From Sphaerobacter thermophilus DSM 20745 (GTDB taxonomy: Bacteria > Chloroflexota > Chloroflexia > Thermomicrobiales > Thermomicrobiaceae), in the NCBI RefSeq assembly GCF_000024985.1, contig NC_013523.1:2356001-2420000 (forward strand): 64,000 nt of DNA, in the 5' to 3' direction. This document shows positions 1 through 64,000 of this stretch, one piece after another; the stretch's first letter is position 1, and each line of letters starts with the position of its first letter. The translations under genes and the position numbers were made by a program. The notes below the pieces were generated by a model. The model had not been told where the DNA came from. It saw nothing but the letters and a program-made list of their open reading frames with translations, and made no database searches.

Positions 1-82
1 GCAGCAGGAGCGCCGCGAGCAGTCGCGCCAGACGGTAGGTGTGGTGGCGGGAGGGACTGGCGTCACGTCCTGTGCGTCTCAC
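1..82 (-). CDS. N-terminus of an exported protein, cut by the window edge
   Basis: Reading the minus strand, a GTG at 82-80 follows a good ribosome site (GGAGAAGGAG, about 7 nt upstream). It opens a frame without stops to base 1. The 27 visible residues start MRRTGRDASPSRHHTYRLAR and continue into a run of Leu and Ala, the pattern of a positively charged n-region followed by the start of a signal peptide or membrane helix. The rest of the gene lies outside the window, so no function can be given. Too short to be certain; the ribosome site and the signal-like start are the support. Confidence 0.55.
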   Translation of the reverse strand, partial: MRRTGRDASPSRHHTYRLARLLAALLL

Positions 83-621
83 GATATCCTCTCCTTCTCC
101 GGGCGGACCGGCACGAAAGCGCCTTTCCGCAGGACATCGCTGGATCGCGCTCAACCCGCGCGGCATCGTGGCGGTCGCCGCACGACTGGCGTACAGGGCA
201 CCCAGCGCACTCAGCCCGCGCGCCCGATGGCGTACGTACATCGCTTCTCATTCTGTCGGCGTCCGTTGAGCATGTCAAGCATGACGTATATGGATTGGAA
301 ACGATCATACCCTCACATCATCACGCATGGCGATATCATGAACACAGTGTCATACAGTTCGTTACAGACTATCCAATTGCGGACAAGCCCTGTCCTCTCG
401 ACGCCGGAAACCCGTGCGCCGCGGGGCGCTGCCGCGGGTTGCCTCCGGAACGGCACAGGCAGATGGCAGCAGTAGGGAGGTGATGTATGTCGGCGTGGGA
501 CGGGGCGCTCCCCCGGACAGGATCTAGCCCACCCCGGAATGCTCTGGTATTGTTCTCGCTGTATAAGGGTCCGTCGGCGACGACGGCGACGGTGCGAGAC
601 TGAAATCGCGGGGAGCCAGCC
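83..621. other. Intergenic stretch between two diverging genes
   Basis: No coding frame here looks real; the frames that exist run antisense to the neighbouring gene or have no ribosome site. The stretch is AT-richer around 240-370 than the genes on either side, as expected for divergent promoters. A possible -10 element TATAAG (562-567) lies 54 nt before the plus-strand start at 622, but no convincing -35 accompanies it. Confidence 0.4.
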
Positions 622-1392
622 GTGTCTGAGGAGCCGGGATTCCGGGAACAATCGGACGACGACGAGGAACTCTTCGAGGAAATCCGGAGGTTCCTCGCCG
701 AGCAGGCGGGCGACGAGATCTACGAGGATATCCGAGCTGCCTTCCAGGGCGCGCGGAGCTTTATCAACCGGGAGCTCCGCGCGATGGAGGAGTATTCCCG
801 GATGATCCGCACCCTGGAACGCCTCGTTGAGGATGAATTTCCGGGGACGTTCAACGGGGCGCTGCGCACACGGGTAGCGGAGATGCTCTACGCGTACGGG
901 CTCGCCCACTACTCCCTCTTGCAGCAGCAGGGCGCGGTCGATGTCGAAGTCGAGCCGCCGGCAGACGATGACGAGGAAGAGGTCAACCGGCCGCTGGTGA
1001 TCTACGACCTCTGGTTCCCGCAGGACATCGCCATCGAGCATGCCGAGGAGGGCTACTACCTGCACCTGAGCGACGGGCGGATCGACCTGTCGCTCTACCT
1101 GGGTACCGACCCCAACGATCGCGGCGCGCTAGTCGACCTCGTCGACCACTGGGGCTACGCCACCGCCAACACGCCTCCCGGGGAGTACCAGCCGCCGGGC
1201 GAGCGCATCACCCCGGTCCTCACCGTGGAGCTGGACTACGGCGGCTCAGAGCTGGTCGACGCCGACGATCACGTCGACATCCTCTTCCTCGACCACAACG
1301 GCGAGCCGATCGTCCGCATGCACGCTCGGGCCAACGAGCTGCGCGCCATCATCGACGAACTTCAGACCATCGGCCACGACGGGGAGATTTAG
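622..1392 (+). CDS. Hypothetical acidic protein
   Basis: A 256-residue protein of no family I recognise. It starts at GTG 622 behind GGGAGCC. The first 120 residues are very acidic (runs of Asp/Glu at about 10-20 and 114-123) and look helical; residues 125-250 look like an alternating beta/alpha domain. No signal peptide, membrane segment or cysteine motif is visible, so it is probably cytoplasmic. Third-position GC is high and even, which supports real coding. It stands alone, diverging from the exported protein at the window edge and followed by a repeat island. Confidence 0.8.
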   Translation: MSEEPGFREQSDDDEELFEEIRRFLAEQAGDEIYEDIRAAFQGARSFINRELRAMEEYSRMIRTLERLVEDEFPGTFNGALRTRVAEMLYAYGLAHYSLLQQQGAVDVEVEPPADDDEEEVNRPLVIYDLWFPQDIAIEHAEEGYYLHLSDGRIDLSLYLGTDPNDRGALVDLVDHWGYATANTPPGEYQPPGERITPVLTVELDYGGSELVDADDHVDILFLDHNGEPIVRMHARANELRAIIDELQTIGHDGEI

Positions 1393-2162
1393 GGCAACCC
1401 GCCCGGCAGGGCGCGGCATGCGGCTACCGCGCGGAGCCATCCGCCCGGAGCCTATGTCCCTGCCGGCGCTCGAAGAAGCGCGGCGTCCTCGCCCGACCCC
1501 ACACGTTGGAACCGTGACTGTGGCCACCAGCCACCCCGAGGACAGACTACGACCGGGGTTGAAGCGCCGGGCTGATGAGCAAGGTCGGCTGCAGCCGGCC
1601 GGTACGGCTGCCGACCGTATCCGGGATCGGTGGTGCGAGGGACCGCGCGCCGTCGTTCGTGCCCGGCACGGGTCGTGTGGGGAGCCACGAGCCGTGGCGC
1701 GTGCCCAGGGGGTTTACCCCCGGGCTGACAAGACGAAGCCCGCTTTAGCGGGCTGGGGCAAGACGGCTGAGATCCCGGTGATACGGTGTCCGCCCGTCCG
1801 CGAGTGCCCGGGGCTAAAGAAAGCCGCCGGACTGAATAAGGAAAGCCCACTGAAGGGGCTGTAATGGCGACAGCCAGGCGTATCCCGTTCGCCATCCTGC
1901 CGGGCACCGCACCGCCAACCCCTCTAGTGGGCCTTCCTGTATTCAACGATTCAGCCAGACGCAACCCCCCGGTTGCCGACCGGCCGTTGGACTCGCAACG
2001 CCCGACGGTGAGCCCCGCTGTGTCCGAGCCGGCTGTAGCCGGCTTTCGTTGTCAGCCCGGGGTAACCCCCCGGGCCCGTGCCGGCCACGTATACCCGACT
2101 GATTCGTCAGGCTCTATTCGCCCAGGCCCACACCACACGCGCAGAGCCGTCGCGCGGCGCGA
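1393..2162. repeat. Gene-free region with a compound palindromic repeat island
   Basis: About 770 bases without a credible gene. From about 1707 to 2085 it holds several hairpin units that recur across the window: a GC palindrome of the CCCGGGGGTTTACCCCCGGG type (1707-1726 and 2070-2087), short hairpins of the AAGCCCGCTTTAGCGGGCT type (1736-1754; related unit at 2028-2046), and a long-range inverted pair in which AAGCCCACTGAAGGGG (about 1843-1858) faces CCCCTCTAGTGGGCCTT (1919-1935). The frame at 1864-2229 lies mostly inside these repeats and is not believed. Confidence 0.7.
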
Positions 2163-2549
2163 CTATCGTCTGCGGTCCCGGCCCGTGACGGTGCGGATCA
2201 TGGCGCGCAGCCCGGCGACGGTGCCGTAGGCGGAGATGATCGGGCTGACCACCTCCTCGCTGACGAACTCGGTCGTGCCGCGCACCCGCGCCGCGGCCTC
2301 GGTCAACTGCTCCAGCAGCGGGATGACCTTGTCCTTGAGCAGCAGCGCCAGCCAGACCATGACCCCGACCAGCGCGCCGAGCAGCAGCACCACCAGCACA
2401 CCGGAGAGCGATAGGAAGATAATGGAGATGTCCCGCGTGCGCTCGAGTGGCGACTGGTCGGCCCCGCCCAGCAGGTAGAGCAGGACGAACAGGCCGATGA
2501 AGATGACCAGGAGCACGCCGACCGTGACCCAAACCCAACCTCTGCGCAT
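2163..2549 (-). CDS. Small membrane protein with two helices and a helical tail
   Basis: A 128-residue protein read from ATG 2549, chosen because GAGAGGG lies 8 nt upstream; a GTG 15 codons earlier has a poorer site. Two hydrophobic segments (about residues 4-28 and 39-66) are followed by an amphipathic tail (about 67-128) with the look of a DUF948-like or stress-associated envelope protein, though no signature residues settle this. It follows another small membrane protein gene on the same strand with a 68-nt gap, so the two may be co-transcribed. Function unknown. Confidence 0.75.
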   Translation of the reverse strand: MRRGWVWVTVGVLLVIFIGLFVLLYLLGGADQSPLERTRDISIIFLSLSGVLVVLLLGALVGVMVWLALLLKDKVIPLLEQLTEAAARVRGTTEFVSEEVVSPIISAYGTVAGLRAMIRTVTGRDRRR

Positions 2550-2617
2550 CGCGTCTACCCTCTCGCGATCTCCCGACACAACCATCACGGCCACCGGTCA
2601 CCCTGCGGCGGAGCGCT

Positions 2618-2908
2618 CTAGCGTCGCGATCTCCGCCGTGTCGCCCGCGCCTCCGGCGGCGGCGACGTAAAGAACCAGCATATGCCGAGACCCACGAGCG
2701 CGCCCAGCGTCGCGGCCACAAGCGGCACGTTCCCGACACGCACCAGGTCCGTGCCCGTCAGCACCGCCACGGCCTCGCCCGCGAAGAACCCGGTGACCGC
2801 TGAAAACCAATAGCATGGCAATTGCCAAAGGCGCCGACCGAGCAGACTGTGGAAGAGCAGACCATAGATGCTCGCCAGCAGGAGTGAGAGCAGCACGGAT
2901 GGAGGCAC
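2618..2908 (-). CDS. Small integral membrane protein
   Basis: A 96-residue protein beginning at GTG 2908 behind GAGGAA. Most of its length is hydrophobic, with three likely membrane helices (about residues 4-22, 32-52 and 60-80), and it ends in a basic tail (ATRRRSRR). No family recognised. It is the first gene of a probable two-gene minus-strand unit with the membrane protein at 2163-2549, and diverges from the MscS channel gene across about 200 bases. Confidence 0.7.
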   Translation of the reverse strand: MPPSVLLSLLLASIYGLLFHSLLGRRLWQLPCYWFSAVTGFFAGEAVAVLTGTDLVRVGNVPLVAATLGALVGLGICWFFTSPPPEARATRRRSRR

Positions 2909-3106
2909 GTCTTCCTCGTCTCCCGAATCGGTCGCACGCGGCTACCGCATCGCCCAGGCGCCGTCCCTACGGACGTACGCGGCCGGCGCAGGTGCATCTT
3001 AGCAGGTTCCCGGCTTCGACGCTGGTTCTCGGTCCCACACAGGGCACCTGCGATAAACTATTTCTTGTTCACGCGCGTCAGCACCAGTACCGATGGAGGC
3101 CGCATC

Positions 3107-3958
3107 GTGTGGGAGGCTATCCGCGAGGAACTGCAATCGGTCGACCAGCAAATCGGCGACAGCCTGGCTAGACTCATCGGCACCCTGCCGGCGCTCCTCG
3201 TCGCCATCCTCGTCGTCGCCGTCTTCGTCTTGATCGCGCGCCTGGCCCGCCGGCTGCTCGCGGGCGTCAGCCGCGTCTCACGGCTCGATCCGATGCTGCG
3301 CGGGCTGTTCGACCAGTTGCTCACGGCCGCCATCGTCGTGTTTGGGGTCGCCGTCGGGCTGGGGGTGCTCGGGATCGACGCCCGGACGATCATCGCGAGC
3401 TTCGGTGTCGCCGGTTTGATCGTTGGCTTCGCGCTCAAGGACCTGCTCGAGAACTTCATCTCCGGGATCCTGATCCTCTGGCGCCGCCCCTTCCGCGTCC
3501 TGGATCACATCCAGGTCGGGGCGAGCGAGGGCATCGTCGAGGAGATCACCTTCCGCACGACGTCGCTGCGCACCCCTGACGGCGTGCTGGTGCTGGTGCC
3601 GAACGCGCAAATCCTGACCCAGGCGGTGCGCAACTACACCTACCTCGGGGCGCGGCGCACCGAGATCGTGCTGTCGCTACCGCCCGAGGTCGACCCCGAG
3701 AAGGCGCGGGCAGCGCTCGAGGAGACAGCCCGCGGGGTGCCCGGAGTGCGCCAGGAGCCACCGCCGGAGACGCTGCTGCTCGGGCTCGCCTCGGAGGGCT
3801 ACGACCTGCACCTGCGCTACTGGACTGCGCCAGACCAGGAAACGGTGCAGCGGGTGGAATCGGCCGTGCGCCGGGCCGCGTTTGCGACGCTGGCCCGCCT
3901 CCGCGAGCCAGCCAAGTCCGCCGCCCACGCCGACGGCAGCACGGACGCCGGCCAGTAG
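3107..3958 (+). CDS. Small-conductance mechanosensitive channel (MscS family)
   Basis: A 283-residue channel that would open under membrane tension and release solutes after hypo-osmotic shock. Three membrane helices (about residues 20-50, 67-90 and 95-115) precede the MscS beta domain; the pore helix region shows the family pattern of small residues followed by the ALKDLLENFISGILIL stretch, and the beta domain reads RPFRVLDHIQVG and later VPNAQIL. The start is placed at GTG 3107, with GGAGG 7 nt upstream, rather than the longer frame from 3065 that lacks a ribosome site. Length is typical for the short MscS class. Monocistronic in appearance. Confidence 0.9.
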   Translation: MWEAIREELQSVDQQIGDSLARLIGTLPALLVAILVVAVFVLIARLARRLLAGVSRVSRLDPMLRGLFDQLLTAAIVVFGVAVGLGVLGIDARTIIASFGVAGLIVGFALKDLLENFISGILILWRRPFRVLDHIQVGASEGIVEEITFRTTSLRTPDGVLVLVPNAQILTQAVRNYTYLGARRTEIVLSLPPEVDPEKARAALEETARGVPGVRQEPPPETLLLGLASEGYDLHLRYWTAPDQETVQRVESAVRRAAFATLARLREPAKSAAHADGSTDAGQ

Positions 3959-4067
3959 CGCCATACCCCGGCTCACTGCGGAACTTTTCGCATCACAGCG
4001 GCGTCTTCAGAGTGCAAGGGAGCAGGTGGGCGCTCCACGAGACTGAAGGCGAAAGTGAGCGATAACG

Positions 4068-4550
4068 ATGCAGGTGGATACGACTCAACAGGCAGCGCGG
4101 CAGCCGGGCCGGCGCGTTCTGATCCTCATTGTGTCGGCGGTCGCCATCGCCGCCATCGCGGTCGCGGCGGCCGTCCTCTGGTCAGGCAACGACGGGGGCG
4201 TCGCAGGCGGCGGCACTGGCGGCGGTGGGACCGGTGAGCCGAGCGGGAATCTGGAGATCAAGCCGATCCAGATCGAGAGTGTCGACGTGCGCATCGCCGA
4301 GAGCTACCCGCCGCAACTCTTCGCGGAGGTCACCGGCTGGGTGGGCGACGGCTGCACCGTGGCCCGGGAGCCGGAGATCACCCGCGAGGGGAACACGATC
4401 ACCGTGACCATCCTCAGCGAGCGGGAGCGGGATGCGATCTGCACCCAGATCCTCCTGGGTTACCAGAAGAACATTGCCCTGGGCAGCGTTGAACCGGGCG
4501 AGTGGACGGTGAAGGTCAACGACCACGTCCAGACGGTCAACGTGCGCTAG
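4068..4550 (+). CDS. Membrane-anchored or secreted hypothetical protein
   Basis: A 160-residue protein with a short cytoplasmic head (1-15), one hydrophobic segment (about 16-38), a Gly/Ser/Thr-rich linker (about 40-58) and a small external domain (60-160) with two cysteines (in DGCTV and AICTQ) that could form a disulfide. The plan is that of a signal-anchored envelope protein; no enzyme motif is visible. Its stop codon overlaps the stop of the convergent gene at 4547-5761: the two TAG codons share the palindrome CTAG, so there is no spacer between the genes. Confidence 0.75.
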   Translation: MQVDTTQQAARQPGRRVLILIVSAVAIAAIAVAAAVLWSGNDGGVAGGGTGGGGTGEPSGNLEIKPIQIESVDVRIAESYPPQLFAEVTGWVGDGCTVAREPEITREGNTITVTILSERERDAICTQILLGYQKNIALGSVEPGEWTVKVNDHVQTVNVR

Positions 4551-5761
4551 CGGGGATTGACCGCGGCGGCTGCCGGGACGTCGTCCGGCAGCCGCCGCAG
4601 GAACGCGAACGGCACCGGCACCGGGACCAGCCGGTCGGTGTCGACCGGGGGCGAGGCCAGCACCGCGGCATTCGCGCGCTCGAAGTCGTCCAGGAACTCC
4701 CGCAGGTGCCCGATTTGTACCGGTGCCGGCTCGTCCTCGAAGATCACGAAGGCCACCGTGTACTGGCCGCGAGCGAAGTGCACGACCTGCCCCTCGGCCA
4801 ACTGGGTCTTGTGTACTCGCGAGCCGAACATCTCCTCCGACAGACTGTCGAGCGCCGAGACCATCCCGGTGATAAGCGACTCATCGAGCGGGAAGTGCCC
4901 GCTGGTGAAGATCGGCACGCCGCTCGGGTCCAGCACAGCCAGCGTCAGCACCTGCACCTGCGGTATCTCGGTCAGCGCCAGCGGCGCCACCGGCCGCTTC
5001 TCCGCCGACAGCACGTCGGTGCGGCGCGCCTGCAGGTCGACCAGCTCGCGGCGGAGGGCATCCAGGTAGCCGATCAACTCGGTGTGCATCGCGGTGAAGC
5101 GACTCAGGCTCAACTCGCCGAACGACAGCAGGTGATTGAGGTAGTCCAGGCGGACCAGCACCACCTCCATCGCCCGCTTGATCTGCTCCATCCGCTCGCG
5201 CCGCCGTCGCTCGGCCTGCGCCACACGCGAGGCGCTCCAGATCCGCGCGAGCTGGCGCTCACGCAGCTCGCGCGCGTATGCCCGCTCGTCGATGGGGGTG
5301 GATGACTCTACCGCCGGCTCCGGCGGGGCATCGGGCCAGTCGGCATGGAGCAGCGCGTGGTAGTCGAGAGTGTGGCCGGTCGCGGCGGCGGCAGCCCCGG
5401 CGAGGCTCGCGATCCAGGTCATACCAAGCGGGAACGAGAGGAGGAGCGCCGCTTCGCGCGTCAGCCCACCGGGCCAGGGCACCCCGGCCAGCAGCAGCGC
5501 GCCCAGGTCGGCGGCGAGCCGCGCCACGCGCCCGGTCTCCACCCCGTCCCCTGGGAAGAGCCACAGCGTCAGGACCATCCCTGACAAGGCGAAGCGCACC
5601 AGGTGGAGCGTCATCGCGATCAGCGCATGGCGCAGGACGAAGCGGCTGCGGGGGAGCAGCCCCGCGATGACGAGCGACAGCGGCCCGATGTAGGCCAGGG
5701 TCGCCATAAGCCGGCTGCGCCGACCGGGTATGGTTCGCGGTGGCTGACTGCTACCCGACAT
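4547..5761 (-). CDS. Membrane protein with coiled coil and roadblock/longin-like C-terminal domain
   Basis: A 404-residue protein in three parts. Residues 15-135 are hydrophobic with four or so membrane helices, starting with a segment resembling small DUF4870-type membrane proteins. Residues about 155-250 are charged and helical, a likely coiled coil. Residues about 265-375 read as a small alpha/beta sensor domain: a strand with the pattern LAVLDPSGVPIFTSG, then a helix LITGMVSALDSLSEEMFG, then strands around VVHFARGQYTVAFVIF. That order resembles roadblock/longin-like domains that partner small GTPases, which is an inference from pattern. No GTPase gene is adjacent. The leader (5786-5809) contains a 9-bp GC hairpin. 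Confidence 0.8.
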   Translation of the reverse strand: MSGSSQPPRTIPGRRSRLMATLAYIGPLSLVIAGLLPRSRFVLRHALIAMTLHLVRFALSGMVLTLWLFPGDGVETGRVARLAADLGALLLAGVPWPGGLTREAALLLSFPLGMTWIASLAGAAAAATGHTLDYHALLHADWPDAPPEPAVESSTPIDERAYARELRERQLARIWSASRVAQAERRRRERMEQIKRAMEVVLVRLDYLNHLLSFGELSLSRFTAMHTELIGYLDALRRELVDLQARRTDVLSAEKRPVAPLALTEIPQVQVLTLAVLDPSGVPIFTSGHFPLDESLITGMVSALDSLSEEMFGSRVHKTQLAEGQVVHFARGQYTVAFVIFEDEPAPVQIGHLREFLDDFERANAAVLASPPVDTDRLVPVPVPFAFLRRLPDDVPAAAAVNPR

Positions 5762-6137
5762 CGGCTCACGGCTCCTCGACCGGCTCGCCCCGGCGAGCTT
5801 GCCGGGGCGGCGATAGCCCCACGGTGCCGCTGGCCGCCGTGGTCAACTCCGCACGCTGCCGCGAGTATAGCAATCAGCCTACACCCCACCGGGTAGGACT
5901 TTCGTTCGGATTCACCCTGGGCATCCGGCTCTCTCCCGGGGGTGCGAATGTCCGACGGGGACTCTACGTCCCCAAAGCCCAAGGAGCCCGGGCATCCTGC
6001 TGGCTCACGTCGTCACGTGCAAGGAGAGGCCGCAAGCCGGCACGATCCCGGCGCTCCTGATTCGGCGAGGTGCGGCAGCCTCCCGCGGTTGCCTCTCGGG
6101 CACTGGCGCTTATGTTATGATAGGGACCGGAGGCGCC
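5762..6137. other. Divergent intergenic region with promoter-like elements
   Basis: About 375 bases with no credible gene. On the minus strand an extended -10 (TGCTATACT, 5872-5864) could drive the gene starting at 5761. A perfect 9-bp hairpin (5786-5794 with 5801-5809) lies in that gene's leader. For the plus-strand regulator at 6138, TTGCCT (6089-6094) and TATGTT (6111-6116) are spaced by 16 bp and form a plausible promoter; transcription would begin near 6123, which argues against the earlier ATG at 6117 being the start. Confidence 0.4.
6089..6116 (+). promoter_or_regulatory. Candidate promoter of the SufR-like regulator
   Basis: TTGCCT and TATGTT separated by 16 bp, 22 nt before the chosen start codon. 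The match to the housekeeping consensus is moderate (4 of 6 in each box). Confidence 0.35.
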
Positions 6138-6872
6138 ATGGCGACGGATCGGCCGAGCCGGACACAACGACACAGCAGCCGTCACGCGGGTACGCCCGAG
6201 CCCCCACTCGGCACCCAGGCGCCGCGCGGTGCCACCCGCCGGAAAATCCTCACCACGCTGAAGAAGAGTGACGGGCTCACCGCGGACCAGCTCGCCGCGT
6301 TGCTCGGTATCACCGCGATGGCGGTGCGCAAGCACCTGACCGCGCTGGAGCGGGACGGCCTGGTCGAGTCGACCGCGGTGCGGCGCCCAGTCGGTCGCCC
6401 GGCCCACGTCTACCGCCTCTCCTCCCTGGCGGACGACTTCTTCCCCAAGCAGTACGACCTGGTGATCACCGACCTGCTGGCCGATCTGGTGCAGATCGAC
6501 GGCGAGCAGAAGGTCGACCTCCTCCTCTCGCGCCGCGCCGAGCGCACCCGCGACTACCTGGCCCAGCGGCTCCAGCCGGCCACCACCCTCGCCGAGCGGG
6601 TCGCCGCGCTCGCCGCGGGGATGGACGACCTCGGCTACCTGGCGAGTTTCGAGCAGGTGGACGAGGATACGTTCCTCCTCAAGCAGTACAACTGCACCAT
6701 CAGCCGGGTCGCCGCCTGCTTCCCCTGCGCCTGCCGCTACGAGGCGGAGATCTACCGCGAACTCCTCAACGCCGATGTTGAGCGCGCCACCCACATCGTC
6801 GCCGGCGACCACATGTGCTGCTACGTCATCCGCGCCCACGAAGCCTCGACCAACCCCGACGGCCGCCGCTAA
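6138..6872 (+). CDS. SufR-like iron-sulfur helix-turn-helix regulator
   Basis: A 244-residue DeoR/ArsR-type regulator. A winged helix-turn-helix spans about residues 28-92 (LTADQLAALLGITAMAVRKH is the recognition part). The C-terminal half carries clustered cysteines at about 186, 194, 197, 199 and 227-228 in the arrangement NC...CFPCAC...HMCC, which matches the cluster-binding half of SufR-type repressors. It would therefore sense Fe-S or oxidative state. ATG 6138 is chosen because GGAGG lies 4 nt upstream. No suf genes are nearby; the next gene, 142 bases on, is an AIR-synthase-type enzyme that may be its target. Confidence 0.82.
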   Translation: MATDRPSRTQRHSSRHAGTPEPPLGTQAPRGATRRKILTTLKKSDGLTADQLAALLGITAMAVRKHLTALERDGLVESTAVRRPVGRPAHVYRLSSLADDFFPKQYDLVITDLLADLVQIDGEQKVDLLLSRRAERTRDYLAQRLQPATTLAERVAALAAGMDDLGYLASFEQVDEDTFLLKQYNCTISRVAACFPCACRYEAEIYRELLNADVERATHIVAGDHMCCYVIRAHEASTNPDGRR

Positions 6873-7014
6873 CCTGGGATCACACAACTGACCAGGCGCC
6901 CGGACGTTGCATTCCGCGTCGCCCGGCACTACACCGATCACCGGCCGGGGTGGTACGGAGATCGCGAACCGGGTGGCGAGATGGAGCATCGCGACGGCGT
7001 GGAGGGAGGACGGC

Positions 7015-8094
7015 ATGGCAGAGCAGGCGCCCGGGTATCAGCTCCCTGAGGTCGGCAAGATCTCACCCGAGGTCTTCGAGCAGGTAATCAAGCCGCGGCT
7101 GGGGCGGCATCGGCCGGAGGTGCTCGTCGGCCCGCAGCACGGCGTGGATGTGGGCATCATCGACATCGGCGGCGGCCGCGTCATGGCGGTCACCACCGAT
7201 CCCTTTTTCATCGTGCCGCAGTATGGCTGGGAGCGCGCCGCCTGGTTCGCGGTGCATATCCTGGCCTCCGACGCGGCCACCTCGGGCCTGCCACCCACCT
7301 ACTTCGTGGTGGACCTTAACCTCCCTCGGAACATCACCAGCGAGGGGCTGGAAGCCCTGTGGCACGCCGTCGACGCCACCTGCAAAGAGATCGGCATGGC
7401 GATCGTGACCGGCCACACCGCGCGCTACGACGGGACCGACTACCCCATGGTCGGCGGCGCGATGGTCATGGCCGTCGGCGAGCGCGACCGCTACGTCACC
7501 CCGACGATGGCGCGCGTCGGCGACGCGGTGATCGTCACCAAGGGCGCCGCTATCGAAGCCACCGGGCTGTTCGGCGTCACCTTCCCCGACCGCATCGCCG
7601 CCGCCTACGGACAGGAGATCGCACGCCAGGCCGAAGAGACCTTCTACCAGATGTCGGTGGTGAAGGACGCCATGACCGCGGTCGAGGTCGGCGTGCGCGA
7701 CGCGGGCGTGACGGCAATGCACGATGCGACCGAGGGAGGCGTCTGGGGCGGCCTGTACGAGATCGCCGTCGCCTCGGGCGTCGGGATGGTGGTCGAGCAG
7801 AACGCCATCGTGGTGAGTCCCGCCGCACAGGCCGTCTGCGACCTGTTCGGCATGAACCCCTACGCCGCTATCAGCGAGGGCACCTTGATCATCACCTGCC
7901 GGCCGGAGAAGGCTGGGGCAGTGCTGACGCGCCTGGAAGATGCGGGCATCGCTGCCACACAGGTGGGCGAGATCACGCCGCCCGAGGAGGGGATCCGCCT
8001 GGTCCGTGACGGGCGGGAGGAGCCGCTGGAGCACCCGCGCGTCGACCCATTCTGGGACGCCTTCGCCCGCGCGCTGGCGGAGGAGGCGGAGTAG
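7015..8094 (+). CDS. AIR synthase-related (PurM/HypE-superfamily) protein
   Basis: A 359-residue protein with the two-domain fold of PurM, HypE, SelD and ThiL. The N-terminal part has GVDVGIIDIGG and VTTDPFF, then ILASDAATSG, the usual Asp-rich ATP/metal strand region; the C-terminal part has AMHDATEGGVWGGLYEIA, a signature of this superfamily. ATG 7015 sits 5 nt behind GGAGGGAGGA. It is not a true HypE, since the C-terminal cysteine (PRIC) is absent and no hyp genes adjoin, nor PurM, since no purine genes adjoin. The substrate is unknown. It lies directly downstream of the SufR-like regulator on the same strand. Confidence 0.85.
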   Translation: MAEQAPGYQLPEVGKISPEVFEQVIKPRLGRHRPEVLVGPQHGVDVGIIDIGGGRVMAVTTDPFFIVPQYGWERAAWFAVHILASDAATSGLPPTYFVVDLNLPRNITSEGLEALWHAVDATCKEIGMAIVTGHTARYDGTDYPMVGGAMVMAVGERDRYVTPTMARVGDAVIVTKGAAIEATGLFGVTFPDRIAAAYGQEIARQAEETFYQMSVVKDAMTAVEVGVRDAGVTAMHDATEGGVWGGLYEIAVASGVGMVVEQNAIVVSPAAQAVCDLFGMNPYAAISEGTLIITCRPEKAGAVLTRLEDAGIAATQVGEITPPEEGIRLVRDGREEPLEHPRVDPFWDAFARALAEEAE

Positions 8095-8501
8095 GTGGTC
8101 TTTGCACGCGAGCCCCGGTTGGGGTGGGATCCAGCGCCCACGACCTATGAATAGGGCCTACGCGGTCAGCATGTGCCTGGGGCTGAAACCGCCGGGCTGA
8201 CAACGAAAAGCCGGCTGAAGCCGGCCGGAGGAATCGGGCTCAGGTCCCGACATTAGGTTCTAGCCATCCGGCATGTGCCCGGGGCTCCTCACACCACCCG
8301 ACCCGCGTCCCGACGACGGTACGGTACCTACCATGGCGCGGCATCAGCCACGCCATACCAAAGCGGCGGCAAAGCCGCCGCACTCCAAAGCCGGCTTTAG
8401 CCGGCTTGTCCTTGTCAGCCCGGGACTTGAGCCCCGGGCACAGGCCACCGCGCGAGAACCGTCTCCCCACCCCTTCCGAATACGCTCTACCCCGCGACCA
8501 G
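8095..8501. repeat. Compound palindromic repeat island
   Basis: Gene-free spacer between convergent genes. It carries hairpins of the AAGCCGGCTGAAGCCGGC type (8206-8223), a unit AAAGCGGCGGCAAAGCCGCCGC (8359-8380), AAAGCCGGCTTTAGCCGGCTT (8387-8407) and GCCCGGGACTTGAGCCCCGGGC (about 8421-8442). The same units, in similar order, recur near 1.7, 41.8, 44.1, 46.7 and 53.7 kb. Confidence 0.7.
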
Positions 8502-8528
8502 CCCCGCCGCTCACGTCGAGCGGCGGGG
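8502..8528 (-). terminator. Hairpin at the 3' end of the pyruvate dehydrogenase-type gene
   Basis: A perfect 11-bp GC stem (8502-8512 pairing with 8518-8528) with a 5-nt loop, 22 bases beyond the stop codon at 8551. There is no T run, so intrinsic termination is uncertain. Confidence 0.45.
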
Positions 8529-8550
8529 TGTGTGATCGGTAACACGTCCG

Positions 8551-10956
8551 CTAGCCGCGCAATTCGAGGGCGTGGAGGCCGGCGGCGACGATGCTGTCGG
8601 GGTCGATCCCGGTGGCGCGGTAGAGATCCGCCCGGGTGCCGGACTGGCCGAATTCGTCGACCCCCAGCGGCACCACCGGCACGCCGAAGACACCGCCAAG
8701 GAATGCCAGCGCGTGCGAGGCAGCGTCGTGCACAGTGACGATCGGCGCGCTGCGCTCTTCCGATGGGAAGAGCCAGGCGAACGGCCCCTCGTCCGGCTCC
8801 TGGCTGGCGTCGCGCATCGCCTGCTGGCGCAGCCGCTTGGCCGCCTCGTAGACGAGGCTGGGACCGGTGAGGTTGATGACGTTGGCCGCTACCTCCTCCT
8901 CTGCCAGCCGCGCCGCCGCCTCCAGCGCCTCCGGGACCATCGTTCCGGCGGTGACAATGTGAACGACGTTCTCGACCGGGAGGTGCGGCGCCGTCTCGCG
9001 CCGGTCTACCAGGCGGTAGCCGCCCGCCAGCACCTGGCGGCGCAGTTCCTCCTCGCCCAGCCGCGCCAGGGCCGGGTCGAGCAGCCCCTGGTCGATCGGC
9101 TTGGTCGAGAGCCGCAGGTAGGTCGAACGGCCTCGCTCCCGGTCGCAGCACTGGCGGAAGGCTTCCAGCAGGGTCCACTCGGTCTCGACCGCGAAGCAGG
9201 GCTCGTAGTAGATCAAGCCAGGCAACTCGATGCCGAGCGAGGCGGTGACGCTCGACTGGTGGGCACCGCCCTCCGGGCTCAGGCTCACGCCGGAGGGGGT
9301 CCCGGCGAAGACCATCTTGGACTCCATGTAGAGGCTATAGATCAGCGAGTCGAGCCCGCGGCAGACGAAGGGGTCGTAGACCGTGCCGAGGGGGAGCAGG
9401 TGCTGACCCACCATTTCATGGCTCAGGCCAAGCTGGCCGATCGCCATGAACATGTTCATCTCGGAGATGCCCAGCTCGATGTGCCGGCCGGCCGGGGTCT
9501 CCCGCCAGCGCAGGATGCGCGGGCGGTCGGCTTCGTAGTCGGGCTGCTCGACCGGGGAGAAGATGCCGACGCGGTTGATCCAGCCGCCCAGGTGGGTCGA
9601 GGTGGCCACGTCGGGAGCGACGGTGACGATCCGCTCCCCGACGCCCTCGATATCGGCCAACCGTGGCAGGATCCGCCCGAGCGCCTCCTGGGTCGAGGTC
9701 TGCGTCGGGTGGCGCACACCGATCGCGGCGGGGACCATCTCGATCGAGACGGCAGGTGGGCGCGTCGTGTCCGGCCGGCGCAGCCGCTCGGCCGCGGCCT
9801 GGCACAGCCGTGCCTCCGGCGAGCCCGGCGGGAAGGCGGCCCAGGGGTCGTCCTCCGGCACGCCGAGCGCGACCCGCAGCTCCTCCATCTGCTCCGGCGT
9901 CAAGAGCGCCGAGTGGTTCATCGGGTCGCCCGCGATCGGCAGGCCCCAGCCCTTGATGGTGTAGGCGAAGATGACGCTGGGTCGGTCGCGAACCTGCTCC
10001 ACCTCATGGAAGCAGCGCAGCAGCTCGGTGAAATCGTGCCCGCCGAGGTCGGCGATGACCGCGGGGAGGTCAGCATCGTCAATCGGAGCGATCAACTCCG
10101 CCAGCGCCTGGCGGTTGACCGTGGTGCCGTCGATCAGCCGCCGGCGGAGCTCGGCGCCGTCGAGCCGGATGAGCGCCTGGTACTCGGCATTGCTCATGTC
10201 GTCGATGCGCTGGCGCAAGACGTGGCCGTTGGGCCGGGCGAAGATCTCCTGCAAGCGGCGGCCGTACTTGGCCTCGACAACATGCCAGCCGGCGGCGTCG
10301 AACAGCGCCTTGAGCCGGGCGGCGCGCACGCCCGGGACGATGCGGTCCAAGCTCTGGCGGTTGAGGTCGACGATCCAGAGGACATTGCCCAGCCCGGCCA
10401 GCGCCTCCTCGGTCACCCCCTCCCAGACGTTGCCCTCGTCCAGCTCGGCATCGCCGATAAGCGCCACGAAGCGGTTGGAGGTCACCTCCCCGAAGTGGGT
10501 GGCGCAGTACCGGTGAGCAAGGGCGGCGAAGGCCGGGGCCACCGCACCGAGGCCGACCGAGCCGGTGGAGAAGTCGACCGGGTCCGGGTCCTTGGTCCGG
10601 CTGGGGTAGGCCTGAAGCCCGCCAAAGGCGCGCAGGGTCGTCAGGTACTTGCGGTCGAGGTTGCCGAGGAGGTACTGCACCGCGTGGTAGGCCGGAGAAG
10701 CGTGCGGCTTGATCGAGACGCGGTCGCCCGCCTCCAGGTAGTGGAAATAGAGCGCGGTGAGGATGGTAACAACGGAGGCCGAGGATGCCTGGTGCCCGCC
10801 TACTTTGGTGCGGTCGGGGTTGGGGCGGACGTGGTTCGCGTGGTCGATGATCGCGGTCGAGAGCCAGAGGACCCGCCGCTGGATCGACTCCAGCACAGCC
10901 AGTTCCTCTGGCTGAATAATGCCGTCTTCCTCCGTTCGGGGCACGTGCTGCGCCAT
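8551..10956 (-). CDS. Homodimeric-type pyruvate dehydrogenase E1 / transketolase-family protein
   Basis: An 801-residue thiamine-diphosphate enzyme of the AceE type, expected to decarboxylate a 2-oxo acid such as pyruvate. The thiamine-binding motif GDAELDEGN (about 168-176) ends in the expected Asn near 199; HQASSASVVTILTALYFHYL near the N-terminus and the transketolase-type middle domain (ELGISEMNMFMAIGQLGL) are also seen. It is somewhat shorter than classical AceE (about 890). ATG 10956 has GGGAGGTAG upstream. No E2 (lipoyl acyltransferase) or E3 gene is adjacent, so the partner must be encoded elsewhere or the protein acts differently. An alternative would be another AceE-like keto-acid enzyme. 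Confidence 0.88.
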   Translation of the reverse strand: MAQHVPRTEEDGIIQPEELAVLESIQRRVLWLSTAIIDHANHVRPNPDRTKVGGHQASSASVVTILTALYFHYLEAGDRVSIKPHASPAYHAVQYLLGNLDRKYLTTLRAFGGLQAYPSRTKDPDPVDFSTGSVGLGAVAPAFAALAHRYCATHFGEVTSNRFVALIGDAELDEGNVWEGVTEEALAGLGNVLWIVDLNRQSLDRIVPGVRAARLKALFDAAGWHVVEAKYGRRLQEIFARPNGHVLRQRIDDMSNAEYQALIRLDGAELRRRLIDGTTVNRQALAELIAPIDDADLPAVIADLGGHDFTELLRCFHEVEQVRDRPSVIFAYTIKGWGLPIAGDPMNHSALLTPEQMEELRVALGVPEDDPWAAFPPGSPEARLCQAAAERLRRPDTTRPPAVSIEMVPAAIGVRHPTQTSTQEALGRILPRLADIEGVGERIVTVAPDVATSTHLGGWINRVGIFSPVEQPDYEADRPRILRWRETPAGRHIELGISEMNMFMAIGQLGLSHEMVGQHLLPLGTVYDPFVCRGLDSLIYSLYMESKMVFAGTPSGVSLSPEGGAHQSSVTASLGIELPGLIYYEPCFAVETEWTLLEAFRQCCDRERGRSTYLRLSTKPIDQGLLDPALARLGEEELRRQVLAGGYRLVDRRETAPHLPVENVVHIVTAGTMVPEALEAAARLAEEEVAANVINLTGPSLVYEAAKRLRQQAMRDASQEPDEGPFAWLFPSEERSAPIVTVHDAASHALAFLGGVFGVPVVPLGVDEFGQSGTRADLYRATGIDPDSIVAAGLHALELRG

Positions 10957-11226
10957 ACGACTACCTCCCAGTCACTGGTGTCGCCCGTGGCGAAGGGCGC
11001 GCGGCGACTCCGCTTGCGCGGTCGGGCCTGGCACCGGAGCGGATCATCCCGGCCGGGCGGCAGGCACGGCGAGCGGCGCGATGCCGTCCCTGGCAATCTC
11101 CACACCATCGTGGGGAGCGCTCCAGCAGCGCACACGCCAGCGCCGCCGGGATGGGCCGGCCCGAGATTCGGGTCACTATAGGCGCCGTTGGAGGACGCTG
11201 TCAACGCGGGCGCTCGCCCGCTCCCG

Positions 11227-12483
11227 CTAGCCGAGCACGGCCGCGCGCAGCGCATCGACGGTCGGCGGGATCGGCTCCAGCGGTTCGGCATCGCCCAGCG
11301 CGGCCCCCGGATCGGTCAACCCGCTGGCCGTCACCACGGCGACGATGCGGGCACTCCGGTCCGCCAGGCCTCGCTCGACGAGGCCCTTGACCGCAGCGAT
11401 TGACGCCGCCGCAGACAGCTCCGCAAAGACCCCCTCGCGCCCGAGGGCGCGCACCCCCGCGCGCATGTCGGCATCCGAGCACACGACGGCCACCCCCTGC
11501 GAGGCGCGCAGCGTGTGCAGCGATTGGTACGTCGCCGTGTCGTTCCCGATCGACACGGCCTGGGTCGGCTCGCTCTCGACCGTGGGTGGGTAGTCGAGCC
11601 CCTGCTGCAGCGCGACGGTCAGAGAGGGGAAGCGCTCCGCCGCGACCATCCGCGGCACCGACCGTGTCAACCCCAGCTCAGCAAGCTCCACGAACCCCCG
11701 CCAGATCCCGAAGAGCCCATCACCACGCGACGTGGGCACGACGACCCAGTCCGGAACGTCCCAGTCCAGGGACATGGCGATCTCGTACGCGATGGTCTTG
11801 TACCCCTGAATCCCATACCAGTTACTCCCGGCAGGGGGCGTGACGTAGTTGGTCAAGGGGTACCAGTTCAGCGATTCGACACCGGTCTGCAGGAGCTTCC
11901 AGCGTTCTGCCCCGGTCCGGGCCGCGACGAGCCTGGCGCCAGTCATGGCGATCGCGGCCCGCCAGGCCGGTGCGATCGACGGCGTGGTGATGACGACGCA
12001 GGTGATCCCGGCGGCAGTGGCATAGGCCGCGGCAGAAGCGCCACCGTTGCCGCTGGACGCGATGGCGACGACCTCCGCCCCCTGACTGCGGGCCCGGCTC
12101 AGGCAGACGGAGAAAAAGCGGTCCTTGAACGAACCGGTCGGGTTGCGGCGCTCATCCTTCACCCACAGCGCTCCGATGCCGAACTCATCCTCCAGCGTCC
12201 GCAGACGCAGCAGCGGGGTTCCCCCCTCCTCGAGCGACACGGCATCCTCCACGGGGACTGGGAGCAGGTGATGGAACCGCCACATCCCGCGCCCGGCCGT
12301 GGTCCAGGTCTCCTTGAGCGCCGCGGGGTCGATCACGCTGAGGTCCAGTGCCGGAGCCACTGCCGACGGCCGGCCCTCCTCGAAGCAGCGCGGGCAGCCC
12401 CGCGGCCACTCCGTCACGGCATACGCGGTGCCGCACCGGATGCACCGCACCTCTCGTATCGTCACCCGCTGACCGTCCTCCAC
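11227..12483 (-). CDS. Threonine synthase-like PLP enzyme with zinc ribbon
   Basis: A 418-residue fold-type II PLP enzyme. A four-cysteine zinc ribbon (about C14, C17, C30, C33) precedes the catalytic domain; the PLP lysine is K120 in NPTGSFKDR, and the phosphate loop SSGNGG follows. These features fit threonine synthase (O-phosphohomoserine to threonine), but related beta-replacing enzymes share them and no hom or thrB gene adjoins. The start is set at GTG 12483 because GGAAGGAG lies 7 nt upstream; the longer frame from 12534 has no such site. It precedes the pyruvate dehydrogenase-type gene on the same strand with a 270-base gap. Confidence 0.8.
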   Translation of the reverse strand: MEDGQRVTIREVRCIRCGTAYAVTEWPRGCPRCFEEGRPSAVAPALDLSVIDPAALKETWTTAGRGMWRFHHLLPVPVEDAVSLEEGGTPLLRLRTLEDEFGIGALWVKDERRNPTGSFKDRFFSVCLSRARSQGAEVVAIASSGNGGASAAAYATAAGITCVVITTPSIAPAWRAAIAMTGARLVAARTGAERWKLLQTGVESLNWYPLTNYVTPPAGSNWYGIQGYKTIAYEIAMSLDWDVPDWVVVPTSRGDGLFGIWRGFVELAELGLTRSVPRMVAAERFPSLTVALQQGLDYPPTVESEPTQAVSIGNDTATYQSLHTLRASQGVAVVCSDADMRAGVRALGREGVFAELSAAASIAAVKGLVERGLADRSARIVAVVTASGLTDPGAALGDAEPLEPIPPTVDALRAAVLG

Positions 12484-12600
12484 GCCCGCTCCTTCCCCGA
12501 GAGGCCATGTGCCACGACGGTACCACGCACGCACGCCGACGGCCGCTGACCGGCTTAGACTGATCTCCAGCCCCGGTGATGCTCCTAGGATGGTTCTAGG

Positions 12601-12678
12601 TCATCCTGAGCGAAGCGACGGATCTCCCCGGTGGGTAGTGGTTCCGACGCGAGATTCGTCGCTTCGCTCAGGATGACA
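12601..12678. repeat. Inverted repeat of the TCATCCTGAGCG family
   Basis: Two arms, 12601-12626 and 12651-12678, each containing a version of TCATCCTGAGCGAAGCGA, face each other over a 24-nt loop. This core also occurs at 24248-24327 and inside the 232-bp elements at 26.6 and 46.5 kb. Confidence 0.75.
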
Positions 12679-12735
12679 TCGGCGCATACGCCAGTATCAC
12701 CCACGGGCCACTGCTCTCACGGATCGCATTATAGA

Positions 12736-12756
12736 GGGGCGGACCCTGTCCGCCCC
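12736..12756 (-). terminator. Likely terminator of the alpha/beta hydrolase gene
   Basis: A perfect 9-bp GC stem (12736-12744 with 12748-12756) and 3-nt loop, 25 bases past the stop at 12781. On the minus strand it is followed by TCTATAAT, a short T/A-rich tail. Confidence 0.5.
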
Positions 12757-12780
12757 GGCCAGTGCGCGCGTGGGGGTCAC

Positions 12781-14367
12781 TCACCCGCCCTGGTATGTCT
12801 CGGGCACGACGATGTCGGTCATGATCCGGTGGAACGCCTGGAACTCCTCAAACACGACGGAGTGGCCGGCGTCGGGGAAGGTGAACTCCTGCTTGTGGGG
12901 AGCCTCGAGGTGGGCGAACCACTCATGTGCCAGGTCGCTGCGTGCCGCCAGTTCGTGCTCGCCCATCAGCATGTAGGTCGGCACGTCGAGCCGTGTCACG
13001 TCGCGCCGGAAGTCGATCTCCTGGAGTTGCGGGTACATGACCGAGAACATGTCCATCAGCCCGCGCAGCACGTTCGCCTTCTCGATCAGGCTGTACTCGC
13101 TGCCGCGCATTCCCCAGGGGACGAGGCCGGCCGCCGACCCGCGTTCGAGATAGGCGGCTGGCGGCGTGTACGGGCTGAGTTGCTCGTAGTAGCCCATGAC
13201 ATAGGCGTAAACCAGCGGGTCGGCGTACGGCGGCTCGCCGTAGCGGCGCATGGTGCGAGCCATCTCGACGTTGCCGGTCCGCTCGGCGTAGGCCAGCATG
13301 TCGTGGTACAGCCGACGGTCCGTCTCGCGCTGGCTAACCATCTGCCCACTGCCGATGAAGGCATGGTAGAGCTCAGGATGCCACTGGACGGCCAGCACGC
13401 CGAGGGTGCTCCCCCACGACTCACCCAGCAGGTAGATCTTCTGCTCGTCGAAGCGCGCTCGAAGGTAGTTGGTCAACTCGACGGTGTCCGCCACGGCCTG
13501 GTCGAGCGTGAGCGTCTCGGCAGGGTCGAGTGCGGCGTAGGATTTACCCGTCCCACGCTGGTCCCAGCCGACCACGACGAAGTCCCGCGCCAGATCCTCG
13601 AAGAACACGCGCGAGAACATGAGGTCGCTCTGCCCCGGCCCGCCACTGAGGTAGAGGAGGACCGGCGCGTCGGCACTGGCCGCGTGGATCATGATCCACT
13701 GGTCATGCTCGCCGAGCCGCACACGCTCCAGCGTGGCGATACTCCCCGCGATCGGCCGGCCGTCGGTCCCCCGCACCGGCGGCGTGCTGGCGGGCCAGGC
13801 GATCAGGACGACCAGCGCTATCAGCCCCGCTGTCGCCAACGCCCCGAGCGCACGTCCGGCAGAGTGCCGCAACCGCGACGAAGGCGGCTGCCGCTGCGAA
13901 GACCACCGCCGCGCCAGCGCGACCCCGTAGGCCACGCCGAGCAGCATCGGCAGCAGCCCTATGACGCCGTAGAGCCCGCGGCCGAGGATGAATGCCAGGA
14001 GGCCGTAGGCCGAATCGAAGCGGATACGCTCGACGGTGATGCCCGGGGTGCCGAGCCGCGCCACCTCGAAGGCCGCGACGTGCGCGACCGGCGCCAGCAC
14101 CATCGCCCAGCGCGAGCGCATCGCCAGCCCGGCGATGCCGCCGGCGACGAAGCCGGTAAGCATCAGCACCAGCGCCTGCCCAGCCGTCGCCGGGGCGCGC
14201 GGCATCGTGGTGCCGACGAGCAGGCCGGTCAGGACAGCCATCCCCGCCGCGACAGAGACACCGAGCCAGCGCTCACGCCACAGGGCGTCGAGGAGCCTGA
14301 CGAGTGGGCGTTCACGGAGACGGGTTGGGGGCAGCGTGGTCGGGAGTTGGTGCTGAGCGGCACCCAT
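12781..14367 (-). CDS. Membrane-anchored alpha/beta hydrolase (proline iminopeptidase-like)
   Basis: A 528-residue protein. Residues about 30-195 form five or six membrane helices; residues about 225-528 are an alpha/beta hydrolase. The oxyanion loop SGGPG (about 241-245), WDQRGTGKS, the nucleophile Ser in GESWGS (about S317), an acid in MGEHELAARSD and the His in DAGHS are all present, so it should be active; the motif set is that of proline iminopeptidases. The membrane half fused in front is unusual for that family. ATG 14367 is chosen behind GGGAGGTG. It stands alone between a repeat and the DUF4129 operon. Confidence 0.82.
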   Translation of the reverse strand: MGAAQHQLPTTLPPTRLRERPLVRLLDALWRERWLGVSVAAGMAVLTGLLVGTTMPRAPATAGQALVLMLTGFVAGGIAGLAMRSRWAMVLAPVAHVAAFEVARLGTPGITVERIRFDSAYGLLAFILGRGLYGVIGLLPMLLGVAYGVALARRWSSQRQPPSSRLRHSAGRALGALATAGLIALVVLIAWPASTPPVRGTDGRPIAGSIATLERVRLGEHDQWIMIHAASADAPVLLYLSGGPGQSDLMFSRVFFEDLARDFVVVGWDQRGTGKSYAALDPAETLTLDQAVADTVELTNYLRARFDEQKIYLLGESWGSTLGVLAVQWHPELYHAFIGSGQMVSQRETDRRLYHDMLAYAERTGNVEMARTMRRYGEPPYADPLVYAYVMGYYEQLSPYTPPAAYLERGSAAGLVPWGMRGSEYSLIEKANVLRGLMDMFSVMYPQLQEIDFRRDVTRLDVPTYMLMGEHELAARSDLAHEWFAHLEAPHKQEFTFPDAGHSVVFEEFQAFHRIMTDIVVPETYQGG

Positions 14368-14505
14368 CGCGCACCTCCCAGGTCTGGCTCGCACGAGGCG
14401 AGATCAATTTCTTGCCTCATGCTAGCGACGGGGGATGACGGGCGCGTCGCAACCGAACACCACGTGTTGCGAGGTTATGTCAGCTTCAGCGGGCCAGGGA
14501 TGTCC

Positions 14506-15999
14506 TCAGGCGTCGCCGTCCCACTGGCTCTGGTCGAGCGCCTCCCAGGCTGCGTGGACGGCGGCAGCGGCGTCGGGGGTGGCGGGGGTAGCCTGGTAGC
14601 GGGCGGCTTCGTAGTGGGTGGTGATGGTGATAATCGGGTCGGCGTCGGTGGGGAAGCGGGCAGCCAAGCGGCGGGCGTGCTCAGCCGGTGTCGCGCCGTC
14701 GGGACGGGGTAGCCCGGCGCGCGCTCCCCGGCGCAGCAGGCGGATGTAGGTTTCGCGGATGGCGACGGTGTGCGCCCAGCGAGGGTCGCCGCGCAGGGCC
14801 GCGAGCGGATCGCCGCGCGGGCGGGCGCGGCGCAGGACGTGCAGCAGCGGGCGGGCCAGCCCGCCGACCGCTTCCTCCCAGGCGAAGACCGACTCCCGCC
14901 GCTCGAGTGCGCCCGCGCGCCAGCGACGGCGTCGCCGGTACGCGTAGCGGATGAGGGCCGAGCCGACCAGGGTCAGGACGATCCCGGCGATGAGGTAGCG
15001 TGCCGGGTCGGCGACGTGGAGCGACTGGCGCGCGAAGCGGTCGAGTTGATCCAGCGGGTTGCCGGCACGCGGCAGGTGCTCCAGCAGCGGCAGGGCGCCG
15101 AAGCCGTAGCGCTCCATCAACCACAGCACCGGGGCGATGATGAGGAAGGCCAGGAGCGCGATCAGCAACACCAGCGCCCGGACCACGACGCCGAGCAGCC
15201 AGAGGAGCGGGCCGAGCGCGGTCAGCAACGTGTCGAGGAAGCTGCGGGAGAAGATCCCCGCAGCCAGCACGGCGATGATGACGATCCCCGCGATCGGCAC
15301 GGCAAAGGTCGCCAGCCAGGGCGGGCCAAGCGGGGCACCGCTGCGGAGACCCTCCAGCCGGAAGCGGGCCACACCCACCGCCATCAGCCCGGCCACGAAG
15401 TAGATGACCACGGCGCCGGCCATGCCATCCCGGATCGGCGCCTCGGACGGCGAGGCCACCAGCACCAGCAGCAGCCCACCGGCTGCGGCCACGGTGCCCC
15501 AGCGGAGCATCTGGTAGGTGGTCTCCAGCATCGGCTCGGCCCGGGAACGCCCGCGCCACCAGGCGTACGCCACCACCGCGACGATGGCCCATGGTGGCCG
15601 GACCGAGGGATTGGGCCGCAGGATCAGCCCGTCGATGGCCCCTTGCAGCCAGCCGGTGGAGAGCCAGGACATGCCCGGGAAGGCGGCCACCTTGAGCGCC
15701 AGCAAGAGCGACGCGATGAGCGTCAGCGCCAGCATCACCTCGAAGTGCGCCCCCCACAGGCGAAGCTCGGTCAGCAGGCGGGGAACAAAATAGGCCACCG
15801 CCAGCAACACGGCGATCAGCCAGCCGGGAAAGGCGGCGTAGGGCGGCGAGATCTCAGGCAGGATGACGCCGAGGTACAGATAGAGGATGGCACTCTCGGC
15901 CACGATCAGCGCCAGCGCGACAGCCTCCTCGCGCCAGTCGAGCCGGACGCGGAGGTCGTTCACCATCGCGGCCAGTCCCAGCGGGTCACGCGCGATCAT
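14506..15999 (-). CDS. DUF4129-type transmembrane protein
   Basis: A 497-residue protein with about ten membrane helices (residues 20-290 and one near 340) and a soluble C-terminal part (about 385-497) with ETYIRLLRRGARAG and TPAEHARRLAARFP, the pattern of DUF4129. In many bacteria such proteins accompany MoxR and DUF58 proteins. Its ATG overlaps the stop of the DUF58 gene by four bases (ATGA, 15996-15999), so the two are translationally coupled and it is the last gene of the moxR operon. Role unknown; a link to protease- or transglutaminase-like membrane complexes is known from the family. Confidence 0.85.
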   Translation of the reverse strand: MIARDPLGLAAMVNDLRVRLDWREEAVALALIVAESAILYLYLGVILPEISPPYAAFPGWLIAVLLAVAYFVPRLLTELRLWGAHFEVMLALTLIASLLLALKVAAFPGMSWLSTGWLQGAIDGLILRPNPSVRPPWAIVAVVAYAWWRGRSRAEPMLETTYQMLRWGTVAAAGGLLLVLVASPSEAPIRDGMAGAVVIYFVAGLMAVGVARFRLEGLRSGAPLGPPWLATFAVPIAGIVIIAVLAAGIFSRSFLDTLLTALGPLLWLLGVVVRALVLLIALLAFLIIAPVLWLMERYGFGALPLLEHLPRAGNPLDQLDRFARQSLHVADPARYLIAGIVLTLVGSALIRYAYRRRRRWRAGALERRESVFAWEEAVGGLARPLLHVLRRARPRGDPLAALRGDPRWAHTVAIRETYIRLLRRGARAGLPRPDGATPAEHARRLAARFPTDADPIITITTHYEAARYQATPATPDAAAAVHAAWEALDQSQWDGDA

Positions 16000-17252
16000 G
16001 GCCTCGACACTCCCAGGTCGATCGTGTGCACGTAGCGGTGACCGGGCGTGGCGCCCAGCAGGTTCTCCGGCAGGGTGTGGACCACCAGGCCGGGCAGGGG
16101 CGGCGGCTCGACTTCCCCGATGCCGACGAGGACGACCCGGTGCCCGGCAGCGAGCAGCGCCGCTAGCTCATTCGCCAGCGCGGTGGTCATCAGCGCCGCC
16201 ACGACGACCACGGTGCTGCCCCAGGGGAAGCGCCGAGCCTCCTGGCGCAGCAGGCGCGGGAAGTTGGTCGCCGCCAGCGGAGTCAGCTTCGCCAGCCCCT
16301 CCAGGATCGCCGTCAACTGATCCGGCCCGCGCCCTGCCGGGATGCGCAGCGCCTGGTCCGACCCGGCCAGTACGCCGTTGGCGTACATGCCGACCAGGTA
16401 GCGCTGCTCGAGCCCGTGGGCGGCGATCGACGCGGCTGCGACGATGGCGCTCTCGGCCCGCTGGTAGTCGACCCCCTCCCAGTAGCGCTCGAAGGTGTCC
16501 AGGCAGAGGAAGACGCCGAGGTGGACCGAGACGGTCGGCTCGAAGACTTTGACCTGGACCTCCTGCATCCGCGCGGTGGCTTTCCAGTGGATGAAGCGGA
16601 AGGAGTCCTCCGGGCGGTAGTCGCGGATGCCGATGGTGCGTGCCGGGTCGGTGATCAGGTGGTGGGGGACACGCCGCTCGCCGAAGGGGTGCAGCGCCGG
16701 CAGCCCGAGGTCCTCCAGCGGAACAACGCGGGGATAGACGATGAAGCGGCATTGGTCGGTCCGCCGCTCCTCGCGCGAGAAGAAGCCGAAAAGGTCGCCG
16801 GAGCGGAGCGAGGGCGGGCCGATCACGTAGGCGCCGCGCTCGGGACAGTCGAGGTGGAAGGTCCAGGTGACCCGCTCAAACCAACGGACCGACGTGGTGA
16901 TACGGAGCAGCGTCATCCCCGGCCGGGCGCTCGGGAGCGTCTCCCGCTCTCGCACCTTGACCCGGTCGGAGATCTGGTCTTCCACCTCCAGCCAGGGGAG
17001 CGGCAGCCACTTGCGGTTGACGACGCTGGCGGTCAGGACGATCGACTCGCCGCGGAAGACGCGGGTGGCCGAAAGGGTACGCTCGTAGACGACCCCGTCG
17101 AGGCTCCGCCGGCTCCAGAGCCAGCTCCCCCCGGCCGTGAGGAGCGTCAGCAATGCCAGGATCGAGAGCGCGGGCTGGCGCAGCGCCATGCCCAGAAGCA
17201 GGAACACCCCCGCGCCGTAGATCCAGATGGAGGTGAAGAAGTTGGATCTCAT
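15996..17252 (-). CDS. DUF58 domain membrane protein
   Basis: A 418-residue protein. Two membrane helices at residues about 10-45 are followed by a beta-rich part and the DUF58 domain with the hallmark GIRDYRPEDSFRFIHWKATA (about 213-232), then a von Willebrand-type region with VFLCLDTF. DUF58 proteins are the usual partners of MoxR ATPases. No strong ribosome site precedes ATG 17252. The gene is separated from moxR by 147 bases filled with short repeats and overlaps the DUF4129 gene by 4 bases. Confidence 0.88.
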   Translation of the reverse strand: MRSNFFTSIWIYGAGVFLLLGMALRQPALSILALLTLLTAGGSWLWSRRSLDGVVYERTLSATRVFRGESIVLTASVVNRKWLPLPWLEVEDQISDRVKVRERETLPSARPGMTLLRITTSVRWFERVTWTFHLDCPERGAYVIGPPSLRSGDLFGFFSREERRTDQCRFIVYPRVVPLEDLGLPALHPFGERRVPHHLITDPARTIGIRDYRPEDSFRFIHWKATARMQEVQVKVFEPTVSVHLGVFLCLDTFERYWEGVDYQRAESAIVAAASIAAHGLEQRYLVGMYANGVLAGSDQALRIPAGRGPDQLTAILEGLAKLTPLAATNFPRLLRQEARRFPWGSTVVVVAALMTTALANELAALLAAGHRVVLVGIGEVEPPPLPGLVVHTLPENLLGATPGHRYVHTIDLGVSRP

Positions 17253-17400
17253 GCTTCAGACGTGATGCGTCATGCGTCAACCGTCCCCCTCACCCCCGGC
17301 CCCGCTCGGACGGAGCCCACGAGGGAAGAGGGGAGACATACGCACTACGCAGTACGCAGTACGGGTGACGCATGACGTATGACGCATGACGCATGACTGC
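17253..17400. repeat. Short-repeat block inside the moxR operon
   Basis: Contains iterated GACGCAT/ATGCGTC words on both sides (17262-17277 and 17371-17397), a CGCAGTACGCAGTACG run (17347-17362) and a CCCCTCACCCCC...GAGGGAAGAGGGG pair (17282-17334). The outer words are inverted relative to each other, so the block could fold back. It separates moxR from the DUF58 gene, which are usually close together. Confidence 0.6.
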
Positions 17401-18348
17401 TCACACCTGCTCCACGGGCACGCGGACGGCGGCCAGGACCTCGTCGACGATCTGCCGGGCATCGCGCCCGCGGAGGCGCGCCTCAGGGCTGAGGATCAGG
17501 CGGTGGACCAGGACGGCGTGGCTGACCTCCTTGACGTCGTCGGGCAGGACGTACTCGCGCCCGCGCAGGGCGGCGAGCGCCTGCGCGGCCCGGAACAACG
17601 CGAGCGTGCCCCGCGGGCTGACGCCGAGCGCGACCGCCTCATGCGCCCGGGTCGCCCGGGTGATGTCGGTGACGTAGCGGCGCAGGTCGTCGTCGACATG
17701 CACCTCGCGGCAGGCTGCCGCGGCGGCCAGCAGGTCCTCCGGGGATGCAACCGGCTCCAACGCATCGAGCGGGTTTGCGCGCTGGAAGCGCAACAGCATC
17801 TCCGCTTCCTCGTCCTCCACCGGGTAGCCGATCGCGATCCGCAGGAGGAAGCGGTCGAGTTGCGCCTTCGGCAGCGGAAAGGTTCCCTCCAGCTCGACCG
17901 GGTTCTCGGTGGCCAGCACGAGGAAGGGCCGCGGCAGGGGCATTGTGTCCCCCTCCACCGTCACCGTCCGCTCCTCCATTGCCTCCAGCAGGGCCGACTG
18001 GGTACGGGGTGTGGCCCGGTTGATTTCGTCGGCGAGCAGGATGTTGGCAAAGACCGGCCCCGGGCGGAACTGGAACTCCCCCAGCTTCTGGTTGTAGTAG
18101 GAGATGCCGCTGATGTCGGACGGGAGCAGGTCGGGCGTGAACTGGATGCGACGGAACTGCCCACCGATGGAGCGGGCCACGGCACGGGCCAGGGTTGTCT
18201 TGCCAACGCCCGGCACGTCCTCGATCAGGACGTGGCCCTCGCACAGGAGAGCGACCAGGATCAACTCGGTCACAGCGGACTTGCCAACGATGACGCGGTC
18301 AACGTTCTCGATGATGCGGCGGCCGAGCACCGCGACCTTGCCGATCAC
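17401..18348 (-). CDS. MoxR-family AAA+ ATPase
   Basis: A 315-residue AAA+ ATPase of the MoxR group, thought to act as a chaperone or activator for the products of the following DUF58 and DUF4129 genes. Walker A is PGVGKTTLA (about 46-54), Walker B is LLADEINRA (about 108-116), sensor 1 lies in LVLATENPVE, and the C-terminal lid ends in the LRGRDARQIVDEVLAAVRVP region. GTG 18348 follows a GGGAG site. It is the first gene of the minus-strand unit moxR, DUF58, DUF4129. Length is normal for the family. Confidence 0.92.
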   Translation of the reverse strand: MIGKVAVLGRRIIENVDRVIVGKSAVTELILVALLCEGHVLIEDVPGVGKTTLARAVARSIGGQFRRIQFTPDLLPSDISGISYYNQKLGEFQFRPGPVFANILLADEINRATPRTQSALLEAMEERTVTVEGDTMPLPRPFLVLATENPVELEGTFPLPKAQLDRFLLRIAIGYPVEDEEAEMLLRFQRANPLDALEPVASPEDLLAAAAACREVHVDDDLRRYVTDITRATRAHEAVALGVSPRGTLALFRAAQALAALRGREYVLPDDVKEVSHAVLVHRLILSPEARLRGRDARQIVDEVLAAVRVPVEQV

Positions 18349-18443
18349 GTCGTTCTCCCTGATGCTGTTGCTCCCACCGGCACTATATCATACGAGCAGG
18401 GGCTCTCCATCGGCGCCATAGGGCGGCAGGAAGGGACAGGCAG

Positions 18444-18611
18444 GTGCGCGAACGGCTGGAGCGTGGATTAGATCGACTGGACAGCGCGCTGGCCCGGCAG
18501 AGCGACGTCCGACGGGCCGGGATCCTCGGGGTCCTCTTCGGCCTGCTCCTCTGCGTGGTCGTTCTCGTCTCCTGCGCGCTCCTGCTCGCCGTCGTCTCCC
18601 GCCTGCAGTGA
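18444..18611 (+). CDS. Small single-pass membrane protein
   Basis: A 55-residue frame from GTG 18444 with GGAAGGG 7 nt upstream. Residues 1-24 are charged and helical (MRERLERGLDRLDSALARQS), then one strong hydrophobic segment (about 26-52, including two cysteines), ending SRLQ. Its G/C third positions and ribosome site support coding, but it is short and has no recognised family. It diverges from moxR across 95 bases, so the two could share a control region. Confidence 0.5.
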   Translation: MRERLERGLDRLDSALARQSDVRRAGILGVLFGLLLCVVVLVSCALLLAVVSRLQ

Positions 18612-18695
18612 GGTCGTGGCCCTGAGACACCGGCCGGCTCAGCCAGGGCGTGGTGCCCTACCACACCATCGGTGTCACTCTGAGCGGCAGATAGC

Positions 18696-18785
18696 ATGGA
18701 GATTGACGAATTACCGTGATCCACCGGAGCCGACCCCGTCGCCCGGTTGCTGGCAGGGATGCCAGACTGATTCGTCAACGTTCAT
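18696..18785. mobile_element. Short, internally deleted copy (A) of the 232-bp MITE-like element
   Basis: The ends, ATGGAGATTGACGAATTA (18696-18713) and TGATTCGTCAACGTTCAT (18768-18785), are inverted repeats matching at 14 of 18 positions and match the ends of the two 232-bp copies at 26.5 and 46.4 kb. The left interior (CACCGGAGCC...CCCCGTCGCCCGGT) follows one arm of those copies and then stops at a small hairpin (18750-18765), so most of the interior is missing. Confidence 0.65.
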
Positions 18786-18788
18786 ACG

Positions 18789-18813
18789 AAAAACCCCCGC
18801 CGTCCGGCGGGGG
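18789..18813 (-). terminator. Intrinsic terminator of the YceI gene
   Basis: A 9-bp GC stem (18794-18802 pairing with 18805-18813) followed, on the minus strand, by five Ts (18793-18789). It lies 35 bases past the stop at 18848 and is the clearest intrinsic terminator in the window. Confidence 0.8.
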
Positions 18814-18847
18814 TCTATCGCATAGGCTCGTGATCACGAAAGGCGGG

Positions 18848-19414
18848 CTACTGCCGCACCACCTCGAGGTCGATCGTGATGTTGACGGTGTCGGCAACGA
18901 CCACGCCGCCCGCCTCGATGGCCGCGTTCCAGTTCAGGCCGAAGTCGAACCGGTTGATGCTGGTGGTCGCATGGAAGCCGGCGCGGATGCCACCGAAGGC
19001 ATCAGGGTGCACACCGTAGTAGGTGGTGTCGAGCACAACCTCGCGGGTGACACCGCGGATGGTCAGGTCACCGATCACCCGGTACTGATCGCCACCGACC
19101 GCCTCAATCCGCCGACTCTTGAAAGTGATCGTCGGATGATTCTCGGCATCAAAGAAGTCCGGCGAGCGCAGGTGCGCGTCCCGATCCGGGTTCCGCGTGT
19201 CGATGCTCTTGGCGTTGATGCTCACCTCAACCGACGCGCCGGTGGGCTCGGCCGGGTCGAAGTCGACATGGCCGGAGAACTCACCGAAGCGACCGCGGGC
19301 GGTGGCAACCATCATGTGCCGGACGGCGAACCCGATCTCGCTGTGGACGGGATCGATCTCCCAGCGTGCTCGCCCTGCGATCGCCTGGGTTGCCTGAGCC
19401 TGTTGCGTGGACAT
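18848..19414 (-). CDS. YceI family protein
   Basis: A 188-residue lipocalin-like beta-barrel protein of the YceI family, which binds polyisoprenoid-type lipids; here it has no signal peptide and is probably cytoplasmic. Family features are WEIDPVHSEIGFAVRHMM near the N-terminus, SIDTRNPDRDAHLRSPDFFD in the middle and FDFGLNWNA near the end. ATG 19414 has GGGGAGGA just upstream. The promoter (19492-19464) and a perfect palindrome at its start point lie between this gene and the divergent HxlR regulator, so control by HxlR is likely. An intrinsic terminator follows. Confidence 0.9.
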   Translation of the reverse strand: MSTQQAQATQAIAGRARWEIDPVHSEIGFAVRHMMVATARGRFGEFSGHVDFDPAEPTGASVEVSINAKSIDTRNPDRDAHLRSPDFFDAENHPTITFKSRRIEAVGGDQYRVIGDLTIRGVTREVVLDTTYYGVHPDAFGGIRAGFHATTSINRFDFGLNWNAAIEAGGVVVADTVNITIDLEVVRQ

Positions 19415-19436
19415 AGTTCCTCCCCGATAACTAGTA

Positions 19437-19453
19437 ACTACGAATCTCGTAGT
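19437..19453. promoter_or_regulatory. Likely HxlR operator palindrome
   Basis: ACTACGA and TCGTAGT form a perfect 7-bp inverted repeat around ATC. It lies between the divergent yceI-like and hxlR-like genes, just downstream of the predicted yceI start point, the position expected for a repressor site. Confidence 0.6.
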
Positions 19454-19463
19454 GCCTACGGGC

Positions 19464-19492
19464 ATGGTATCATTGAAGCGGGGCGATGTCAA
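19464..19492 (-). promoter_or_regulatory. Candidate promoter of the YceI gene
   Basis: On the minus strand, TTGACA (19492-19487) and TACCAT (19469-19464) are 17 bp apart; transcription would start near 19457, at the edge of the palindromic operator. Confidence 0.55.
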
Positions 19493-19548
19493 GGGACATG
19501 GCCTGCTATACTGAGGAGGAACATCGCAGACACCGAGGGAGCGAGAGC

Positions 19549-19899
19549 ATGGCCCAGACACAACAGACGAGCGCCTGCGCTTGCCCGGTCACGCGCGCTG
19601 CCAAGCTCCTCGGTGACCACTGGACGCTGCTGATCGTGCACGATCTGGCCGACGGTTGCCGCCGGTTCCACCAACTGCAGGAATCGACCGGGATGAGTCC
19701 AGGCGTTCTCTCCGGGCGCCTGCGCCACCTGGAGGCGGCCGGCATGATCACCCGGCGGCAGTACAGCGAGATCCCGCCACGCGTGGAGTACACCTTAACC
19801 GAGAAGGGACGTGCCGTCCTCCCGATCATCGAACTCCTGCGCGACTATGGCGAGACCTGGCTGGCCGAGGACGACGAGCTCTGCGACGGCACCGAGTAG
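19549..19899 (+). CDS. HxlR-family winged-helix regulator
   Basis: A 116-residue regulator. The HxlR fold is clear: CPVTRAAKLLGDHWTLLIVHDLA, then FHQLQ...MSPGVLSGRLRHLEAAGMITRR (recognition helix) and YTLTEKGRAVLPII. Three cysteines near the N-terminus (SACACPV) could respond to thiol or quinone stress, as in YodB-type members. ATG 19549 is used, with GAGGGA about 8 nt upstream. A possible -10 (TATACT, 19507-19512) lies 36 nt before it. It diverges from the YceI gene, and the palindrome between them is its probable target. Confidence 0.88.
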   Translation: MAQTQQTSACACPVTRAAKLLGDHWTLLIVHDLADGCRRFHQLQESTGMSPGVLSGRLRHLEAAGMITRRQYSEIPPRVEYTLTEKGRAVLPIIELLRDYGETWLAEDDELCDGTE

Positions 19900-19914
19900 C
19901 GCGGTCTTCCCGGG

Positions 19915-20198
19915 CCTAAAAGTCGTTCGCCAAGTGGTGGGCAACGATCTGCGCCTGGAGCGCGTTGTGCGAGTGCTCGCGCGCCAGGCGCTCTGCCCGT
20001 TCCTCATCGCGCGCGGCAACCGCCTCGTAGATGGCTCGATGCTCGGCCACCGCCGCGCTCAGCCGCCCGGGCGCGTTGAACTCGTGCAGGGCGACGGCGC
20101 GGAACGATCGGCGCCACCGGCGCAGCACTGGACGCCCGCGGCATCTCGTCCCAGAATAGCCGGTACGACGCCAGCCTGTTGCTGATCGCCACCGGCCG
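19915..20198 (-). pseudogene. Remnant of a GntR-family (FCD domain) regulator
   Basis: The minus strand encodes the C-terminal part of an FCD ligand-binding domain in two frames. Residues ISNRLASYRLFWDEMPRA (within 20198-20100) continue, after a frame change near 20100, as EFNAPGRL...AEHRAIYEAVAARDEERAERL and end LANDF-stop at 19915. No helix-turn-helix part is found upstream; the region above 20200 is non-coding or belongs to the opposite strand. It is therefore both truncated and frameshifted. Confidence 0.7.
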
Positions 20199-20295
20199 TC
20201 GATCCGGCCGGCTGGCGGGCTCGGATCCAAGACAACAACCCGCGGCGATGAGGCCGGCTGGCGGGCGAGGCGCATGACACCGGGAGGGGGCAGTG

Positions 20296-21474
20296 ATGCA
20301 GCAGGTCGGGGCCAGCCGGCTGAGCGGCTTCGGTGAGTCGGTCTTCAGTGAGATGAGCCGGCTCGCCGTCGAGCACGAGGCGATCAACCTCGGGCAGGGG
20401 TTTCCCGACTTTCCGGGGCCGGACCTAGTGAAGCACGCGGCCGCCACCGCGATCAACGCCGACCTCAACCAGTACGCCCCCAGTCACGGGCTGCCCCGCC
20501 TCCGCCGTGCGATCGCCACCACCTTCGAGCAGAGCTACGGCCGGGCGGTCGACCCCGACGCCGAGGTGACCGTCACCTCCGGCGCGACCGAGGCTTTGCT
20601 CGCCACCCTGCTCGCCATCCTGGAGCCGGGCGACGAAGTGATCCTGATCGAGCCGTTCTATGACGCCTACCCGGCGCAGGTGGTCTTCGCCGGTGGGGTG
20701 CCCCGCTACGTGCCGCTCCAGGCGCCCGGCTGGTCGCTCGACCTTGATGCCCTCGCCGCCGCGATCAGTCCACGCACCCGCGCCATCGTGCTCAACACCC
20801 CGCACAACCCGACCGGCAAGGTGTTCAGCCGTGAGGAACTCGCGGGCATCGCCGCGCTCTGCCAGGAGCACGACCTGATCGCCATCAGCGATGAGGTCTA
20901 CGACCGCATCATCTTCGACGGCGCGGTCCACGTCCCGCTGGCGACGCTCCCGGGGATGTGGGAGCGGACGGTGACCGTCAACTCCACCGGCAAGACCTTC
21001 AGCATGACCGGCTGGAAGGTCGGCTACGCCATCGCCGCCTCGGCGCTGACCCGCGCCATCCGGACCACCCACCAGTTCATCACCTTCGCCACCGCCACCC
21101 CCTTCCAGGACGCCATGGCCGCCGCCATGGAAGATGCACTCACCAGCAACTACTACGCGGAGCTGGCGGCGATGTACACCCGGCTGCGCGATCAACTACA
21201 CCAGGCACTCGAGGGCGCGGGACTGCCGGTGCTGCCCTGCCGGGGAAGCTACTTCCTGCTGGCCGACATTTCCGGGCTGGGCTTCGACACCGACGTCGCC
21301 TTCTGCCGCTTCCTGACGACCGAGGTCGGCGTGGCCGCGATCCCGCCGTCCGCCTTCTATGCCGATCCGGCCACCGCGCCGTTGCTCGCGCGCTTCTGCT
21401 TCGCCAAGCGACCGGAGACGATTGCCGCCGCCGCCGAACGTCTCTCCGCCCTGGCCACCTTTCGCCACTCCTGA
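20296..21474 (+). CDS. Class I/II aminotransferase
   Basis: A 392-residue PLP-dependent aminotransferase of fold type I, closest in pattern to methionine/kynurenine-type aminotransferases that use 2-oxo acid acceptors. Seen: INLGQGFPDF near the N-terminus, the YAPSHGLPRLRRAIA region, NTPHNPTGKVF (substrate/PLP Asn), SDEVYDRIIFDG (Asp and Tyr of the PLP site) and the Schiff-base Lys in NSTGKTFSMTGWKVGY (about K233). Start ATG 20296 follows GGGAGGGGG; GTG 20293 is also possible. It is monocistronic, beside the GntR-type remnant that may once have been its regulator. Exact substrate cannot be read from sequence. Confidence 0.9.
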   Translation: MQQVGASRLSGFGESVFSEMSRLAVEHEAINLGQGFPDFPGPDLVKHAAATAINADLNQYAPSHGLPRLRRAIATTFEQSYGRAVDPDAEVTVTSGATEALLATLLAILEPGDEVILIEPFYDAYPAQVVFAGGVPRYVPLQAPGWSLDLDALAAAISPRTRAIVLNTPHNPTGKVFSREELAGIAALCQEHDLIAISDEVYDRIIFDGAVHVPLATLPGMWERTVTVNSTGKTFSMTGWKVGYAIAASALTRAIRTTHQFITFATATPFQDAMAAAMEDALTSNYYAELAAMYTRLRDQLHQALEGAGLPVLPCRGSYFLLADISGLGFDTDVAFCRFLTTEVGVAAIPPSAFYADPATAPLLARFCFAKRPETIAAAAERLSALATFRHS

Positions 21475-22035
21475 CCCCGCCCGGTAGCGGCAACCAGGAG
21501 CGCGGGCGTCCTCGCCCGGCCCCTTCGCCAGGAGCGCCGGCAGCTAGCCTGTCCCGTCGGAGCGGCCCTCACCCCCTAACCCCCTCTCCCAGAGTTGGGA
21601 GAGGGGGACATGATGCGTCGTGCGTCACGCGTTAGTCGTCGGCCGTCTTCGGTCGTGCTCCCCTCTCCTCAGGTTGGGAGAGGGGTCGGGGGTGAGGGCC
21701 ACTCTTGCGGATTGAGTCCGCGCAAGACGCCCGCGCTCCTCATGCCTTCCCTTGCATACCGGCTATCGCTTGAGGCATTCTGTGTCCGAATGTCAGTGTT
21801 CTGACTTGCACAACGCATCCCGCGTTGCGCACACTTGAGTCCTCGCGGAGCGAGGGGCGGTGGTCGTACCGCAGCAGGTGGCACCGAGTGTGCTGCTTCT
21901 CCGCGAGGAGGCGCGCGTCCGTCGACCGTACGCGCACCACGCGAGCATGATAACGACGCACCCCCTCCTGCCACGATGCGGAGGGGAAGGGCCCCGGTGC
22001 CGCGGGCACCTGCGTACACTCTCAGGGGGGTCGCC
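21475..22035. repeat. Gene-free region with paired CCCTCTCCCA/TGGGAGAGGG hairpins
   Basis: No credible gene in 560 bases. Two hairpins of one family lie at 21566-21608 (CCCCCTCTCCCAGAGTTGGGAGAGGGGG core) and 21660-21699 (CCCTCTCCTCAGGTTGGGAGAGGG core). They point in opposite directions: CCCTCACCCCC precedes the first, and GGGGGTGAGGGC follows the second, so the whole block 21566-21699 is itself a larger inverted repeat. Between them lies a short GATGCGTCGTGCGTCACGCG run. Related hairpins occur at 31967-32008 and 35677-35721. Confidence 0.65.
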
Positions 22036-24156
22036 GTGGATCGAAGGTCGAAGGGGACAACGAGGCACCGACACGGCCGCTCCATCCTGTTCGGCGCGGT
22101 CGTCTTGCTGCTCCTGCTCACCAGCAGTTCCCTGACAGCGCATGCGACCACCGCCGGCGGACCGAAGCCGCAGGTGCCGGATCGCGATCCCAACTCAGTC
22201 GTCCCCGCACCTTTCAACACGGACATGACCTGGAGCGAAGAGGGCGGCTGGCACTGGGTCACCCTCGCCTTCGTCGGTCAGAACACCACCGTCGGGCGGG
22301 TCATATCACCGGCCTACTTCGTCGCCACCCGCGTCCGCACGCTCGGGCCGAACGAGGCGTGCGCCGAATGCATCCCGATCAACGACAAGGAAGAAGGTCC
22401 ACCCAGGATCTTCAACGGTCCTGACGACCCTGTCATCGGCCAGGCGTACAAGCTCCTGGACAACGGCACGCGGGCCCGCCGGCCGGACGGCACCTGGGCC
22501 AGCGGCGCGTGGTACCTGAACTACAGCCCGATCAGCGACACGTTCTTCTCCTGGACCTGGATCCCGGACGAGCCCACGCCTGAGGAAGGGATCAGCTTCG
22601 TCCCCACGAACATCGGGTCGAAGTCGCGCACGTTCCCCATCCTCGGGCGCTTCCAACTGACGCAGGGCTTTGGCTGCGTCCCGTTCAATCCCGGCTACCG
22701 GGGTGCGTCCATCTGCCCGGCCGACCGGCCGAGCTTCCACAACGGTATCGACCTGGCCGCGCCCGCCGGCACGCCGATCCTCGCCGCGGCGGGGGGAACG
22801 GTCATCGCGGTCGGGTACGACGGCGACGGGCCCGAGGCCAACTCCACGATCATCATCGAGCACGACGGCGACAACGAGGGCTATCTCACCGAGTACCTCC
22901 ACTGGGACCGGGCTTTCGTCGAGCCGGGGGACCGGGTCGCCGCCGGGCAGATGATCGCCCAGGTCGGCTCGGTCGGCTACTCAACCGGCCCGCACCTACA
23001 CTTCGTCGTCAAGGACCGTGACGGCAACGCGATCGACCCGCTGGGTTGGCTGGCGGGCGCGGTGGTCATCGCGGTCGGCAACGGGAACGGCCAGGCGACG
23101 GCGCCCGCAGGCGTGTTGCAGTGGGTGGTGCTGATGCAGGCCGCCGCCGAGCGCTACGGCGTGCCGCTGGCGTTCATCGCCGCGATCATCACCGTCGAGT
23201 CGGGCGGCAACCCCGACGCCGTCTCGGCAGCAGGCGCCCAGGGCTTGATGCAGATCATGCCCGAGAACCTGCTGCGCCTCGGGGTGAGCCAGGACCGCTG
23301 GCGCGACCCGGAAACGAACATCGACGCCGGGACCCGATTCATCGCCGAGAAGCTGGCGCGCGGGATGTCCCTGGATGAGGTCGCGGCCAGCTACTTCGGG
23401 TACGGCTGCGACATCTACGGCACCTGCACCGAGCACTACGTCGCCAAGGTGATGGCCTGGTACGCGTACTACACGGCCTTCTTCGCGGGCGAAGACGCGA
23501 CGCTGCCGCTCCTGATGGCGACGCCGAGTCCTCCGCCGGCGAACCCTCCGGTCGAAACGCCGGAGCCGGCTCCAGCGCCACCTGAGCCCGCCCCCGCGCC
23601 TGCTCCGGAGCCAGCGCCCGAGCCGACGCCGGAACCGACGCCGCCCACGGAGCCCACCGCGACGCCCACGCCGGAAGCGTCCCCAACCCCGGAGCCGACA
23701 CCGCCGCCGGTGTCGATACCGGAGCCGGAACCTACCGCGCCCCCCACCCCGGAGGCCACGCCGTCACCGGAGGCGCCCCCATCGCCCACTGCCGCTCCCA
23801 CGCCGACCGAGACGCCGGCCCCAACCGGCACACCCGAGGCGACGCCTTCCGCGACTCCGGAGCCGACCGAAACACCCGTCCCGGAGGCCACACCGACACC
23901 AGAGGCCTCGCCAACACCGGAGGCAACCCCGTTGGCCGCGCCGAGCCCAGCACGCACGGTCGTGCCCCTGCCCGAACCGACGTGGAATCCGGAATCCACG
24001 GAAGTGCCAACACCGGCACCGGTACCGACCCCGTCACCCCACCCCACGTCGACGGCGATGCCCAGCCCGACCGTGATCCCGACCTCCACTGCAGCGCCCA
24101 CGCCCACCACAGCGCCGTCCCCAACGGCGACGCCGTCCGCCATCCCGACCCCGTGA
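22036..24156 (+). CDS. Exported two-domain peptidoglycan hydrolase (M23 peptidase plus lytic transglycosylase)
   Basis: A 706-residue secreted protein. A signal peptide (about 1-40) leads to a domain of unknown type (45-215), an M23/LytM metallopeptidase (about 220-335; HNGID near 234 and HLHF near 320 are the zinc ligands), a lytic transglycosylase domain (about 360-480; catalytic Glu in VESGGNPD near 386, then AQGLMQIMP) and a 200-residue tail of Pro, Thr, Glu and Ala repeats that may span or bind the wall. It would cut both peptide and glycan strands. GTG 22036 is chosen, 5 nt behind GGGGGG and followed by a typical signal sequence; longer upstream frames run into non-coding DNA. Confidence 0.88.
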   Translation: MDRRSKGTTRHRHGRSILFGAVVLLLLLTSSSLTAHATTAGGPKPQVPDRDPNSVVPAPFNTDMTWSEEGGWHWVTLAFVGQNTTVGRVISPAYFVATRVRTLGPNEACAECIPINDKEEGPPRIFNGPDDPVIGQAYKLLDNGTRARRPDGTWASGAWYLNYSPISDTFFSWTWIPDEPTPEEGISFVPTNIGSKSRTFPILGRFQLTQGFGCVPFNPGYRGASICPADRPSFHNGIDLAAPAGTPILAAAGGTVIAVGYDGDGPEANSTIIIEHDGDNEGYLTEYLHWDRAFVEPGDRVAAGQMIAQVGSVGYSTGPHLHFVVKDRDGNAIDPLGWLAGAVVIAVGNGNGQATAPAGVLQWVVLMQAAAERYGVPLAFIAAIITVESGGNPDAVSAAGAQGLMQIMPENLLRLGVSQDRWRDPETNIDAGTRFIAEKLARGMSLDEVAASYFGYGCDIYGTCTEHYVAKVMAWYAYYTAFFAGEDATLPLLMATPSPPPANPPVETPEPAPAPPEPAPAPAPEPAPEPTPEPTPPTEPTATPTPEASPTPEPTPPPVSIPEPEPTAPPTPEATPSPEAPPSPTAAPTPTETPAPTGTPEATPSATPEPTETPVPEATPTPEASPTPEATPLAAPSPARTVVPLPEPTWNPESTEVPTPAPVPTPSPHPTSTAMPSPTVIPTSTAAPTPTTAPSPTATPSAIPTP

Positions 24157-24452
24157 CAACCTCCACCCGGCACCCGCCCATCGAGGAGTACCGAATGCGA
24201 GTGCTCGCTTGAGTTCGTGTCATCATGCATGTGCTCGCTCGTGTTTGTGTCATCCTGAGCGAAGCGAAGGATCTCGTGCTGGGACGGCCGCACGCGCCGG
24301 AGATCCTTCGCTCCGGCCAGGACGACATGCAAGAGTGCTTACCGGCTCGAAAATGTGACCCGCCCGCAATGCTCGGTCGGAGCTGGCAGGGCTCAACGCG
24401 CCCCGCGCGATGGTGGTGCCGGCAGCGCACCGCCGGGCATGCCCGCCTCTCC
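24157..24452. repeat. Spacer with TCATCCTGAGCG inverted repeat
   Basis: Arms at 24248-24274 and 24301-24327 form an imperfect inverted repeat starting TGTCATCCTGAGCG. Just before it, the phrase GTGCTCGCT...GTGTCATC appears twice in direct order (24199-24223 and 24231-24253). The remaining bases to the promoter at 24453 show no gene. Confidence 0.65.
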
Positions 24453-24479
24453 TTGACATTTAGCGTGTGGCCTTATAAT
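24453..24479 (+). promoter_or_regulatory. Strong consensus promoter
   Basis: TTGACA (24453-24458) and TATAAT (24474-24479) are both perfect, with a short 15-bp spacer. It would drive the degraded frame at 24518 and the rhodanese gene at 25054. Confidence 0.65.
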
Positions 24480-24517
24480 GTGATGACGTTCACGGATTCG
24501 AACGCAGGGATAGGGGG

Positions 24518-25012
24518 ATGGAGCGCGTCGCGATCGCGGAGGGGAAACTGGCGCTGGGCCGGCCACAGGCGCGGATCTGCCAGGTGCTGACCGACCTGGC
24601 GCACCTGGGGATCCCGGCGTTACTCCGCGCCCGGCCGCTCGCGGTCCAGCACCCGGTAGTCGCCTCCGGACAGCGACCGGCCAGGATCCATCATCCCCTC
24701 ACCGTGGCGCGCCAGCGCAGCGCGCTCCCGTCAGCGTGCGACGGCACCCACCTGCACTCCTCGCTCACCGCCCCGCGCATCCACGACACTATCCGGGCTG
24801 GACGCGGTGCCCCTGCGCAGGCGAGAAGCTCGCGGGCGCGCTCACGGCCACGGGCAACAGCAACGTTCGAGCTACGTTTCCTCTGCGACGCAGTGGTGCC
24901 CGCCGTCGACGGCGGCACGCAGGTTGAGAGTACCGACCTGCAGCACAAGCTCGGCATCGTCGGTCAGCCGGCGCTCGAGCGCATCGCCACCGAGGCACAC
25001 GAGCGCCTATAG
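24518..25012 (+). pseudogene. Probable decayed SRPBCC-type (polyketide cyclase-like) gene
   Basis: An open frame of 164 codons whose ends, but not middle, look like a SRPBCC/START-type protein: near the start RVAIAEGKLALGRPQARICQ then VLTDLAHLG, and near the end AVDGGTQVESTDL and PALERIATEAHERL, which resemble the usual VLTDLARYPEW and DGGTRV patterns. The middle (about residues 50-110) is low in structure, rich in Arg and shows no family pattern. A degraded gene is the simplest reading; a real but unrecognised small protein is possible. It lies just after a strong promoter and 41 bases before the rhodanese gene. Confidence 0.35.
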
Positions 25013-25053
25013 CGGGTCACGGCCGCGCTGGCGGCTCAGCAGGAGGGATGACC

Positions 25054-26436
25054 GTGATACTGGAGCAGATTCTCCGTCGCGATATCGGGTGCGCCGCATA
25101 TCTCGTCGGCTCAGAGGCGGCCGGTGAGGCCGCGGTGGTCGACCCCCGCATCGACATGGTCGACGAGATCGTGGCGCTCGCCGAGCGCGACGGGCTGCGC
25201 ATCCGCTACATCGTCGAGACGCACAACCACGCCGACCACGTGTCCGGCCATCACCAGCTCGCAGCCCGCACCGGCGCCACCATCGCCGTCCACGAGGACG
25301 CCGGGGTTGCTTACCCCCACCTCGCCTTGCGCGACGGCGACGAGCTGGCTCTCGGCGAGGTGCGCCTGCGCGTCATCCACACCCCCGGCCACCGGCCGGA
25401 GCACATCGTCCTTGCGGTCATCGACACCTCGCGCGGCGACGAGCCGTGGGCCGTGTTGACGGGCGACTCGCTCTTCATCGGCGATGTCGCGCGGCCCGAC
25501 CTGGCGATCGACGGGCGGGAAGGCGCCGACGCCCTCTTCGACAGCCTGCACCAGCGGCTGCTGCAACTCCCGGAGGGAACCCTGGTCTATCCCGGCCACG
25601 TCTCCGGCTCGCTCTGCGGCCGGGTGAGCAACCGCATGACCGGCACGACGATCGGCTTCGAGCGGCGCTTCAACCCGGCGCTCACCATCGACGCCCGGCC
25701 TGCCTTTGTCGAGTACATGAACGAGAGCCTGCCCGAGCGCCCGCCGAACATGGCCCGCATCGTCGAGCTGAACCGGAGCGCGGAGCCGCTGGAGCTTCGC
25801 GACCCAGCCCCACTCGATGCTGAAGCGGTCCGCCGCCTGCTCGACCAGGGCGCGCGCGTGCTCGACGTGCGGTCCACGGCCGATTTCGGCCAGGAGCACA
25901 TCCCAGGAGCCATCGGCGTGCCGTTGGACGGCTCCCAGTTCCAGAACCGGGTGGGGCTCGTGGTCCCGACCGACGTGCCGCTCGTACTCGTCGCGGACGA
26001 CGAGGCGATGGCACGGCGCGCGGCGACGATGCTCAGCGTCATCGGTCTCACCACGATCGCCGGTTACCTCGCGGGCGGGATCGCCGCCTGGCGCGCGGCC
26101 GGCGAGCCGTTGGATCAGATCCCCAGCATGACCGTGCAGGAACTCGGCGCAGCCCTGGGACGCGACGGCGCGGCGCCGCAGGTCGTCGACGTGCGCGAGG
26201 CCGGCGAGTGGCACAGCGGCCACATCCCGAACGCGGTCCACATCCCCTTCTACCGCGTGGACGAGCGCGCGGGCGAAATCGACCCGGCGCGGCCGGTCGC
26301 GGTCATCTGCGGCAGCGGCCAGCGGAGCATGCTCGCAGCCTCACTGCTGAAGGCCCGAGGCATCGAGGACGTCCACAACGTCGAGGGCGGCATGACCGCC
26401 TGGCACGCCGCCGGCCTCCCGACCACGACCGACTAG
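25054..26436 (+). CDS. Metallo-beta-lactamase fold hydrolase with two rhodanese domains
   Basis: A 460-residue sulfur-metabolism protein. The N-terminal beta-lactamase fold (about 1-250) carries the metal motif THNHADH (about 56-62), later TPGHRPEH and GDSLFIGDVARPDL, the layout of persulfide dioxygenases (ETHE1/CstB type). Rhodanese domain 1 (about 265-355) has Asp instead of the active Cys (VADDEAMA), so it is probably structural; domain 2 (about 365-455) keeps the Cys in CGSGQRS (about C419). It would oxidise or transfer persulfide sulfur. GTG 25054 is preferred because AGGAGGG ends 6 nt before it; ATG 25048 directly abuts that site. Confidence 0.88.
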   Translation: MILEQILRRDIGCAAYLVGSEAAGEAAVVDPRIDMVDEIVALAERDGLRIRYIVETHNHADHVSGHHQLAARTGATIAVHEDAGVAYPHLALRDGDELALGEVRLRVIHTPGHRPEHIVLAVIDTSRGDEPWAVLTGDSLFIGDVARPDLAIDGREGADALFDSLHQRLLQLPEGTLVYPGHVSGSLCGRVSNRMTGTTIGFERRFNPALTIDARPAFVEYMNESLPERPPNMARIVELNRSAEPLELRDPAPLDAEAVRRLLDQGARVLDVRSTADFGQEHIPGAIGVPLDGSQFQNRVGLVVPTDVPLVLVADDEAMARRAATMLSVIGLTTIAGYLAGGIAAWRAAGEPLDQIPSMTVQELGAALGRDGAAPQVVDVREAGEWHSGHIPNAVHIPFYRVDERAGEIDPARPVAVICGSGQRSMLAASLLKARGIEDVHNVEGGMTAWHAAGLPTTTD

Positions 26437-26532
26437 CGGGGGCTGGCATCCAACCGTCGCTCCTGGTGGCGTCCTCCTGACCGGGGCCGGGTGGTGCAAC
26501 CAGCCCCGCGTCGCGGCGCATGCCCGGGGGTA

Positions 26533-26764
26533 ATGAAGTTTGACCAATTACCGTGATACACGTGATACAAAGGAGCCGCCGGGTTGCTGTCATCCTGAGC
26601 GGAGCCGGGGGCGGCGGCCAGCCGCGCCCGGCGACTCCGTTCGAGTCGAAGGATCTCTCCGGTGCGTGGCCGATCTGACGTGAGGTCCTTCGCTTCGCTC
26701 AGGATGACAGAAGCGCGGGCGCGGGTGGCTGCCGGGTACACCACGTTGATTCGTCAAAGTTCAT
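26533..26764. mobile_element. Full-length copy (B) of a 232-bp MITE-like element
   Basis: Ends ATGAAGTTTGACCAATTA (26533-26550) and TGATTCGTCAAAGTTCAT (26747-26764) are inverted repeats (15 of 18 match). Inside, a second nested pair begins TGTCATCCTGAGCG (26588 onward and ending near 26709). The flanks, CCCGGGGGTA on the left and AACCCCGGG on the right, are the two halves of the GC-rich hairpin repeat found elsewhere in the window, so the element sits in that hairpin's loop. No coding frame inside is credible. Same length as copy C at 46444. Confidence 0.75.
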
Positions 26765-27159
26765 AACCCCGGGCACGTGCCACAACCGTAGGTTCCTCGA
26801 CGCTCCTTCGTCCCGACCGGGACAGCGCTCGCGCTCTTGAAACGAACCGGGAAGCCGCAGCCATAGTACCGGGTTTCGACAGCCCCACGCACGCAGATCG
26901 GGCCGTGAGGCCCGATCTGCGCGGGAAGGGGAGGGGTGGAGCGGGGATCGCTCCGTTCGAGTGTGGAGAGGGTCGTGGGATCAGTGGGGGAGGACCCTCT
27001 CTGATTATCTATACGTCGGGGGTTAGAAAATGGTTCCCTCTTACGAGGGACCCCGGCTCGATCCGTTCCTCAGCCAATTCCTTCCACGCCTTCAAATACC
27101 TTGATCGCGTCGAAGTGATTTGGTATCCTCCCCGAGTTGCGTTTGGAGGAGGTGGCGGC
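26765..27159. other. Intergenic leader region with a 13-bp perfect hairpin
   Basis: No gene. A perfect 13-bp inverted repeat (CGCAGATCGGGCC 26892-26904 with 26909-26921, 4-nt loop) has no T run. A second, smaller hairpin (GGTTCCCTC...GAGGGACC) spans 27032-27052. TTGATC (27102-27107) and TATCCT (27123-27128) are a weak promoter candidate for the MarR gene. Confidence 0.45.
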
Positions 27160-27708
27160 GTGGCCGAGTCCCGAGACAACCTGATCGACGCCGTGCTGGA
27201 ACAGTACCGCCGCTTCGCGCGGGCTATGCAGCGAGCCAGCGAGCCGTTCTGGCGAGAGCTCGATCTGACCATGGCGCAGTTACGGACGCTCTTCACGCTG
27301 GCGCACGAAGGGTCGGCCAGCATCGGTCAGGTCGCGGAGGCACAGCGGGTAAGCCTGCCAACCGCCAGCCACCTCGTCGAGCGTCTCGTTCAGGCCGGCC
27401 TCGCCACGCGGGAGGAGGATCCCGCGGACCGGCGCCGCATGGTGGTGCGTCTCACGCCCGCGGGTGAGGAACTGGTGAACAAGATTCGCCACGGCGGGGA
27501 CCGACAGCTTCGGGGCTGGCTCGGCCACCTCAGCCACGACGACATTGCGGCTCTGCTACGGGGGATGACCGCGCTGGCGATTGCGGCCGAGCGCCACGCC
27601 CCACCGCGGGACTGCGGGGAAGGCGGAGGGCGCCCACCACCCAGACCCGCCAGGCCGCTCGCCGCGGCACAGCGGACCTCAGCAGAGACTGAAGAATCGG
27701 AAGACTAG
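27160..27708 (+). CDS. MarR-family transcriptional regulator
   Basis: A 182-residue MarR regulator. Helices FWRELDLTMAQLRTLFTLAHEG lead to the winged helix IGQVAEAQRVSLPTASHLVERLVQAGLATR (split here over about residues 50-80) and the wing DPADRRRMVVRLTPAGEEL. The C-terminal 35 residues are a loose Pro/Arg/Glu tail. The start is GTG 27160 with GGAGGAGG 6 nt upstream; the longer frame from 26905 covers non-coding DNA. It ends 12 bases before an EmrB/QacA-type exporter gene, the common arrangement in which MarR represses its efflux partner in response to the drug. Confidence 0.88.
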   Translation: MAESRDNLIDAVLEQYRRFARAMQRASEPFWRELDLTMAQLRTLFTLAHEGSASIGQVAEAQRVSLPTASHLVERLVQAGLATREEDPADRRRMVVRLTPAGEELVNKIRHGGDRQLRGWLGHLSHDDIAALLRGMTALAIAAERHAPPRDCGEGGGRPPPRPARPLAAAQRTSAETEESED

Positions 27709-27720
27709 GGAGACACGTTC

Positions 27721-29406
27721 ATGATTGAGACGTCGCACCGGGCAGCGGGCACGGAGACGACGCAGTCGGTCGATGAGTCGGTAGACAAGCGCCGGCTCGT
27801 CTTTATCGTCATCGGCGTCCTGCTCGGGATGCTCCTCGGCGCGGTCGATCAGACCGTCGTCGGCACCGCCATGCCGCAGATCATCGCCGACCTCCACGGG
27901 TTGCAGCATTATGCCTGGGTCTTCACGGCCTACATGCTGGCCTCGACCGTGAGCGTGCCGATCTACGGCAAGCTGTCCGACATCTACGGCCGCCGGGGGT
28001 TCTTCCTCCTCGGGATGATCTTGTTCCTGGCCGGGTCGGCCCTGTCCGGCATGTCCCAGACGATGACGCAGCTCATCCTCTTCCGCGGCCTGCAGGGGCT
28101 CGGCGCCGGGGCGATGCTGCCGATCGCCATCGCCATCATCGGTGACGTCTTCCCACCGTCGGAGCGGGGTAAGTGGCAGGGGCTGATGGGCGCCGTCTTC
28201 GGCCTCGCGTCGATCATCGGCCCGACCCTGGGTGGCTGGATCACCGACAACTGGGGCTGGCCCTGGGTTTTCTACGTGAACATGCCGATCGGCGCGGTGG
28301 CACTGCTGACCGCCGGACTGGCCATCCCGGCCACGACTCGCCGCCGGCAGCACCGCATTGACTATGTCGGTGCTACCTTGTTGGTCCTGGGTACGGTTCC
28401 GCTGCTGTTGGCCTTCACGTGGGGTGGCGAAACGTACCCCTGGGGGTCCGTCCAGATCATCGGGATGCTCGCCTTTGCCACGGTGGCGCTGGTGGCGGCG
28501 TTCATCTGGGAGAGCCGGGTGGAGGAGCCGATCATCAGCCCGGGGCTGTTCAAGAACAGCGTCTTCACCGTCTCGGTGTTGGCCTCGTTCCTGGCCAGCG
28601 CGGGGATGTTCGGCGCCGTGATGTACCTGCCGCTCTTCATCCAGGGGGTGGTCGGCAACAGCGCCACCAACTCCGGCGTGGTGCTGACCCCGATGATGCT
28701 CGGCTTCATCGCCAGCAGCATCGTCGGAGGCCAGCTCCTCTCCCGGACCGGTAAGTACAAGGTGCTGTCGATCGTCAGCTTCGCGGTCGGGGCGGTCGGC
28801 GCCTTCCTGCTGTCCCAGATGGATACTAGCGTGAGCAACGGCGTCGTCGTCCGCAATATGGTGATCATCGGCCTCGGGATCGGGGTGTCGATGAGCCTGT
28901 TCACGATCATCACCCAGAACGCGTTCCCAATTCAGAAGCTGGGCGAGGTGACCGCCAGCCTGCAGTTCTTCCGGTCGATCGGCGGCACCATCGGCGTTGC
29001 GGTGCTCGGCACGGTGATGACGAACCGCTACAATGCCGTCTTCGCGAGCAACATCCCGGCGCAGGTCCGGGAGCAACTGACGCCGGAGCAACTCGCAGCC
29101 CTGCAGAACCCACAGGGCCTGATGGCGCCGGAGACGGCCGGGATGATCCAGCAGATGTTCGCCCAGTTCGGCGCCCAGGGGCAGGAGATCTTCGCCCAGG
29201 TGATGCTCGCCATCCGCGAGAGCCTGGCCACGGCGATCACCGACCTGTTCGTGGTGACAACGATCGCGCTCGTGCTCGCTACGGTGTCCTGCTTCTTCTT
29301 GAAGGAGATCCCGCTGCGGAAGACGAACCGCGTGGAGGCGAGCGCCGAGGCCGCCCAGCCGGAGGAGGTCGCGGAGCCGCCCGCTCCGGTGGGGGCGGAC
29401 GACTAA
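27721..29406 (+). CDS. 14-helix MFS drug exporter (DHA2, EmrB/QacA type)
   Basis: A 561-residue major facilitator with 14 predicted helices between residues about 20 and 525. The family signature LGAVDQTVVGTAMPQI in helix 1, and the loop YGKLSDIYGRRGFFLLG between helices 2 and 3, are intact, as is the motif C-like GPTLGGWITDNWGWPWVFYV. It would export amphipathic compounds by proton antiport across the membrane. It is co-transcribed with the MarR gene (12-base gap) and followed by a terminator-like hairpin, then by an ABC exporter. Confidence 0.92.
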   Translation: MIETSHRAAGTETTQSVDESVDKRRLVFIVIGVLLGMLLGAVDQTVVGTAMPQIIADLHGLQHYAWVFTAYMLASTVSVPIYGKLSDIYGRRGFFLLGMILFLAGSALSGMSQTMTQLILFRGLQGLGAGAMLPIAIAIIGDVFPPSERGKWQGLMGAVFGLASIIGPTLGGWITDNWGWPWVFYVNMPIGAVALLTAGLAIPATTRRRQHRIDYVGATLLVLGTVPLLLAFTWGGETYPWGSVQIIGMLAFATVALVAAFIWESRVEEPIISPGLFKNSVFTVSVLASFLASAGMFGAVMYLPLFIQGVVGNSATNSGVVLTPMMLGFIASSIVGGQLLSRTGKYKVLSIVSFAVGAVGAFLLSQMDTSVSNGVVVRNMVIIGLGIGVSMSLFTIITQNAFPIQKLGEVTASLQFFRSIGGTIGVAVLGTVMTNRYNAVFASNIPAQVREQLTPEQLAALQNPQGLMAPETAGMIQQMFAQFGAQGQEIFAQVMLAIRESLATAITDLFVVTTIALVLATVSCFFLKEIPLRKTNRVEASAEAAQPEEVAEPPAPVGADD

Positions 29407-29418
29407 CCCCACGACGAC

Positions 29419-29449
29419 CGGGCGGCGGCCACGTCCCAGCCGCCGCCCG
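29419..29449 (+). terminator. Hairpin after the MFS exporter gene
   Basis: A perfect 11-bp GC stem (29419-29429 with 29439-29449), 13 bases after the stop and followed by CTTCAC. No real T run, so strength is uncertain. Confidence 0.5.
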
Positions 29450-29476
29450 CTTCACACGACATCGGGGGATGCACGT

Positions 29477-30457
29477 ATGGCCGAAGAGATCATCCAGGTC
29501 GATCAGTTGGTCAAGCGCTACGGCGACTTGACGGCCGTGGACGGAATCTCCTTCACGGTGAGAGAGGGAGAGCTGTTCGGGTTCCTGGGGCCGAACGGCG
29601 CCGGGAAGTCGACGACCATCGGCGTCCTCTGCACGTTGCTCCGGCCCAGCAGCGGGCGCGTCGTGATCAACGGCTACGACGTCGTCGCCGACCCGGCCGG
29701 TGTGCGCCGCTCGATCGGCATCATCTTCCAGGACTCCAGCCTCGACATCGAGCTGACCGCCATGGAGAACCTGGCCTTCCACGCGCGGATCTACAACCTC
29801 CCGCGCGGGAGTTGGGAGCCACAAGCAGAGCGCCTGCTGCGCATGGTCGATCTCTGGGAGCGGCGCAACGACCTGGTCAAGACCTTCTCCGGCGGCATGA
29901 AGCGCCGGCTGGAGATCGCACGCGGCCTGCTCCACCAGCCGCACGTCCTCTTCCTGGACGAGCCGACGATCGGGCTGGACCCACAGACGCGCCAGCATAT
30001 CTGGAACTATCTGGAGCAGCTCCGCGCCGAGACCCGGATCACCCTGTTCCTGACCACGCACTACATGGACGAGGCCGAGCGCTGCGACCGGATCGCGATC
30101 ATGGACCACGGCAAGATCGTTGCGCTGGACACCCCCGACCGGCTCAAGGCGATGGTCGGCGGCGACGTGATCACGCTCAAGACCCGCGACAACGACGCGG
30201 CAGCCCGGGAGATCACGGCCGGCTTCGGCCTGGAGCCGATCGCGTTCGACGGCGTGCTCCGGTTGGAGGTCCCCGAGGGCGAGTCGTTCATCCCCCGGCT
30301 GGTGCAGGGACTCAGCGTGCCGATCGAGACGATCAGCCTGCACCGGCCCAGCCTCGACGATGTCTTCGTCCGCCTCACCGGCCGGGCCATGCGTGACGAA
30401 GAGGTGACCGGCGTCGATCAGATGCGCGCGGTGATGCGCATGCATCAGAGGAGATGA
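29477..30457 (+). CDS. ABC exporter ATP-binding protein (DrrA type)
   Basis: A 326-residue ATPase: Walker A GPNGAGKST (about 38-46), signature FSGGMKRRLEIA (about 138-149), Walker B VLFLDEPTIGLD (about 158-169) and the switch His in LTTHYMDEA. The C-terminal 90 residues match the DrrA-type extension. It powers export by the membrane protein encoded next, with which it overlaps by four bases (ATGA, 30454-30457). Clustering with the MarR and MFS genes suggests drug or lipid efflux, but the substrate is not known. Confidence 0.92.
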   Translation: MAEEIIQVDQLVKRYGDLTAVDGISFTVREGELFGFLGPNGAGKSTTIGVLCTLLRPSSGRVVINGYDVVADPAGVRRSIGIIFQDSSLDIELTAMENLAFHARIYNLPRGSWEPQAERLLRMVDLWERRNDLVKTFSGGMKRRLEIARGLLHQPHVLFLDEPTIGLDPQTRQHIWNYLEQLRAETRITLFLTTHYMDEAERCDRIAIMDHGKIVALDTPDRLKAMVGGDVITLKTRDNDAAAREITAGFGLEPIAFDGVLRLEVPEGESFIPRLVQGLSVPIETISLHRPSLDDVFVRLTGRAMRDEEVTGVDQMRAVMRMHQRR

Positions 30458-31335
30458 GTGAGATGGCGACCCCGAGCATCGCGACCGAGCGGCGGTCACC
30501 GCGGGCCAACCCCAGCACCTGGGGCGCTGCCCTCAACGGCATCATCACCCTGTGGTACCGGGATGTGCTCCACTTCACCCGCGACCGAGCCCGGATCATC
30601 GGCAGCTTCGCCCAGCCCATCCTCTTCCTGTTCATCTTCGGCACCGGGCTGTCGGCGTCGATCGGCCCGCTCGGCGGGGGAGGCGCCGGGCAGGAGGGCG
30701 TCAGCTACGTCCAGTTCATCTTCCCGGGGATCATCGCGATGGCGGTGCTGTTCACCGCTGTCTTCAGCGGCATCGCAATTGTCTGGGATCGCGAGTTCGG
30801 CTTCCTGAAGGAGGTGCTGGTGGCGCCGCTGCCCCGCTGGGCGATCGCGATCGGCAAGGCGCTGGGGGGCGCGACGACCGCGATGGTCCAGGGCATCCTG
30901 ATGCTGATCTTCGCGCCGTTCGTCGGTGTGTCGCTCTCGCTCGGGAATGTGGCGGGATTGATCCCGGTGATGTTCCTCACCGCCTTCGCGCTCAGCTCGC
31001 TCGGCCTGCTGATCGCGGTGAGCATGAAGAGCATGCAGGGCTTCCAGCTCATCATGAACTTCCTAATGATGCCGCTGTTTTTCCTGTCCGGCGCGCTCTT
31101 CCCGCTCCAGAACCTGCCCGGCTGGCTGACCGCCTTCACCCGGATCAACCCGGTCAGCTACGGCGTGGACGCCATCCGGCACCTGGTGCTCGGGACCGGC
31201 TCGCCCGCGGCGGAGCAACTGGGCCTGACCGTCCTCGGTGTGCGCATGACGCCGCTCCTGGACATGATGGTCGTGCTCGCCTTCGGCATGGTCATGATCG
31301 CGCTGGCCGTGCGCCGGTTCTCCGTACAGGAGTAG
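30454..31335 (+). CDS. ABC-2 type exporter permease (DrrB type)
   Basis: A 293-residue membrane protein with six helices. Seen: an amphipathic N-terminus with WYRDVLHFTRDRARIIGSF, then LFIFGTGLSASIG, the middle EFGFLKEVLVAPLPRWAIAIGKALGG, which is the ABC-2 signature region, and FLSGALFPLQNLPGWL near the end. It pairs with the ATPase gene just upstream, overlapping by ATGA. ATG 30463 is an alternative start nine bases later, with GAGGAG 9 nt before it. Confidence 0.9.
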   Translation: MSEMATPSIATERRSPRANPSTWGAALNGIITLWYRDVLHFTRDRARIIGSFAQPILFLFIFGTGLSASIGPLGGGGAGQEGVSYVQFIFPGIIAMAVLFTAVFSGIAIVWDREFGFLKEVLVAPLPRWAIAIGKALGGATTAMVQGILMLIFAPFVGVSLSLGNVAGLIPVMFLTAFALSSLGLLIAVSMKSMQGFQLIMNFLMMPLFFLSGALFPLQNLPGWLTAFTRINPVSYGVDAIRHLVLGTGSPAAEQLGLTVLGVRMTPLLDMMVVLAFGMVMIALAVRRFSVQE

Positions 31336-31453
31336 CGACCACGGCCCAGGTGTTGCCAGCCATTTCCGCGTCTGCTACGCTGACGTCGGCGGATCATAGC
31401 GAGCAATCTGGGATGTCGCCGGCGTCGACGCCGTGCGCGACGAGGAGTACAGG

Positions 31454-31915
31454 GTGCTGCTGGACCCGCGGCTCTGGTTACTCATCGGGCTCAGCCTGGC
31501 CATGCTCTTCACCCTCGAAGCGATCGAAGAGTTCGTGGAGGGTGCCTGGCCACAGATGCGCCGCCCCGCCAACGGCTGGGGGGCGGTTGGGAGCACGCAT
31601 ACCCTGTGGGCAGCGGTCGCGTTGTTCATGCTGCCGGGTCTGGTGCTGACGATCCTGAACCTGGCGATCCTCGTGGCCAACGATCTCCCCTACGCCAACG
31701 CGCAGCTCCTGGGCACGATCTTCGTCGTCATCGGCTGGCTGGTCTACCTCGCCACCACCACGAACCTCGGCGGCGTCGGGACCTATCTACAGGAAGCCGG
31801 TCTGATCGCGCCGCTGGCGCTGCTGGTCATCCTCGCCCTGGGTGACCTCCTGCTGCTGATCTCCCTCATCGACATCTTCCCGACCAACCTGCTCTCCGCG
31901 CTCCGGCAGGGGTAG
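31454..31915 (+). CDS. Four-helix integral membrane protein
   Basis: A 153-residue protein of no recognised family with four membrane helices (about residues 7-25, 48-75, 84-105 and 118-140). GTG 31454 is chosen because GAGGAG lies 6 nt upstream; the frame is open from GTG 31433, which has no site. It follows the DrrB gene by 118 bases on the same strand and could be part of the efflux cluster, but nothing in the sequence proves this. Confidence 0.72.
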   Translation: MLLDPRLWLLIGLSLAMLFTLEAIEEFVEGAWPQMRRPANGWGAVGSTHTLWAAVALFMLPGLVLTILNLAILVANDLPYANAQLLGTIFVVIGWLVYLATTTNLGGVGTYLQEAGLIAPLALLVILALGDLLLLISLIDIFPTNLLSALRQG

Positions 31916-31966
31916 CGGAGCCGCAATCAGGTGCGCGGGCGTGTCGCCCGTCCCCGTAGGAGCAGT

Positions 31967-32141
31967 CCTCTCCCCCACCCCCTCTCCCAACGTTGGGAGA
32001 GGGGAGCGACGCACGGACGCCAGCAACATGCCAGCGCTCCTGTTTTCCCGTTTATGTTGGGCGGGCGGGCTTTGTGCCCGCCCGCAGTCTGGTAGGGAGA
32101 TGAGGGGAGTTGGCGGGGAGGTATCGGGGGACCTCCCCGCC
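31967..32141. repeat. Cluster of three hairpins
   Basis: A CCCTCTCCCAACGTTGGGAGAGGG unit (31967-32008), a 10-bp GC stem (32061-32070 with 32076-32085) and an 11-bp stem (32112-32122 with 32131-32141). The last two lie between convergent genes and may end transcription from either side; none has a good T run. Confidence 0.6.
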
Positions 32142-32168
32142 GGGGATGGGTGAAGTGACGGCGTCTGG

Positions 32169-32393
32169 TTAGGCGACTCGCGCCTGGGGGGCGCAGGGAT
32201 CGAACGCGCTCACCGGGCGGAGGTCCGGGTCAAGCCGCCGCGCGATCGCCACCAAGGCGCGCGCCGCGCGCTCACGGATCGGCATATCCAACACCACACC
32301 AGCGTCGTGCATTTCCGCGAACTGCCGGCTCCGCCTCTCCGACTCGGCAACCCGGTGGGCCGCGATCTTCTCGATGGAATACATGTCGTACAC
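32169..32393 (-). CDS. Small hypothetical protein
   Basis: A 74-residue protein from GTG 32393 with AGGAG 7-8 nt upstream. It is charged and helical (IAAHRVAESERRSRQFAEMH), with one cysteine near the end, and has the high third-position GC of real genes here. No family recognised. It lies downstream of the LuxR-type regulator on the same strand, separated by a region with two perfect palindromes (32442-32505 and 32520-32541). Confidence 0.7.
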   Translation of the reverse strand: MYDMYSIEKIAAHRVAESERRSRQFAEMHDAGVVLDMPIRERAARALVAIARRLDPDLRPVSAFDPCAPQARVA

Positions 32394-32441
32394 GTCGTTG
32401 CTCCTATGGGCTCGCCGACCTCATCACTACTGTCCCTACTC

Positions 32442-32505
32442 TACGCCGCACGGCCTGACCCCACATCGTGAAAAGTGCGAAATTGCGGCGCGGCCGTGCG
32501 GCGTA
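32442..32505. repeat. 14-bp perfect inverted repeat
   Basis: TACGCCGCACGGCC (32442-32455) faces its exact complement (32492-32505) over a 36-nt loop. It lies between the LuxR-type gene and the 74-codon gene and could be a terminator arm pair or a control element. Confidence 0.6.
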
Positions 32506-32519
32506 CAGGGCCAGGGCCT

Positions 32520-32541
32520 GACTACGTAGTTCTACGTAGTC
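32520..32541. promoter_or_regulatory. Perfect palindrome, possible operator
   Basis: GACTACGTAG and CTACGTAGTC form a perfect 10-bp inverted repeat around TT, itself made of two ACGT-centred half-palindromes. It is AT-richer than its surroundings and lies 127 bases before the 74-codon gene. A protein-binding site is plausible; a target of the adjacent LuxR-type regulator is a guess. Confidence 0.45.
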
Positions 32542-32572
32542 CTTTGGATGCGTACGTTCGCGGGTGGTAAGA

Positions 32573-35524
32573 CTACCAGAGGCGGTTCTCAAGGGCGAAG
32601 CGTGTGGCCGCAGCGCGGGAGGAGACCCCCAATTTGTTGTAGATCGAGCGCAGGTGCTGGCTCACCGTGCGCGGGCTGAGGAACAGGCGCTCGGCCACCT
32701 GCGCGTCGGTCAGGCCATCCGCTACCAGCCGTAGGACCTCCACCTCGCGGGGCGTCAACCCCGCAGGGTAGGCCGCACCCGCGCGGCGAGCGCGCGACCT
32801 GGACAGCCGGGCTTCGATGGCACGTGCCCGGTCCAGCGCCGGGGCTGCGCCCAACGGCTCGAGGATCGCTCGGGCCTCTGCCAGGAGTTCCCGCGCCGCG
32901 GCCGGCTGGCGCGTCGCGCCGCGGTGCTCGGCGAGGGCCAGCAGGGTCAGGGCACGCTCGTAGCGGGCGGCGCAGGCGTCGGCCAGTGCCAGGGCGGCGT
33001 CCAGGTGGCGCGCGGCGTCATCGTGGCGCCGGGCGGCGGTATCGAGCTCTCCGAGCGTTCGGTAGGCATGGAGCAGAACCAGCGGCTGGCGCGGATCGCT
33101 GGCGTCCTCCAGGGCGCGGACGGCGCGTCGCCGCGCCGCAGCGGCTTCGCCCGCTGCGCGATGGTACGCGGCCCAGCCGAGATGGCCGGCCGCGCGCCCG
33201 AGTACCGCCCCGCTCCACGCCACCCAGCGGTCGTGGGCTTCAAGCCAGGCCCGTGCGGTCGCGAGATCCCCGGCATCGAGCGCCAGCATGGCGGCCAGCC
33301 GCTGGATCGGCAGCGTGTCGAGCAGGATCGCGTTGCCCGGCTCCGCTTCCAGCCCCGCCGGGAGCTGCTCACCCACGAGCTGCCAGGCCAACGCCGCGTC
33401 TCCCTGCTCGCGCGCGAGCGTGGCCAGCGCGCTGCGGGCAAAGGGACGCCAGCCGGTGCGGCCGCCGGAGGTGATAGCGGCACGCGCCAGTTGCCGGGCG
33501 TCGTCCCAGGCCCCCTCCAGCAAGAGGAGCGGCAGCCAGACGAAGCGCGGCGGCAGTGACTCCCCGGCTACCTCTCCGGCACGTTCCCAGGCGGCCTCGG
33601 CCTCCCGCGCCAGCCGCTCGCGCTCGGCCAGGTCATCAGCGTGGTAGGGCAGCACCACCTCGTACAGCTCCAGGAGCAGCGCCTGCCCCACCTGGTAGTG
33701 GTGCTCGACGGCGCGGTAGGCGGCGATCGCCTCAGCGCAAGCGCGCCGCGCCGCGTCAGGGTGACCCAGGACAGCCGAGGCGCTCGCCACCCCGCGCCAG
33801 GCATTGGCGTAGCCCGAAGTGCCAAGTCCACGCGCGGGTACCTCGGGCTCCGCGCTCGGGCCGAGGGCCAGCGCGTCCGCGCACCGGCCCGAGAGCGCGA
33901 GCCAGTTCACCAGCGCGCCCCGGTAGTGGTACTCATCGGGCGGGTCACCCACGCGCACGAGGCGCTCGCGCAGCCTCGCCCGCTCCTCGTCGCTCAGGGC
34001 ATCGATTGCAGCGATCGACTCCTCCAGGATCGCCAGCCCGGCGCGGATATCGCCGATGACACAGCGCAGGCTGCCGCGGAAACAGCCGACATAGGCGGCC
34101 AGTGGCCGGTCGCCCGCCTCCTCCGCCAGGGCGATCGCGTCGTCGAGGTAGGCAAGCGCGTGGCGTGGGTCGGCATAGCGGCGCATCCGCGCCACGCGGT
34201 AGAGGAGCAGCGCCTGCTCCTCCGGCGGCGCGCCCTGGGCTTCCAGGATCTGGAGCGCGGCGTCGAAACGTTCCCCGGCTGTCAGCAGCGCGTAGGCCCG
34301 CTGCGCCAGATCCCCGGCGCGAATCAGCCACTCCGCCGCCCGCGGGTCTCCAGCCCGCTGCAGGTGGTAAGCGACGGCATGCGGGCCGGGCGTGGGGGCA
34401 GCCATCAGCGTCTCCGCTACGCGGCGGTGCCACAACCGCTGCCGGGGCGGCAGAAGCCCGTCGTAGAGTGTCTCGCGGATCAGCGCGTGCGCGAAGCGCA
34501 CGGCGGCGCCGTCGGAGTGGGCCTCGAGGAGCCGCGCCTCGACCGCCGCCTCAATCACATCGAGCAGCTCTTCCTCCGTGGCCCCGGTGACCGCCTCCCA
34601 CAGCCCAAGGGGGACTTCCTGGCCGATGACCGCCGCGACCGAGAGCAGGTGGTGCGCCTCGTCGCCCAAGCGCGCCAGCCGCCCTTCGATCACCTGGCGC
34701 AGCAGCGTCGGGACGCCCGCCTGCGTCAGATCGCCGAGGACCCAGCCGTCGCCCTCCAGCCGCAGCAGGTGCTCATCTTCGAGCGTGCGCAGGAGTTCCC
34801 CGACGTAGAGCGGGTTGCCCTGTGCCCGCTCCTCGAGGTAGGCCATCAGGCGCGACTGCGCCTCGACCGACAGGGTATAGCGGGCGGACACCAGGGTGCG
34901 CACATCGTCCGGCTCCAACCGGCGCAGGTCCACCCGCAGGGCGCCCGCCTCCCGCACCAGGAGCGGCAGTAAGGGAAAGAGCGGGTGCCGCCGGTTCACC
35001 TCGTCCCCCCGGTAGGTGACGACGAGGAGCATCGGTGCGCCGGCCACACCACGCGCCACGAAGCGCAGCAGCTCGAGGCTGCCTACATCGGCCCAGTGCA
35101 TGTCCTCCAGGAGCAGCACCAGCGGCTGGCGTGCCGCCAGGGTACCCAGCCACTCCCACATGCGGGCGAAGAGCGCCATCTGGCTGGCGGACTGGGCCGC
35201 GGCTTCCTCGAGCGGCGGCACCGGCGAACCCTGGTGCGTGATCCCCTGAGCCACAACCTCGGTCCACGGCCCGTAGGGTGGCGTCTCGATCAGGTCGTAG
35301 CAGTGGCCCACCAGGACGAGCGCGCCCTGCTCACACGCCTCGCGGCCGATCCGGCGCGCCAGTGCCGTCTTGCCGATCCCGGCCTCACCGCTGATCATCA
35401 CCAGCCGGCCGCGCCCGCCCAGCGTATCGCCCAGCGCCGCGCGCAGCGTCGCCTGCTCGCTCTCCCGCCCGACCAGGACAGGGGGATGCTCGTCGAGGGG
35501 AAAAGGAAGTGGTGTCACGTCCAT
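32573..35524 (-). CDS. Large ATP-binding LuxR-family regulator (LAL type)
   Basis: A 983-residue regulator. The N-terminal AAA-type ATPase has VGRESE, Walker A GEAGIGKTALARR (about 45-57) and Walker B LLLLEDMHWAD; a long middle region of helical repeats (about 330-880) looks TPR-like; the C-terminal LuxR helix-turn-helix is GLTPREVEVLRLVADGL then AERLFLSPRTVSQHLRSIYN. Such proteins bind an inducer through the repeats and activate transcription. ATG 35524 is taken; a GTG 17 codons earlier (35575) is possible and neither has a clear ribosome site. A -10-like TATACT lies at 35602-35597 on the minus strand. Neighbours give no clue to the inducer. Confidence 0.9.
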   Translation of the reverse strand: MDVTPLPFPLDEHPPVLVGRESEQATLRAALGDTLGGRGRLVMISGEAGIGKTALARRIGREACEQGALVLVGHCYDLIETPPYGPWTEVVAQGITHQGSPVPPLEEAAAQSASQMALFARMWEWLGTLAARQPLVLLLEDMHWADVGSLELLRFVARGVAGAPMLLVVTYRGDEVNRRHPLFPLLPLLVREAGALRVDLRRLEPDDVRTLVSARYTLSVEAQSRLMAYLEERAQGNPLYVGELLRTLEDEHLLRLEGDGWVLGDLTQAGVPTLLRQVIEGRLARLGDEAHHLLSVAAVIGQEVPLGLWEAVTGATEEELLDVIEAAVEARLLEAHSDGAAVRFAHALIRETLYDGLLPPRQRLWHRRVAETLMAAPTPGPHAVAYHLQRAGDPRAAEWLIRAGDLAQRAYALLTAGERFDAALQILEAQGAPPEEQALLLYRVARMRRYADPRHALAYLDDAIALAEEAGDRPLAAYVGCFRGSLRCVIGDIRAGLAILEESIAAIDALSDEERARLRERLVRVGDPPDEYHYRGALVNWLALSGRCADALALGPSAEPEVPARGLGTSGYANAWRGVASASAVLGHPDAARRACAEAIAAYRAVEHHYQVGQALLLELYEVVLPYHADDLAERERLAREAEAAWERAGEVAGESLPPRFVWLPLLLLEGAWDDARQLARAAITSGGRTGWRPFARSALATLAREQGDAALAWQLVGEQLPAGLEAEPGNAILLDTLPIQRLAAMLALDAGDLATARAWLEAHDRWVAWSGAVLGRAAGHLGWAAYHRAAGEAAAARRRAVRALEDASDPRQPLVLLHAYRTLGELDTAARRHDDAARHLDAALALADACAARYERALTLLALAEHRGATRQPAAARELLAEARAILEPLGAAPALDRARAIEARLSRSRARRAGAAYPAGLTPREVEVLRLVADGLTDAQVAERLFLSPRTVSQHLRSIYNKLGVSSRAAATRFALENRLW

Positions 35525-35808
35525 GGGCTGCAGACGTCGCTCGTGGTGAGCGCGGCGCAGTGCGGCGCAGCGCACGATTTGTCGGTCATCTGTTCTAGTA
35601 TAGCACGGCCAGGTGCAGGGTTATTCCTCATTGCCACGAGCGCGGGCGGCGGACGGCGCCGTACCCGTCCCCAGCGCACCCCCCCTCGCCCAACGTTGGG
35701 AGAGGGGTTGGGGGTGAGGGCCGTTCTCTCGGCATGGGGTCGAGCGGTGCTCCGGCCCTGCGCCGGTCGGTATGACAACCCGGAGGAGACCGGTCCACCA
35801 CATAACAA
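35525..35808. repeat. Spacer with a CCAACGTTGGGAGAGGGG hairpin
   Basis: The stretch 35677-35721 matches the hairpin family seen at 21.6 and 32.0 kb, here followed by TTGGGGGTGAGGGCC. The rest shows no gene. Confidence 0.6.
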
Positions 35809-35830
35809 AGCGGCGGCCGCAGCCGCCGCT
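35809..35830 (-). terminator. rex: Likely terminator of rex
   Basis: AGCGGCGGC (35809-35817) pairs with GCCGCCGCT (35822-35830). On the minus strand the stem is followed by TTGTTATG. It lies 17 bases past the rex stop codon. Confidence 0.5.
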
Positions 35831-35846
35831 GTCCAAGCTCTCTACC

Positions 35847-36539
35847 CTAGTGCCCGGCCGCCTCGGTCGCCAGGCTCTCGCCAACCGGAGCGGCGCGGCC
35901 GTCGTGGGAGGGGTCGCCGTTGTCGAGGTAGTAGGTGAGGCTCTGCAGGGCGCTGACCGGGTCGATCTCACGCACCCAGACCGACTCCGGCACCTTCAGG
36001 ATCACCGGGGCGTAGTTGAGGATCGCCCGCACCCCGCCGGCGATCATCCGGTCGGCCACGTCCTGCGCCGCGGCGGCCGGAACGGCCACGATGCCGATCT
36101 TGATCCCCATCTCCCGGATGACCGGCGTCAGTTCGGCCTCGTCCAGGACCACGGTGCCGTTCACCTGCTGGCCGATGTGCTCCGGGTTGCGGGCGAAGAT
36201 CGCGGCGATGCGGAACGCATTCGGTTCGAAGCCCCGGTAGTGGGCGATGGCCTGTCCCAGGTGGCCGAAGCCGGCCAGTGCGACGTCCCACTGGCGGTCC
36301 AGCTTGAGGATGTGAGCGATCTCCTCCGCCAGCCGAGCAACGTCGTATCCCTTGCCCTGCTTACCGAACTTACCGAAGTAGGAGAGGTCCCGGCGGATCT
36401 GGGCCGCCGTCACCCCGATGCGCTCGCCCAACTCCTCGGACGAGATACTCGTCACGCCCGCGCTCAGCATCTGCTTGAGCGTGCGCTCGTAGATCGGCAG
36501 CCGCCGAATCACGATGTCGGGAATCCCACCGCGTCTCAT
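35847..36539 (-). CDS. rex: Redox-sensing transcriptional repressor Rex
   Basis: A 230-residue Rex protein, which represses respiratory and fermentative genes and lets go when NADH rises. The N-terminal winged helix (about 1-80) includes RLPIYERTLKQM, SSEELGERIGVTAAQIRRDLSYFG and GKQGKGYDV; the Rossmann domain begins ALAGFGHLGQAIAHY (GxGxxG, about 88-102) and contains AVPAAAAQDVADRM; the swapped C-terminal helix carries SLTYYLD. Length is usual (about 210-230). A promoter candidate lies at 36726-36697. Its likely targets include the respiratory operon in this window, though no clear Rex box was found there. Confidence 0.93.
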   Translation of the reverse strand: MRRGGIPDIVIRRLPIYERTLKQMLSAGVTSISSEELGERIGVTAAQIRRDLSYFGKFGKQGKGYDVARLAEEIAHILKLDRQWDVALAGFGHLGQAIAHYRGFEPNAFRIAAIFARNPEHIGQQVNGTVVLDEAELTPVIREMGIKIGIVAVPAAAAQDVADRMIAGGVRAILNYAPVILKVPESVWVREIDPVSALQSLTYYLDNGDPSHDGRAAPVGESLATEAAGH

Positions 36540-36696
36540 CCGTCATGTCTCCGCGCGGGGACCGCTCGCACCGACCGCGACGACGCGGCCACGGGCTCGC
36601 ACCGCCGGTTCGATCCAACACGCGAGCCGCCCGCGTCTATGCCGCCGACGACGGTCGAAAACGAATCCCGCGATTCATCCGATGAGCGCCAGCATA

Positions 36697-36726
36697 ATGC
36701 TACCATTCATGCAGAAAACCGGTCAA
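36697..36726 (-). promoter_or_regulatory. Candidate promoter of rex
   Basis: On the minus strand TTGACC (36726-36721) and TAGCAT (36702-36697) are 18 bp apart. The -35 box overlaps the last codons of the XRE-type gene. Confidence 0.4.
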
Positions 36727-37850
36727 CGTGCCGGGTTTCTCTCACTTGCTTCCGCCTGCCGCCGCCGCAGCCAGACGACCACCGCCTCCCGACTCCGATC
36801 GGTTTCGGGAAGGCTATCCCACAGCCGATCGACCAACCCCGCGACCGGGGCCGTGGTCTCCGGTCCTGCGACCCAGAGCCCGACGCGCACCGTGGACTCC
36901 CGCCCTCGCCGTTCAGGCAGCCGCTCGATCAGGCCGCCCTGCTCGTCGACGCAGTAGATGTTGAACGGCCCGAGGTCCGCGTCCGTGACGGCCAGCTCGA
37001 AGTTGGCGTCCTGGTCCAAGCGGTCGAGCAGCCGCGCACAGAGGTTGAGCGCCTGCGCCCGCGCGAGGTCCGGTCCCGGGCCGGCCTTCTCGGTGTCCAG
37101 AGCGCGCTCCAGGTAGCTGCGGCTCAGGATCATGCGCGTGGGCCAGCGGCGCATCACGGCGGGGTCACGCACCCACTCCGAGGTTTCCCAGGTGGAAACC
37201 GCCTGCGGGTCGATTGCCTCCCGGCGGAAGACCGCCTGATAGGCCGCGACCAGATCGGCCTCCGGTGGCAGGAGGAAGAAGCTGCGGCTCGCCACCAGGA
37301 TGCGCCGGTGGCCGGGGGTCTGCACCAGTTGCAGCCAGGCGCGCGCGAAGGCCGGCCCGCCCATCCCCGCCTGGCGGATCAGCCGGTTGAGCGCCCTCCA
37401 GACCTCGGCCAGATCGTCATGGCGCGCGGCACGCGCCACCAGCTCCTGGGTGGCCAGCGGGGGAAGCGTCGCCTCGCCCAACTGGCGCAGGCACCCGACC
37501 AGGGTGCGTCGCGCCTCGATCGACAGGTCGAACAGCTCATCCCGCACGGGAGGACCGATGCCGAGCATATCGAGGTAGCGGCCCAGGTCGGCGTCGAGGA
37601 GCGTCACGTCGCGCTCGAGCCGCACGAACTCGTCGATGCCGACCCCAAGCACCTCAGCGATCTTGGCCAGGACCGTGAAGCTGGGGAGCGTCTGGCTTCG
37701 TTCGAGTCGACTCAGGTGCGACGCTGAGATGCCCGCTTGTGCTGCCAACGCGTCGAGTGTCATCCCCCGTTCTTGCCGTAAGCGGCGGATCGCCGGGCCG
37801 ATCCGCTGCCGTTGTACCGGCTGCATCTGCACCACTGTCCTACTCCCCAT
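36723..37850 (-). CDS. XRE-family helix-turn-helix regulator with a large C-terminal domain
   Basis: A 375-residue protein. The N-terminal Cro/CI-type helix-turn-helix (about residues 16-72) reads IRRLRQERGMTLDALAAQAG then ISASHLSRLERSQTLPSFTVL. The remaining 300 residues form one or two helical-then-alpha/beta domains of no type I recognise; they may bind a ligand. Start at ATG 37850; an in-frame ATG at 37826 is an alternative. It lies upstream of rex on the same strand and diverges from the DUF2089 operon, whose promoter is flanked by inverted repeats that this protein could bind. Confidence 0.8.
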   Translation of the reverse strand: MGSRTVVQMQPVQRQRIGPAIRRLRQERGMTLDALAAQAGISASHLSRLERSQTLPSFTVLAKIAEVLGVGIDEFVRLERDVTLLDADLGRYLDMLGIGPPVRDELFDLSIEARRTLVGCLRQLGEATLPPLATQELVARAARHDDLAEVWRALNRLIRQAGMGGPAFARAWLQLVQTPGHRRILVASRSFFLLPPEADLVAAYQAVFRREAIDPQAVSTWETSEWVRDPAVMRRWPTRMILSRSYLERALDTEKAGPGPDLARAQALNLCARLLDRLDQDANFELAVTDADLGPFNIYCVDEQGGLIERLPERRGRESTVRVGLWVAGPETTAPVAGLVDRLWDSLPETDRSREAVVVWLRRRQAEASERNPAR

Positions 37851-38151
37851 CTGTCATGCCGCCGCCCCTCGTACCCCAAGGGGCACGCGACCGACGGGCT
37901 GTAACCGCCACACCGACCTGGGGCAAGATCTGCCCCCTCTGTGCTTCCGTCCAAGTACTGGCCAGGCTAGTGACGGCATTTTGGATGCCGCGGAAATCCT
38001 GACTGCACGCCCCGCCTCCCGACCCCCGACGCGACCCGCGCCCAGCACCTCACTCCCTCTCACTGGTTCCAAACTATTCTGAACCAATTCTTCACAATCT
38101 CTTGACAACGGATCAGAATCAGTCTAGACTGGGCCGCGTTAGGAGGAGATC
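37851..38151. promoter_or_regulatory. Divergent control region: promoter and inverted repeats
   Basis: TTGACA (38102-38107) and TAGACT (38125-38130), 17 bp apart, form a good promoter for the DUF2089 gene; AGGAGGAG follows at 38141. The -35 box is bracketed by ATTCTGA (38076-38082) and TCAGAAT (38113-38119), a perfect inverted pair, and GGTTC (38065-38069) with GAACC (38081-38085) form another. The rest of the 300-base gap shows no gene. Confidence 0.6.
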
Positions 38152-38568
38152 ATGTACAACGCACCACAACAATGCCCAACCTGCGGTTCCGCGCTTCAGA
38201 TCCAGGAGCTGGCCTGTCCTACCTGCTCTACGATCGTGCGCGGCCGGTGGGCGGCCAACCCCTTCAGCCGGCTGACCGATGATCAGCAGACGTTCCTGCT
38301 GCTCTTCGTGCGCAGCCGCGGCAACCTCAGCGACGTCGAACGAACCCTCGGCGTCTCCTACCCAACCGTGCGCGGCAAGCTCGAAGACATCATCGCGGCG
38401 CTGGAAGAGCCGGAGCCGGAACCGGAACCTGAGCCGGAGCCGGCGCCCGCCCCTGCGCCGTCCACGGAGCGTGAGAAGATCCTCGAACGCATCGCCCGGG
38501 GCGAGTTGACGGTCGACGAAGGGATGGCACAGCTCCGCCGCCTCCAATCCGGCGGAGACGCTCGCTAG
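38152..38568 (+). CDS. DUF2089-type zinc-ribbon/helix-turn-helix regulator
   Basis: A 138-residue protein. A four-cysteine zinc ribbon (C8, C11, C22, C25; CPTC twice) is followed by a helix-turn-helix (about 40-83; VERTLGVSYPTVRGKLEDII), an (EP)n linker (about 85-100) and a short C-terminal helix pair ILERIARGELTVDEGMAQL. This is the DUF2089 plan. The same C-terminal motif ends the DUF4097 protein two genes downstream. A strong promoter and AGGAGGAG site precede ATG 38152. First gene of a probable operon with an MFS exporter and the DUF4097 protein, likely as its regulator. Confidence 0.85.
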   Translation: MYNAPQQCPTCGSALQIQELACPTCSTIVRGRWAANPFSRLTDDQQTFLLLFVRSRGNLSDVERTLGVSYPTVRGKLEDIIAALEEPEPEPEPEPEPAPAPAPSTEREKILERIARGELTVDEGMAQLRRLQSGGDAR

Positions 38569-38617
38569 CAGCGCGGCCAGCATCTATGGGAGCTGGCCAC
38601 GCGGATCGGGAGACTAA

Positions 38618-39937
38618 ATGATCGCCACACGCGGCCAGGCCTCCGGCGCTAATCGTATACCCTTTCTGGCACTCCTGGGTGCCAATGCCATCTCGATGGT
38701 CGGCACGCGCGTCACTCAGATCGCCATCCCCTGGTTCGTGCTGCAGACGACCGGGAGCGCGGCCAAGACCGGCATCGTCGGCTTCGCCGAGATGCTGCCG
38801 ATCATCATCGCCTCCTTCTTCGGCGGCACCCTGGTCGACCGCATCGGATTCAAGACCGGCAGCGTCGTCTCCGATCTCCTGGCCGGGGCCACCATTGCGC
38901 TCATCCCCGCGCTGCACCACACCGTCGGACTGGAGTTCTGGCAACTCCTGATACTCGTCTTCTTCGCAGGGCTCTTCGCCACCCCCGGCATGACCGCACG
39001 CCAGAGCCTCGTACCCGACCTGGCGGAGCTGGCCGGGCTGCCGCTGGAGCGGGCCAACGCCGCCTACCAGGCGATCCCACGGCTCTCGCTCCTGGTGGGC
39101 CCGGCGCTCGGCGCGGCCCTCATCTCCCTGGTGGGCCCCAGCCAGGCCCTCTGGCTCGACGCCGCCGGCTACGTCGTGTCAGCGACCATCGTGCTGGTCG
39201 GTGTCCGCGGGCTGCGCCGCCAGGCCACCGTGAGCGGATCGTCCTCCCGCTACCTCGATGAGCTGCGCGAGGGGCTGCAGTTCGTCCGCCAGAACAGGCT
39301 GGTCCGAACGATGATCACGGTGATGCTCGTGATCAGCATCGTCGACATGCCCCTCTTCTCCGTCGTGCTGCCCGTCTACGCCGACCGCGTCCTCGGCAGC
39401 GTCGTCGCGCTGGGCACCATCGTCAGCGCCTTCGGCGCCGGCGCGCTGGCGGGAGTCCTCGCCTACGGCGCCGTCGGGCACAAGCTGCCCCGGCGGCCCA
39501 CGCTGGTGATCGCCTTCGCCGCGTGCTGCCTCTCGCTCACCCCGCTCGCCCTGGGAGCGCCCCTCTGGGTGATCGCGACATTCATGGCGGTGGAGGGCGT
39601 GATCTCGGCGCCGATCAACCCCCTGGCGATGACGCTGCTCCAGGAGGAGGTCCCCGCCGAACTGCGCGGGCGCGCCTTCGGACTGGTCACCGCCCTCGGC
39701 CTTGCGGTCTCCCCGCTGGGGCTGCTGATGGCCGGCTACATCATCGACTACGTTGGGCTGCTCCCCATGCTCGGCCTGATCGCGGTTTCCTACCTGGCCG
39801 CCGCCGCCGTGTGCGGGACAGCCCCCGCCCTCCGCAACCTGAGCTCGCCACCGGCGCCGGAGCCGGTGCCGGTGGCATCGACGGCCGACACCGACCTCCG
39901 CCATGCGGCGGGCTACCGGGAAGGAATCAGCCGATGA
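38618..39937 (+). CDS. MFS transporter (12-helix, MFS_3/EntS-like)
   Basis: A 439-residue major facilitator with 12 helices. The N-terminal FLALLGANAISMVGTRVTQI then FGGTLVDRIGFKTGSVVSDL, and the middle RQNRLVRTMITVMLVISIVD, resemble the MFS_3 exporter group (enterobactin or macrolide exporters). Substrate unknown. It lies 49 bases after the DUF2089 gene and its stop overlaps the start of the DUF4097 gene by four bases (ATGA, 39934-39937), so the three form one operon. Confidence 0.88.
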   Translation: MIATRGQASGANRIPFLALLGANAISMVGTRVTQIAIPWFVLQTTGSAAKTGIVGFAEMLPIIIASFFGGTLVDRIGFKTGSVVSDLLAGATIALIPALHHTVGLEFWQLLILVFFAGLFATPGMTARQSLVPDLAELAGLPLERANAAYQAIPRLSLLVGPALGAALISLVGPSQALWLDAAGYVVSATIVLVGVRGLRRQATVSGSSSRYLDELREGLQFVRQNRLVRTMITVMLVISIVDMPLFSVVLPVYADRVLGSVVALGTIVSAFGAGALAGVLAYGAVGHKLPRRPTLVIAFAACCLSLTPLALGAPLWVIATFMAVEGVISAPINPLAMTLLQEEVPAELRGRAFGLVTALGLAVSPLGLLMAGYIIDYVGLLPMLGLIAVSYLAAAAVCGTAPALRNLSSPPAPEPVPVASTADTDLRHAAGYREGISR

Positions 39938-41205
39938 GTACGAGCGAACACCGTATCGCCGCTTCCGGAGTAGACGTCCTGCTTATCGAGGGCACCGAGG
40001 GTGACCTGCGGGTCACCTGGACCGAGCGGGACGACATCCTGGTCCGCGGCGACTACGTCGAGATCGAGCATGACGACGACCGGGTGGAGATCTCCTGGCA
40101 GTCCGCCACCGTGGCCAATGCCCTGACCTCCATCCTCGGGATCGGCACCGGCTCGCCCGTCACGGTGGAACTGCCGCAGACCATTCGCCGCACCGAGATC
40201 ACCCTGCGCACCGGCGACCTGGTGCTCGACAGCCCGCGGGGCACGGTGCAGGCACGGGTCGACCGAGGCGACACCATCGTCGACGGCGGCGACGGCGAGA
40301 TCGAGATGAAGCTCGGCGGCGGCACGATCCGGGTCGAACGCTTCACGGGCCCGGTCACGGCCAGCTCCGGCGCGGGCGACGTCAAGCTGACGAACGTGAC
40401 CGGGAAAGTGGTGGTAAGTGCCGGCGCCGGGGATGTCCTGGTCCAGGGCGGCACCGGCCCGGTGAACCTCAAGCTCGGCGCCGGGGACGCCGTGGTCGAC
40501 GAACGCGACTGCGACAACCTGACGATCAAGCTCGGGACCGGCGACGCGATCGTCCGCAGCGGCACGAGCGCCACGACGAGCATCCACAACGGCCTGGGCG
40601 ACATCGTCTGCCGCACCGTTCTCGGCCTGGGCGAGCACAGCTTCACCACCGGCTCGGGCGACATCACCGTCGCCGTCCAACGAGACATCCGCGCCCGGAT
40701 CGAGGTCATCACCGCCCGAGGCAAGATCGACAGCGAGATCCCGCTCGTGAGCGTCGGCAAGCGCGGGCCGAAGAGCGTGCTCGGACGCCGGCTGGTCGGC
40801 AGCATCGGCGACGGCGATGACCGTGCCGAAATCCGCATCCGCGCCGTGCGCGGCGATGTGGACCTCCGCTGGTTGACGGGGGCCGGCGCGCGTTCCACCA
40901 CCCCGGTGCGACCGGCGGCACCTCCATCGCCCTCGACTCCAGAACCGCCGGTGCCCCCGACACCTCCGGCACTGCCCGAGGCGCCCGCACCGCCCGAGGG
41001 TGTCGAAGCGGCCGATTCCGACACGGACGTGATCCTGGTGGGTCCACCGGCCGCCGAGACGCCGCGCACCGACGAAAGCGAGTTCGAGAACTACCAGCGT
41101 GTGATCCTGAGCGAGCTGGCAGCCGGCACACTCACCGTTGCCGAAGCCGAGCGCCTGCTTGACGCCCTGGCGCAGCGGCAACAGGGCCAGCACACGACCG
41201 CGTAG
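39934..41205 (+). CDS. DUF4097-type beta-helix protein with C-terminal SHOCT-like motif
   Basis: A 423-residue protein. Residues about 1-310 are a run of short strands with Gly-Asp turns (for example SSGAGDVKL, SAGAGDVLV, KLGAGDAVV, KLGTGDAIV, GSGDITV), the repeating pattern of DUF4097/YvlB-type beta-helix proteins. A Pro-rich linker (about 325-370) leads to a C-terminal helix pair VILSELAAGTLTVAEAERLL (about 391-410) that closely matches the end of the DUF2089 regulator in the same operon. No signal peptide, so probably cytoplasmic. Function unknown. ATG 39934 overlaps the MFS stop. Confidence 0.85.
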   Translation: MSTSEHRIAASGVDVLLIEGTEGDLRVTWTERDDILVRGDYVEIEHDDDRVEISWQSATVANALTSILGIGTGSPVTVELPQTIRRTEITLRTGDLVLDSPRGTVQARVDRGDTIVDGGDGEIEMKLGGGTIRVERFTGPVTASSGAGDVKLTNVTGKVVVSAGAGDVLVQGGTGPVNLKLGAGDAVVDERDCDNLTIKLGTGDAIVRSGTSATTSIHNGLGDIVCRTVLGLGEHSFTTGSGDITVAVQRDIRARIEVITARGKIDSEIPLVSVGKRGPKSVLGRRLVGSIGDGDDRAEIRIRAVRGDVDLRWLTGAGARSTTPVRPAAPPSPSTPEPPVPPTPPALPEAPAPPEGVEAADSDTDVILVGPPAAETPRTDESEFENYQRVILSELAAGTLTVAEAERLLDALAQRQQGQHTTA

Positions 41206-41389
41206 CGCACCACGACCGAACCGACGACCTGATCCCGGAGCCGCGCGCGAACCGCGGCGGCTCCGCCAGGGGCCCGCTGCGCTCTGAAAGGAGAGGCTAC
41301 CCAGACCACACCTGAACCATGCCCGCGCCACCTGTCCGCTCTGACGACACCGACCTGGCACCGACCCGCACGATGAAGGGAACCGAGCT

Positions 41390-41626
41390 ATGCACTCCGA
41401 TCCGTGGGTGAACCTGAAGCTAGCGGCATCACGCTGGCAAGAACGCCACGACGCCGCCGAGCACTGGCGGACCGTCCGCGACCTCGACCCGCCCCCAACC
41501 CGGCGCACCCTGCTCGCCAGCCTCGCCATCGGTGCCCGCAACATCCTCCGCATCGGCCGCGCGACCGCCGCCTCCCAGGTCCGAGGGCGCGTCGCCCGCC
41601 AGCACAGGGAGTTGGATCTGAATTGA
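41390..41626 (+). CDS. Small basic hypothetical protein
   Basis: A 78-residue protein from ATG 41390, with GAAGGGAA about 8 nt upstream and strong G/C third positions. It is helical and basic (WQERHDAAEHWRTVRDL; LASLAIGARNILRIGRATAA), with an amphipathic central helix. No family recognised. It lies 184 bases downstream of the DUF4097 gene, on the same strand, and may be the last gene of that operon; a terminator-like hairpin follows. Confidence 0.7.
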   Translation: MHSDPWVNLKLAASRWQERHDAAEHWRTVRDLDPPPTRRTLLASLAIGARNILRIGRATAASQVRGRVARQHRELDLN

Positions 41627-41663
41627 TGCGTGTTGCGTATTGCGTGTTCCGTGTTCCGTCCAG

Positions 41664-41697
41664 CCGCCCGGCTCGCAATGAGTCGGGCGGTTCATAT
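41664..41697 (+). terminator. Probable intrinsic terminator
   Basis: CCGCCCG (41664-41670) pairs with CGGGCGG (41684-41690), with an inner CTC/GAG pair, followed by TTCATATTTG. It ends the small-protein gene and probably the DUF2089 operon. Just before it lies a run of GCGTGTTGCGTATTGCGTG repeats. Confidence 0.6.
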
Positions 41698-42196
41698 TTG
41701 TGGCCCGCGTTCGAAGGAGCAGGAAATTTCGGTCCTCTCTCCGCGCCGGGCGACGCGGGGCTGCACGTGTGATGAGTACCCGGGGATAAACCCCCGGGCT
41801 GACAACGATAGCCGGCTGAAGCCGGCTGGGGGAATTTGGCCCACGCCTGGATAATAAGGAATCCACCGTGCCGGTACACGCCCGGGGCTCAAGCCGCCGG
41901 GCTGAATAATGGGGTAAGCCCACTGAAGGGGCTGCGATGGCGACATCCAGGCATGTCCGGTTCGGCCACCCACCGGGCGCAGCATCCTCAGTCCCTTCAG
42001 TGGACTTCGCTTCCTAGCCCGGCGGCTTGAGCCCCGGGCACTTGTCACCGCTCGGGGATCCTGACACCTACGGACTAGCACCGGAGACGCTCCGCCCCGG
42101 ACCCGCCAAGGGCCTGTAGTACAATTGTTCCGCTCATCGACCGCCCGCCGGCGCGGCGGTGGACCAGCAGCTAGCCGAGGGACGTGACGCCGAGCC
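41698..42196. repeat. Compound palindromic repeat island before recN
   Basis: Contains the GC hairpin (41778-41798), a GCCGGCTGAAGCCGGC hairpin (41811-41826), and a large structure in which CCCGGGGCTCAAGCCGCCGG (41883-41902) and AAGCCCACTGAAGGGGCTG (41917-41935) face their complements near 41995-42015 and 42018-42040. No gene. The last 130 bases before recN hold no clear promoter. Confidence 0.65.
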
Positions 42197-43987
42197 ATGC
42201 TCCTGGAACTCGCCATCCGCAACTTCGCTATCATCCGCGACCTGCGCCTCACGTTCCACCCCGGCCTGAACGCCCTCACCGGGGAGACGGGCGCGGGTAA
42301 GTCGATCATCATCGACGCCCTGAGCGCCGTCCTGGGTGCGCGCGTCTCCGCCGATTTCGTGCGCACCGGCGCGTCCGGTGCCTGGGTCGAGGCAGTCTTC
42401 GACGTTCGCGACCTCGCGGAGCGCGAGGACTTCCGCACCCTCCTGGCCGAGACCGGCGTCGAGCCCGAGGACGGCACGCTGATCCTGACCCGCGACATCA
42501 GCGCGGCCGGGCGCAGTGCCGCCCGTATCAACGGCCGCACCGTCACTGCCAGCACCCTCGCCCAGTTCGGCTCGCTGCTGGTGGACATCCACGGCCAGAG
42601 CGAGCACCTCTCGCTCCTGCGCCCCGCTATCCACGTCGACCTGCTCGACCGCTATGCCGGGACGCTGGAGGAGCGTGAGCGGTTCGCCGCCCTCGTCCAC
42701 GAGTACCACCAGATCCGCCGCCAGATCGACCAGATCGTCGCCGACGAGCGGGAGCGCGCGCACCGGATGGACCTGCTCCGCTTCCAGGTCGAAGAGATCA
42801 CCGCCGCCAAGCTGCACCCGGACGAGGAAGCCGAGCTGGAGCGCGAGCGGCTCGTGCTCGGCAACGCCGAGCGGCTGGCGCGCCTCGCCGCCGAGACGTA
42901 CCAGTTGCTCGAAGGGGCTGACGACACCGGGCCTGCTCCGGTCTCCGGCGCGCTCGACCAGATCCGGCTGGCGGCCGAGCGGATCGAAGAACTTGCGCGG
43001 GTCGACGCGACGAACGAGCCCCTGGCGAACCAACTGCGCGAGGCGCTCATCCTGCTGGAGGATGTCGCCCACGGGGTGCGGGTCTACGCCGAGGAGGTCG
43101 AAGGAGACCCGGAGCGCCTGGCGGCGGTCGAGGATCGGCTGGCGCTCCTCAAGCAGCTCAAGCGCAAGTACGGCGCGACAATCGCCGAGGTCATCGCCTA
43201 CGGCGAGCAGGCCGCCCAGGAACTCCACGACCTGGACACCAGCGAGCAGCGGGTCGAGGAGTTGCGCCACCGTGCCGCTGTCCTGCTGCGACAGATCGCC
43301 GAGCAGGGCGCGCGGCTGACCGAACGCCGCCGCGCCGCCTGCGGCGAGCTGGAGCAGGCGGTCGAGCAGGCCATCGCCGAGTTGAACATGGGCCGGGCCC
43401 GCTTCGTGGTCGACCTGCGCCCCCTGACGAGCGGCACCGTCGCCCACCTCCCGGGCGACGACGGCCGTGACGGCCCGACGATCACCTTCGATCAGACCGG
43501 ACTCGACCGCGTCGAGTTCCTGATCGCCCCCAACGCCGGGGAGACACCCCGGCCACTGGCCCGCATCGCCTCCGGCGGGGAGACCGCCCGCCTCATGCTC
43601 GCCCTCAAGTCGATCCTCTCCGCGGCCGACGCCACCCCCACCCTGGTCTTCGACGAGGTCGACGTCGGCGTCGGCGGCCGCAGTGGCCAGCCGGTGGGCG
43701 AGAAGCTCTGGTCACTGACCGGGCAGCACCAGGTCATCGTCATCAGTCACCTGCCGCAGATCGCCGCCTTTGCCGAGGCCCACTACCGCATCACCAAGGA
43801 CGAGTACGACGGCCGGACCGAGACGCGCATCGAGCGCCTCGACGACGACGCTCGCATCGATGAGCTGGCCGCCATGCTCGACGGCCTGCCGGTCACCGCC
43901 GCCTCCCGTCAGAACGCCCAGGAGATGCTGGCCCGCATCGAGCAGTGGAAGCGCCAATCCGGCCGCGTCCCCGCCACCACCCGCTAG
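42197..43987 (+). CDS. recN: DNA repair protein RecN
   Basis: A 596-residue SMC-like ATPase for double-strand-break repair. Walker A is GETGAGKS (about 30-37), a long coiled-coil middle spans about 150-370 with a short hinge, and the C-terminal half carries the signature ASGGETARLMLALKS, Walker B TPTLVFDEVDVGVGG and the switch region VISHLPQIAAFAEAHYRITK. Length and motif order are those of RecN. It starts at ATG 42197. Flanked on both sides by repeat islands and not in an operon; no LexA box was seen. Confidence 0.94.
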   Translation: MLLELAIRNFAIIRDLRLTFHPGLNALTGETGAGKSIIIDALSAVLGARVSADFVRTGASGAWVEAVFDVRDLAEREDFRTLLAETGVEPEDGTLILTRDISAAGRSAARINGRTVTASTLAQFGSLLVDIHGQSEHLSLLRPAIHVDLLDRYAGTLEERERFAALVHEYHQIRRQIDQIVADERERAHRMDLLRFQVEEITAAKLHPDEEAELERERLVLGNAERLARLAAETYQLLEGADDTGPAPVSGALDQIRLAAERIEELARVDATNEPLANQLREALILLEDVAHGVRVYAEEVEGDPERLAAVEDRLALLKQLKRKYGATIAEVIAYGEQAAQELHDLDTSEQRVEELRHRAAVLLRQIAEQGARLTERRRAACGELEQAVEQAIAELNMGRARFVVDLRPLTSGTVAHLPGDDGRDGPTITFDQTGLDRVEFLIAPNAGETPRPLARIASGGETARLMLALKSILSAADATPTLVFDEVDVGVGGRSGQPVGEKLWSLTGQHQVIVISHLPQIAAFAEAHYRITKDEYDGRTETRIERLDDDARIDELAAMLDGLPVTAASRQNAQEMLARIEQWKRQSGRVPATTR

Positions 43988-44383
43988 ACCGACAACCCCA
44001 CGCCAGCCACGCAGTGTCGGGAACCACCCGCCCTCCATGCCGCTGCCAGTAGGCGGTGTGATGATTCCCGCGCGGCGGCATGTGTCCGGGGGTAATCCCC
44101 CGGGCCCCAACCGGCCGGTGGACTCCCAACGCCGGGACGTAAGCCCTCTTCCCCCGAGCCGGCTTCAGCCGGCTTTCCTTGTGAGCCCGGGGCTTGAGCC
44201 CCGGGCACGAACTGGCTGGCAGACACCGCTTCACCTGGACGTAAGCCCTACTGCGTCTCAGCCTGCTTCTACTAAAGTAGCGACGGACCGTACGTCGATG
44301 TTTCAGGCCGGTGCCGTGGCGTCTGTCTTGCAGCCACCCGCGGTGCCGAACGGCGGCACGTATCACGTATAGGGGAGGTGTGT
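43988..44383. repeat. Repeat island after recN
   Basis: Three hairpins in order: CCGGGGGTAATCCCCCGG (about 44086-44103), GAGCCGGCTTCAGCCGGCTT (44156-44175) and GCCCGGGGCTTGAGCCCCGGGC (44185-44206). These are the same units seen at 8.2-8.4 kb. No gene in the region. Confidence 0.65.
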
Positions 44384-44788
44384 ATGCTGTCTGCGGTCCG
44401 TTTCCTTGCTCGCTCTTTGCTGAGTCTCGCCTTTATCGTGCTCGGCTGGGATGCCGCTCGGGAACCGGGCGGGCGTGTCAAGGTGGTGGCCGAGCTGGGT
44501 GTCCCGCAACCGGAACTCGCGGTTCGGGCGAACGGGTCTCTCATGGTCGCGGCCGGTGCGATGCTGATGCTCGGAATCCGTCCGCGGTTGGCCGCCCTGT
44601 CGCTGGTGGCATCGATGGTGCCGACCACGCTCGCCGGCCACCCTTTCTGGCAAGTGAGCGATCCGCAGCAGCGCAAGGGGCAGCGCATCCATTTCCTAAA
44701 GAACCTTTCCATGATCGGCGGGCTGCTTACCGTTGCGTTGAGTGGCGACCGCCCATGCATCCCTTGTTCACAACCACGGGAAACATGA
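44384..44788 (+). CDS. DoxX-family membrane protein
   Basis: A 134-residue membrane protein with four helices (about 5-22, 45-62, 68-88 and 108-122) and the DoxX-type layout: RSLLSLAFIVLGWDA at the start and FLKNLSMIGGLLTVAL near the end. DoxX proteins take part in thiosulfate oxidation or redox stress in some organisms; the role here is unknown. ATG 44384 sits 5-6 nt behind AGGGGAGG. It is followed on the same strand by livK, with its own promoter between them. Confidence 0.85.
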   Translation: MLSAVRFLARSLLSLAFIVLGWDAAREPGGRVKVVAELGVPQPELAVRANGSLMVAAGAMLMLGIRPRLAALSLVASMVPTTLAGHPFWQVSDPQQRKGQRIHFLKNLSMIGGLLTVALSGDRPCIPCSQPRET

Positions 44789-44849
44789 CCAGGAGCGGGA
44801 CAGGTCGACTTGCCACCGAGCTAACCTCAAATGGGAAGGCATACTCGGA

Positions 44850-44878
44850 TTGCCAATCGTCGCTGTCCCTGACATACT
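44850..44878 (+). promoter_or_regulatory. Candidate promoter of livK
   Basis: TTGCCA (44850-44855) and CATACT (44873-44878), 17 bp apart, about 60 nt before the livK start. Confidence 0.45.
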
Positions 44879-44942
44879 ATGCGCACGGATTCGCACCGAC
44901 AGTGTAGTGTGGGGACCGTCGATCGCGAGGAGGAGTGATCGT

Positions 44943-46316
44943 ATGTCAAGACGCATCCCCTGGCCGCTTGCGCTGTTCGTCGCTATCACGCTGCTGCTGC
45001 CGATCCTGGCAGCCTGCGGTGGGGACGGCGAAAGCGAGCCCACGACCGCGGCCGAGACACCGACCACAAGCGGAGGAACAACGGAGACCGCTACGCCAGC
45101 GCCGTCAGGTTCGCCCGCGGCGTCGCCAACCAGTAGCGACAGTACCCCGACCGCATCTGGGGAGGCCCTGAAGATCGGCATGCTGGCGCCGTTCACCGGT
45201 GACCTCTCCGACTTCGGCCCGGCCTTCTGGAACGCCGCGATGCTCGCCGTCGAGGAGATCAACTCCGCGGGCGGTGTGCTCGGCCAGCCGGTCGAGCTGG
45301 TGCGTGCTGACGACGGCACGTCGCCGCAGCAGGGCGTTGAAGAGGCTCGCCGCCTGGTCGAGGTCGAGCGGGTGAGCGCCATCATCGGCGCCGCCGCCAG
45401 CGGCGTGACTCTCCCGGTCGCGGAGTCGGTGACCGGGCCGTCCGGGATCGTGCAGATCTCCCCGGCGTCCACGTCGCCCGCGTTGACCGACGCCAACGAC
45501 AATGACTTCCTGTTCCGCACCACCATCTCGGACGCGGCGCAGGGTGTCGTCCTGGCACAGCTCGCCCAGGAGCAGGGCTTCCAGACCGCCTGCACTATGT
45601 ACACGAACAACGCCTATGGCCAGGGCCTCTCCGAGGTCTTCGCCCGTGAGTTCGAGCGGCTCGGTGGGCAGGTCTTGGCCCAGGTGCCGCACGAGCAGGA
45701 GCAGGCGAGCTACGCCGCGGAGCTGGCCACCTGCACCGAGGGCAACCCGGACGTCCTGGCGGCCATTAGCTACCCCGAGAGCGCGCGCGTCTACCTGCGC
45801 GAGGCTGTCGAGCAGGGGCTGGTGGAGAACTTCCTGTTCGTCGACGGCACCAAGTCCGAGGAGCAGTTCGCTGACCTCGGCTGGGACGTCTTCGAGGGCA
45901 TGTGGGGAACGGCTCCCGGCGCGCTGGACACCGAGGTCGGTGATGCGTTCGACGCTCGCTACGAAGAGGCCTACGGCCGCCGGCCGGAGCTTCCCTTCCT
46001 CCGCGAGAGCTACGATGCCGTGTACGTGATCGCGCTGGCGGCGCAGAAGGCCGGCAGCACCGACCCGGCTGCGATCCGCGACGCGATTCGCGAGATCGCC
46101 AACCCGCCGGGTGAAACGGTCACGCCGGGTTCTGAGGGCTGGGCGCGAGCGCTCGAGCTGATCGCGGCCGGCGAAGATATCAACTATGAGGGTGCAGCTA
46201 GCCCGGCCGACTTCGATGACAACGGCGATGTGCTCACGGGCGCGATCGAGGTCTGGCGCGTGCAGGGCAGCGCTATCGTCGTTCAGGAAACGCGTGAGAT
46301 CGACCTGACCCAATAG
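44943..46316 (+). CDS. livK: Branched-chain amino-acid ABC transporter substrate-binding lipoprotein
   Basis: A 457-residue lipoprotein. The signal sequence ends in the lipobox ILAAC (Cys 25), followed by a Thr/Ser/Pro-rich linker (about 28-75) and a periplasmic-binding fold of the LivJ/LivK type: IGMLAPFTGDLSDFGP, LAVEEINSAGGVLGQPVELV, and SPASTSPALTD in the ligand cleft. ATG 44943 has GAGGAGGAG 7 nt upstream. The rest of the transporter is encoded on the opposite strand 0.7 kb away (47042-50846), so binding protein and membrane parts are made from separate transcripts. Specificity (amino acid, amide or urea) cannot be read from sequence. Confidence 0.92.
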   Translation: MSRRIPWPLALFVAITLLLPILAACGGDGESEPTTAAETPTTSGGTTETATPAPSGSPAASPTSSDSTPTASGEALKIGMLAPFTGDLSDFGPAFWNAAMLAVEEINSAGGVLGQPVELVRADDGTSPQQGVEEARRLVEVERVSAIIGAAASGVTLPVAESVTGPSGIVQISPASTSPALTDANDNDFLFRTTISDAAQGVVLAQLAQEQGFQTACTMYTNNAYGQGLSEVFAREFERLGGQVLAQVPHEQEQASYAAELATCTEGNPDVLAAISYPESARVYLREAVEQGLVENFLFVDGTKSEEQFADLGWDVFEGMWGTAPGALDTEVGDAFDARYEEAYGRRPELPFLRESYDAVYVIALAAQKAGSTDPAAIRDAIREIANPPGETVTPGSEGWARALELIAAGEDINYEGAASPADFDDNGDVLTGAIEVWRVQGSAIVVQETREIDLTQ

Positions 46317-46358
46317 CCGCGCAAGTGATCGATCACAGCGGCCCCACACTCCCAAGGC

Positions 46359-46390
46359 AGGGCTTGCGGTGAACACCGCAAGCCCTTCTT
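46359..46390 (+). terminator. Terminator of livK
   Basis: A perfect 13-bp stem (AGGGCTTGCGGTG 46359-46371 with 46374-46386), 43 bases after the stop, followed by TCTTCG. The loop is tight and the T run weak. Confidence 0.65.
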
Positions 46391-46443
46391 CGTCCGCTGA
46401 ACAGAGACAGCGGGGCTACGGCCGTGGCGTGTGCCCGGGGGTA

Positions 46444-46675
46444 ATGGAGTTGGACGAATTAGCTTCGTGTACCCGCCGGCAACCCGCTCCCGCGATGATG
46501 TCATCCTGAGCGCAGCGAAGGATCTCGCGTCAGACCGGATACGCACCGGGGAGATCCTTCGGCTCGGACGGAGTCGCCGGGCGCGGCTGGCCGCTGCCCC
46601 CGGCAGAGCGAAGGATGACAGCGACCGGGCGACGGGGTTGGCTCCGGTGTATCAACGTAATTCGTCAAACTTCAT
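46444..46675. mobile_element. Full-length copy (C) of a 232-bp MITE-like element
   Basis: Ends ATGGAGTTGGACGAATTA (46444-46461) and TAATTCGTCAAACTTCAT (46658-46675) are inverted repeats (16 of 18 match). The nested TGTCATCCTGAGCG core lies inside (from 46499; partner ends 46620). Its left arm resembles the right arm of copy B, so the two are in opposite orientation; both are exactly 232 bp. Left flank GCCCGGGGGTA and right flank AACCCCGGGGGCTGACAAGG are the split halves of the common GC hairpin repeat. No gene inside. Confidence 0.78.
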
Positions 46676-47041
46676 AACCCCGGGGGCTGACAAGGCGAAG
46701 CCCGCTGAAGGGGATGGGAACGCTGCGTCCGGTGAGGGACCGGATCGGCTCCGCCCGCAGGTAGCCATCGCAGCCCCTTCAGTGGGCTTTCCCATATTCA
46801 GCCCGGGGGTTTACCCCCGGGCACACGCCATGGCGCGCGGATCTTCACGGAACCCAACCTGCGCAGGGATTACCACCCTGCGCCATACCAAAGCGGCGGC
46901 CGAAGCCGCCGCACTTCAAGAGTTTGGTCCCCGGCCGGCTAAAGCCGGCTTCGTGTTGTCAGCCCGGGGGTTTACCCCCGGGCACACGCCACGGCGCGGA
47001 GAACGCTGCACCACTCAGCCTGGACACGCGCCGTGGCGCCC
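46676..47041. repeat. Compound palindromic repeat island between the liv transcripts
   Basis: Continues from the 232-bp element with AAGCCCGCTGAAGGGG (46698-46713) facing AGCCCCTTCAGTGGGCTTT (46770-46788), then two GC hairpins CCCGGGGGTTTACCCCCGGG (46802-46821 and 46963-46982), AAAGCGGCGGCCGAAGCCGCCGC (46890-46912) and GCCGGCTAAAGCCGGC (46934-46949). No gene. Confidence 0.7.
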
Positions 47042-48211
47042 CTACTCCACCGGACTCGAGGCCGGTTCGACCGTGGCGGTGGCCTGGGTCGCTGCCTCCT
47101 GGCGCCGCAGCTCCCGCACCCGGCTGTCCAGCCAGCGCGACACCCGCGCCCGCTCGGGAACCAGCCCCTTGGGGCCGGCGAGCAGAACCACGACGATCAG
47201 CGCGCCGATGATGAAGTCGCGGAAGAACGAGATGCGGTCTACGATGAACACCGGCAGCTTGAAGCTCTGAATCTGGAGCGTGATCGACCAGAAGCCCCAG
47301 ACCACGAAGGTACCGACGACCGCGCCGACGTTGTTGCCGCTGCCCCCGAGCACCAGCATGGCCCAGATGATGAATGTGCCGAAGAAGTGGGTGAACGTCT
47401 CGGGCGAGATGGCGCCCTGCTGGAACGCGAAGAACGCGCCGCCCGCGCCCATGATCGCCGCGCCGAGTACGAACCCCTGGACCTTGAAGGCGAAGACGTT
47501 CTTGCCGCTGGCGGCCACCACGTCCTCGTCCTCGCGCAGCGCCCGCAGCACGCGGCCCCAGGGTGAGCTGATGCCGCGCTCCACCATCAGGTAGACCAGG
47601 AAGAGCATCGCGAGGGCCAGGCCCAGGAAGACGAAGCGGTACACGTTCGGCTCGAACCAGCCGGCGAGGGGCCGCGGGATGCCGGTCAGGCCGCGCGTGC
47701 CGTTGACCAGCCAGGTCTCTTCGATCGTCACCCGCCGCAGCACCTCGGCCACGCCGATGGTCGTGATTGCCAGGTAGTCTTCGCGCAGCCGCAGCGCCGA
47801 CAGCGCCAGGAGCAACGCCAGCAGCGCCGAGGCCAGCGCCGCCGCCAGCACTCCGAAGATGAAGGGGAGCCACTCCCGGCTGTCGAGGAAGGGGAGGAAC
47901 GCCAGCCGATCTCCGAAGCCGCCCACGTACTGCACGAACTCGGAGTCGGCGGGCGACTTGGTGACGATCGCCGCGACGAACGCGCCGACCATGAAGAAGC
48001 CGACCACACCGAAATTGAAGATACCGGTGTAGCCCCACTGCACGTTGAGCCCGATGGCGATAATGGCCAGGATCGCCACGGTCGTCACGAAGGGGACAAG
48101 GAAGCCGATCACGGCCGTGACGCTCCCGCCGGAGTGGATGAGTGGGAGGAGGATCATTGCGACCGTGACGGCCGCGACGATGAGCTTCGTCGTCTTCGAT
48201 GCTTCCTTCAT
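47042..48211 (-). CDS. livM: Branched-chain amino-acid ABC transporter permease LivM
   Basis: A 389-residue membrane protein with about ten helices. It shows the LivM pattern: GLNVQWGYTGIFNFGVVGFF near residue 60, LREDYLAITTIGVAEVLRR in the middle, the EAA-like loop GRVLRALREDEDVVAASGKN, and GGSGNNVGAVVGTFVVWGF. Start ATG 48211, four bases after the livH stop; an in-frame GTG at 48235 would overlap livH. Last gene of livG-livF-livH-livM. The final 25 residues are a charged tail. Confidence 0.92.
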   Translation of the reverse strand: MKEASKTTKLIVAAVTVAMILLPLIHSGGSVTAVIGFLVPFVTTVAILAIIAIGLNVQWGYTGIFNFGVVGFFMVGAFVAAIVTKSPADSEFVQYVGGFGDRLAFLPFLDSREWLPFIFGVLAAALASALLALLLALSALRLREDYLAITTIGVAEVLRRVTIEETWLVNGTRGLTGIPRPLAGWFEPNVYRFVFLGLALAMLFLVYLMVERGISSPWGRVLRALREDEDVVAASGKNVFAFKVQGFVLGAAIMGAGGAFFAFQQGAISPETFTHFFGTFIIWAMLVLGGSGNNVGAVVGTFVVWGFWSITLQIQSFKLPVFIVDRISFFRDFIIGALIVVVLLAGPKGLVPERARVSRWLDSRVRELRRQEAATQATATVEPASSPVE

Positions 48212-48215
48212 GACG

Positions 48216-49295
48216 CTACGCTCCAAACAGTCCACGCGGCCGAGCCAGGATCACCAGGATCAGGATGACGAAGGCGATGGAGAACTTGTAGCCCGGGCTG
48301 AGCGGGCCAACCGCCACCGCCACCTCCTGCACCACCCCGACGACCAGTCCACCCACCAGCGCCCCGTGCGGGCTACCAATCCCGCCCAGGATCGCGGCGG
48401 CGAAGACCGGCAGGAGCAGGATGAACCCCAACTCCGGCTTGAGCTGCGACTGAAGCGCGAGCAGAACCCCCGCGACGGCGATCAGTCCGCCGCTGACGAG
48501 CCAGGTGGTGCGCACCACCGCTTCGGTGTCGATGCCGCTGACGCGCGCCAGATCCGGGTTGTCGGCCATGGCGCGCATGGCGCGGCCGGTGGTCGTCCGG
48601 TAGAGGAGGAAGTAGACGACCGCGGCAAGGACGATCGCAGCCGCGACGATGAAGAGCTGATCGGTGGGGATGCGCGGCCCGCCGGGGATTTGCAGCGTCG
48701 GCCGAATTCCGGAGACGTAGAAGCGGGGGGTCGGCCCCCAGATCATGAGCACCAGGCTGCGCATGGCAATCGCCACGCCCAGCGAGACGATGGCGAAGAT
48801 CGCCAGTCCGGCGCGCCGCTGACGTAGCGGCCGGTAGACCCAGCGGTCGACCAGGATCAGGATCACGGCGGACAGCGCGGCCGCGACGACGATCGAGAGC
48901 AGTAGGCCGTAGCCGAAGGAGAAGCGCCAGATCCGCTCGGTGGCGCCCGGCAGGTCGGCGAAGCTCCAGGGCAGGCGCACGTCGGTCCCGCGCGTACCCA
49001 CCAGGTTGCCCGAGAGGGCGAAGAAGGCCAGGTAGGCCGCCAGCATCATCGAGTCGCCATGGGCGAAGTGGGCGAACTTCAGCACGCCGTAGATGAGCGT
49101 CAGGCCCAGCGCCCCGAGCGCGAGCACACTGCCGACGACCAGGCCGGCGACGAACTGGCTCGGGTGCGTCAGCGCGCTCCAGATGACGAACAGGCCGATC
49201 GCGCCGAAGAGCACGACCGAGCCGGCCGCGTCACCCAGCCGCCCGAGCCGAGTTGGTGCGGTCTCGACCCGTGGCGAGACGGTCCCCGTGGACAT
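48216..49295 (-). CDS. livH: Branched-chain amino-acid ABC transporter permease LivH
   Basis: A 359-residue membrane protein with eight or so helices; LivH marks are ALGLTLIYGVLKFAHFAHGD near residue 65, GRAMRAMADNPDLARVSGID (the loop contacting the ATPases) and FAAAILGGIGSPHGALVGG. ATG 49295 is used: it begins 8 bases after the livF stop and is followed by a normal short N-terminus, whereas the longer frame from 49382 would overlap livF. Forms the channel with LivM. Confidence 0.92.
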   Translation of the reverse strand: MSTGTVSPRVETAPTRLGRLGDAAGSVVLFGAIGLFVIWSALTHPSQFVAGLVVGSVLALGALGLTLIYGVLKFAHFAHGDSMMLAAYLAFFALSGNLVGTRGTDVRLPWSFADLPGATERIWRFSFGYGLLLSIVVAAALSAVILILVDRWVYRPLRQRRAGLAIFAIVSLGVAIAMRSLVLMIWGPTPRFYVSGIRPTLQIPGGPRIPTDQLFIVAAAIVLAAVVYFLLYRTTTGRAMRAMADNPDLARVSGIDTEAVVRTTWLVSGGLIAVAGVLLALQSQLKPELGFILLLPVFAAAILGGIGSPHGALVGGLVVGVVQEVAVAVGPLSPGYKFSIAFVILILVILARPRGLFGA

Positions 49296-49302
49296 TCCGT
49301 TC

Positions 49303-50034
49303 CTACTCCCCCAGATAGAGGCGGCGCACCTCGTCGCTCTCAAGGAGCTGGCGCGCGTCACCTTCCAGTCGGTTCTCCCCACCTGCCAGCACGTAGCCCC
49401 GGTGGCTGAGGCTCAGCGCCTGGCGTGCGTTCTGCTCGACCATCAGGATGGCGGTCCCGGTGGCATTGATCTCCACCACCTTCTCGAAGACCATGTCGAC
49501 CATCTTCGGCGACAAGCTGGCCGACGGCTCGTCGAGCAGCAGCAACTGCGGGTCGAGCATCAGCGCCCGTGCGATAGCCAGCAACTGGCGCTGCCCGCCC
49601 GAGAGCCGCCCTGCACGCTCGTTCGGCCGCTCGGCCAGCACCGGGAACAGGCTGAAGACCTGCTCCATCCGCTCCCCGCGGCCCCCGTCCCGCGCGAAGC
49701 CGCCGATCTCCAGGTTTTCACGGATGGTCAACGAGGGGAAAACGTTGTCCGTCTGCGGCACATAGCACATACCGCGCCGGACCAGGCGATCCGGCGACTC
49801 GTGGGTGATCTCCTCCCCTGCCAGCAACACCCGGCCGGTGCGCACCGGCAGCAGCCCGAAGAGGGCCTTCATCAGCGTCGATTTACCCGCCCCGTTCGGA
49901 CCGATGATGGCGACCATCTCACCCGGTTGGACCCGGATCGACACGCCCCGCAGGATGTCGACCCCGCCATAGCCGGCGGTGATATCGACGGCGTCGAGGA
50001 GCGGCTGAGTGGCGACGGCAGTAGCGACGGTCAT
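49303..50034 (-). CDS. livF: Branched-chain amino-acid ABC transporter ATPase LivF
   Basis: A 243-residue ATPase: Walker A GPNGAGKST, signature LSGGQRQLLAIAR, Walker B LLLLDEPSASLSP, then VEQNARQAL, the LivF form of the switch region. ATG 50034 overlaps the livG stop by four bases (50031-50034), so the two ATPases are translationally coupled. Length is normal for LivF (about 235). Confidence 0.93.
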   Translation of the reverse strand: MTVATAVATQPLLDAVDITAGYGGVDILRGVSIRVQPGEMVAIIGPNGAGKSTLMKALFGLLPVRTGRVLLAGEEITHESPDRLVRRGMCYVPQTDNVFPSLTIRENLEIGGFARDGGRGERMEQVFSLFPVLAERPNERAGRLSGGQRQLLAIARALMLDPQLLLLDEPSASLSPKMVDMVFEKVVEINATGTAILMVEQNARQALSLSHRGYVLAGGENRLEGDARQLLESDEVRRLYLGE

Positions 50035-50846
50035 CGATACTGCCCTCCCAGATACGCCTCGAGGACCTGCGGGTTGTTGCGTACCTCTTCGGGCGTCCCC
50101 TCGCAGAGGTGGGTTCCTTCGCTCATGACGATGACCGGGTTGCAGAGCCGGGCCACCAGATCCATGTCGTGCTCGATGATGAACATGGTGATGCCCCGCT
50201 CGTAGCACAGCTCCTCGATGTAGCCCACCAGCCGGCGCATCAGCGTGCGGTTCACCCCGGCGCCCGGCTCGTCGAGCAGGATCATCTTGGGCTCAGCCAT
50301 CAACGTCCGCGCCAGCTCCAGGAGCTTCTTCTGGCCGCCCGAGAGGTTCGCCGCGTACTCGTCCCGCAGCCGGATCAGGTCCACGTACTCCAGCACGGCC
50401 AGCGCCCGGTCGATAATCTCCCGCTCGCGCTGGCCGACCAGGCCGGGGCGAAACCACGCGTTCCAGACGCGCTCGCCCTCCTGCCCCATGGGCACGAGCA
50501 CCAGGTTCTCCAGTACGGTCATCGAGCCAAGTGGTTTGGGGATCTGGAAGGTACGCACGAGGCCCTTGCGGGCAATCACGTGGGGAGGCAGGCCATCGAT
50601 GCGCTCGCCGTCGAAGACGATGGTGCCGCTGGTTGGCTTGAGAAAGCCGGAGATGAGGTTGAACGCGGTCGTCTTCCCCGCGCCGTTGGGGCCAATCAAG
50701 CCGGTAATGGTGCCCCGGCGGACGCGAAAGCTACAGTCATCGACCGCCCTCACCCCACCGAACACCCTGGTGAGATTGGACACCTCTAGGATCGCGTCGC
50801 TCTGGCCGGCAGCCGTCCCCGCCGGCGACTGCGCCGCAGCCGTCAA
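50031..50846 (-). CDS. livG: Branched-chain amino-acid ABC transporter ATPase LivG
   Basis: A 271-residue ATPase: Walker A GPNGAGKTT, LivG-type FQIPKPLGSMTVLENL, signature LSGGQKKLLELAR, Walker B MILLDEPGAGVN and switch IIEHDMDLV. It is the first gene of livGFHM. The start is uncertain: TTG 50846 is preferred because AGGAGGGAG lies 5 nt upstream, whereas GTG 50879 has no site. The control region to the divergent ybaB gene is about 300 bases. Confidence 0.92.
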   Translation of the reverse strand: MTAAAQSPAGTAAGQSDAILEVSNLTRVFGGVRAVDDCSFRVRRGTITGLIGPNGAGKTTAFNLISGFLKPTSGTIVFDGERIDGLPPHVIARKGLVRTFQIPKPLGSMTVLENLVLVPMGQEGERVWNAWFRPGLVGQREREIIDRALAVLEYVDLIRLRDEYAANLSGGQKKLLELARTLMAEPKMILLDEPGAGVNRTLMRRLVGYIEELCYERGITMFIIEHDMDLVARLCNPVIVMSEGTHLCEGTPEEVRNNPQVLEAYLGGQYR

Positions 50847-51096
50847 CTGTACTCCCTCCTCACACCCACCAATGGGCACAGTCGTGCCGCTGACTCAAAG
50901 CAACCGTGTGTGGGCGTGCCTGCGAGGCACAAGCCCTCGACGGCAAATCGCTCGCTGTAGTGATCGCACTGTGTGAAACTCGGCGGCCGCGAAACAGATA
51001 CAATCGTGACCGTGATGCGATAAGCATACACGGCAGCTTGACAGTCGGCAACGGCCTGCCGGATCGGGTGCCGGTAGCGGCCGGCAGACCGCGGCG

Positions 51097-51105
51097 TGCT
51101 ATACT
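51097..51105 (+). promoter_or_regulatory. Extended -10 promoter of ybaB
   Basis: TGCTATACT, an extended -10, about 40 nt before the ybaB start; no matching -35. A TTGACA lies further up (51039-51044), too far to pair. The 250 bases between livG and here hold no gene. Confidence 0.45.
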
Positions 51106-51144
51106 CACCTCACCAACCATCGCCGGGAGGCCAGGGAGCAAAGC

Positions 51145-51453
51145 ATGCAACCAAATATGAAGATGCTTCAGCAGATGCAAAACCGGCTGCTGAAGATGCA
51201 GCAGGAGTTGGAAGAGGCCACGGTCGAGGGCTCGGCCGGAGGCGGGGCGGTGCGCGTCGTGGTCAACGGCACGAGGTCGGTGAAGAGCGTCTCGATCGAC
51301 CCCGAGGCCGTGGATCCGGACGACATCGAGATCCTCGAGGACATGGTCCTGACCGCCATCAACGACGCCATGGCCAAGGCCGAGCAGCTTGCCGCCGAAA
51401 AGATGGGCGCCATCACCGGTGGTCTGAACCTGAACATTCCCGGGATCATGTAG
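51145..51453 (+). CDS. YbaB/EbfC nucleoid-associated protein
   Basis: A 102-residue DNA-binding protein that coats the nucleoid as a dimer. The pattern is standard: MKMLQQMQNRLLKMQQELEE helix, GGGAVRVVVNGTRSVKSVSI strands, DPDDIEILEDMVLTAINDA, and the C-terminal GLNLNIPGIM. RBS AGGGAG precedes ATG 51145. In most bacteria it sits between dnaX and recR; neither is here. Confidence 0.93.
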   Translation: MQPNMKMLQQMQNRLLKMQQELEEATVEGSAGGGAVRVVVNGTRSVKSVSIDPEAVDPDDIEILEDMVLTAINDAMAKAEQLAAEKMGAITGGLNLNIPGIM

Positions 51454-52026
51454 GCCCGAACGAGACCACACCCGCGCGTGGGTCCCCCGCCCATCCCTCG
51501 GCACCGCACAGGACCGGCTATTGGGTTATGGGATCCTGCGACGCGAGAGCTGTCGACTACCACGGGTTCCGCATTGTTTCCCGCGTTGAGCAACGGGTAA
51601 GCGGGGTTGGGAGGGCCGTGCTCCAACTCCGCTCACCCGCCCTGGTCCACTTACCCCCGACTGATCCACCACTTGCCCCCACGTCACGAAAGTCGCCAGG
51701 TGTCCCGCCCCTGGTGGAACGCGACCTGCATGGCTCACCGGGCGGACTGCTCGCGGCTAGGAAGGCGAGGCACGAATCGGTCCGTTTCGACCGACGCACG
51801 CATGCGAGCGAAGCAGGTCGGCCAGTCGCGCTACGGCGACCCAGTAGCGACAGAGCGACCCCGACGTTCCGACCCGCATCGTGGCTCGCGCCCCTGCCGG
51901 GAACAGGCCGGCTACACTGTAGCGGTTTCGTAAGCTCCCCCATGGGGAGTGTCACACCATTCGAATGCACGCGATCCATACTGGCATGTGCCGGGTCGGT
52001 TCGCCGGGGAAGGAGAGGGCCAGCCC
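51454..52026. other. Gene-free region
   Basis: About 570 bases in which no frame has a ribosome site, family pattern or even codon use; no repeat of the families seen elsewhere occurs either. TACACT (51911-51916) is a weak -10 candidate for the next gene. It might be a decayed gene, but I see nothing that shows it. Confidence 0.4.
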
Positions 52027-52266
52027 ATGGTTGACGAAGATCTGCGACATCGACTCCGAGAGACGAAGGGCTCCGAGGTCGGATCCTGCGATGTCTGTGG
52101 GCGGACCGTACCCCGGGCATCGCTGGTCGCGTTCTCGCGCGCTCATCCGGCTGTGGAACAGACCGAGGCAATCCTGGTCTGCCCTGAGTGCGCCGTCGGG
52201 ATCGAGCAGGGGGAGATTACCCTGGACGACCTCGAGGGCGAACCTCCTCTGACCCGCCTGATCTAG
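52027..52266 (+). CDS. Small zinc-ribbon-like hypothetical protein
   Basis: A 79-residue protein with two CxxC pairs (C21/C24 and C52/C55; CDVC and CPEC) that could bind zinc, and an acidic C-terminus. No named family. ATG 52027 is preceded by GGAAGGAG. It is followed by a strong hairpin terminator and stands alone, upstream of the LLM-class oxidoreductase. Confidence 0.75.
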   Translation: MVDEDLRHRLRETKGSEVGSCDVCGRTVPRASLVAFSRAHPAVEQTEAILVCPECAVGIEQGEITLDDLEGEPPLTRLI

Positions 52267-52297
52267 CCCCCCAGCGCGCCATCGCCGGCGCGCAGCC

Positions 52298-52349
52298 AGG
52301 TGGCTCTGACCCGCGAGGGTATCCGCCCATCGCGGTGACAGAGCCACCT
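52298..52349 (+). terminator. Long hairpin terminator
   Basis: AGGTGGCTCTG (52298-52308) pairs with CAGAGCCACCT (52339-52349); an inner CCGCGA/TCGCGG pair extends it. It is followed by GCGCTTTCC. It ends the zinc-ribbon gene. Confidence 0.6.
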
Positions 52350-52479
52350 GCGCTTTCCGGCCGCCCCGCTCGCCAACCGCGCCCGGATGCGCGATGATCG
52401 TCGCGACACGGCACGCGGGTGGCTCCGGCCGCGTGTGTCCGCCAGCGATTGAGGACCGACGACGAGGGGAGGTCACTTG

Positions 52480-53451
52480 GTGGTACAGCTCGGGATCATG
52501 ATCGAGGCCCAAGAGGGCCTGACCTGGGAACGCTGGGAGGCAATCATCGATGCAGCGGACCGGCTCGGATTCACCTGGCTCCGGCGCTCTGACCACCTGT
52601 TCTCGACGATCGCCTCGGGCGAGCGCGACTCGCTGGAACTGTGGCCGTCGCTGACGGTGGTGCCCGTGCGCAGCGAGCGCCTGCGCTTCGGCCAGATGGT
52701 GTCCCCCATCACCTGGCGCCACCCGGTGGAACTGGCGCGCAACGCGGCGGCACTCGACCGCCTCTCCGGCGGCCGATTCGATCTCGGCGTCGGCGCCGGG
52801 TGGAACGAGGTTGAGCACCGGGCCTTCGGCATCCCGTTCCCGCCGATCCGCGAGCGGTTCGACCGCCTCGACGAGGCGATCCAGGTCATTCAGCGACTGC
52901 ACACCGGCGAGCGAGTCAGCTTCGACGGCCGCTACTACCGGCTCGAGGACGCCATCTGCCGTCCGACCCCGGCGCGGCCGGGCGGGCCACGACTCGTCAT
53001 CGGCGGGAAGGGGCGGCGGTCGCTGCGGATCATCGCGACGTATGCCGACGAGTGGAACGTGACGAGCATGACGCCGCAGGACTACGAGGCGCTCCGTGCC
53101 GAGTTCGAGCGCGCTTGCGCCGACGTCCAGCGGGACCCGAACTCCGTCGAGCGCACGATCATGCTGGCCCACCTCGTGGGTCGCGATGAAGACGAGCTAC
53201 GCGAGCGCGCCCGCCGGATGCAGCAAGTCATCCCGTCGCTGCAAGAGGTGCCGGTCGAGGAGCTACCGGATCGCCTCCGCCAGCGCAACTGGCTCGTCGG
53301 CACCCCGGACGAGGTGATCGAGCGGATCAAGAGCTGGGAGGCGGTCGGCATCCAGGGGATCCTCCTACAGACGCTCGATCAGGAGGACATCCCCGCGCTG
53401 GAGCTGATCGCGAGCGAGATCATGCCCCGCGTCAGCACCGTCGACCACTAA
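52480..53451 (+). CDS. LLM-class flavin/F420-dependent oxidoreductase
   Basis: A 323-residue luciferase-like monooxygenase fold enzyme. Seen: LGFTWLRRSDHLF near the N-terminus, RLRFGQMVSPITWRHPVELARNAAALDRLSGGRFDLGVGAGW (given here in parts as the family's central signature), and VIGGKGRRSLRIIATYADEWN. These match the F420-dependent LLM group; whether F420 or FMN is used cannot be read. GTG 52480 is preferred (GAGGGGAGG 7 nt upstream) over TTG 52477. Monocistronic; substrate unknown. Confidence 0.87.
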   Translation: MVQLGIMIEAQEGLTWERWEAIIDAADRLGFTWLRRSDHLFSTIASGERDSLELWPSLTVVPVRSERLRFGQMVSPITWRHPVELARNAAALDRLSGGRFDLGVGAGWNEVEHRAFGIPFPPIRERFDRLDEAIQVIQRLHTGERVSFDGRYYRLEDAICRPTPARPGGPRLVIGGKGRRSLRIIATYADEWNVTSMTPQDYEALRAEFERACADVQRDPNSVERTIMLAHLVGRDEDELRERARRMQQVIPSLQEVPVEELPDRLRQRNWLVGTPDEVIERIKSWEAVGIQGILLQTLDQEDIPALELIASEIMPRVSTVDH

Positions 53452-54140
53452 TCCACCGCTCACTCGGCGGGGAGCAAGGCGTGAGCCTAGCCCACACACT
53501 GTGGCTACCGCACCCGGAGCCGCCTGCGGAACGCAGCGGGCGGCTCCCTACTTCGCAAGTCCGACGCCCTCTCGGTGAAACCGAAGAAGAAGAATAACAA
53601 CGCGGGGAAGCGGCGGGTGCGACCGCCGGATACCAAAGCGGCGGCCAGAGCCTCCGTACTCCAAGAATCCCGGGAGGCTTGGAGCCTCCCGAACACGATG
53701 GACCCGGCTGGTGCAACGTGCCCGGGACCGGCGGGGCATGGGACTCCGCGCCGTGGTGCGACGGACCCTACGCCGTGGTACGTGCCCGGGGGTACCCCCG
53801 GCTGACAAGAAAAAGCCGGCTGAAGACGGCTAGGAACGGTGAGCCAACCGGGTGGTGAGAGGATCCGCACACGCAGGCCAGGGCCCGGGGCTAAGGCCGC
53901 CGGTCCGAGAAGGCGAAGCCCACTGAAGGCGCTCCCGTATCCACCCGCGGGTGGAGCCGATCCGGCTTCCTGCCGGACGCAGCGTCCCTAGCCCCTTCAG
54001 TGGGCTTTTCGTTTTCAGCCCGGGGGTTTACCCCTGGCCACGAACCGGGCGCTGGGATCTTCACGCCACCCATCCCAGGCCCGCGCGAGCGCCCGAGAGC
54101 CCATCAAGTCGTCTACCCCACGCCGAGGGCTACCCGCCCC
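53452..54140. repeat. Gene-free region with a compound palindromic repeat island
   Basis: From about 53630 to 54045: AAAGCGGCGGCC (53635-53646) begins a decayed hairpin, GGGAGGCTTGGAGCCTCCC (53671-53689) is a perfect one, then GCCCGGGGGTACCCCCGGC (53781-53799), AAAGCCGGCTGAAGACGGCT (53813-53832), and AAGCCCACTGAAGGCG (53917-53932) facing AGCCCCTTCAGTGGGCTT (53990-54007), ending in a CCCGGGGGTTTACCCCTGG unit. Unit order follows the other islands. No gene. Confidence 0.65.
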
Positions 54141-55703
54141 CTACGCGTACTTGCTCTCCAGGTCCGCCAGCGCAGCTAGGGCGGCGTTGCGGCCGGGCGC
54201 GCCGAAGACGGCGCCGCCGGGCCAGGCGCCGGAGCCGCACAGGTACAGCCGCTCGACCGGCGACTCGTAGCCGGACCACCCCGGCACCGGGCGGAACGCG
54301 AACATCTGGTCCGGCGTGATTTCCCCGTGGAAGATGTTGCCGCCGGTGATGCCGATCGTCTCCTCGATGTCGGGCGGGCCCAGCACAACCATGTGCTCGA
54401 TCGCGTTCCAGATGTTCGGGGCGTATTCCGCCAGCGTGTCGATGATGTTCTTCCCGATCTCGTCGCGGCGGCTGTTCCAGTCTCCCTCGGCCAGCTTGTA
54501 GGGGGCGTACTGCACGAAGAGGGACATGATGTGCTTGCCGGGTGGGGCCAGCCCGTCCTCGGTCGCGCTCTGGATGTAGGCATCCATGAACGGCCGGGCC
54601 GACGGGCGGCCGTACTTGGCGTCGTCCGCTGCACGCTCCAGATAGTCGATCGAGGGATTGATCACGATGGCGCCGGTGTGCTGCGGGCCGATGTCGGTGC
54701 CGGGCATGGCGGTGAAATTCGGTAGCTCGCCCAGCCCCAGCAGCACCTTGACGACCGAGCCGTCGACCTTCATCGCCGCGATCGCGTCGACGAACCACGC
54801 GGGGAGGTGGCGCCGGTCCACCATGCGGAGGAAAGTTCGCTGCGGGTCGGCATTCGAGAGGATGACGTTGGCGGTGTAGCGGCGGCCGTCGGCCAGGCGC
54901 ACGCCGCGGGCCGCGCCGTCCTGGACATCCACCTCCACCACCTCGGCGTCGGTCAGGATCGTCACCCCGTGGTCGCGGCAGAAGCCGGCCAGGGCCGTGG
55001 CGATACTGCCCATCCCGCCGCGGACGAAGCCCCAGACGCCGGACTGGCCGCCGAGCTGCCCGAGCAGGTGGTGGAACTTGATGTACGCCGTGCCGGGCGA
55101 GCGGGGGCCAAGGCTGGTGCCGATGACGCCGCCGGTGGCGATCGGTGCCTTGACCTCTTCGCTCTCGAACCACTCGTCGAGCACCTCGGCGATGCTCTTC
55201 ATCAGCAGGGTGCGCAGGTCTTCCACGCCCTGGGGACCGTCGAAGGCGCGCTCCAGATCGGCCATCGTCGGGGCCGGGCCGAGCAGGAGCGGCCGCATGC
55301 GTGCGATGATGCGGTCCCACATGGCCCAGTAGTCGCCCCAGCGCTCGGCGTCGCGCCGCGAAAAGCGGGCGATCGACTCGCGCGTCCTGCGCTCGTCGAG
55401 GAACGTCATGAAGACGCGGCCGTCGGGGAAGGGAACGAAGTACTGCGGGTCGAACGGGCGGACATCGTACCCGTAGCGGACCATCTCGAGATCGCGGATG
55501 ACCTCGGGCAGGAGCAGGGAGCAGACGTAGGAGCAGGTGGAGAGGTGGTAACCGGGGAAGTGCTCCTCGGTCACGGTGGCGCCGCCGATGATGTGGCGCC
55601 GTTCCAGCGCCAGCACCCGTTTCCCGGCCCGGGCGAGGTATCCGGCGGCGATCAGCCCGTTGTGCCCGGTCCCGATGACGATCGCGTCGTAGTGCTCGAC
55701 CAT
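54141..55703 (-). CDS. CrtI-like FAD-dependent oxidoreductase (phytoene desaturase/PYROXD2 type)
   Basis: A 520-residue flavoprotein. The dinucleotide-binding motif AIVIGTGHNGLIAAGYLARA (about 7-26) and later VRGGMGSIATALAGFCRDHG, plus the C-terminal FAD-end motif LYLCGSGAWPGGAVFGAPGR, define the CrtI-like amine oxidase/desaturase family; the pattern is closer to PYROXD2-type than to carotenoid desaturases, and no crtB lies nearby. GGAGGGTGTC precedes ATG 55703. A terminator (55778-55807) separates it from actE upstream, so it has its own control. Confidence 0.87.
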   Translation of the reverse strand: MVEHYDAIVIGTGHNGLIAAGYLARAGKRVLALERRHIIGGATVTEEHFPGYHLSTCSYVCSLLLPEVIRDLEMVRYGYDVRPFDPQYFVPFPDGRVFMTFLDERRTRESIARFSRRDAERWGDYWAMWDRIIARMRPLLLGPAPTMADLERAFDGPQGVEDLRTLLMKSIAEVLDEWFESEEVKAPIATGGVIGTSLGPRSPGTAYIKFHHLLGQLGGQSGVWGFVRGGMGSIATALAGFCRDHGVTILTDAEVVEVDVQDGAARGVRLADGRRYTANVILSNADPQRTFLRMVDRRHLPAWFVDAIAAMKVDGSVVKVLLGLGELPNFTAMPGTDIGPQHTGAIVINPSIDYLERAADDAKYGRPSARPFMDAYIQSATEDGLAPPGKHIMSLFVQYAPYKLAEGDWNSRRDEIGKNIIDTLAEYAPNIWNAIEHMVVLGPPDIEETIGITGGNIFHGEITPDQMFAFRPVPGWSGYESPVERLYLCGSGAWPGGAVFGAPGRNAALAALADLESKYA

Positions 55704-55777
55704 GACACCCTCCTCGCATTCCCACCGCCGCGAGCGGTGATCAGGGCCAGCGCCGGATACAGCCGGGCCGAAGACAG

Positions 55778-55807
55778 GCGACGGAGGGCCGGGTGGCCCT
55801 CCGTCGC
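55778..55807 (-). terminator. Terminator of the alternative complex III operon
   Basis: A perfect 13-bp stem (GCGACGGAGGGCC 55778-55790 with 55795-55807) with a 4-nt loop, 30 bases past the actE stop; on the minus strand it is followed by TGTCTT. Confidence 0.7.
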
Positions 55808-55836
55808 GGATCGGCGAGGTGCGTTCCGGGTGCGGG

Positions 55837-56520
55837 CTACTGGCCCTGCAGTTCCCGGATGTGGATGACCAGCGCCCAGATCTCTTCCTGGGTCAGCAGG
55901 TTCCCGAACGGCGGCATGAACTCGCCATAGCCATTGGCGATCACGTGGTACAGCTCGCCGTCGGTCAGTTCCTTGGGCTGGCCGTCGACCGGCGACGGGT
56001 GCACCCGCTCCTGCAGGTTGGCCGGCAGCGGCTGGTTGTTCGCCTGGAAGATCAGCGCAGCCGCGATGCCGTCGCCGGCCCCCTCCGCGCCGTGGCAGAC
56101 GGCGCAGTTGACCGCATAGAGCTGGGCGCCCAACTGGCTGGTCTGCTCGTTGCGCTCCAGCGGGTTCTCCAGGTCAACCGCCTCCTCCGCCGTGTAGTCC
56201 GGCAGGGTGTTGAACAGGCCGGTCCCGGCGCTGGCAGCGCGCGCCATTTGCCCGTCGGTGCCGACGGCGCCGCCCACATTGACCGTCCCGCCCTTGTAGG
56301 CGATCGCGCTCGGCGGCGAGTCAAAGTTCGGCGGCTCCTGCGAGTGCCACATCTCGGTGTAGTGCATCTCGCTGAAGAAGTCGATCGGATAGGTGTTGGT
56401 CGAGTTGCAGGCTGCTACGGTCAGAGCCGCCACCATCAGCAGCGCGACGATCCCCACCCGGCGCACCAATCGGTGCCGGGCGCGCCCCCGTAGGGCAGGG
56501 TGGATGCCGCGGGAGATCAC
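55837..56520 (-). CDS. actE: Alternative complex III monoheme cytochrome c lipoprotein
   Basis: A 227-residue lipoprotein: a basic start, hydrophobic stretch and lipobox TVAAC (Cys 38), then a cytochrome c domain with one heme site CAVCH (C139-H143) and a likely Met ligand in EFMPPFGN. It would take electrons from the complex and pass them to a terminal oxidase or soluble carrier. Its start overlaps the DUF3341 gene stop by 4 bases (56517-56520). Last gene of the operon. Confidence 0.88.
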   Translation of the reverse strand: MISRGIHPALRGRARHRLVRRVGIVALLMVAALTVAACNSTNTYPIDFFSEMHYTEMWHSQEPPNFDSPPSAIAYKGGTVNVGGAVGTDGQMARAASAGTGLFNTLPDYTAEEAVDLENPLERNEQTSQLGAQLYAVNCAVCHGAEGAGDGIAAALIFQANNQPLPANLQERVHPSPVDGQPKELTDGELYHVIANGYGEFMPPFGNLLTQEEIWALVIHIRELQGQ

Positions 56521-57077
56521 GCGCGCGCTCCCTTCTGCTGCGGCGCCCGGGCCGGAGCCGGCACGCGGCGCTCCTCAAGGATGACGTCCTCGGCGCCGGC
56601 GCGGCGCATCGTGGCAGCCGCCTCGTCCGCCTTCTCTTCCGGCGCATGGACCAGGATCCCAATGTACCCTCTTGAGATCCGCGGATCCCACAGGCTGCTG
56701 CCGAGCCGCGGCAGGCGGGATTCGAAGAGCATCCCGATCACGGTGAAGATCACCGCAGCCAGCAGCGTCCCCTCGTACATGATGATGATCATCGGGGGGA
56801 TCGAGAAGAGCGGCTTACCGCCGGTGACCAGCGGATAGGCCATCTGCGTCGCCCCGGTGATCAGCAGGCCGACGGCGAAGCCGCAGGCGGCACCGACCAG
56901 CGGGAACAGGCCCAGCCGGTGCATCCCCGACTCCTCGCCGAAGGTGCCCTCCGGGTACGGTGCGTTGGTCAGCACCTCGAAGTCATCCCGCTTGTAACCC
57001 AGCTCGTTGAGGGCGTCGACGCCGGCGATCGCCGTGTCGAGGTCCTTGTAGACGCCGAGCACTCCCCTGACAGCCAT
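56517..57077 (-). CDS. actD: Alternative complex III subunit ActD (DUF3341)
   Basis: A 186-residue protein with two membrane helices (about 57-78 and 95-120) and soluble ends; the DUF3341 pattern is clear in the N-terminal GVLGVYKDLDTAIAGVDALNEL and the helix region GLFPLVGAACGFAVGL. It is the standard small membrane subunit of this complex. ATG 57077 follows an AGGAGCGGAG site; it overlaps actE by four bases. Confidence 0.9.
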   Translation of the reverse strand: MAVRGVLGVYKDLDTAIAGVDALNELGYKRDDFEVLTNAPYPEGTFGEESGMHRLGLFPLVGAACGFAVGLLITGATQMAYPLVTGGKPLFSIPPMIIIMYEGTLLAAVIFTVIGMLFESRLPRLGSSLWDPRISRGYIGILVHAPEEKADEAAATMRRAGAEDVILEERRVPAPARAPQQKGARA

Positions 57078-57098
57078 GGTCTTCTCTCCGCTCCTCGC

Positions 57099-58472
57099 CT
57101 AGAACTCGCGAACGATCGCCGGGACGGTCCGCTTCCCGACCTGGATCTCAGCCGCCAAGTGCTGGCCTTCCAGCTCGTCCCAAACCGGCACCGGAGGCAC
57201 GAGCTTGGCGAACAGCAACAGCAGGAACCCGACCAGGGCGAAGGACCCGACGACGAGCGTGATCTCCACTGGCCCCGGACGGTAGGGGAGCCAGGAGAAC
57301 GTCCACTGGTACTTGGCCTGCAAGCCGGGCACGACCAACCAGTACCGCTCAGCCCACATGCCGATGTTGACCATGATCGAGGTCCAGAACATCAGCTTGA
57401 TGTTGCGGCGGAACCGCCGGAAGGCCCAGATCGGCACCGGGATGAAGTAGCCGAAGATCCAGACGAACGCCAGCAGCAGCGGGTACGGCCACTCGAAGAA
57501 GCGGATGTGCATGATCGCATCGTCGGCGATGTCCTGCCGCCACAGGTCGAAGAAGATGTCGAGCAGGAAGAACCACATCCAGGTGGTGGCCACCACGACC
57601 AGCAGCCGGCCGATGGCATCGAAGTGCTCATGCCGGATGTAGTTGTCGAACTTGAACAGCCAGCGCATGAGCGCCATCAGCGTCACCACCGCCGACACGC
57701 CCGAGTGGACCGCACCGATAACGAAGTACGGCGCCCACACCGTCGAGTGCCACACCGGGTCGAGCGAGAAGGCGAAGTCCCAGGACACGATACTGTGCAC
57801 CGAGACGAAGATGGAGAGCATGATCGCCGCGAGCAGGAAGCCCGTGATGATCTGCATCTTCCACTGCCGCTCTTCGCCCTTGAAGCCAAGGGCCAGCACC
57901 CGGTAGAGGCTGTGCCGCCACCCGGTGGAGTGGTCGCGCAGCAGGGCAAAGTCGGGGATCGTCGTGATGTAGACGAACAGGATCGTACCGGTCAGGTACG
58001 TCATGATCGCGCTCGGGTCCATAACCAGCGCCGAGCGCACGTCCGGCCAGATCCCCCGCCAGAAGTCGTAGGGGAACGCCCAGTACAGCGTGCGCCACGG
58101 ACGCCCGGTGTGGATCACCGGGAAGAGCAGAGCCGTCATGAGGCTGAACATGGTCATGACCTCAGCGGCCCGCGTCACCGGCCGGCGCCACTCCGCCTGG
58201 GTCAGGCGCAGGATGGCGGAGATCATCACGCCAGCGTGGCTGATACCGATCCAGAACACGAAGTTCACGATCATGAAGCCCCAGAAGGCAGCTCGGTTCA
58301 GCCCGGTGACGCCGATCCCCCAGTAGAACATCCAGGCGACCGCGAACAGGAAGGCGGTAAGGATGGTCCCCAGGACGATGAACCCGACCCAGTTCATCAT
58401 CGAGGTCTGCGTGACCGGCCGGAGTAGGTCACGGATGATTCGTTCGTCGCTGAAGCTATGTCGCTCCTGCAT
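57099..58472 (-). CDS. actC: Alternative complex III quinone-binding membrane subunit ActC (NrfD family)
   Basis: A 457-residue NrfD/PsrC-type protein with about ten helices. The NrfD pattern is seen in AAFWGFMIVNFVFWIGISHAG, then RLTQAEWRRPVTRAAEVMT and FPVIHTGRPWRTLYW. This subunit is expected to bind quinol and link it to the iron-sulfur subunit. It lies 21 bases upstream of actD and 27 bases downstream of a second NrfD-type gene. Its C-terminus (about 420-457) is soluble. Confidence 0.9.
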   Translation of the reverse strand: MQERHSFSDERIIRDLLRPVTQTSMMNWVGFIVLGTILTAFLFAVAWMFYWGIGVTGLNRAAFWGFMIVNFVFWIGISHAGVMISAILRLTQAEWRRPVTRAAEVMTMFSLMTALLFPVIHTGRPWRTLYWAFPYDFWRGIWPDVRSALVMDPSAIMTYLTGTILFVYITTIPDFALLRDHSTGWRHSLYRVLALGFKGEERQWKMQIITGFLLAAIMLSIFVSVHSIVSWDFAFSLDPVWHSTVWAPYFVIGAVHSGVSAVVTLMALMRWLFKFDNYIRHEHFDAIGRLLVVVATTWMWFFLLDIFFDLWRQDIADDAIMHIRFFEWPYPLLLAFVWIFGYFIPVPIWAFRRFRRNIKLMFWTSIMVNIGMWAERYWLVVPGLQAKYQWTFSWLPYRPGPVEITLVVGSFALVGFLLLLFAKLVPPVPVWDELEGQHLAAEIQVGKRTVPAIVREF

Positions 58473-58499
58473 GGTCCCTCCACACGTCCCTTTCCGGCC

Positions 58500-59894
58500 T
58501 TAGTCCGGCTTCCCGATCACGACGACCTCGGTCTTGTGGAACGGCTTCTTCGCGCGGAGCCAGAGGCCGCCAGTGACTTCCCAGATCGACGGGTAGGGGA
58601 CGAATCTGAGCGCCAGCAGCCCGAGGCAGACAGCCCCACCGATCAGGCCGACAAGGATCAGAATGTCCAGCACCCCCGGCACGTACGCCGGCGGGATCAC
58701 CGTCAACTCGCCCTCATAGATGTTGTTGGGCGAGAAGCTGGCCGAGTACAGGCGGATCTGCTCGAAGACCTGCCCCACCAGCACCAGCGCACCGACCACG
58801 ATCGGGCCCACGACCCCGGCCCGGATCCGGTTCCAGAGGAGGACCGTCAGCGGCGCCAGGAACATCAGGGCAAAGGCGACGGCGAACGGCACGAAGTAGG
58901 TGTCGAAGTAGAGCAGTCTGAGCAGCGCCGTCTCGCGTGGCGTCCGGCCGTACCACCAGATGATGAACTCGGTCCAGTGGAAGTAGAACCAGAGCAAGCC
59001 GAGCGCCAGTTGCAGCTTACCGAGCGCGAAGAACTGCTCCTTGTGCAGGTAGTCGCGCGCTCCGCCCCAGACCCGCATCACGCCGGCGGTCACCAGCGTC
59101 AGGGCGACGCCCGACTCGAACGCCTGCACCGTGTAGGTCGCCGGGAAGATCGCGCTGTTGTTGCCCGGGATCAGCGCCAGAATGAAGTCGGCGGAGATCA
59201 GGGTCATCGTCCCGACATACAGGAGGACGTAGAGCGCGCCGAAGTAGGCCACAGCGCGGTCGACCGTGCGCCACTCCTGGGTGCTGCCGCGGAAGCCGCG
59301 CGCCAGCCGCGCGAAGCGCCCGTTGAGGTTGCCGTCCACTTGGTCGCGCACGATCGCCATGTCGGGCCGCGCCGCCGTGTAGAGGAAGGCATAGCCGCAG
59401 ATGACCAGGGCGATCATCATGAGGCTATCCCACAGCCAGGGCGCGCCCCACCAGCCGAACCAGAGGGACGGCCGCCCCTCGGTGTTGGGCAGCAGCGCGA
59501 CCAGGAGGAAGAAGAGGATCAGCGGCACGATCATCGCCGCGGCCCACAGCTCCGCCAGCCGGTTCACCGGCCGGCGCCAGTGGCCGCGCACCAACCGGGT
59601 CGCGACCGAGACACAGGGGGCCGCACCGACGGTCGACATCAAGAAGCCGAAGGTGACGGCGACGTAGGTCCAGGGCTGCCGCTCACCCCAGCCGGAGAGA
59701 ACCGGGCCGGCGATGAGCGCCACCACGCCGACCACCCCGAGGATGGCCGTGATGATGAGCAACAGCCGGTAGGTCGACCCGGCAGCGCGGATCCGCTGCA
59801 GCCCGTCGCTGACGATCTGCTGGGGAGGTAGCTCCCACACGCGGGGGAGCGAACGATGATGCCCGTTGTGCGCCGTGATTTCGTGTGACGCCAT
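58500..59894 (-). CDS. Second NrfD-family membrane subunit of the operon
   Basis: A 464-residue protein with nine or ten helices and a NrfD-like core (LVRGHWRRPVNRLAELWAAA; YAFLYTAARPDMAIVRD; GSTQEWRTVDRAVAYFGALY), related to ActC but clearly different. It sits where actC usually follows actB, so it may be the true partner of B2, with the next gene an additional copy; the classic ActF pattern was not seen in either. ATG 59894 is chosen over the longer frame, whose extra residues overlap the iron-sulfur gene. It lies 25 bases after that gene's stop. Confidence 0.85.
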   Translation of the reverse strand: MASHEITAHNGHHRSLPRVWELPPQQIVSDGLQRIRAAGSTYRLLLIITAILGVVGVVALIAGPVLSGWGERQPWTYVAVTFGFLMSTVGAAPCVSVATRLVRGHWRRPVNRLAELWAAAMIVPLILFFLLVALLPNTEGRPSLWFGWWGAPWLWDSLMMIALVICGYAFLYTAARPDMAIVRDQVDGNLNGRFARLARGFRGSTQEWRTVDRAVAYFGALYVLLYVGTMTLISADFILALIPGNNSAIFPATYTVQAFESGVALTLVTAGVMRVWGGARDYLHKEQFFALGKLQLALGLLWFYFHWTEFIIWWYGRTPRETALLRLLYFDTYFVPFAVAFALMFLAPLTVLLWNRIRAGVVGPIVVGALVLVGQVFEQIRLYSASFSPNNIYEGELTVIPPAYVPGVLDILILVGLIGGAVCLGLLALRFVPYPSIWEVTGGLWLRAKKPFHKTEVVVIGKPD

Positions 59895-59919
59895 GGCTTT
59901 CCGTCCAGTCCCTCTCTGA

Positions 59920-60648
59920 CTACGCGGATTCCGCGCCACCGTGCGCCGGCGCTTCGGGGTCGATCTTCTTCAGGTAGAGGACCGACGGGTTGGTCCCCAA
60001 CTCGGCCAGAACCTTGTAGCCGCGGGTGGTCGTGTTCGCGATCTGCGCCACCTGGCTTTCCGGATCGTCCAGGTCGCCGAAGACGATGGCACGGGTCGGG
60101 CACGCCTGGGCGCAAGCGGTGTTGACCTCACCGTCGCGCAGCGGCCGGCCTCCATCCAGCCGTGCGTTTTGCTCCGCATTATTGATGCGCTGGATGCAGA
60201 AGGTGCACTTCTCCATCACGCCACGGCTGCGGACCGAGACGTTCGGGTTGAGCTGGTTCTGCAGCGACTCGGGCCACTTCGGCTCCCAGAAGTTGAAGAA
60301 GCGCACGTGCCAGTGGCAGTTGACCGCGCAGTATCGGGTGCCGATGCACCGGTTGTACACCTGCATGTTGATGCCTTCAGGCGTATGGTAGGTGGCGTAC
60401 ACCGGGCAGACCGGCTCGCACGGTGCCTCCGAGCAGTGCATACAGGGCACCGGGATATAGCGCGCCTTGATGTTCGGATACTCCCCATCCCAATAGCGCT
60501 CGACCCGGATCCACTCGATCGCGCGGTGCTGCAGGTAGACCGCCTCGGTATTGATCGGGATGTTGTTCTCCGCCTGGCAGGCCACGACGCACGCCTGGCA
60601 GCCCGTGCATCGATCCAGGTCGATTACCATCCCCCACCGTGGTGACAT
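59920..60648 (-). CDS. Alternative complex III iron-sulfur subunit (ActB2 part)
   Basis: A 242-residue ferredoxin-type subunit. Four cysteine groups are present: CTGCQACVVAC near residue 14; CMHCSEAPCEPVCP near 69; CIGTRYCAVNCHW near 100; and CTFC near 148 with CAQACP near 179, enough for about four iron-sulfur clusters. In many species this domain is fused to the large ActB1 part as one protein; here it is a separate gene 36 bases after actB1. It has no signal peptide and would be carried or anchored with B1 through the membrane subunits. Confidence 0.9.
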   Translation of the reverse strand: MSPRWGMVIDLDRCTGCQACVVACQAENNIPINTEAVYLQHRAIEWIRVERYWDGEYPNIKARYIPVPCMHCSEAPCEPVCPVYATYHTPEGINMQVYNRCIGTRYCAVNCHWHVRFFNFWEPKWPESLQNQLNPNVSVRSRGVMEKCTFCIQRINNAEQNARLDGGRPLRDGEVNTACAQACPTRAIVFGDLDDPESQVAQIANTTTRGYKVLAELGTNPSVLYLKKIDPEAPAHGGAESA

Positions 60649-60684
60649 CGAAACTCCTCTCGGGCTTCCTGTCGCGCGTGCGGC

Positions 60685-62898
60685 CTAGTGCTCCGACGGA
60701 ATGACTTCGATGATCGGCGCACCCTCCAGCTGGAACGCGGGCACCTGGCCCTCGAACCGCGGAAGCCGCACCTTGCGCCCCGTGGTCTCGACGCGGACGC
60801 GGGTCCCGGCCCACGCCAGCGCCCCGGTCTCCGACTCGGTCGCCGGCTCCACCAGATCCAGCGGGTTGATCCCCCGCCCCTTCGCGTAGCGTCCGAAATC
60901 GGTGTGCCCCTGGCCCATGGGCACCGCCGCCACGTCCGGATGCGCCGCCGGGTTGACGTACACCGGCACCTCCGCACTCCCGCGCGGCGTGACCAGTCGC
61001 ACCACGTCGCCCGTGTCCACCCCGAGCCGGTCCGCTGTCGTCGGGTTCAACTCGACCCACGACGACCAGACGGCCGACGTCATTGGGTCGGGCAGCGCCT
61101 GCAGCCAGGGCAGGTTCGCCGTCTCGCCGTACCCGAGCGAGTTGGACGGGAACGGCAGCAGGTAGAGCGGGAACTGGCCCGGATCCCCGGCGTACTCGGG
61201 TTGCGCGGCAGGGGTCGGCGTCTCCGGCGCGTCCGGCGCCGATTCGGCCGTCTCGCTGGTGTCCCACCAGCCGCCCTGCGCCTGCGCCATCACGAAGTAC
61301 TGCTTGGCATCCGGCGCGTCGATGTTCCCCCGGTTGAGCTGCCGCAGCGAATCGACTGCGGCGCGGACCGCATCCTCGTAGGTCGGCCACGGCAGCGAGG
61401 CTCCGGCCGCCGTGGCAGCCTCGATCAGGATGTCCCCCGCCGCCCGGCTGTCCACGAACGGGTTGACCACCGGCTGCTGCAGCGCGACCGCCTGGAACCC
61501 CGGCCCCGGGTCGGGCGCGATCAGGCCCCACGACTCCAGCGTGGTATGCACCGGCAAGATCAGGTCGGCCTGCAGCGTGGTGTCGTCTAGGAAGCTGGAG
61601 AGCGCCACGACCTTGCCGGCGTTGGCCAGCGCTTCCCGGAGCCCGAGCGCCTCGGGCAGCCCGTAGACCGGATCCACGCCGTAGACGATCACGAGCTGGT
61701 AGCGGCCGCTGTTGAGGTCGTTGACCACGCCGCTCCAGTCGCTGTACGGCAGGCCGGACGACGGCCCCGGCACATCCGACTCGAACGGCGGCGGCGGGTT
61801 GAGGATGATTCCGCCTTCCTGTCCGACGCTCCCCACCAGATAGTTGAGCGCGAACACGGCGGTGAGGTTGAACAACCCGTTGGTGTGGGCCGCTGCCAGG
61901 CTCCCGGCGATGGCGACGCTCGGCTGGCCCTCAGCGAAGCGCCGGGCCAGCTCGGTGATCTGCTCGGCGCTGATCCCCGCGGTCTCGGCCACCGCATCCG
62001 GTGCGTACTGGTCGAGTGAGATCCCGCTGTACACCTGCTCGGCCACGGCCCGGTCCACCAGCCCCTCCGAGACCATGACCTGAGCCATCGCCAGCGCGAC
62101 GAGCCCTTCCGTACCCGGGGTGATCGGCAGCCAGCGGTCCGCATTGGCCGCCGAGCCATCCATGCGCGAACTCACATGCCAGTAGGTCCCGCGGACATCC
62201 TCACGACCCTGGCGGAACTCGCCGTACTGGCGGGAGAACTGCACGGGAGAGATCCACGTGTGCAGGAAGTCCGCGCTGAAGCTGACCAGGAAGTTGGTGT
62301 TCGCCAGATCGAGCGTCGGCAGGGTGTCGGTGCCGAAGACGCGCCGCACCGCCTCGCGCAAGACGATGCGATCCTCCGGCTCGTACGTGACGTGCTCGGC
62401 ATCCACCGCCTGGACGAACTCGTTGACGACCTGCCCCATCGGGCCGGACAGCGGCGGAGTGATCACCAGCGTCGCTCCGCGAGCGCCGTTGACGTCGTTG
62501 CCCAGCTCGGTGAGCACGTCCTCCCAGCTCGCGTTCTGGTACTCACCGGAGCCACGCGCCCCGCTGAGCCGCAGCGGCTGGGCGATGCGGTCCGGGTGGT
62601 ACACCTCCTGCACCAGAGCCTGCGCGCGGGCATCGGACGCGCCGAGGTTGGTCGGGAAGTCGGGATTTCCTTCCACCTTCTTGGCGCGGCCCTCGAAGAC
62701 CCTGACGATCAGCCCGCACTCGCCCGCAGCCGTGGCGTACCAGTTGTCGCGCCCGAAGACGAGGTCCACCGGGTTGAGAACCGGACTCTCGATCTTGAAC
62801 TCGCGCTCCGGGTCCCCATCGCCGATGCCGCACCCGGTGAACAGGACCGCGCCGGTCGTCGAGGTCGCGACTAACTTAAGGAAATCTCGCCTTCGCAT
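60685..62898 (-). CDS. actB: Alternative complex III large subunit (molybdopterin-oxidoreductase-like ActB1)
   Basis: A 737-residue subunit homologous to molybdopterin enzymes; in this complex the cofactor is usually absent, and no cysteine or serine ligand of molybdenum stands out here. A twin-arginine start MRRRDFLKLV leads to LFTGC (Cys 23), which looks like a Tat lipoprotein. The body has the family stretches VEGNPDFPTN and LYLLPFPSNSLGYGE. ATG 62898 has GGAAGGG 5-7 nt upstream and begins just before the twin Arg; ATG 62913, overlapping the actA stop, is the alternative. Confidence 0.9.
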   Translation of the reverse strand: MRRRDFLKLVATSTTGAVLFTGCGIGDGDPEREFKIESPVLNPVDLVFGRDNWYATAAGECGLIVRVFEGRAKKVEGNPDFPTNLGASDARAQALVQEVYHPDRIAQPLRLSGARGSGEYQNASWEDVLTELGNDVNGARGATLVITPPLSGPMGQVVNEFVQAVDAEHVTYEPEDRIVLREAVRRVFGTDTLPTLDLANTNFLVSFSADFLHTWISPVQFSRQYGEFRQGREDVRGTYWHVSSRMDGSAANADRWLPITPGTEGLVALAMAQVMVSEGLVDRAVAEQVYSGISLDQYAPDAVAETAGISAEQITELARRFAEGQPSVAIAGSLAAAHTNGLFNLTAVFALNYLVGSVGQEGGIILNPPPPFESDVPGPSSGLPYSDWSGVVNDLNSGRYQLVIVYGVDPVYGLPEALGLREALANAGKVVALSSFLDDTTLQADLILPVHTTLESWGLIAPDPGPGFQAVALQQPVVNPFVDSRAAGDILIEAATAAGASLPWPTYEDAVRAAVDSLRQLNRGNIDAPDAKQYFVMAQAQGGWWDTSETAESAPDAPETPTPAAQPEYAGDPGQFPLYLLPFPSNSLGYGETANLPWLQALPDPMTSAVWSSWVELNPTTADRLGVDTGDVVRLVTPRGSAEVPVYVNPAAHPDVAAVPMGQGHTDFGRYAKGRGINPLDLVEPATESETGALAWAGTRVRVETTGRKVRLPRFEGQVPAFQLEGAPIIEVIPSEH

Positions 62899-62912
62899 CG
62901 CACCCTTCCGCA

Positions 62913-63443
62913 TCAGTAGTGACACACCGCGCAGTCAGTCCGGGCGTTGTTCTGCCGGTGGCAGTCGATGCAGTCCCCCATCCGCAAATCACGGAACTGG
63001 CTGACAGTCGCCATGTCCTCCACCGGACCGTGGCAGGTCGCGCAGTCAAATCCCGCGTTGATGTGCATGGAGTGGACGAACTTGACGTGGTCGGGCATCT
63101 GATGCACCCGGTTCCACTGGATTGGCGTGTTGGATTCAAAGGCTTGGACGAGGCGCTCCAGGTTGGGCTTGTTGGTGGTCGGGACGACCCGGTGGCAGAA
63201 CATACACTGCTCCAGCGCCGGGACCCCGGCTGAAGCCTGCGTGGTGGCGGTGCGGTGGCAGAACGTGCAGTCGAGGCCGAGGGTGTTCACGTGGAACGGG
63301 TGGGTAAAGGCGATCGGCTGAGCTTTCGCCGGCTGGGCCGTCGGACTCAGGAAGTAGCTCCGGGCCAGGATTGCTACCACCGGGATGGCCAGTAGCACCA
63401 GCACGACCAGCCCGAACACCACAGGCCGCAGATATCGTCGCAT
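62913..63443 (-). CDS. actA: Alternative complex III pentaheme cytochrome c
   Basis: A 176-residue cytochrome. One N-terminal helix (about 7-30) anchors it; five CxxCH heme sites follow (CTFCH, CMFCH, CATCH, CIDCH and CAVCH, the last three residues before the stop including the final CHY), with extra His residues such as FTHPFH, VHSMH, for axial ligands. This is the ActA subunit that gathers electrons on the outer face. It is 75 bases after the first gene of the operon and is followed by actB1 with overlapping or adjacent start. Confidence 0.92.
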   Translation of the reverse strand: MRRYLRPVVFGLVVLVLLAIPVVAILARSYFLSPTAQPAKAQPIAFTHPFHVNTLGLDCTFCHRTATTQASAGVPALEQCMFCHRVVPTTNKPNLERLVQAFESNTPIQWNRVHQMPDHVKFVHSMHINAGFDCATCHGPVEDMATVSQFRDLRMGDCIDCHRQNNARTDCAVCHY

Positions 63444-63517
63444 CCCTCTTGCTCCGCTCCGCTCCGCGCTCCGGATCCGCGCACCTCATGCCGGCCACGC
63501 GACCGGTTCGGGATATC

Positions 63518-63808
63518 CTAGATCCACACCTTCTCGTACAGATCAAACAGGACCGACAAGCTACCCACGATGTTCGCCAGCGAGAAGATAGCCCCGACGA
63601 GGAAGATCAGGGAAATGACATACAAGACGGGGCGGACGCGCATTACTCGCTGCGGCAGTTGGCGGGTCGAAACCAGCGAGGGGATCATCGCGTGGGCGAG
63701 GAGCAGGTTGGCAGCGAAGACGACAATGCAAGCGGCGAAGGCCCAGAACCAGATGAGCCCCGAGTTGATCTGCACCCACTGATCAGCTGTCGTCACTTCA
63801 GCGTGCAT
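63518..63808 (-). CDS. Small two-helix membrane protein, first gene of the act operon
   Basis: A 97-residue protein with two helices (about residues 13-37 and 55-80) and otherwise short loops. No family recognised; the helices contain few charged residues apart from one His (LLLAHAM). ATG 63808 has GGGAGGT upstream; the longer frame from 63898 lacks one. It is on the act strand, 74 bases before actA, so it may be an accessory subunit or assembly factor of the complex. Confidence 0.75.
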   Translation of the reverse strand: MHAEVTTADQWVQINSGLIWFWAFAACIVVFAANLLLAHAMIPSLVSTRQLPQRVMRVRPVLYVISLIFLVGAIFSLANIVGSLSVLFDLYEKVWI

Positions 63809-63921
63809 CCAGGACCTCCCTGGGGCTGACCACTCGGCCCTTGGTGTGTTGTTGGTGGCAGACACACAGGACGCAACCGCTCCTCGCTGCCACCACATGG
63901 AGGAACGCGGTTGCCGTGGGT

Positions 63922-63950
63922 AGGATGAAGGGTCGCGCCGATTGTGTCAA
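63922..63950 (-). promoter_or_regulatory. Candidate promoter of the act operon
   Basis: On the minus strand TTGACA (63950-63945) and CATCCT (63927-63922) are 17 bp apart, about 110 nt before the first gene. The -35 is perfect, the -10 weak. Confidence 0.4.
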
Positions 63951-64000
63951 GGCGATCATCCGCTTCGGACGCGTGATCGCTTTCACAACCACGGGAAGGA

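Follow-up and report, generated by a model that had tools for sequence, protein, structure and literature searches.

The window (the whole 64,000-nucleotide stretch of the Sphaerobacter thermophilus DSM 20745 chromosome analyzed here) carries an operon of three co-directional genes encoding, in this order, a DUF2089 regulator, an MFS exporter, and a Toastrack/DUF4097 protein, and its first and last products end in the same type of helical hairpin (Table 1). We read this operon, with a probability of roughly 0.45, as a local stress/efflux-control circuit in which a Toastrack scaffold and a DUF2089 regulator would meet via unlike hairpins. Although both DUF2089 and Toastrack proteins occur widely, little is understood about them, and the question addressed is how a Toastrack protein may communicate with DNA outside two-component systems. 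A hairpin that is nearly restricted to DUF2089 operons and that differs in charge between its carriers makes the loose proposal that such genes may signal open to a straightforward binding test at specified positions.

Table 1. Operon features in the window and parts of the two hairpin-bearing proteins
Feature	Position	Strand	Basis
Sigma-70-like promoter TTGACA-17-TAGACT, 5' of the operon	38102..38130	+	Consensus match 10/12
DUF2089 regulator	38152..38568	+	Pfam, AlphaFold, Foldseek
Parts of DUF2089: zinc ribbon (residues 8-39), HTH (41-85), linker, SHOCT-like hairpin (106-135)			Pfam, AlphaFold
SHOCT-like_DUF2089-C hairpin of the regulator, residues 106-135	38467..38556	+	Pfam, genome scan, AlphaFold
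MFS exporter, H+ antiporter 2A0121/Tap-like	38618..39937	+	Pfam, NCBIfam
Toastrack/DUF4097 protein	39934..41205	+	Pfam, AlphaFold, Foldseek
Parts of the Toastrack protein: Toastrack domain (residues 8-311), Pro-rich linker, C-terminal SHOCT-like hairpin (about 380-422)			
SHOCT-like hairpin of Toastrack, residues 391-416	41104..41181	+	Pfam, genome scan, tail profile, shuffles

The regulator scores over the cut-offs of both DUF2089 families (PF09862, 71.1 bits against 33.4; PF22747, 50.4 bits against 27.6), and all four cysteines of its zinc ribbon are present. Foldseek returned no match to it at E<=0.001; the top matches were mostly sigma region 4, LuxR-type, and Fis HTH domains (best E, 0.16). 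At two other loci, zinc-ribbon cysteines of DUF2089 are replaced, all of them in L052 (7484-8200, +) and some in L057 (7568-8032, +), and these are possibly metal-free variants. The third gene product belongs to DUF4097 (PF13349, 45.3 bits against a cut-off of 22.9) and is the only PF13349 match in the genome. Its AlphaFold model is beta-rich (mean pLDDT, 87), with 4qrk as the best Foldseek match (E, 9e-9), though at low TM-scores (0.15 to 0.26); sequence searches against solved structures gave nothing relevant for either protein. A simple hydropathy scan found no transmembrane segment in Toastrack; therefore, the "beta-helix sensor" of the first-pass annotation is better understood as a scaffold inside the cell than as a surface receptor. 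The exporter, which does lie between the two hairpin proteins as first described, matches MFS_1 (Pfam, 4e-33), TIGR00900 (2e-70), and the Tap model (6e-65), the last two under the curated NCBIfam cut-offs. Its assignment as a Tap equivalog was discarded (219.9 bits versus the 625 needed), which leaves it as Tap-related only.

The Pfam profile SHOCT-like_DUF2089-C (PF22746), a 32-residue hairpin with a gathering score of 27, aligns by hmmscan with both tails, at 24.2 bits in DUF2089 (E, 2.3e-5) and 16.6 bits in Toastrack (E, 0.006). Six-frame scanning of the whole genome (two contigs, 3,993,764 bases; the window belongs to contig 1, with the operon near C1:2394152-2397205) ranked the DUF2089 tail first (27.2 bits, over the cut-off; E, 1.7e-5) and the Toastrack tail second (20.5 bits, under 27; E, 0.002). 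Ranks 3 to 10 (E, 0.03 to 0.85) lie inside larger, unrelated proteins, identified by eye as XRE/peptidase, beta-lactamase-like, PPDK-like, Mfd-like, transglycosylase, and radical-SAM-like carriers. Thus, the common C-terminal motif originally noticed at the two ends of the operon is borne out, and unrelated proteins encoded elsewhere in the genome do not share it to the same extent. AlphaFold models each tail as a separate helix pair (residues 106-115/121-137 in DUF2089 and 380-396/402-422 in Toastrack), with pLDDT of 88 to 96 for most of both hairpins and low confidence for the linkers carrying them, which are modeled as flexible. The earlier wording of a SHOCT-like helix pair does not extend to the classical SHOCT domain (PF09851), which neither protein matches at E<=1; the five PF09851 matches in the genome are all away from the operon.

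The Toastrack match taken alone falls under the Pfam cut-off (16.6 versus 27 bits), as would be expected if two amphipathic C-terminal helix pairs had come to look alike by chance or convergence. A profile built from DUF2089 tails, with the rows of the window and two Sphaerobacter genomes left out, nevertheless scored the Toastrack tail at 17.5 bits, a value reached by 0 of 2000 composition-preserving shuffles (best, 10.3 bits). The DUF2089-tail profile also matches 36/36 Toastrack orthologues near the C terminus (window included; E<0.01, with E-values for 36 sequences), and PF22746 itself is found at E<=0.01 in 26/36 Toastracks and 28/39 DUF2089s. Chance resemblance is contradicted by both the shuffles and the conservation, and we reject it as highly improbable.

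Joint conservation of the two motifs in other genomes, which had been proposed as a check on the initial observation, is strong. Our survey of relatives covered 61 genomes, that of the window included, 37 of which have a DUF2089 over the cut-off. A co-directional Toastrack with a C-terminal hairpin follows within 5 kb downstream in 36 of these 37 DUF2089-bearing genomes (window included), at a distance of <=1.4 kb in 34 and of 4.6 kb in two; the operon of the window belongs to this Toastrack-DUF2089 context. Three genomes with a Toastrack and no DUF2089 match (G012, G015, and G021) fall outside this count, whose base is DUF2089-bearing genomes; the matches of the first two run to the contig end and the contig of the third measures 3571 bases. 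The single exception, G027, has three DUF2089 genes, one of which lies some 10 kb from a Toastrack match; all three paralogues retain the hairpin, and the roughly 8 kb examined around them contain no Toastrack. In one sister genus, all seven sampled genomes lack both DUF2089 and Toastrack, three of them being <90% complete or small and one showing a weak DUF2089 match below the cut-off. At 16/36 loci, the two genes flank a gene for a small third protein that bears the hairpin close to the N terminus (14 identified by pattern, with L059 and L074 added by profile), and PF22746 scored over its cut-off in all three third proteins scanned from the order (L065, L076, and L051). Because the two tails are the top two matches in the genome and are strongly co-conserved, it is reasonable to propose that they let DUF2089 and Toastrack interact, either directly or by way of a shared partner.

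This association extends to other phyla. We took the best 80 of 583 loci, several of them near relatives, from Chloroflexota, Bacillota, Armatimonadetes, Thermus, and Thermotoga records and probed them with a profile made from DUF2089 tails only, DUF2089 itself not being counted. In these best 80 of 583 loci, 74 of 1044 ORFs located 0 to 3 kb downstream on the same strand matched at E<=0.1, versus 2 of 9019 other ORFs (2/2206 upstream, 0/1462 further downstream, and 0/5351 on the other strand; Fisher p, 3e-71, computed on ORFs and loci that are not independent). A hairpin partner was thereby found at 65/80 loci of this best-80 set; at E<=0.01, the same four classes held 56, 2, 0, and 0 ORFs, respectively, and 50/80 loci had a partner. 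Likewise, among the best 150 PF22746 matches listed for 201 Chloroflexota genomes, 131 lie within DUF2089 (42) or follow it on the same strand at 0.45 to 8 kb (89); another three sit just upstream. Among the 19 exceptions to these best 150 listed matches, 11 come from genomes whose DUF2089 lies elsewhere, none being listed for the contig of the match. The PF22746 hairpin is thus nearly private to DUF2089 operons, where its carrier and end change: it sits at the N or C terminus of Toastrack or in the third protein, while staying in the operon. No natural DUF2089-Toastrack fusion appeared among the matches listed in these surveys. A minority of strong matches away from DUF2089 (G237:C15:266457, G240:C3:216030, G254:C6:20495, and others) represent possible other hairpin contexts or contig breaks.

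The hairpins of the two carriers differ in charge. Of 120 distinct pairs, 110 have a hairpin that is more basic in DUF2089 than in its partner (tied in 6, less basic in 4), and after reduction to 70% identity the mean net charge is +0.40 for DUF2089 hairpins (80 sequences) and -3.76 for partners (89 sequences). Hairpin position 26, where the swap in charge is greatest, is K/R in 65% of DUF2089s and D/E in 54% of partners, and positions 5, 10, and 29 likewise differ. Such a difference suggests heterotypic pairing of unlike hairpins. The pair of the window is weakly asymmetric (net charge of 0 in DUF2089 and -1 in Toastrack) and is not among the 120, presumably because the Toastrack hairpin did not reach the E<=0.5 limit applied to the larger set. 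A fixed salt bridge at position 26 is not supported, since charges do not covary pair by pair over the 120 pairs (DUF2089/partner: positive/negative in 30, neutral/negative in 37, positive/neutral in 30, both positive in 12, and rare classes in 11). The net-charge anticorrelation is weak (r, -0.24) and is reached by 0.9% of permutations within three coarse groups, which do not fully remove phylogeny; within the family of the window, it is absent (r, 0.10; n, 9). Basic residues of DUF2089 could serve DNA binding instead.

The charge data also bear on what else the hairpin might do. SHOCT-like domains have been predicted to be membrane anchors (Ravi et al. 2024, PMC11237479, section 27), and each tail might accordingly tether its protein at the inner membrane face, or to one common third partner, so that co-location suffices and the hairpins are not mutual binders. 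This fits a Toastrack devoid of its own transmembrane segment (simple hydropathy scan) and the PspC or LiaI-LiaF-TM membrane proteins of related operons (PMC11237479). Strongly acidic partner hairpins (mean net charge, -3.76) are, by contrast, ill-suited to direct binding of anionic lipids, and a common ligand does not require DUF2089 and partner to differ at surface positions 5, 10, 26, and 29; we thus regard anchoring as rather unlikely. Alternatively, the hairpin could be a homotypic oligomerization tag, a mobile domain that spread within the operon with no cross-talk between its carriers, and helix pairs are indeed simple, mobile, and found at either end of different proteins. We deem this improbable: one classical SHOCT did not multimerize its carrier, which was monomeric (PMC3581485), the charge difference in 110/120 pairs favors unlike partners, and the hairpin is nearly restricted to DUF2089 operons.

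Pairing of unlike hairpins, the reading that we prefer, would work as follows. DUF2089 would bind DNA via its HTH and control its own operon. Toastrack would be a soluble intracellular scaffold responding to membrane or substrate state, and its acidic hairpin would pair heterotypically with the neutral-to-basic hairpin of DUF2089, which in relatives might also pair with that of the small third protein. By sequestering or releasing the regulator, the scaffold would set the level of the MFS exporter. Counted against this circuit are the G027 paralogues that keep the hairpin with no Toastrack in the roughly 8 kb examined, the weak asymmetry of the window's pair, the lack of covariation at position 26, the monomeric classical SHOCT (PMC3581485), and an MFS placement that is not general. 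More tentatively, PF22746 might be a dedicated two-sided adaptor, in which a basic DUF2089 "plug" and acidic "sockets" on its partners, be it either end of Toastrack or the small third protein, would build specific hetero-complexes and provide a phosphorylation-free route from an intracellular Toastrack scaffold to transcription. Such a route would serve Chloroflexota and Bacillota as well as other phyla and, in this operon, would be linked to an exporter.

Parts of this picture have precedents. Ravi et al. (2024, PMC11237479) defined Toastrack, recognized three parts in DUF2089 (zinc ribbon, HTH, and SHOCT-like), and reported a four-gene context of DUF2089 with Toastrack for which signaling to transcription was proposed. 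Therefore, the route from sensor to DNA-binding protein suggested by the first-pass annotation was already a published proposal (section 27); what we show is the conservation, and the binding, the signal, and the regulatory sign are inferred. The operon shares with that context the three-part DUF2089, the nearby Toastrack gene, and SHOCT-like domains, there at both Toastrack ends, and it differs in having an MFS exporter in place of LiaI-LiaF-TM, B-box, or PspC. Section 27 of that paper carries no statement of one hairpin on two operon members, of its near-restriction, or of a charge difference. Among the papers listed by our literature searches, we recognized none on shared-hairpin pairing or on the charge difference, although some of this may be contained in Text S2.4 of Ravi et al. 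What is new here is a hairpin near-private to DUF2089 operons, with variable carrier and end, neutral-to-basic in DUF2089 and acidic in its partner. LiaX/YvlB of the enterococcal LiaFSR-X system provides the experimental precedent of a Toastrack protein restraining a regulator (PMC10269926); it likewise combines a helical part with Toastrack (PF13349) in stress signaling. However, LiaX, described as a protein of the cell surface, acts by way of LiaF and the kinase LiaS (PMC10269926), whereas Pfam finds no two-component gene among our three and the partner is the DUF2089 protein. Similarly, HAAS-PadR pairs couple a helical signaling domain to a one-domain HTH regulator from the adjacent gene, but with other domains and a regulator not described there as carrying the domain of its partner (PMC11237479). 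SHOCT PF09851 (PMC3581485) is also a short, mostly terminal two-helix domain and yet a separate Pfam family. The operon is not of the PSP/Lia type, with no PspA, PspC, LiaI-LiaF-TM, or LiaRS in it; the PspA and two PspC domains of the genome are far away (C1:1184262, 1843046, and 709242).

The exporter is a less constant companion. At 17/39 loci, DUF2089 has a same-strand homologue of the exporter no more than 3 kb away, mostly 3' of Toastrack, in a survey in which several contigs end early. Placement between DUF2089 and Toastrack was seen, among the 39 loci, only in the three Sphaerobacter genomes and G028, and none of eight loci from the other genera of the window's family has a homologue near DUF2089. 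G028 (L058, 1954-8531, -) has three exporter-homologous MFS genes between DUF2089 and Toastrack and a fourth after Toastrack.

Within the operon, the MFS stop and the Toastrack start overlap (ATGA); the start at 39523 given by the mechanical ORF call is spurious, and 39934 was taken instead. Two promoter-type sites occur in 37700-42300 versus 0.4 expected, and TTGACA is kept in 11/11 aligned upstream regions at the family level. ATTCTG and CAGAAT flank the -35 box (about 38074-38122, +) in all three Sphaerobacter sequences compared and form a possible operator, a lead read from the sequence; an inverted TGGTTC..GAACCA upstream was dropped as an operator, not being preserved in the next Sphaerobacter genome. 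Downstream of Toastrack, a 78-amino-acid ORF (41390-41626, +) precedes a terminator-like site (41662-41692); neither Pfam nor NCBIfam matches it at E<=1, and it could have arisen by chance or be the fourth gene of the operon. Antisense to the Toastrack gene runs a 546-amino-acid open frame (39913-41553, -), probably a shadow frame of the kind that high-GC coding sequence produces. The divergent upstream neighbors encode a Rex-like regulator (Put_DNA-bind_N plus CoA_binding) and an HTH_3 regulator (35847-36539 and 36723-37850, both -), and farther left lies a 1000-amino-acid AAA_16/LuxR regulator (32573-35575, -).
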